NCBI GenBank assembly: GCA_011523485.1
Contig: WTGR01000433.1
Coordinates: forward strand, 1-13,224
Direction of reading: 5' to 3'
DNA: 13,224 nucleotides
Source of the DNA: Acidobacteriota bacterium
GTDB taxonomy: Bacteria > Acidobacteriota > Vicinamibacteria > Vicinamibacterales > UBA8438
A program made the position numbers and the translations under genes. This document shows, in pieces, positions 1-13,224 of the stretch. The first letter of the stretch is position 1, and each line of letters begins with the position of its first letter. Below the pieces are notes generated by a model, which saw only the letters and a list, made by a program, of their open reading frames with translations, did no database searches and was not told the DNA's origin.

Positions 1-30
1 CAAGCCCAGTCGACGGCACTTCAGAAATGA

Positions 31-272
31 TCACTTGTTCGAGCTCGCCAACACGATCGTCATGTCGACGTCGCCGTCGGCGTCGTGTGCCTGGCTCTGC
101 TCGGGATCGGCCGCACGAACTTGCGATAGGCGTCCTCGATCCGTCTGCGCCCGCGCTGCCACCGCTTGAGCGCGTCGACGATGGCGCATCCTTCGGCAGT
201 CCACTCGCGGCCGGCGATGGCCATCTCCCGCTCGATGATCTGGACGTCGCCCACCACGGCGTACCCATCCAC
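31..272 (-). CDS. Small charged hypothetical protein (frameshifted), 3' part of the chimera
   Basis: The non-Calx-beta tail of the preceding ORF could be a gene of its own, starting at the GTG codon at 272 (VDGYAVVGDVQIIERE). Its frame runs through a helical basic segment (ALKRWQRGRRRIEDAYRKF) and then deteriorates after about position 118 (PIPSRARHTTPTATST). The neighbouring frame from there reads RAADPEQSQAHDADGDVDM and ends in LASSNK with a stop at 31-33, which is far more protein-like. A single-base indel near 118 would join the two into an approximately 80-residue protein. No Shine-Dalgarno site is visible before the GTG. I do not recognise the family. The length and composition fit small phage or plasmid genes, which is inference only. 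Confidence 0.35.
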
Positions 273-740
273 CGGGTTCGGGGAGGCGGAGAGCGTGACC
301 GTCGAGGTGCCGTCGTTGTCGTTGATGGTCACCGCGGCCGCCCTCGGCGTGGTGGCGGAGATCGGCGGCGTGGTCTCGGACGGAAGCTCCAGCGTCACCG
401 TGAGCCTCTCGTCGCTCTCGACGTTCGTGTCTTCGAGAATCGTGATCGCCACGGTCTTGGACGACTCCCCGGCCGAGAACGGAATCGCGACGTTGCTCGT
501 GCCGGTCGAGGTCTGCCAGTCCGTCCCCCGCACCGCGGTGCCGTCCGTCGTGGTCGCCGCCAGCCCGGGGAAGTCGACGGCCAGCATCCCGGTGAGGTTG
601 ACCGTCAGGGTCACGCTGCCGGCGCCCTCGGCGACCGTGAACGTGGCGGACGAAAACGAGAAGGTCGTCCGGTCGTCGTCGTCGATGTTCAGGTACAGCC
701 TTGCCGACGCCTTCGGGTGATGTGTTTCGGCAGACGCCAA
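60..740 (-). CDS. Calx-beta domain protein fragment with unrelated C-terminus
   Basis: Residues about 24-144 form one Calx-beta repeat: the strand TFTVAEGAGSVTLTVNL, then IPFSAGESSKTVAITILED, ESDERLTVTLEL, and the closing AAVTINDND. These beta-sandwich repeats usually occur in large secreted or surface proteins and bind calcium. A second repeat starts (TVTLSASPNP, residues 147-156) but stops abruptly. From residue 157 the protein becomes helical and charged (VQIIEREMAIAGREW, ALKRWQRGRRRIEDAYRKF), unlike any Calx-beta repeat. There is no signal peptide. Upstream, the phrase RTLTLTI, typical between such repeats, lies in another frame near 765-785, so the surface gene has also lost its 5' part to a frameshift. 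The ORF is best read as an internal scrap of a large surface protein fused by rearrangement to another small gene. Calx-beta identity is secure; existence of the fusion product is not. Confidence 0.65.
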   Translation of the reverse strand: MASAETHHPKASARLYLNIDDDDRTTFSFSSATFTVAEGAGSVTLTVNLTGMLAVDFPGLAATTTDGTAVRGTDWQTSTGTSNVAIPFSAGESSKTVAITILEDTNVESDERLTVTLELPSETTPPISATTPRAAAVTINDNDGTSTVTLSASPNPVDGYAVVGDVQIIEREMAIAGREWTAEGCAIVDALKRWQRGRRRIEDAYRKFVRPIPSRARHTTPTATST

Positions 741-984
741 TCGTCAGCGTGAGGGTCCGTCGCGTCCGCGCTCGTGTTCCGGTTCGCGCGGCAACTCGCG
801 GTTCGGCGTGGGTGCGCGCCCGGGCGCGGCGGCTCTTCTTCGGGCATCGGACGCCGACGCTCGGGGGCGCGTTCGGCGCCTCGTCCAGGTGGGACATCGG
901 TTCCGGATCCGGGTCGGCCCCGGCCAGGCGGTGCGGCTCCGGGCGTCGTCCGGGCAGCTCCTTGTCCGGTTCGTCGTCGTTCTT
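741..984 (-). other. Gap with frame-broken, Pro/charge-rich remnant
   Basis: No intact gene. Directly after the TAG at 985-987, the same minus-strand frame stays open and reads KNDDEPDKELPGRRPEPH, then PMSHLDEAPNAPPSV, which resembles coding sequence. Other frames give EEEPPRPGAHP and NRELPREPEHERGRDG before a stop at 744. The stretch may be the decayed 3' part of the upstream hypothetical gene followed by the decayed 5' part of the Calx-beta gene. Confidence 0.3.
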
Positions 985-1656
985 CTACGGCGGCGGCTTG
1001 TCCGGTCCACGGCGCCCGCGGTCGCGTTCGTGTTCCTCGCACCAGCGGTCTGCCTCGTGGTAGTAGCGGTGGCGCTCGCGGTCGAGCGGCTCGTGGTCGT
1101 TCTCCTTCTCGAGGTCGAGGACGCGTTCGTGCTCGAACTCGTGCTCACGCTCCGGCCACAGCGGGTACAGCCGGCGCTCGATGGTCTCGACGTACTGGAG
1201 GAACTCCTGCATCCGCTCCGGATGCTCCTGGAGCCGGTGCCCAGCTTCGCGCAACCGATCACGCTCCGGCGGATCCCAGCCGAGCCCGGTGCCGTTGGTG
1301 CCGCGGCTGTTGACGATGCTCGCGGCCAGCGCGTCGAACGCCTTCTCGGCTTCCGTCAGCGGCGGGCCGTATTCGTTGCACAGCGCGCCGCGCGCGGCGG
1401 CGTACAGCTCGTCGTGCGCCCGGGCGTTCTCGTCCCGTTCGCAGTCGGGTACGCGCAGCACCATGCGGTGCGGTCCGTCAGGCTCGGCCTCGAAGTGGTC
1501 GCGGTGGTTCTCGACGGATACGACCAAGTCTGGTCGCCGGCGCACGGTCTTCGTGTCGCCGACCGGTCCCGTGTACCGTATCCCGTGGACGCGCCCCACC
1601 TGGATCAGGCCGAGCAGCCCACGGCGGTCGAGGGTCTGGGTGCAGTCGCGCAGCAT
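985..1656 (-). CDS. Hypothetical charged protein, unknown family
   Basis: A 223-residue protein I do not recognise. The first about 75 residues look like a compact beta-rich domain (GLLGLIQVGRVHGIRYTGP, then PDLVVSVENHRDHF and GPHRMVLRVPD). The middle is helical (LTEAEKAFDALAASIVN), and the last about 80 residues are extremely charged, rich in Glu, Arg and His (PEREHEFEHERVLDLEKEND), probably coiled coil or disordered. The ATG at 1656 lies 5 nt after the stop of the P-loop/beta-helix gene, so the two are probably translationally coupled. The frame is open and protein-like further upstream (NDAPSAEEHARTLTR) to an AUU codon at 1707, preceded by AAAGGAG at 1719-1725, so the true start may be there. 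After the TAG at 985 the frame continues to look coding for about 30 codons. Confidence 0.6.
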   Translation of the reverse strand: MLRDCTQTLDRRGLLGLIQVGRVHGIRYTGPVGDTKTVRRRPDLVVSVENHRDHFEAEPDGPHRMVLRVPDCERDENARAHDELYAAARGALCNEYGPPLTEAEKAFDALAASIVNSRGTNGTGLGWDPPERDRLREAGHRLQEHPERMQEFLQYVETIERRLYPLWPEREHEFEHERVLDLEKENDHEPLDRERHRYYHEADRWCEEHERDRGRRGPDKPPP

Positions 1657-1661
1657 GCGCG

Positions 1662-2780
1662 TCAGCGTCCTCGCGTGCTCTTCGGCCGACGGCGCGTCGT
1701 TGCTAATCGCTGCGTTTGCTCCTTTCCGGTTCTCGTGCCGACCAGCTCGGCGCCCTTCCCGGCCTCGATGCGCGTGCCCGCCGGCACTCGCGTTCCGTCC
1801 TCGATTTGTGCTCCGTCACCGATGTGGCAGTCCTGCTCGATGTGGCATCGTTTTCCGATCCGGACGTCGTCGCCGATTGTCGTGTTCGCGTCGATAGAGG
1901 CGCGCTCGCCGATTTCCGTGCGGTCGCCGATGCGGCACCCGTGTCGGATGACGCTGGCTTCGCCCAGGACGACTCCTGCCCCCGTCGTGCAGCGCGTTCC
2001 CACCTGGGCGTGGCGCCGCAGCGTGTTCGCGGCGCCGAGCCTCGTCCATTGCTGGACCACTGCGTACGCGCTGATTCGCGTCCGCTCGCCGATCGTCGCA
2101 TAGCGCGCGATGTCGGCGTGCCGCCCGATGCGGATGCGTGTTCCGAGCCGGGCTCTGGGGTTGACGTGCGCCCGTGGGTGGATCGAGTTCGGCTGCGGCC
2201 GGCGCACGCTCTCGCGGTTCCACGCCTCCAGCACCTTGGCGGTTACCGGCTCGGCCCATGTGCCTGTCCCGGGCTCCTGCTCGTCTGCTCGCTTCCGCCG
2301 GTCGATCCGGGCTACGAACCGCGGTTCTGCCGCCGTGTCCACGCACGTGAGCGCGGTCAGCTGCAGGGCGTGCGTTGCCACATTGCGCATCAGCTGCTCG
2401 GCCGCTTCCTTGTAGAAAACTCCGGCATTGCCGCCGTGCTTCCTCTGTGCTTTGGTGATTCTCGTCTGCACTGTGGCCGGGTCGGCGGTGTGCACGAGCA
2501 CTGCGATCACCGGCACCTTCGCGGCGGCCGCGCTCGCGAAGAGCACGCGTCGCCAAGTCGCGTGCGTGAACCGTGTCTCTATGACCTTCCCGGCCGGGTT
2601 CCGCAACGCATCGTCGACGTGGGTGTCTGCGGTCGCCCTGCCTCGCATCCGGATGCGCCGCTTGGTCCGACCGGTCACCTCGATCGCGCGTGACGGAAGC
2701 TGCGGTGGTCGGGTCTCTTCCCAGTACGTCTTGCCGGCCCCGGCCGTTCCGATCAGCAACGTGAGGCAGTCCTCGTTCAT
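1662..2780 (-). CDS. P-loop kinase/ATPase fused to a left-handed beta-helix (hexapeptide repeat) domain
   Basis: 372 residues with two clear parts. Residues 1-160 form a P-loop NTPase: LTLLIGTAGAGKT places Walker A at residues 11-18. VIETRFTHATWRRVLFASA followed by VPVIAVLVHTADP matches the strand-helix-strand plus lid layout of small kinases of the AAA_33/zeta-toxin/polynucleotide-kinase type. Residues about 199-345 are tandem hexapeptide repeats (RLGTRI, TIGERT, EIGERA, TIGDDV, RIGKRC, HIGDGA), the signature of left-handed beta-helix acyltransferase-like domains. No catalytic acyltransferase histidine can be assigned, so the helix may be a trimerisation or binding scaffold. The start ATG lies 10 nt after the metallophosphoesterase stop, and overlaps (ATGA) the stop of an alternative frame of that gene. 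I know of no characterised protein with this architecture. Substrate unknown. Confidence 0.75.
   Translation of the reverse strand: MNEDCLTLLIGTAGAGKTYWEETRPPQLPSRAIEVTGRTKRRIRMRGRATADTHVDDALRNPAGKVIETRFTHATWRRVLFASAAAAKVPVIAVLVHTADPATVQTRITKAQRKHGGNAGVFYKEAAEQLMRNVATHALQLTALTCVDTAAEPRFVARIDRRKRADEQEPGTGTWAEPVTAKVLEAWNRESVRRPQPNSIHPRAHVNPRARLGTRIRIGRHADIARYATIGERTRISAYAVVQQWTRLGAANTLRRHAQVGTRCTTGAGVVLGEASVIRHGCRIGDRTEIGERASIDANTTIGDDVRIGKRCHIEQDCHIGDGAQIEDGTRVPAGTRIEAGKGAELVGTRTGKEQTQRLATTRRRPKSTRGR
1719..1725 (-). promoter_or_regulatory. Shine-Dalgarno site implying an AUU start at 1707
   Basis: On the minus strand AAAGGAG stands 11 nt before ATT AGC AAC GAC, which opens 17 protein-like codons in frame with the hypothetical gene normally started at 1656. 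No ATG, GTG or TTG lies in the right window. Either AUU is used, as in infC, or a base has changed. The site lies inside the 3' end of the upstream gene. Confidence 0.3.
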
Positions 2781-2790
2781 TGCGCTTCGG

Positions 2791-3426
2791 CTATCCGCTC
2801 GGCGGTCGTTCCCTTGTACGTCCTGCCTGCCAGCAGTCCTGACGCCAGCCGCGCACGTCGGCGGGCGCCAGCGGTTTGTACTCGGTGTGCTCCGCGCACG
2901 CGTTGATCCGCGGCCCAGGGTACAGCGGCACGTTGTTGTGCACGTGTCCGTACACGTTGGCGTGCCCTTCGGGGAACGGCCCGAACCCGAGGTGCGCGAC
3001 GATCAGCGGTGGCGTCGAGCGTATCACCGCCCCCATCGCGCACCGGTCGACCCCGGTTTCCGCCGCGCCGCCCTTGCAGTCGAAGTCGTGGTCGCCGAGC
3101 ACCAGCCACTTGGTGCCGGGCGCCTGTTCCCACCACTCCTGGTGGTGCTCCTGCAGACAGCCATCGACGCTCACGTCTCCCAGGCAGATGGTCGTGTCGT
3201 CCGCCTCGGCCGCCCGACACCAGGCATCGAGAAGCACGTGGTCCATCTCGTACGGCTTCTCGAACGGCCGGTCGAAGACCCTGATGGTGCCCATGTCGCC
3301 CAAGTGCAGGTCCGACCAGATCCAGATCGCCTCGTCCGATCCTTCGCAAACGATCGGGCCGCGTTCACGGGCCTGCCGGATCAGTGCTCGAGCCTGCCGC
3401 TCGTGCATGGATGGTGTCTCGTCCAT
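2791..3426 (-). CDS. Metallophosphoesterase (calcineurin-like)
   Basis: 211 residues carrying the binuclear-metal signature in order: SDLHLGD (D39, H41), CLGDVS (D84), GDHD at 111-114 where the family usually has GNHD, AHLG (H145), and YGHVHNN (H161 and H163), followed by INACAEHTEYKPL, a tail common in phage and plasmid phosphoesterases. It should hydrolyse phosphomono- or diesters in the cytoplasm; substrate unknown. I chose ATG 3426 because GGAGGTG stands 9 nt before it. A GTG at 3564 would add 46 residues and overlap the upstream small ORF. The C-terminus looks frameshifted: the annotated frame ends TRERPPSG, whereas the adjacent frame reads TYKGTTAERIAEAQ and ends in a TGA overlapping the next gene's ATG. 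The gene is next to and probably co-transcribed with the P-loop kinase. Confidence 0.85.
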   Translation of the reverse strand: MDETPSMHERQARALIRQARERGPIVCEGSDEAIWIWSDLHLGDMGTIRVFDRPFEKPYEMDHVLLDAWCRAAEADDTTICLGDVSVDGCLQEHHQEWWEQAPGTKWLVLGDHDFDCKGGAAETGVDRCAMGAVIRSTPPLIVAHLGFGPFPEGHANVYGHVHNNVPLYPGPRINACAEHTEYKPLAPADVRGWRQDCWQAGRTRERPPSG

Positions 3427-3523
3427 CGACGCGAGCACCTCCGGTCGGAGCAGCTGCTGCAGCTCCTCGAGCGTACAGCCTCTGCAGCCGGGCCGCGGCT
3501 GCCTCGTACCCCCTCCTTGGTTC

Positions 3524-3672
3524 TCAGCGGTTGTCCGATCCGTTCCCCGTGCCGCCGCTGCCACAGAACGTCCGGCCCTTGTGCACCCACGGCCGAAGCC
3601 GGCCCCGGACTCGCCACCCGACCGCGTGCAGCTCGCTCACCAACTGCGCCCAGGATTTCCCGGAGCCATCAT
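3524..3672 (-). CDS. Small hypothetical protein, probable one-base frameshift
   Basis: The segment WAQLVSELHAVGWRVRGR followed by RPWVHKGRTF is convincingly protein-like (amphipathic helix, then short strands) and ends in a TGA at 3524. In frame, the only usable start is GTG 3640, giving 38 residues. However, ATG 3672 forms a perfect ATGA overlap with the stop of the preceding ORF. Reading from it gives MMAPG and then needs one extra base in GGGAAATCC to enter the WAQLVSEL frame. The restored protein would have about 49 residues. I do not recognise the family. The layout W-x-x-L-x-x-x-L-x-x-x-G-W recalls small phage proteins and, distantly, HicA toxins, but the HicA catalytic His context is absent. 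Confidence 0.4.
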
Positions 3673-3866
3673 CCGACGTCGATGTCGTCGCGACCGTCGG
3701 AACCGACGTGCGGCACCGAGCGCACGGCCGCCCCGAACAACTCCCGCTGCCGCAGCGCCGCGTCCACCTCGACCGTTGTCGCCGCGCGGAACCCGCCGCC
3801 GTCGTCCACCTCGACCCCGAACAGCCCGCGGCCACGACCGAGCACGCGCCAGCGATGTTCAGGCAT
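3669..3866 (-). CDS. Small hypothetical protein
   Basis: 65 residues, reading MPEHRWRVLGRGRGLFGVEV, then a strand/helix pattern with AATTVEVDAALRQRELFGAA, ending in an acidic DGRDDIDVG. Its TGA overlaps the ATG of the next small ORF by the classic ATGA, which supports both reading frames. GGGAAGG abuts the ATG too closely to be an ideal ribosome site. The frame is open and protein-like upstream (ERRAEPNGRRAVRDHDRC) without a start codon, so the true start may be upstream and damaged. Function unknown; it is the first intact member of the minus-strand block leading to the phosphoesterase and kinase. Confidence 0.4.
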   Translation of the reverse strand: MPEHRWRVLGRGRGLFGVEVDDGGGFRAATTVEVDAALRQRELFGAAVRSVPHVGSDGRDDIDVG

Positions 3867-4003
3867 CCTTCCCGAGCAGCGATCGTGGTCCCGGACCGCC
3901 CTCCTGCCGTTCGGCTCCGCCCGACGTTCCCCAGCCGGCGACGCCCCCGGACCACGACCGCGAGTCCCTCATTCACATCTTCCCGGTCAACGACGCCGTC
4001 GGA

Positions 4004-4252
4004 TCAGTGCTGCAGCCTGCCCGCCACCGACGGAGGAGCGACTTTCGCTTTCGCCGCGGACCAGGTACGCGCACGGCTCATCATCTTCCACGAGGGCAGC
4101 TCGACGCCCTCCTGGCGTAGCCACAAATGAACCTGCCGAATGCTGCCGAACCCGGCGAACTTGCGGAACACCAGCGCGATGGCCTCTTGCACGCGCCGAT
4201 CCGGATCGATCCTGGAGCGCATATTGCCGCCCTCGGCACTCGTGATTACCAA
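4004..4252 (-). pseudogene. Serine recombinase fragment (Recombinase-domain N-terminal part)
   Basis: Residues 14-53 read RIDPDRRVQEAIALVFRKF, then GSIRQVHLWLRQEGVELP, the conserved start of the DNA-binding Recombinase domain (PF07508 type) that follows the catalytic resolvase domain of serine recombinases. The catalytic domain with its active-site serine is absent upstream. After ELP the sequence diverges from the family (SWKMMSRARTWSAAKAK) and stops after 82 codons, where full-length enzymes continue for hundreds of residues. The nominal start is a TTG. It is a relic of a mobile element, placed between a BrnA-type antitoxin and the small-ORF block. Identification of the segment is firm; it cannot be active. 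Confidence 0.75.
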
Positions 4253-4289
4253 ATCGTGCGGACCTAGACCGCGCGTCTCCTCCGGGCGT

Positions 4290-4481
4290 TCAGGCGACGT
4301 CGTGTTTCGCGATCCATTCGCGAAGGGCCGCGTCGATGCGCGTCTGCCATCCGCGACCGCCCGCCCGGAAGTGCTCGATCACGTCCCGCGACAGGCGGAT
4401 GGTGGTCGACACCTTCGGATTGGCGCTCCGTGGCCGGCCCCGGCGAACGGTCGCCCCAGCGAACTTCTGGAGCGGCGTCAA
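4290..4481 (-). CDS. BrnA-type antitoxin without a visible BrnT toxin
   Basis: About 63 residues from a TTG at 4481: RRGRPRSANPKVSTTIRLS, then DVIEHFRAGGRGWQTRIDAA and LREWIAKH. This is the C-terminal DNA-binding part of the BrnA antitoxin family: a basic GRP(K/R)SANPK stretch, a beta-strand TTIRLS, then a ribbon-helix-helix-like GWQTRID segment. In BrnTA modules the toxin BrnT, an RNase, is encoded immediately upstream. Here upstream sequence is instead a Calx-beta remnant, read in the same frame to a GTG at 4568 (HVIEHVEKWWQAPRVPGF). No BrnT-like WDxxKxxxNxxKHG motif is seen within the window. It is therefore an orphan, possibly truncated at its N-terminus and fused to surface-protein sequence. 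Confidence 0.7.
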   Translation of the reverse strand: MTPLQKFAGATVRRGRPRSANPKVSTTIRLSRDVIEHFRAGGRGWQTRIDAALREWIAKHDVA

Positions 4482-4790
4482 CCGCAGCTCTCGCCCCGCG
4501 ACACGGCCCCCGAAGCCCGGCACCCGCGGCGCCTGCCACCACTTCTCCACGTGCTCGATCACGTGCACCGCCGCCGCCCGCGCCGAGCCAACGGCCCTTG
4601 CGGCAGCGGATCCCGATGCTCGATCGTTGCCGTGGTCTCGCCGTCCGTCAGCCGCCCCGACGAGGGTCTCGACAGCAGCGTCTTCTCGCCCTGCCGTGCG
4701 CGTCGTCGAGCACCGAGACTTCGATCCGCTCCATCGACTCGCCCGCCAGGAACGTCAGCGTGCCGCTCGTAGCCGTGCGTATCGTGCCCG
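4482..4790 (-). pseudogene. Calx-beta surface protein, C-terminal remnant with frameshifts
   Basis: Three pieces in different frames make up the end of a Calx-beta protein: ATSGTLTFLAGESMERIEVS with VLDDAH (about 4770-4690), then GEKTLLSRPSSGRLTDGETT with ATIEHRDPLPQGPLARRGR (about 4690-4585), then AAAVHVIEHVEKWWQAPRVP with GFGGRVAGREL (4580-4483). In intact proteins GTLTFxAGE, VLDDAHDEGEETL, LTDGEATGTI and DPLP lead into the linker VHVVEHVEERLQAPR. At least two indels separate the pieces, and the last runs straight into the antitoxin. Degraded repeat-like sequence (YGPGTIRTATSG) precedes them. This remnant is the C-terminal end, yet lies 5' of the internal repeat at 60-740 on the same strand, so the two are not simply one interrupted gene. 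Confidence 0.65.
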
Positions 4791-5120
4791 GGCCGTAACC
4801 AACGTGTCGTCGATCCCGCGCTTGGACAGGGACGGCCCTCTCTACGTCTTTCCGCCCGAATCTCTGCATCATCGTCATGACCCGACGTCTTCCAGGCAGT
4901 GTTCGTCTGCCGGTCCGGATCCTCTCAGATCCTTCCGTCGGACGCTCCTCGCGGGGCCGCAAGAACCCGTCGAGCCGGACAGCCGAAACCGCACTGGACT
5001 CAATGCGTGGGCAGCACGGGCTCGCCGCGGGTGAGGGAGCGCGCCGACCCGCACGTCCCACCGCCCGTCCAAACCGTCCCATCAGCGCCCGCGGTGTCCC
5101 GTGCCGGATACGCTTCGGCG
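4791..5120. other. Intergenic region without recognisable gene
   Basis: I see no convincing coding frame or RNA gene here. The open frames on both strands are low-complexity Arg/Pro translations. The last 12 bases hold TACGCT (5109-5114), a TANNNT-type -10 element 6 nt before the ATG of the following gene, compatible with a leaderless transcript. No -35 match is evident. Confidence 0.4.
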
Positions 5121-5699
5121 ATGGCAAAGCAAGACGACGAGACCTACCGGGACCAAGCAGGCCGGCGGCGCCGCCGACATTTGGCGTCTCCTGAGGAACG
5201 CGACGCCCGTGACGTCGAGGCGCGCCGGTTGCGCGTCGTCGAGCGCCTGAGCCTTCGCGAGATCGCGGTCCGACTCGGGTGCGGGCGCGGGACGGTCGAG
5301 CGCGCCGTCAGGAACGCCCCGCCTCCCAACCGGATCATCCGCGGTGAGCGGATAGACGGGAGGCCAGTCCTCACCATCGACGGACAGCCCTTCGAGTGGC
5401 ACGATGCTCCGGACGTCACCGAATGGAGCCCAACAGGCATTGAGTGGGGACACTTCGGTGCTGGGTCGAGACGCCTCGCCTTCACGATCCTGCTAGCGGT
5501 GACGGACCGACACGAGGCCTACATGTACGCTGCACGGTTCGCAGAAGGCTGTCTTGAACGGATTGGTGCAGAGCGCGAGCCGTGGGTCCTTACCACCGAC
5601 GAGGTGCGGGACTGGCTGGCGAAGTCCCGCGAGATGAAGGCGCAGACTGACGAGCCGCAGCCGCTGGACGTCAAGTCGGCGCCACGCTACCGTCCGTGA
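5121..5699 (+). CDS. HTH protein with DUF6166-like C-terminal domain
   Basis: 192 residues from ATG 5121 (MAKQDDETYRDQAG). An upstream in-frame start at 4899 would only add low-complexity sequence. Residues about 28-68 hold a helix-turn-helix of the sigma-4/resolvase type: RLRVVERLSLREIAVRLGCG followed by RGTVERAVRN. Residues about 72-180 match DUF6166: IIRGERIDGRPVLTIDG, then SPTGIEWGHFGAGSRRLAFT, then WVLTTDEVRDWL, where the family has SPTGFEWGYGGSGPxQLALALL and WTLTxxEI. DUF6166 proteins are small, of unknown function, and common on plasmids and phages. The combination suggests a DNA-binding regulator, which is inference. A TACGCT element 6 nt before the start and the lack of a Shine-Dalgarno site suggest leaderless translation. 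Intact and with coding-like codon use throughout. Confidence 0.8.
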   Translation: MAKQDDETYRDQAGRRRRRHLASPEERDARDVEARRLRVVERLSLREIAVRLGCGRGTVERAVRNAPPPNRIIRGERIDGRPVLTIDGQPFEWHDAPDVTEWSPTGIEWGHFGAGSRRLAFTILLAVTDRHEAYMYAARFAEGCLERIGAEREPWVLTTDEVRDWLAKSREMKAQTDEPQPLDVKSAPRYRP

Positions 5700-5741
5700 C
5701 GGTCACGCCGGGTCGGACGCGGTCTTTGGCGGTCTGCACCA

Positions 5742-5764
5742 TCGGGTCCGTCGTGCTGACCCGA
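5742..5764 (+). terminator. Possible hairpin terminator after the HTH/DUF6166 gene
   Basis: TCGGGTC and GACCCGA pair as a 7-bp stem with a 9-nt loop, 43 nt after the stop codon at 5699. No T-tract follows, so this is a weak candidate. Confidence 0.25.
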
Positions 5765-6285
5765 GAAGGCCCGGATGCTCCACTGTCAGCGCGCGTTCGC
5801 CACCCACAGGCTGCATCCACCGCCCCGTAATAGAGGTACCGACCGGCGAGTGTTGCTCTAGGCAATCGCCGTACGCGTCCATCTCGCGGACAGGGCAAGC
5901 GCTGACGGGACGGTACCCGGAGCCGATGAGACGATCGGGCCGGCAGGATGGGACACCTTCCCGGTACCCAGGCTGCACGGGCCGGCTGTCTTCTCCGCAT
6001 GGTCGCGAAGCCCCCGGTAGCCGGCCCGGGAACGGACGGTTCCGGGGCGATCTCGCAATCCCGAGTCGAACACATTGGGACGGCATCTTCGCCGATGGGA
6101 CGCTCGGCCCGCTTCCTTGGGACAGGCCTCACGGATGGACGGCGACGCGGAGCACGTCCTCTTGGGATCCCTGACCAACGTCAGCCGAACGTCCGACGTG
6201 GGGTGCCCTGTTCCAGACTCCGCCCGGCACATGGCTGCCGGCAACGCGGTGACCGAGCGGACGATGGCCTAGCGGCCGAGCAGCA
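5765..6285. other. Gene-poor interval with structured sequence
   Basis: About 520 bases without a frame I can defend. The minus-strand frames (153, 127 and 128 codons) and the plus-strand frames give translations rich in Pro, Gly, Arg and Ser with no recognisable domain, and none keeps a coding-like pattern throughout. The interval contains the inverted repeat described at 5979-6027 and a GGAAC/GTTCC hairpin just after it. No tRNA clover-leaf or group II intron domain V could be recognised. Confidence 0.4.
5979..6027. repeat. 9-bp inverted repeat
   Basis: GGGCCGGCT at 5979-5987 and its complement AGCCGGCCC at 6019-6027 are separated by 31 nt. A smaller hairpin with arms GGAAC and GTTCC follows at once. 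Part of an otherwise unexplained interval; it could be RNA structure or a degenerate mobile-element end. Confidence 0.35.
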
Positions 6286-6289
6286 TGCA

Positions 6290-6730
6290 CCTCGCCGACG
6301 ACGACATGCTCGGGCCGGTGGCGTAGCGCGTGCTGAACCAGGTTCCCGGATCGTCCCGCCTGGGCCGGCGAGGACCCAGGGTCTCGAATCGGAGGCCGTT
6401 GGCGCGCCGTAAGCCCCAGCTCCAGCGTGTCTTCGATCGAGATGACGCGGTCCTCGGTCGGCAGCAGCGACACCAGCGCGTTGAGCAGCCTCGCCTTGCC
6501 CGAGCCCGTGCCTCCGGACATCAGCACGTTGCGCCCGCCGCCGAGCGCGGCCGCGGTCTCCTCGACCACCGCCCGCCGCCGGCAGCGACCCCTTCGCGGT
6601 CAGCTCGTCGATGGTGAAGGCCCGGCCGCCGAAGCGGTGGATCGTGATGCCGCCGCCCGGCGCCACGGGCGGGCTGCACACCGCCACGCGAGAGCCGTCG
6701 GCGAGGCGCGCGTCGATGATCGGATCGGCA
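6290..6730 (-). pseudogene. CpaF/TrbB-type secretion ATPase remnant
   Basis: Pieces in three frames together give the core of a type II/IV secretion or conjugation ATPase: PIIDARLADGSRVAVCSPPV with ITIHRFGGRAFTIDEL (6728-6610), AVVEETAAALGGGRNVLMSG with GTGSGKARLLNALVSLLP and ISIEDTLEL (6590-6420), ANGLRFETLG (about 6410-6380), and NLVQHALRHRPEHVVVGEV (about 6350-6290). These hexameric ATPases power Tad/Flp pili or conjugation. Walker A reads GGTGSGKA, lacking the Thr/Ser that binds the Mg-nucleotide, and the sequence leaves the family after VVVGEV, before the GGEA and the histidine box. The N-terminal region is missing too. Several indels plus truncation at both ends mean a dead gene. CpaF versus TrbB cannot be decided. 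Confidence 0.75.
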
Positions 6731-6795
6731 GCCCGTGCTGGTCGCCGAACAGCGGGGATGAACGGATTCCCGCCCTTCGTGATACTGTCGCCGGC

Positions 6796-7035
6796 GTGGC
6801 ACCCGAGCCTGCCTCACCGCCCCGGCCGTTGCGCCTGACGCAGGCGCGGATCGGCGATCGGCTGCACGACGGCAACGGCGGCCTTGTCGAGGTTGTCAAC
6901 GCGTTCACCGCGTTCTCGGGCGCTGGCCAGCCGGTGCGTGCAGTCGACTACCACGTCGTCGGCCGTCCGGCGCGTTGCTTCCGGATGCTGTCGACTGACG
7001 CGGACGACGTCGCCCGGTGGCGGCGGGCGCTGTGA
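6796..7035 (+). CDS. Small hypothetical protein
   Basis: 79 residues from GTG 6796: LRLTQARIGDRLHDGNGGLV, EVVNAFTAFSGAGQPVRAVD and YHVVGRPARCFRMLSTDADD, ending ARWRRAL. It has a strand-turn-strand look with a short C-terminal helix. The upstream in-frame extension to 6427 covers the ATPase pseudogene and is not coding. TACTGT at 6783-6788 stands 7 nt before the GTG, a TANNNT-type -10 placed for a leaderless message; no Shine-Dalgarno site is seen. It converges on the next gene with only 5 nt between the stops. Family not recognised; similar size to genes of phage or plasmid accessory regions. Confidence 0.5.
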   Translation: MAPEPASPPRPLRLTQARIGDRLHDGNGGLVEVVNAFTAFSGAGQPVRAVDYHVVGRPARCFRMLSTDADDVARWRRAL

Positions 7036-7040
7036 CGGGA

Positions 7041-7253
7041 TCAGGTGGCTGCCACCGTGCGGTCGGCCTTCAGAGGAGCGCTGAACCCACCGAAGCAGGC
7101 TTCGTGGATCACTCCCCGACGCTGGCCGAAGTAGTGCCCTTCAACCCTACGGAGCAGGTGAGCGACGAGCTCCCACTGCTCGTCGCTCAGGATGTTCCGC
7201 AGGTAGGTGACTGCCAGATTGCGGCACAGCGGATCATTGACCGGCAGATCCAT
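7041..7253 (-). CDS. Small hypothetical helical protein
   Basis: 70 residues from ATG 7253 (MDLPVNDPLCRNLAVTYLRN); a TTG at 7277 would add eight. ILSDEQWELVAHLLRRVEGH and YFGQRRGVIHEACFGGFSAP are strongly protein-like, with two amphipathic helices, and the minus-strand codons show the expected third-position G/C, while the plus-strand frames look random. It is divergent from the following gene, whose ATG is only 52 nt away, so the promoters must overlap or lie inside the genes. No known domain recognised. Confidence 0.55.
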   Translation of the reverse strand: MDLPVNDPLCRNLAVTYLRNILSDEQWELVAHLLRRVEGHYFGQRRGVIHEACFGGFSAPLKADRTVAAT

Positions 7254-7305
7254 GTTGGCGCACAGCGTCTCGACCAACCCCCGTGGTCGATTGGAGGGCT
7301 GGACG

Positions 7306-7854
7306 ATGAGCGAAACCTACAATCCGACGATTCCCATCGAGGTCGGTCCAACGAGCCCGCGGATGCACATCACCGCAGAGCGAGCGCTCGACCTCCCCTG
7401 CAAGCGCAAATCTTGCCGCTGCTGCGGCGGCGGGAACGGGTGGTTCAGAGAGGCGCGCCAACCCCCGAACTGGCCGGAGGTCACCAACGAAGAAGGGTAC
7501 GGACCCCTGCTCGACCTGCTTGGCCGCAGCGGGCTCCGCGACGCACGGCCGGCACTGGCAAGGCTGGGGCACCCGGCCGCGGAGTATCCGCAGAGGGTGT
7601 GGGCCGCAACTCACGACCGAGCCGTGATCGAAATGATGTGGAAACAACTGCACGGCCCCTTCGGCTACCAGGCCACGGACCAGGCGGTCCCGGCGTTCTA
7701 CGCCGATGACATCCCCACGTCGTATCCCGACCAGGAGCTGCGCCTCCACTGGTGGGCGTGGCGACTGCGAAGCGTGGTGCCGACAGAAGGTCTCGCCGTC
7801 TGGGAGACCTGGCGGCGCGAATGGTGGGATGACCTCGTGCACCGCTTCCGCTGA
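7306..7854 (+). CDS. Conserved-looking hypothetical protein with Cys cluster and Trp-rich C-terminus (paralogue 1)
   Basis: 182 residues from ATG 7306, preceded by a good GGAGGG site. Near the N-terminus, after PRMHITAERALDLP, lies CKRKSCRCCGGGNGW, a likely metal-binding Cys cluster. The middle reads LLDLLGRSGLRDARPALARL and GHPAAEYPQRVWAATHDRAV. The C-terminus is rich in tryptophan: RLHWWAWRLRSVVPTEGLAV then WETWRREWWDDLV. A second copy lies inverted at 9364-9906, where the same blocks recur (HITGTTALNIPA, GLWGLRDARKGLAELGHPG, RVWAATYD, RLRWWGWRLRAVI, WDEWRKEWW). Two copies in one window mark this as a real, mobile-associated family. I do not recognise it and assign no function. Confidence 0.75.
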   Translation: MSETYNPTIPIEVGPTSPRMHITAERALDLPCKRKSCRCCGGGNGWFREARQPPNWPEVTNEEGYGPLLDLLGRSGLRDARPALARLGHPAAEYPQRVWAATHDRAVIEMMWKQLHGPFGYQATDQAVPAFYADDIPTSYPDQELRLHWWAWRLRSVVPTEGLAVWETWRREWWDDLVHRFR

Positions 7855-8102
7855 ATACCAGCAGCCCGCTGGACCCGTTCCCGCTGAAGCAGGTCACCGA
7901 GCGGGTACGAGATGAGCTGACGGTGGTTACCAGGGTCACGCAGTTCGACACCGTGAGCGTGCCGGACTGCGAGACCCGAACCCGAACACGATGGGGAACC
8001 GCGTCGCTCAGAGCTTCGAAGTCGACCCGAGACCCGCTCGGGGGCTACGAAACGGACGAGAGCGGCCATCTACCGGGAAACTCGCCCATGTTCCATAAAT
8101 GA
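7851..8102 (+). CDS. Possible small ORF with non-standard start
   Basis: The plus-strand frame from CTG 7851 to the TGA at 8100-8102 reads NTSSPLDPFPLKQVTERVRD and ELTVVTRVTQFDTVSVPDCE before a basic, low-complexity tail. The first half is convincingly protein-like, an amphipathic helix followed by strands. The frame opens after a TGA at 7830 and offers no ATG, GTG or TTG before codon 25. The CTG overlaps the stop of the preceding gene (CTGA), which would allow coupling. It may instead be a frameshifted piece. Family unknown. Confidence 0.3.
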   Translation: MNTSSPLDPFPLKQVTERVRDELTVVTRVTQFDTVSVPDCETRTRTRWGTASLRASKSTRDPLGGYETDESGHLPGNSPMFHK

Positions 8103-8250
8103 ATGCGCGGGTCCGGCCCTGCCGGGTGGAAACTCAGACGCCCTCCGGCTCGCCGAGCGGCATCCGGCGCCGGGCCGGCGACGCGACGAGCAGGGTGCAC
8201 GGCGCGGGTGATGACCAAGTTCCGCCGGGCTCGCCGATGAGTGTGCCTCC
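8103..8250. other. Short interval, nothing recognised
   Basis: No coding frame, hairpin or promoter-like element that I can support. It separates the plus-strand block from the minus-strand AbiEii block. Confidence 0.3.
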
Positions 8251-8445
8251 CTACCCGTGCCCGTATCTGCGCTTGTCGCCAGCCGCATCGCCCTGGCGGG
8301 CCGAGGAGGCCTGCGGGATCTGACGGGAACGCGTGCTCGCCGCCGAGGGCGCGGCGAGGACGTCGCGCGCGATCGAGCCGAAGTCATCGCCAAGGCGGTC
8401 CACGATGGCCTCGAACACGGTGACCACCTCAGATCGCGTCGTCAC
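8251..8445 (-). CDS. Small hypothetical protein
   Basis: 64 residues from GTG 8445. The first half, TTRSEVVTVFEAIVDRLGDD followed by FGSIARDVLAA, is a plausible pair of amphipathic helices with good third-position G/C. The second half is polar (SRQIPQASSARQGDAAGDK) and probably disordered. AGAAGG stands a few bases before the GTG in the 10-nt gap after the preceding mini-ORF. Function unknown; it is the last member of a tight minus-strand series behind the AbiEii remnant. Confidence 0.45.
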   Translation of the reverse strand: MTTRSEVVTVFEAIVDRLGDDFGSIARDVLAAPSAASTRSRQIPQASSARQGDAAGDKRRYGHG

Positions 8446-8455
8446 CTACCTTCTA

Positions 8456-8548
8456 CTATCGGCGGGACACCCTCCAGTGCGGCTCGCTTGGCGACGCCTT
8501 GCGGTACGCGTTGTCGCTCACCAGCAGCGGCAGTTCGCGCCTGGTCAT
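8456..8548 (-). CDS. Possible 30-residue ORF
   Basis: ATG 8548 overlaps the stop of the preceding 63-codon ORF as ATGA. The product reads TRRELPLLVSDNAYRKASPS then EPHWRVSRR and ends at TAG 8456, 10 nt before the next GTG. The spacing suggests a genuine coupled series, but the length is too short for any family assignment and it may be a scrap of a larger gene. Confidence 0.3.
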   Translation of the reverse strand: MTRRELPLLVSDNAYRKASPSEPHWRVSRR

Positions 8549-8736
8549 CGCGGGTAGTGCTTCCGGCCGTCGCGTTCCTGCGTCCTGCTCGTTCCGAGCG
8601 CTGGTTTCGGACTGTCGGCCGGCCCTGACGCCTCGTCGCCAATTCGCACCGGCCTGCGGTGGCTGCTGTCTCGTTCGACGTTTAGGCGGCTGATCCCGCT
8701 CTCGAGCAGCCTCCAGGCCAGATCTCGACGTCGCAT
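8545..8736 (-). CDS. Possible small basic protein overlapping the AbiEii 3' end
   Basis: 63 residues from ATG 8736, MRRRDLAWRLLESGISRLNV then a polar tail (RIGDEASGPADSPKPALG) ending RKHYPR. The first 20 residues form a plausible helix. It overlaps the AbiEii frame by 55 nt, so either this ORF or the last residues of AbiEii are spurious. Its TGA overlaps the next ORF's ATG. Confidence 0.3.
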   Translation of the reverse strand: MRRRDLAWRLLESGISRLNVERDSSHRRPVRIGDEASGPADSPKPALGTSRTQERDGRKHYPR

Positions 8737-9412
8737 CGGCGGATTACGCGTTCGCCGCGCATTCTCCGTCTCATGGCCGCCTTGCGGTCGGGTGTGAGAC
8801 TTGCCATCCACTCTTTGAGCTTCGCGGCGCTACTGCTCGTGATCAACTCCGGGCGCTCGTGCACGAGCCAGCCGGCGTCGTACAGGTCCCGCGGCTTCTG
8901 TCGCGCGCTCTCACCGATGACGGTCTGCAGCTTTCGCTCAGCGAGCTCGTGGTCGTTGTACACGTTGATTCCGTGCACCCGCTTGCATTTGCTCGTGTCG
9001 ATTCGGGTTGGGATCGATGCTCTGCTGCCCGCTTTGCGGTAGTCGATCGTCGTTTCGATCGTCTCTTCACTCTCGCGGTTCCGGACTTTGATCGTGTGAC
9101 CGTTCCCGGGTGCAGCCAGTCCCGACCGACGTGGTGTCGTTGGTCTGGCGCGGCCACGCCGATTGCCTGCTGGACTGTCTTGCGGACCTGGATGCGGCGT
9201 TGTCCCTCGAAGTCGAGGTCGGTCGACGGGCGCGGCAGGCCCATGCTCAGGCGCATCGCCGTGCCGCCTTTCAGCGCGCACGCGTTGCCTTGGGCATCCA
9301 TTGCGTTCTGGAAGCTCTCCCCGAGGCGCTTCATCAGCGCTTCGCGTTTTCGCTCCTCGTCCGTCAGGGTGATTTCCGGGTACCGCTCGGGGCGTTGTCC
9401 CACGGCCACCAT
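8682..9412 (-). pseudogene. AbiEii-type nucleotidyltransferase toxin, broken by one frameshift
   Basis: The first frame (ATG 9412) carries the AbiEii/AbiGii toxin signature: ALKGGTAMRLSMGLPRPSTD then LDF, with the metal-binding D-x-D at residues 65 and 67. Near 9106 the frame changes at CACCCGGGAACGG. The adjacent frame continues with TIKVRNRESEETIETTIDYR, then HELAERKLQTVIGESARQKP and RDLYDAGWLVHERPEL, the C-terminal Lys and RDLYD motifs of the family. These MNT-fold enzymes act as toxins in abortive-infection systems together with the transcriptional antitoxin AbiEi. No AbiEi is recognised here; the upstream gene is the Trp-rich paralogue, whose 3' end overlaps the toxin start. One inserted base would restore a protein of about 243 residues. 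Confidence 0.75.
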
Positions 9413-9906
9413 TCCTTGCGCCATTCGTCCCACAGGTCCCGTTCCGCTGCCGTTATCACGGCCCGCAGCCGCCACCCCCACCACCGCAGCCGAATCCATT
9501 GGTCCGGGTAGCCCAGCAGTCTCTGCAGTTCGTACTGGTCGAACGCTGGGTGTCTGGCCCCGGTCCTGACGTGTTCGGTGAGCAGTTCCCAGCTCTCCTC
9601 GATCACGGCTCAGTCATAGGTTGCGGCCCAGACCCGCTCGCGGCTGTCCGCTCCCGGGTGCCCAAGCTCTGCGAGTCCTTTGCGGGCGTCGCGAAGCCCC
9701 CACAGCCCGAGCCGGTCGAGCAGCCGCCCGTGTTTCTGCTCGGTCGTCAGATCGCGGTCGTCGAGCCTTTCCGGTCGGTGCGAGAACCATGTGCTGTGCT
9801 TGTGCCAGTCCCCGCCCATCCGGTACGTCGCGGGAATGTTCAGCGCGGTGGTGCCGGTGATGTGGCGCCGGGGCGTCGTCGGTACCAGTTCCACCGGGTA
9901 TTCCAT
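9364..9906 (-). pseudogene. Trp-rich hypothetical protein, paralogue 2, interrupted by an in-frame TGA
   Basis: Inverted paralogue of the gene at 7306-7854. Read from ATG 9906 (MEYPVELVPTTPRRHITGT) it matches block by block: GLWGLRDARKGLAELGHPG, RVWAATYD, then TGA at 9607-9605, then AVIEESWELL, LRLRWWGWRLRAVITAAERD and WDEWRKEWW to a stop at 9364. In the other copy the same place reads CAC GAC CGA GCC GTG ATC, so a single C-to-T change (CGA to TGA) separates the halves. The N-terminal Cys cluster of paralogue 1 is absent here (NIPATYRMGGDWHKHSTWF). The in-frame extension up to 10125 is Arg/Glu-rich and probably not translated. Its end overlaps the AbiEii start by about 49 nt, so the two were probably co-expressed. 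Confidence 0.7.
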
Positions 9907-10041
9907 CGCCGTGCTCTTCAGTTTACGTCGCCGATTCGACCGTGCGTCCGGGTTTATCCTCATGCCGGCCGGCTTTTTCGCTGGCTGGTGAGAGCGCTCC
10001 GCCGTCCGCGCGCCGGTATGCTGAGCTCGCAGAGTCTTGGC

Positions 10042-10242
10042 ATGGTTAACATCCTCGCTCTTGCCGGCACCCTCTTCTTCGCTTTCCCCTCGCCGGTCGC
10101 CGCCGTGACCATTCGTGTTCATCACGTCGACGCGCTACCTGGACAGAAGCGGCGGCACCAATCCGAAGGGACGTGCCCAGGCTCCGACGGATCCCCGCTC
10201 GGTAGACTTCCGCCCGACAACCGACGGTCGATGCAACAGTAG
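10042..10242 (+). CDS. Possible small secreted peptide
   Basis: From ATG 10042 the plus strand reads VNILALAGTLFFAFPSPVAA, a good signal peptide with cleavage expected near AA/VT, followed by TIRVHHVDALPGQKRRHQSE and a Gly/Pro/Arg tail to TAG 10242 (66 residues). An in-frame ATG at 10018 would add eight residues. The opposite strand of this stretch is an Arg/Glu-rich ORF extension that I judge non-coding. No Shine-Dalgarno site is clear. It could be a chance hydrophobic frame. Confidence 0.3.
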   Translation: MVNILALAGTLFFAFPSPVAAVTIRVHHVDALPGQKRRHQSEGTCPGSDGSPLGRLPPDNRRSMQQ

Positions 10243-10272
10243 AGCGGCGGCTTGCGGGCGCCCGAATTGCGG

Positions 10273-10572
10273 ATGGAGACCGAACCGGTGGAGACCAACG
10301 AGGGCCCTGGCGGGCAGCGGCCTGCTGGCGAAGATCCGTGTGCCAAGGGTACCCACGAGGTGATCCCGACCGGCGAGATCGTCACCGACGCCGGAACGCA
10401 GGCGCGTGCGGAGATCGACGAAGCGATCGTCGAGGAGTACGCCGAGCACCTCGCTGCAGATACCGCGCGCCGGCGTGGCGCAGCGCGAGTTCAGCCGTGC
10501 CCACGGCGACGCCATCGCCGCCGAGTTCGACATGGGCAAGTTCGGCTACCCGGTCGTCAATCACGTCGGTGA
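10273..10572 (+). CDS. ParB-like N-terminal fragment
   Basis: From ATG 10273 (a TTG at 10252 is also possible) the protein has a polar leader and then HEVIPTGEIVTDAGTQARAE followed by IDEAIVEEYAEHL. This matches the first strand, the GTQxR motif and the first helix of ParB/sulfiredoxin-like domains. After AADT the frame becomes an Arg-rich nonsense tail (RRRHRRRVRHGQVRLPG), while the next frame becomes protein-like with another ParB-like segment. The gene is thus truncated or shifted near 10460. TAGACT at 10202-10207 is a possible -10 element. Confidence 0.55.
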   Translation: METEPVETNEGPGGQRPAGEDPCAKGTHEVIPTGEIVTDAGTQARAEIDEAIVEEYAEHLAADTARRRGAARVQPCPRRRHRRRVRHGQVRLPGRQSRR

Positions 10573-10645
10573 CGTCAATTGGGTGATCGACGGTCAGCAT
10601 CGCGTCTACGCGCTGAAGCGGTTGCCCCGTTGGTGGAAGGTCTGA
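10475..10645 (+). CDS. ParB-like C-terminal fragment with DGQHR motif
   Basis: In the next frame, IPRAGVAQREFSRAHGDAIA then AEFDMGKFGYPVVNHVG and WVIDGQHRVYALKRL match the core of phage/plasmid ParB-like proteins, with the conserved DGQHR that in ParB is the nucleotide-binding GEHR/GERR box. The protein stops at 10645 after PRWWKV, earlier than relatives. GTG 10475 is a possible start; coding-like sequence (LQIPRAG) begins slightly earlier. It repeats the strand and helix already present in the preceding ORF, so the two are pieces of different ParB-like genes rather than one simply shifted gene. Confidence 0.55.
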   Translation: MAQREFSRAHGDAIAAEFDMGKFGYPVVNHVGDVNWVIDGQHRVYALKRLPRWWKV

Positions 10646-10674
10646 GCTCCGGAAGGCATTTCGGGGAAAGTGTG

Positions 10675-10890
10675 ATGCCTGAACAGCTCGACGCGCGGAT
10701 CGGCGAGGTGCTTGACCGGCTTGAGACGATTGAAGCCCGGCTCCTTCGGCTCGAGACGGGGCTCGCTCGCGGGTTCGCGCTGCTGGACGCGCGGTTGACG
10801 GCGACCGAGGCGCGCCTGGAGGCTGTCGAGATGCGCCTGTCGGACGGCACAGCGGAGGCCGAACCGGTAACGTCGTTGGATCGGCTGTGA
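10675..10890 (+). CDS. Small coiled-coil protein
   Basis: 71 residues from ATG 10675, with a GGGGAAAG site before it. Almost the whole protein is a heptad-repeat helix: LDARIGEVLDRLETIEARLL, RLETGLARGFALLDARLTAT and EARLEAVEMRL, followed by a short acidic tail. Such minimal coiled coils are common in phage and plasmid regions; no specific function can be assigned. It lies 29 nt after the ParB-like fragment and is probably co-transcribed. A cluster of hairpins follows its stop. Confidence 0.65.
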   Translation: MPEQLDARIGEVLDRLETIEARLLRLETGLARGFALLDARLTATEARLEAVEMRLSDGTAEAEPVTSLDRL

Positions 10891-10906
10891 CACCGTTTGG
10901 GTCGTC

Positions 10907-10920
10907 CGCCGTTTGCGGCG
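10907..10920. repeat. Short hairpin (CGCCG-TTTG-CGGCG)
   Basis: Perfect 5-bp stem with a 4-nt TTTG loop, 17 nt after the coiled-coil gene. It is followed by a weaker 5-bp pair ACGAG/CTCGT at 10921-10939 that ends in TTTCC. Confidence 0.4.
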
Positions 10921-10949
10921 ACGAGTGCTTTCTGCTCGTTTCCTGGTCT

Positions 10950-10973
10950 GTTCGGCGCCGGCCGGCGCCGAAC
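10950..10973. repeat. Perfect 24-bp palindrome
   Basis: GTTCGGCGCCGG is followed at once by its own reverse complement CCGGCGCCGAAC, with no loop. As DNA it could bind a dimeric protein or extrude a cruciform; as RNA it would fold with a few unpaired bases at the tip. Confidence 0.7.
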
Positions 10974-10991
10974 CTGTCGAGATGGCGTGTG

Positions 10992-11020
10992 ACGACGCCC
11001 GCCCCCTTGGCGGGCGTCGT
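10992..11020. terminator. Bidirectional hairpin terminator between convergent genes
   Basis: ACGACGCCCGCC and GGCGGGCGTCGT form a perfect 12-bp stem with the 5-nt loop CCCTT. It lies between the plus-strand gene ending at 10890 and the minus-strand lipoprotein gene ending at 11117. No T-tract, as is common in GC-rich genomes. Position and stability support termination from both sides. Confidence 0.6.
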
Positions 11021-11116
11021 ACCTGCACTACTTGCCGGAGATCATCCAGGCGTGGTGCAGTCGCTCTGCTTGGGCCTCTGGTGCTGCTGCGCCGGTCGCG
11101 TCCGCGGTTTCCCCCT

Positions 11117-11998
11117 CTACCGGCAGGTTCCGAAGTCGCTCGTCACGGTCTCGCCGTCGAAGGTCGCGCGCGTTCTCAGGCACACCTGGTGCCGGTACGC
11201 CTGATGGCTGCTTCTCGTTCCCGTCCTCGTCTCCAGCGTGGCGAGAGCCACGCGGCATAGGGCAGGAAGCCGCCAGCCGTAGTACATCTCGGGCGCCTCG
11301 CACGCGTCGGGCGGGATCGTGAAGGTGCACTCGACCGGCGTCGCTACCCCTGTCCCCGTGCAGCTGTTCACGTCGATATGTGTCCCGTAGCCGTTGGGGG
11401 CGTACGTTGCCGTCCATGGGTTAGTGCCGGCCCCCTGCCTGTTCGTCGTGTGTCCTGATCGTGAGAACCGGACGGTCACCACCCCGTCGCCGCTGTTCCT
11501 GGTCAGTTCCCAGCACCTTCTGCTCGGCCAGGTCGGACTCTCGGCGCAGTTGTTGACCTGCTCCCAGTTGTGGGGGTCCGTATCCTCGTGGGTCCAGCAG
11601 TTCGATCCCGAACAGCTCTGGACCTGCGTCCAGCTCCCCACCATTACCGGCTCGCTGTCGGCGCTCAACCAGTGGGTGTAGACGGTCTGCGTGCCCAGAT
11701 TCCTCACCGGAACGTTCGGGTCGGTCCAGGTTTCGTCGCCCAGGTCGTTCGTGACGTCGTCCGACGCTCTCCCTGTCGGGCTGTACATGGTGCTCGGCGC
11801 CAGCGCCGGCCCGCTCCCCCTGGCCATCTGTTCCGTGCTCGTGGTCTCGCCGCCGCCCGCTCCTGCCGGTCGGCTGGCCTGCGCCGCCTCGGCGGTACCG
11901 TCTGCCGGGCTCGGCGCTGCCGGCGTGGTGGGTGCGTCGTCGCAGGCCGTGGCCATGCCGGCGCACAGCGCGATCGCGAGGATCAATCGTGTCGTCAT
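11117..11998 (-). CDS. Secreted lipoprotein, unknown function
   Basis: 293 residues from ATG 11998 with GGAAAGGAAC before it. The N-terminus is a lipoprotein signal peptide (TTRLILAIALCAGMATAC): the hydrophobic core ends at A16-T17-A18 with C19 as the lipidated cysteine, followed by Asp-Asp. A linker rich in Thr, Pro, Ala and Gly follows to about residue 60. The mature domain holds several cysteines probably paired as disulphides (VQSCSGSNCWTHEDTD, VNNCAESPTW, RRCWEL, VNSCTGTGVATPVECTFTIP, DACEAPEMYYGWRLPALC) and looks all-beta. No known domain recognised. After the TAG the adjacent frame reads NLPVEGETADATGAAAPEAQ to a stop at 11028, so a frameshifted longer C-terminus is possible. The leader upstream can fold into hairpins. 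Confidence 0.8.
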   Translation of the reverse strand: MTTRLILAIALCAGMATACDDAPTTPAAPSPADGTAEAAQASRPAGAGGGETTSTEQMARGSGPALAPSTMYSPTGRASDDVTNDLGDETWTDPNVPVRNLGTQTVYTHWLSADSEPVMVGSWTQVQSCSGSNCWTHEDTDPHNWEQVNNCAESPTWPSRRCWELTRNSGDGVVTVRFSRSGHTTNRQGAGTNPWTATYAPNGYGTHIDVNSCTGTGVATPVECTFTIPPDACEAPEMYYGWRLPALCRVALATLETRTGTRSSHQAYRHQVCLRTRATFDGETVTSDFGTCR

Positions 11999-12096
11999 GT
12001 GGTGTTGTTCCTTTCCGTTCCGGGTTGGTGGCTGTTGGCTCGATTCCCTGTCGTTCCGACTGCGTCTGTCGTGACCTCCTCCTGGTCCCCCTTCCT

Positions 12097-12158
12097 AGTC
12101 CTGCGGGGCGCGTCGGCCGAACTGGCCGCACCCGCAGCGTTCCCTGCTCCGCAGGACT
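12097..12158 (-). repeat. 10-bp inverted repeat in the lipoprotein leader
   Basis: AGTCCTGCGG at 12097-12106 and CCGCAGGACT at 12149-12158 are perfect complements 42 nt apart. The loop contains a smaller GGCC-GAACT-GGCC hairpin. About 100-160 nt upstream of the lipoprotein ATG, it could be a structured 5' untranslated leader. Confidence 0.4.
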
Positions 12159-12188
12159 TCCTGCGCGCTCTTCGCTCGTACACCCCCA

Positions 12189-12212
12189 CTTGGAAAGGCG
12201 TTCTTGGAAGGC
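12189..12212. repeat. Near-direct repeat CTTGGAA(A)GGC
   Basis: CTTGGAAAGGC at 12189-12199 and CTTGGAAGGC at 12203-12212, 14 nt start to start. Possible paired operator half-sites in the divergent promoter region. Confidence 0.3.
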
Positions 12213-12246
12213 TCAACCGAACATGACCGGTTGCCGAACTCCCTGC

Positions 12247-12280
12247 GCGCCGGCCCGCTCGAAGGCTATCGAGCCGGCGC
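12247..12280. repeat. GC-rich compound hairpin
   Basis: Outer arms GCGCCGGC and GCCGGCGC enclose an inner CTCGA/TCGAG pair with a 6-nt loop. A three-base bulge (CCG) separates the stems on the left side. A stable structure 80 nt before the J-domain ORF. Confidence 0.5.
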
Positions 12281-12361
12281 TGCTCCCCTTGGCGGGCGTT
12301 CTGGTGGCCGGCCAGTCTCGTCCGCTCGGGTCGTGCCTCCTGGTCGGTCCTGAAGACACCG

Positions 12362-12523
12362 ATGGACTACCGCGCCGTCCTCGGCGTGTTGCCGGCTGCG
12401 ACGCCGAGCGAGCTGCTATCCGCGCACCGTGCCCGTGTTCGTGCGCGCCATCCTGATGGGATCGACGGGCGGAAGCAGTCTCTCGCCCCGCACGAAGGCC
12501 AGCTCGATTCTCGTCAGGGGTAG
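12362..12523 (+). CDS. Truncated J-domain (DnaJ-like) mini-protein
   Basis: A 53-residue ORF from ATG 12362 to TAG 12521-12523. MDYRAVLGVLPAATPSELLS followed by AHRARVRARHPD is the classic J-domain opening: the D-Y-x-x-V-L-G-V motif, an A-T-P-x-E-L helix II start, basic helix II and the HPD tripeptide at residues 30-32 that stimulates DnaK ATPase activity. After HPD the usual helix III (FKEINEAYEVL-like) is missing; instead GIDGRKQSLAPHEGQLDSR follows. It is either a truncated relic or a minimal J protein. No good Shine-Dalgarno site is visible, and no DnaK or DnaJ partner lies in the window. It is in the same direction as the secreted-protein gene that follows. Confidence 0.6.
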   Translation: MDYRAVLGVLPAATPSELLSAHRARVRARHPDGIDGRKQSLAPHEGQLDSRQG

Positions 12524-12657
12524 ATTCCGCGTTCCCGTGAGCGGTGGTGAGTCACACGTCGCTCGGTCGAGTCCGACCGTGCAGGCCGACGCGGCGTTCT
12601 CGGGCGCTTCCTTGGGTCCCCGCGTGCTCCGCCGGCATCGCTTCCTGCATGTTCTCC

Positions 12658-12674
12658 TTGCCGCATCGCGGCAA
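12658..12674. repeat. Hairpin between the J-domain ORF and the secreted-protein gene
   Basis: TTGCCGC-ATC-GCGGCAA: a perfect 7-bp stem with a 3-nt loop, 58 nt before the start at 12733. It could terminate the J-domain transcript or shape the leader of the next gene. Confidence 0.4.
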
Positions 12675-12732
12675 CGGGTTGGTGGGCGTCGACCTGTCGT
12701 TCGTGGACGTCCTCATTCTTCAGGAGGTGGTT

Positions 12733-13224
12733 GTGTCCCGTCTCTTCCGCGTCGTTCCGTTCTTCGCCGCCGCGGCTGCGGCCGTGGCGCTGATCTTCAG
12801 CGCGCAGGTTGGCGCGCAGCTTCAGAGCGGCCCGCTCTGGTGGGTGCCCGACAACGACACCGACTGGTCGCGGCACCACGACCGCTGGCTCATCTCGCCC
12901 GTGGAAGTCGTCGCCGCGGGCGCCGCGACGTCGTTTCCCGCCCGGACCTGGGTCTCGTCCGAGCAGCTCGGCTACCTGACCACAGCGCCGCCCAATTCGG
13001 CCTGCGACTACTTGAACGAGACCGAGTACGACGTCGTCGGTCCTCCCGATCTCAATCGGCAGGATTCGATGCGCACGTCTCGCACTCCGATGCACTGGGG
13101 CGGCGCCGGGGGTCTTCAGCAGTCGGTGCACATCGGCGAGTACTGGCAGGGTCGCGTCATGAACGACTACATGACGCATCCGTCCTCGAGCGCGACCCAC
13201 CGTGCGCTGTATCCCGGTTGGGAT
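12733..13224 (+). CDS. Secreted protein with signal peptide, 5' part only
   Basis: Open to the window's end (164 codons seen). The start is GTG 12733, preceded 4 nt away by a perfect AGGAGGT (12722-12728), the strongest ribosome site in the window. SRLFRVVPFFAAAAAAVALI then FSAQVGAQ is a classic Sec signal peptide with cleavage expected after residue 28 (VGA/Q). The mature part is polar and aromatic: SGPLWWVPDNDTDWSRHHDR, NSACDYLNETEYDVVGPPDL, MRTSRTPMHWGGAGGLQQSV and EYWQGRVMNDYMTHPSSSAT. Codon use is even and high-GC, and no frame break is visible. The overlapping minus-strand ORF is its shadow. I do not recognise the family; probably a large extracellular or outer-membrane-associated protein whose body lies beyond the window. 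Confidence 0.8.
   Translation, partial: MSRLFRVVPFFAAAAAAVALIFSAQVGAQLQSGPLWWVPDNDTDWSRHHDRWLISPVEVVAAGAATSFPARTWVSSEQLGYLTTAPPNSACDYLNETEYDVVGPPDLNRQDSMRTSRTPMHWGGAGGLQQSVHIGEYWQGRVMNDYMTHPSSSATHRALYPGWD

What the first reader, a model, noticed from the sequence alone, without database searches (positions are those of the whole stretch)
1662..2780. P-loop kinase fused to a left-handed beta-helix
Residues 1-160 carry a Walker A (GTAGAGKT) kinase-like fold and residues about 199-345 carry tandem hexapeptide repeats (TIGERT, EIGERA, TIGDDV, HIGDGA). The kinase-type P-loop family and hexapeptide acyltransferase-type helices are both well known, but I am not aware of a described fusion. The helix could trimerise the kinase or present a ligand site. 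This is the best candidate here for an undescribed protein architecture.
Basis: partly seen in the sequence, partly recalled or inferred. Interest (0 to 1): 0.72.

Follow-up and report, generated by a model that had tools for sequence, protein, structure and literature searches.

The report
P-loop kinase-like domain on beta-helix
One bacterial gene joins a kinase-like ATP-binding domain to a long beta-helix of six-residue repeats; the same rare fusion recurs in two other metagenomic proteins, and its job is still unproven.

Summary
The fusion is real, but it lies on the minus strand (window 2780 to 1662). From residue 200 the protein is a very regular hexapeptide beta-helix: Pfam Hexapep E=4.8e-24, 22 of 22 tested hexads in register. 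Residues 1-160 carry a Walker A and look like the AAA_33/polynucleotide kinase/zeta class. That match is weak: below Pfam's cut-off in three of three proteins, and carried mostly by the P-loop. A search of about 5.8 billion proteins found two more full-length copies, P0002 and P0003; a capped search for kinase-only relatives found none. Conservation runs through the linker in all three, so an assembly artefact is very unlikely. The Asp present in 31 of 31 AAA_33 sequences after strand 2 is absent, so catalysis is uncertain. The helix has no insertion loop, and P0003 carries a 4-hexad duplication, which favours a scaffold over an acyltransferase. The gene starts 10 nt behind a metallophosphoesterase gene. 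I propose a kinase-phosphatase pair acting on nucleic-acid ends or nucleotides; that is inference from one locus. I found no description of this architecture in the papers searched. Verdict: new variant of a known kind, moderate interest.

The parts
1662..2780 (-). Fusion ORF, 372 aa: kinase-like N-domain, linker, hexapeptide beta-helix, C-terminal tail
   Evidence: relatives P0002 and P0003
2301..2780 (-). Residues 1-160, P-loop kinase-like domain (AAA_33/PNK/zeta class, divergent)
2727..2750 (-). Walker A, residues 11-18 (GTAGAGKT); the relatives have GIPGAGKS and GTAAAGKS
2190..2300 (-). Residues 161-197, conserved linker with GTWAE; helix 177-193 in the model
1752..2189 (-). Residues 198-343, about 8 coils of uninterrupted hexads
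2791..3564 (-). Upstream gene, metallophosphoesterase (phrog_547; weakly like PdeM), ending 10 nt before the fusion's ATG
985..1656 (-). Downstream ORF, 223 aa, unknown; starts 5 nt after the fusion's stop

Best explanation
This is a genuine, rare fusion protein. An N-terminal P-loop NTPase domain, most like the PNK/zeta (AAA_33) kinases, is carried on a regular left-handed beta-helix that acts as scaffold and probable oligomerisation module rather than as an acyltransferase. It is most likely co-expressed with the metallophosphoesterase encoded just upstream. I propose that the kinase-like domain transfers a phosphate to a nucleic-acid 5' end or a nucleotide-type substrate and that the partner phosphatase removes phosphates, as kinase and phosphatase do together in Pnkp-type end-healing enzymes. 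Shown: the fusion, its recurrence, the hexad register, the Walker A, the gene order in the window. Inferred: the kinase class (moderate), the scaffold role (moderate), oligomerisation (from the fold family only), the substrate and the pairing with the phosphatase (weak).
For: Two full-length relatives, 56% and 48% identical over 92% of the query; the three clusters hold 2, 1 and 4 sequences. Residues 1-195 of P0002, searched against proteins of comparable length with any C-terminus, returned these three only. Identity is 57-66% for residues 1-160, 51-65% for the linker and 41-55% for the helix. AAA_33 is the only Pfam family reported for the N-part: E 0.007, 2.5e-5 and 7.7e-5. hhalign of the 3-row N-domain alignment with 31 AAA_33 sequences: probability 94%, score 49.8, against 41.7-43.1 in five copies with all but the first 24 columns shuffled, 0.1-1.4% probability in five full shuffles, score 36.5 for adenylate kinase and 26.3 for APS kinase. 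Foldseek's first 14 rows for the low-confidence model are PezT/zeta toxins, polynucleotide kinases and a Lichtheimia kinase. The Walker A and the Arg after strand 3 (R77) are kept. The hexads run without an insertion loop, and P0003 carries a 24-residue (4-hexad) tandem duplication, not a whole number of 18-residue coils, so the later faces are rotated (read by eye). The MPE gene ends 10 nt before the fusion's ATG and keeps the DxH, GD and GHVH motifs (motif names recalled). In IMG/VR contig L003 a related phosphoesterase lies on the same strand as an RNA ligase (Pfam RNA_lig_T4_1 E=3.6e-18) and an AAA_33 kinase (E=2.8e-24) within 6 kb.
Confidence: 0.42

Rival explanations
1. Degenerate or regulatory P-loop: the N-domain binds a nucleotide but no longer transfers phosphate, and the fusion works as an ATP-gated binding scaffold, with the His/Arg-rich ridge of coils 1-4 as the ligand surface.
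For: The strand-2 Asp is absent and the strand-3 Asp is Glu. R220, H221, R226, R256 and H257 are invariant in three of three sequences; H221 and H257 are two coils apart at the same hexad position.
Against: The Walker A Gly-Lys, E34, E68 and R77 are invariant in three of three sequences, which suggests continued selection on the nucleotide site; E34 could replace the missing base (inference).
Confidence: 0.25
2. Bifunctional small-molecule enzyme: the kinase phosphorylates and the helix acylates the same sugar, nucleoside or similar substrate.
For: The closest helix profiles and solved relatives are acyltransferases (LpxD, LpxA, NeuD, GlmU); FKP and GlmU (recalled) show two-part enzymes with such a helix.
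Against: Acyltransferase profiles are far below their cut-offs (best 86.4 against 207 bits); no insertion loop; no sugar gene recognised among the neighbours that I scanned; P0003's 4-hexad duplication rotates the later faces.
Confidence: 0.15
3. Artefact: two genes joined by an assembly or sequencing error.
For: Another gene in the same contig appears split between frames (AbiEii-like ORFs at 8682-9499).
Against: The same join with a conserved linker in two proteins 48-56% identical, on other contigs.
Confidence: 0.02

Closest known systems
AAA_33 / polynucleotide kinase and zeta-type P-loop kinases (Pfam PF13671)
   Same: Walker A, order of strands and helices in the model, Arg after strand 3, best Foldseek rows
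   Different: Below the Pfam cut-off, strand-2 Asp missing, strand-3 Asp is Glu, fused to a beta-helix
Pnkp-type end-healing enzymes (kinase with phosphatase)
   Same: A PNK-like domain beside a phosphatase, here as two adjacent genes
   Different: No ligase or Hen1-type gene recognised among the ORFs that I scanned; the phosphatase is a separate gene; no beta-helix in the Pnkp layout (recalled). I saw the abstract and passages of PMC4411300 on the Pnkp1-Rnl-Hen1 complex
FKP, L-fucokinase/GDP-fucose pyrophosphorylase
   Same: A kinase and a left-handed beta-helix in one chain (passages of PMC11982464)
   Different: Its kinase is C-terminal and of the GHMP superfamily (recalled; one search shows only that the word occurs three times); its helix has three turns and belongs to a pyrophosphorylase
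LpxA, LpxD, NeuD, GlmU and other hexapeptide acyltransferases
   Same: Hexapeptide beta-helix
   Different: Profiles far below cut-off, no insertion loop, different N-domain
Phage protein family phrog_5353 (unknown function)
   Same: Helix residues 204-364 match at E=1.4e-22
   Different: The profile has 256 positions and the match starts at position 33, so there is no room for a kinase domain before it

Membership tests
AAA_33 / PNK-zeta P-loop kinases | Score above Pfam gathering cut-off (27 bits) | tested here: not met
   17.1, 25.1 and 23.5 bits in the three proteins
AAA_33 / PNK-zeta P-loop kinases | Walker A GxxxxGK[ST] | tested here: met
   Three of three
AAA_33 / PNK-zeta P-loop kinases | Asp after strand 2 (general base, recalled) | tested here: not met
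   31 of 31 AAA_33 sequences have it. Here hhalign puts a gap opposite it and MAFFT Thr39 (which showed two of the three family members because two rows shared a name)
AAA_33 / PNK-zeta P-loop kinases | Fold match to solved kinases of this group | tested here: inconclusive
AAA_33 / PNK-zeta P-loop kinases | Phosphotransfer activity | not testable with these tools
   Needs an assay
Hexapeptide left-handed beta-helix (PF00132) | Profile match above cut-off | tested here: met
   83.4, 78.9 and 81.8 bits against 27
Hexapeptide left-handed beta-helix (PF00132) | Left-handed coil in a structure | tested here: inconclusive
Hexapeptide acyltransferases (LpxD, LpxA, NeuD, GlmU) | NCBIfam cut-off score | tested here: not met
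   Best 86.4 against 207 bits in the window protein; P0002 and P0003 likewise below
Gamma-carbonic anhydrase | Three zinc-binding His (spacing recalled) | tested here: not met
   H221 and H257 are invariant and 36 apart, but there is no His at 262 in any of the three
Pnkp-type end-healing pair | Kinase and phosphatase encoded together | tested here: inconclusive
   Adjacent genes in one locus only

The most novel reading that the evidence does not exclude
A new nucleic-acid or nucleotide end-processing module: a diverged P-loop kinase with a non-canonical base (possibly Glu34) is arrayed on a trimeric beta-helix, paired with a detached phage-type phosphoesterase, and carried by a mobile element that also holds defence-like genes.
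Probability: 0.18. Interest if true: 0.65.

Novelty: new variant of a known kind. Interest (0 to 1): 0.42.

Why it matters
Nucleotidyltransferases fused to hexapeptide helices (GlmU, ADP-glucose pyrophosphorylase; recalled) are textbook cases, but a P-loop kinase on such a helix appears undescribed in what I searched. If the kinase is active, this is a new way to multimerise a PNK/zeta-type enzyme. If it is inactive, it is a new ATP-binding scaffold. The protein is short and the two readings can be told apart with simple assays.

Tried and rejected
Artefact of assembly: rejected, because the same join occurs in P0002 and P0003. Plus-strand reading: rejected.

Kinase-only or other kinase fusions: none found. 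One search scored a capped list of 7995 candidates, and its length limits exclude the three known members, so it had no positive control. Viral contigs: no relative of the fusion in two scans and none of the downstream ORF in one. Genome contigs: the one scan, with P0002, gave two Rhizobium loci that match only helix residues 230-343 and 230-330. In the plasmid and phage collections none of the 158 and 12 matching records covers 80% of the query, and the N-domain alone found no phage match at E<=10. 0 of 398 genomes of the phylum of G001 match the N-domain; that search had no positive control, so it says little. In one search, 1 of 2 genomes gave a match at E=0.004 with a stop inside; it was set aside.

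Padloc: no family at E<=0.1 for the fusion, the phosphoesterase or the downstream ORF. Solved structures: no sequence match for the N-domain at E<=1 or E<=10. Handedness could not be judged from the models, and no trimer was modelled. The 6PF2K family, meant as a control, rang in 0 of 31 genomes and gave no control set. Of 25 adenylate-kinase loci, 15 gave a usable sequence by motif and 10 were dropped; of 25 APS-kinase loci 25 were used. One search read loci in the wrong orientation and is superseded. Paper searches: one search listed 3 of 3 papers, one search listed 10 of 29, one search listed 1 of 1; none of the titles or abstract starts shown is about such a fusion; searches found no paper.

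The origin of the window was not settled: no whole genome is held; it is 68% GC, and the longest contig listed for its protein is 13,224 bases, the window's length.

Full report
Observation. The reported coordinates hold a 372-aa ORF on the minus strand, 2780 to 1662; the plus-strand reading has stops. Its codon-position GC is 0.66/0.56/0.82; its neighbours on the same strand show 0.70/0.51/0.83 and 0.78/0.44/0.89. The Walker A lies at residues 11-18. From residue 200 the protein is written in hexads without a break in register: 22 of 22 hexads have a hydrophobic or small residue at i and 21 of 22 a small residue at i+4, while the other five phases score 1-19 of 21-22 at i and 4-15 of 21-22 at i+4. 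Pfam's Hexapep matches at E=4.8e-24.

Is the fusion real? A protein search returned 33 proteins at E<=0.001. Besides the window's own, two cover 92% of the query: P0002 (56% identity) and P0003 (48%). The other 30 cover 19-64%; their aligned positions were not shown, but several are named as, or carry domains of, the LpxD and LpxA acyltransferases (domain names recalled from accession numbers). A second search with residues 1-195 of P0002, open to any C-terminal part in proteins of comparable length, returned these three only. A third, with the N-domain alignment alone, which reaches proteins of about 105-336 residues, returned none at E<=1 among a capped 7995 candidates and had no positive control. 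Identity among the three is 57-66% for residues 1-160, 51-65% for the linker 161-197 and 41-55% for 198-340. The N-domain is the better conserved part and is so far known only with this helix. The clusters hold 2, 1 and 4 sequences, which speaks against a chance join.

Catalytic residues. In 31 AAA_33 sequences the Walker A Lys, the following Ser/Thr, the strand-2 Asp, the strand-3 Asp and the Arg after strand 3 are each 31 of 31. In this family the Walker A and the Arg (R77) are kept and the strand-3 Asp is Glu (E68), invariant in three of three. The strand-2 Asp is absent: hhalign puts a gap there and MAFFT Thr39 (which showed two of the three members). That Asp is the general base in polynucleotide kinases and zeta (recalled). 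Glu34, invariant and nearby, could stand in. Whether phosphate is transferred is open.

Surroundings. On the same strand a metallophosphoesterase gene (phrog_547 E=3.6e-20; Pfam Metallophos 0.014, below cut-off) ends 10 nt before the fusion's ATG, and a 223-aa ORF without a family match starts 5 nt after its stop. The phosphoesterase keeps DxH, GD and GHVH; the Asn of GNHD is Asp. Relatives occur in 79 of 50,697 phage records. In IMG/VR contig L003 a related phosphoesterase (7992-8498; Metallophos E=1.2e-10) is followed on the same strand by an RNA ligase (10274-11401; RNA_lig_T4_1 E=3.6e-18) and an AAA_33 kinase (12730-13674; E=2.8e-24). In two other phage regions, of KZY1 and DaisyDussoix, no kinase or RNA ligase is annotated within about 6 and 4 kb. 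So one of three contexts looks like end repair, which is suggestive only.

Mechanism. My best reading is a kinase-phosphatase pair working on nucleic-acid ends or nucleotides, with the kinase arrayed on a beta-helix. The main rivals are an ATP-gated scaffold without phosphotransfer and a bifunctional kinase-acyltransferase.

Novelty. Paper searches found no description of a P-loop or polynucleotide kinase fused to a left-handed beta-helix (listings only, 10 of 29; the library lacks most subscription journals). FKP shows that kinase and beta-helix can share a chain (passages of PMC11982464), with another kinase superfamily (recalled) and another order. I rate it a new variant of a known kind.

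Noticed in passing
window 8682-9499, minus strand: Two overlapping ORFs in different frames each match part of AbiEii (Pfam E 5.1e-7 and 6e-4): an AbiEii-like gene that looks split. Described only.
   Followed up: no
window 7207-7854 (+) and 9610-10125 (-): Two related proteins (44% identity over 95 aa), both weakly like PADLOC AbiEi (E 7.9e-6 and 4.8e-9), lie on either side of the AbiEii-like ORFs.
   Followed up: partly
window 4290-4568, minus strand: BrnA-type antitoxin (Pfam E=5.4e-20).
   Followed up: no
window 6129-6569, minus strand: Type II/IV secretion ATPase fragment (T2SSE E=1.3e-14); the ten best plasmid rows are 35-38% identical, most annotated TrbB. Suggests a conjugative or integrative element.
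   Followed up: partly
window 5121-5699, plus strand: Protein with DUF6166 (E=2.6e-16) and a weak helix-turn-helix match.
   Followed up: no
window 60-740, minus strand: Calx-beta domain protein (E=1.3e-19).
   Followed up: no
P0003 residues 290-337: Tandem duplication of 24 residues (four hexads) inside the helix, near-exact.
   Followed up: partly
L003 7992-13674: IMG/VR contig with phosphoesterase, RNA ligase and AAA_33 kinase on one strand within 6 kb.
   Followed up: partly
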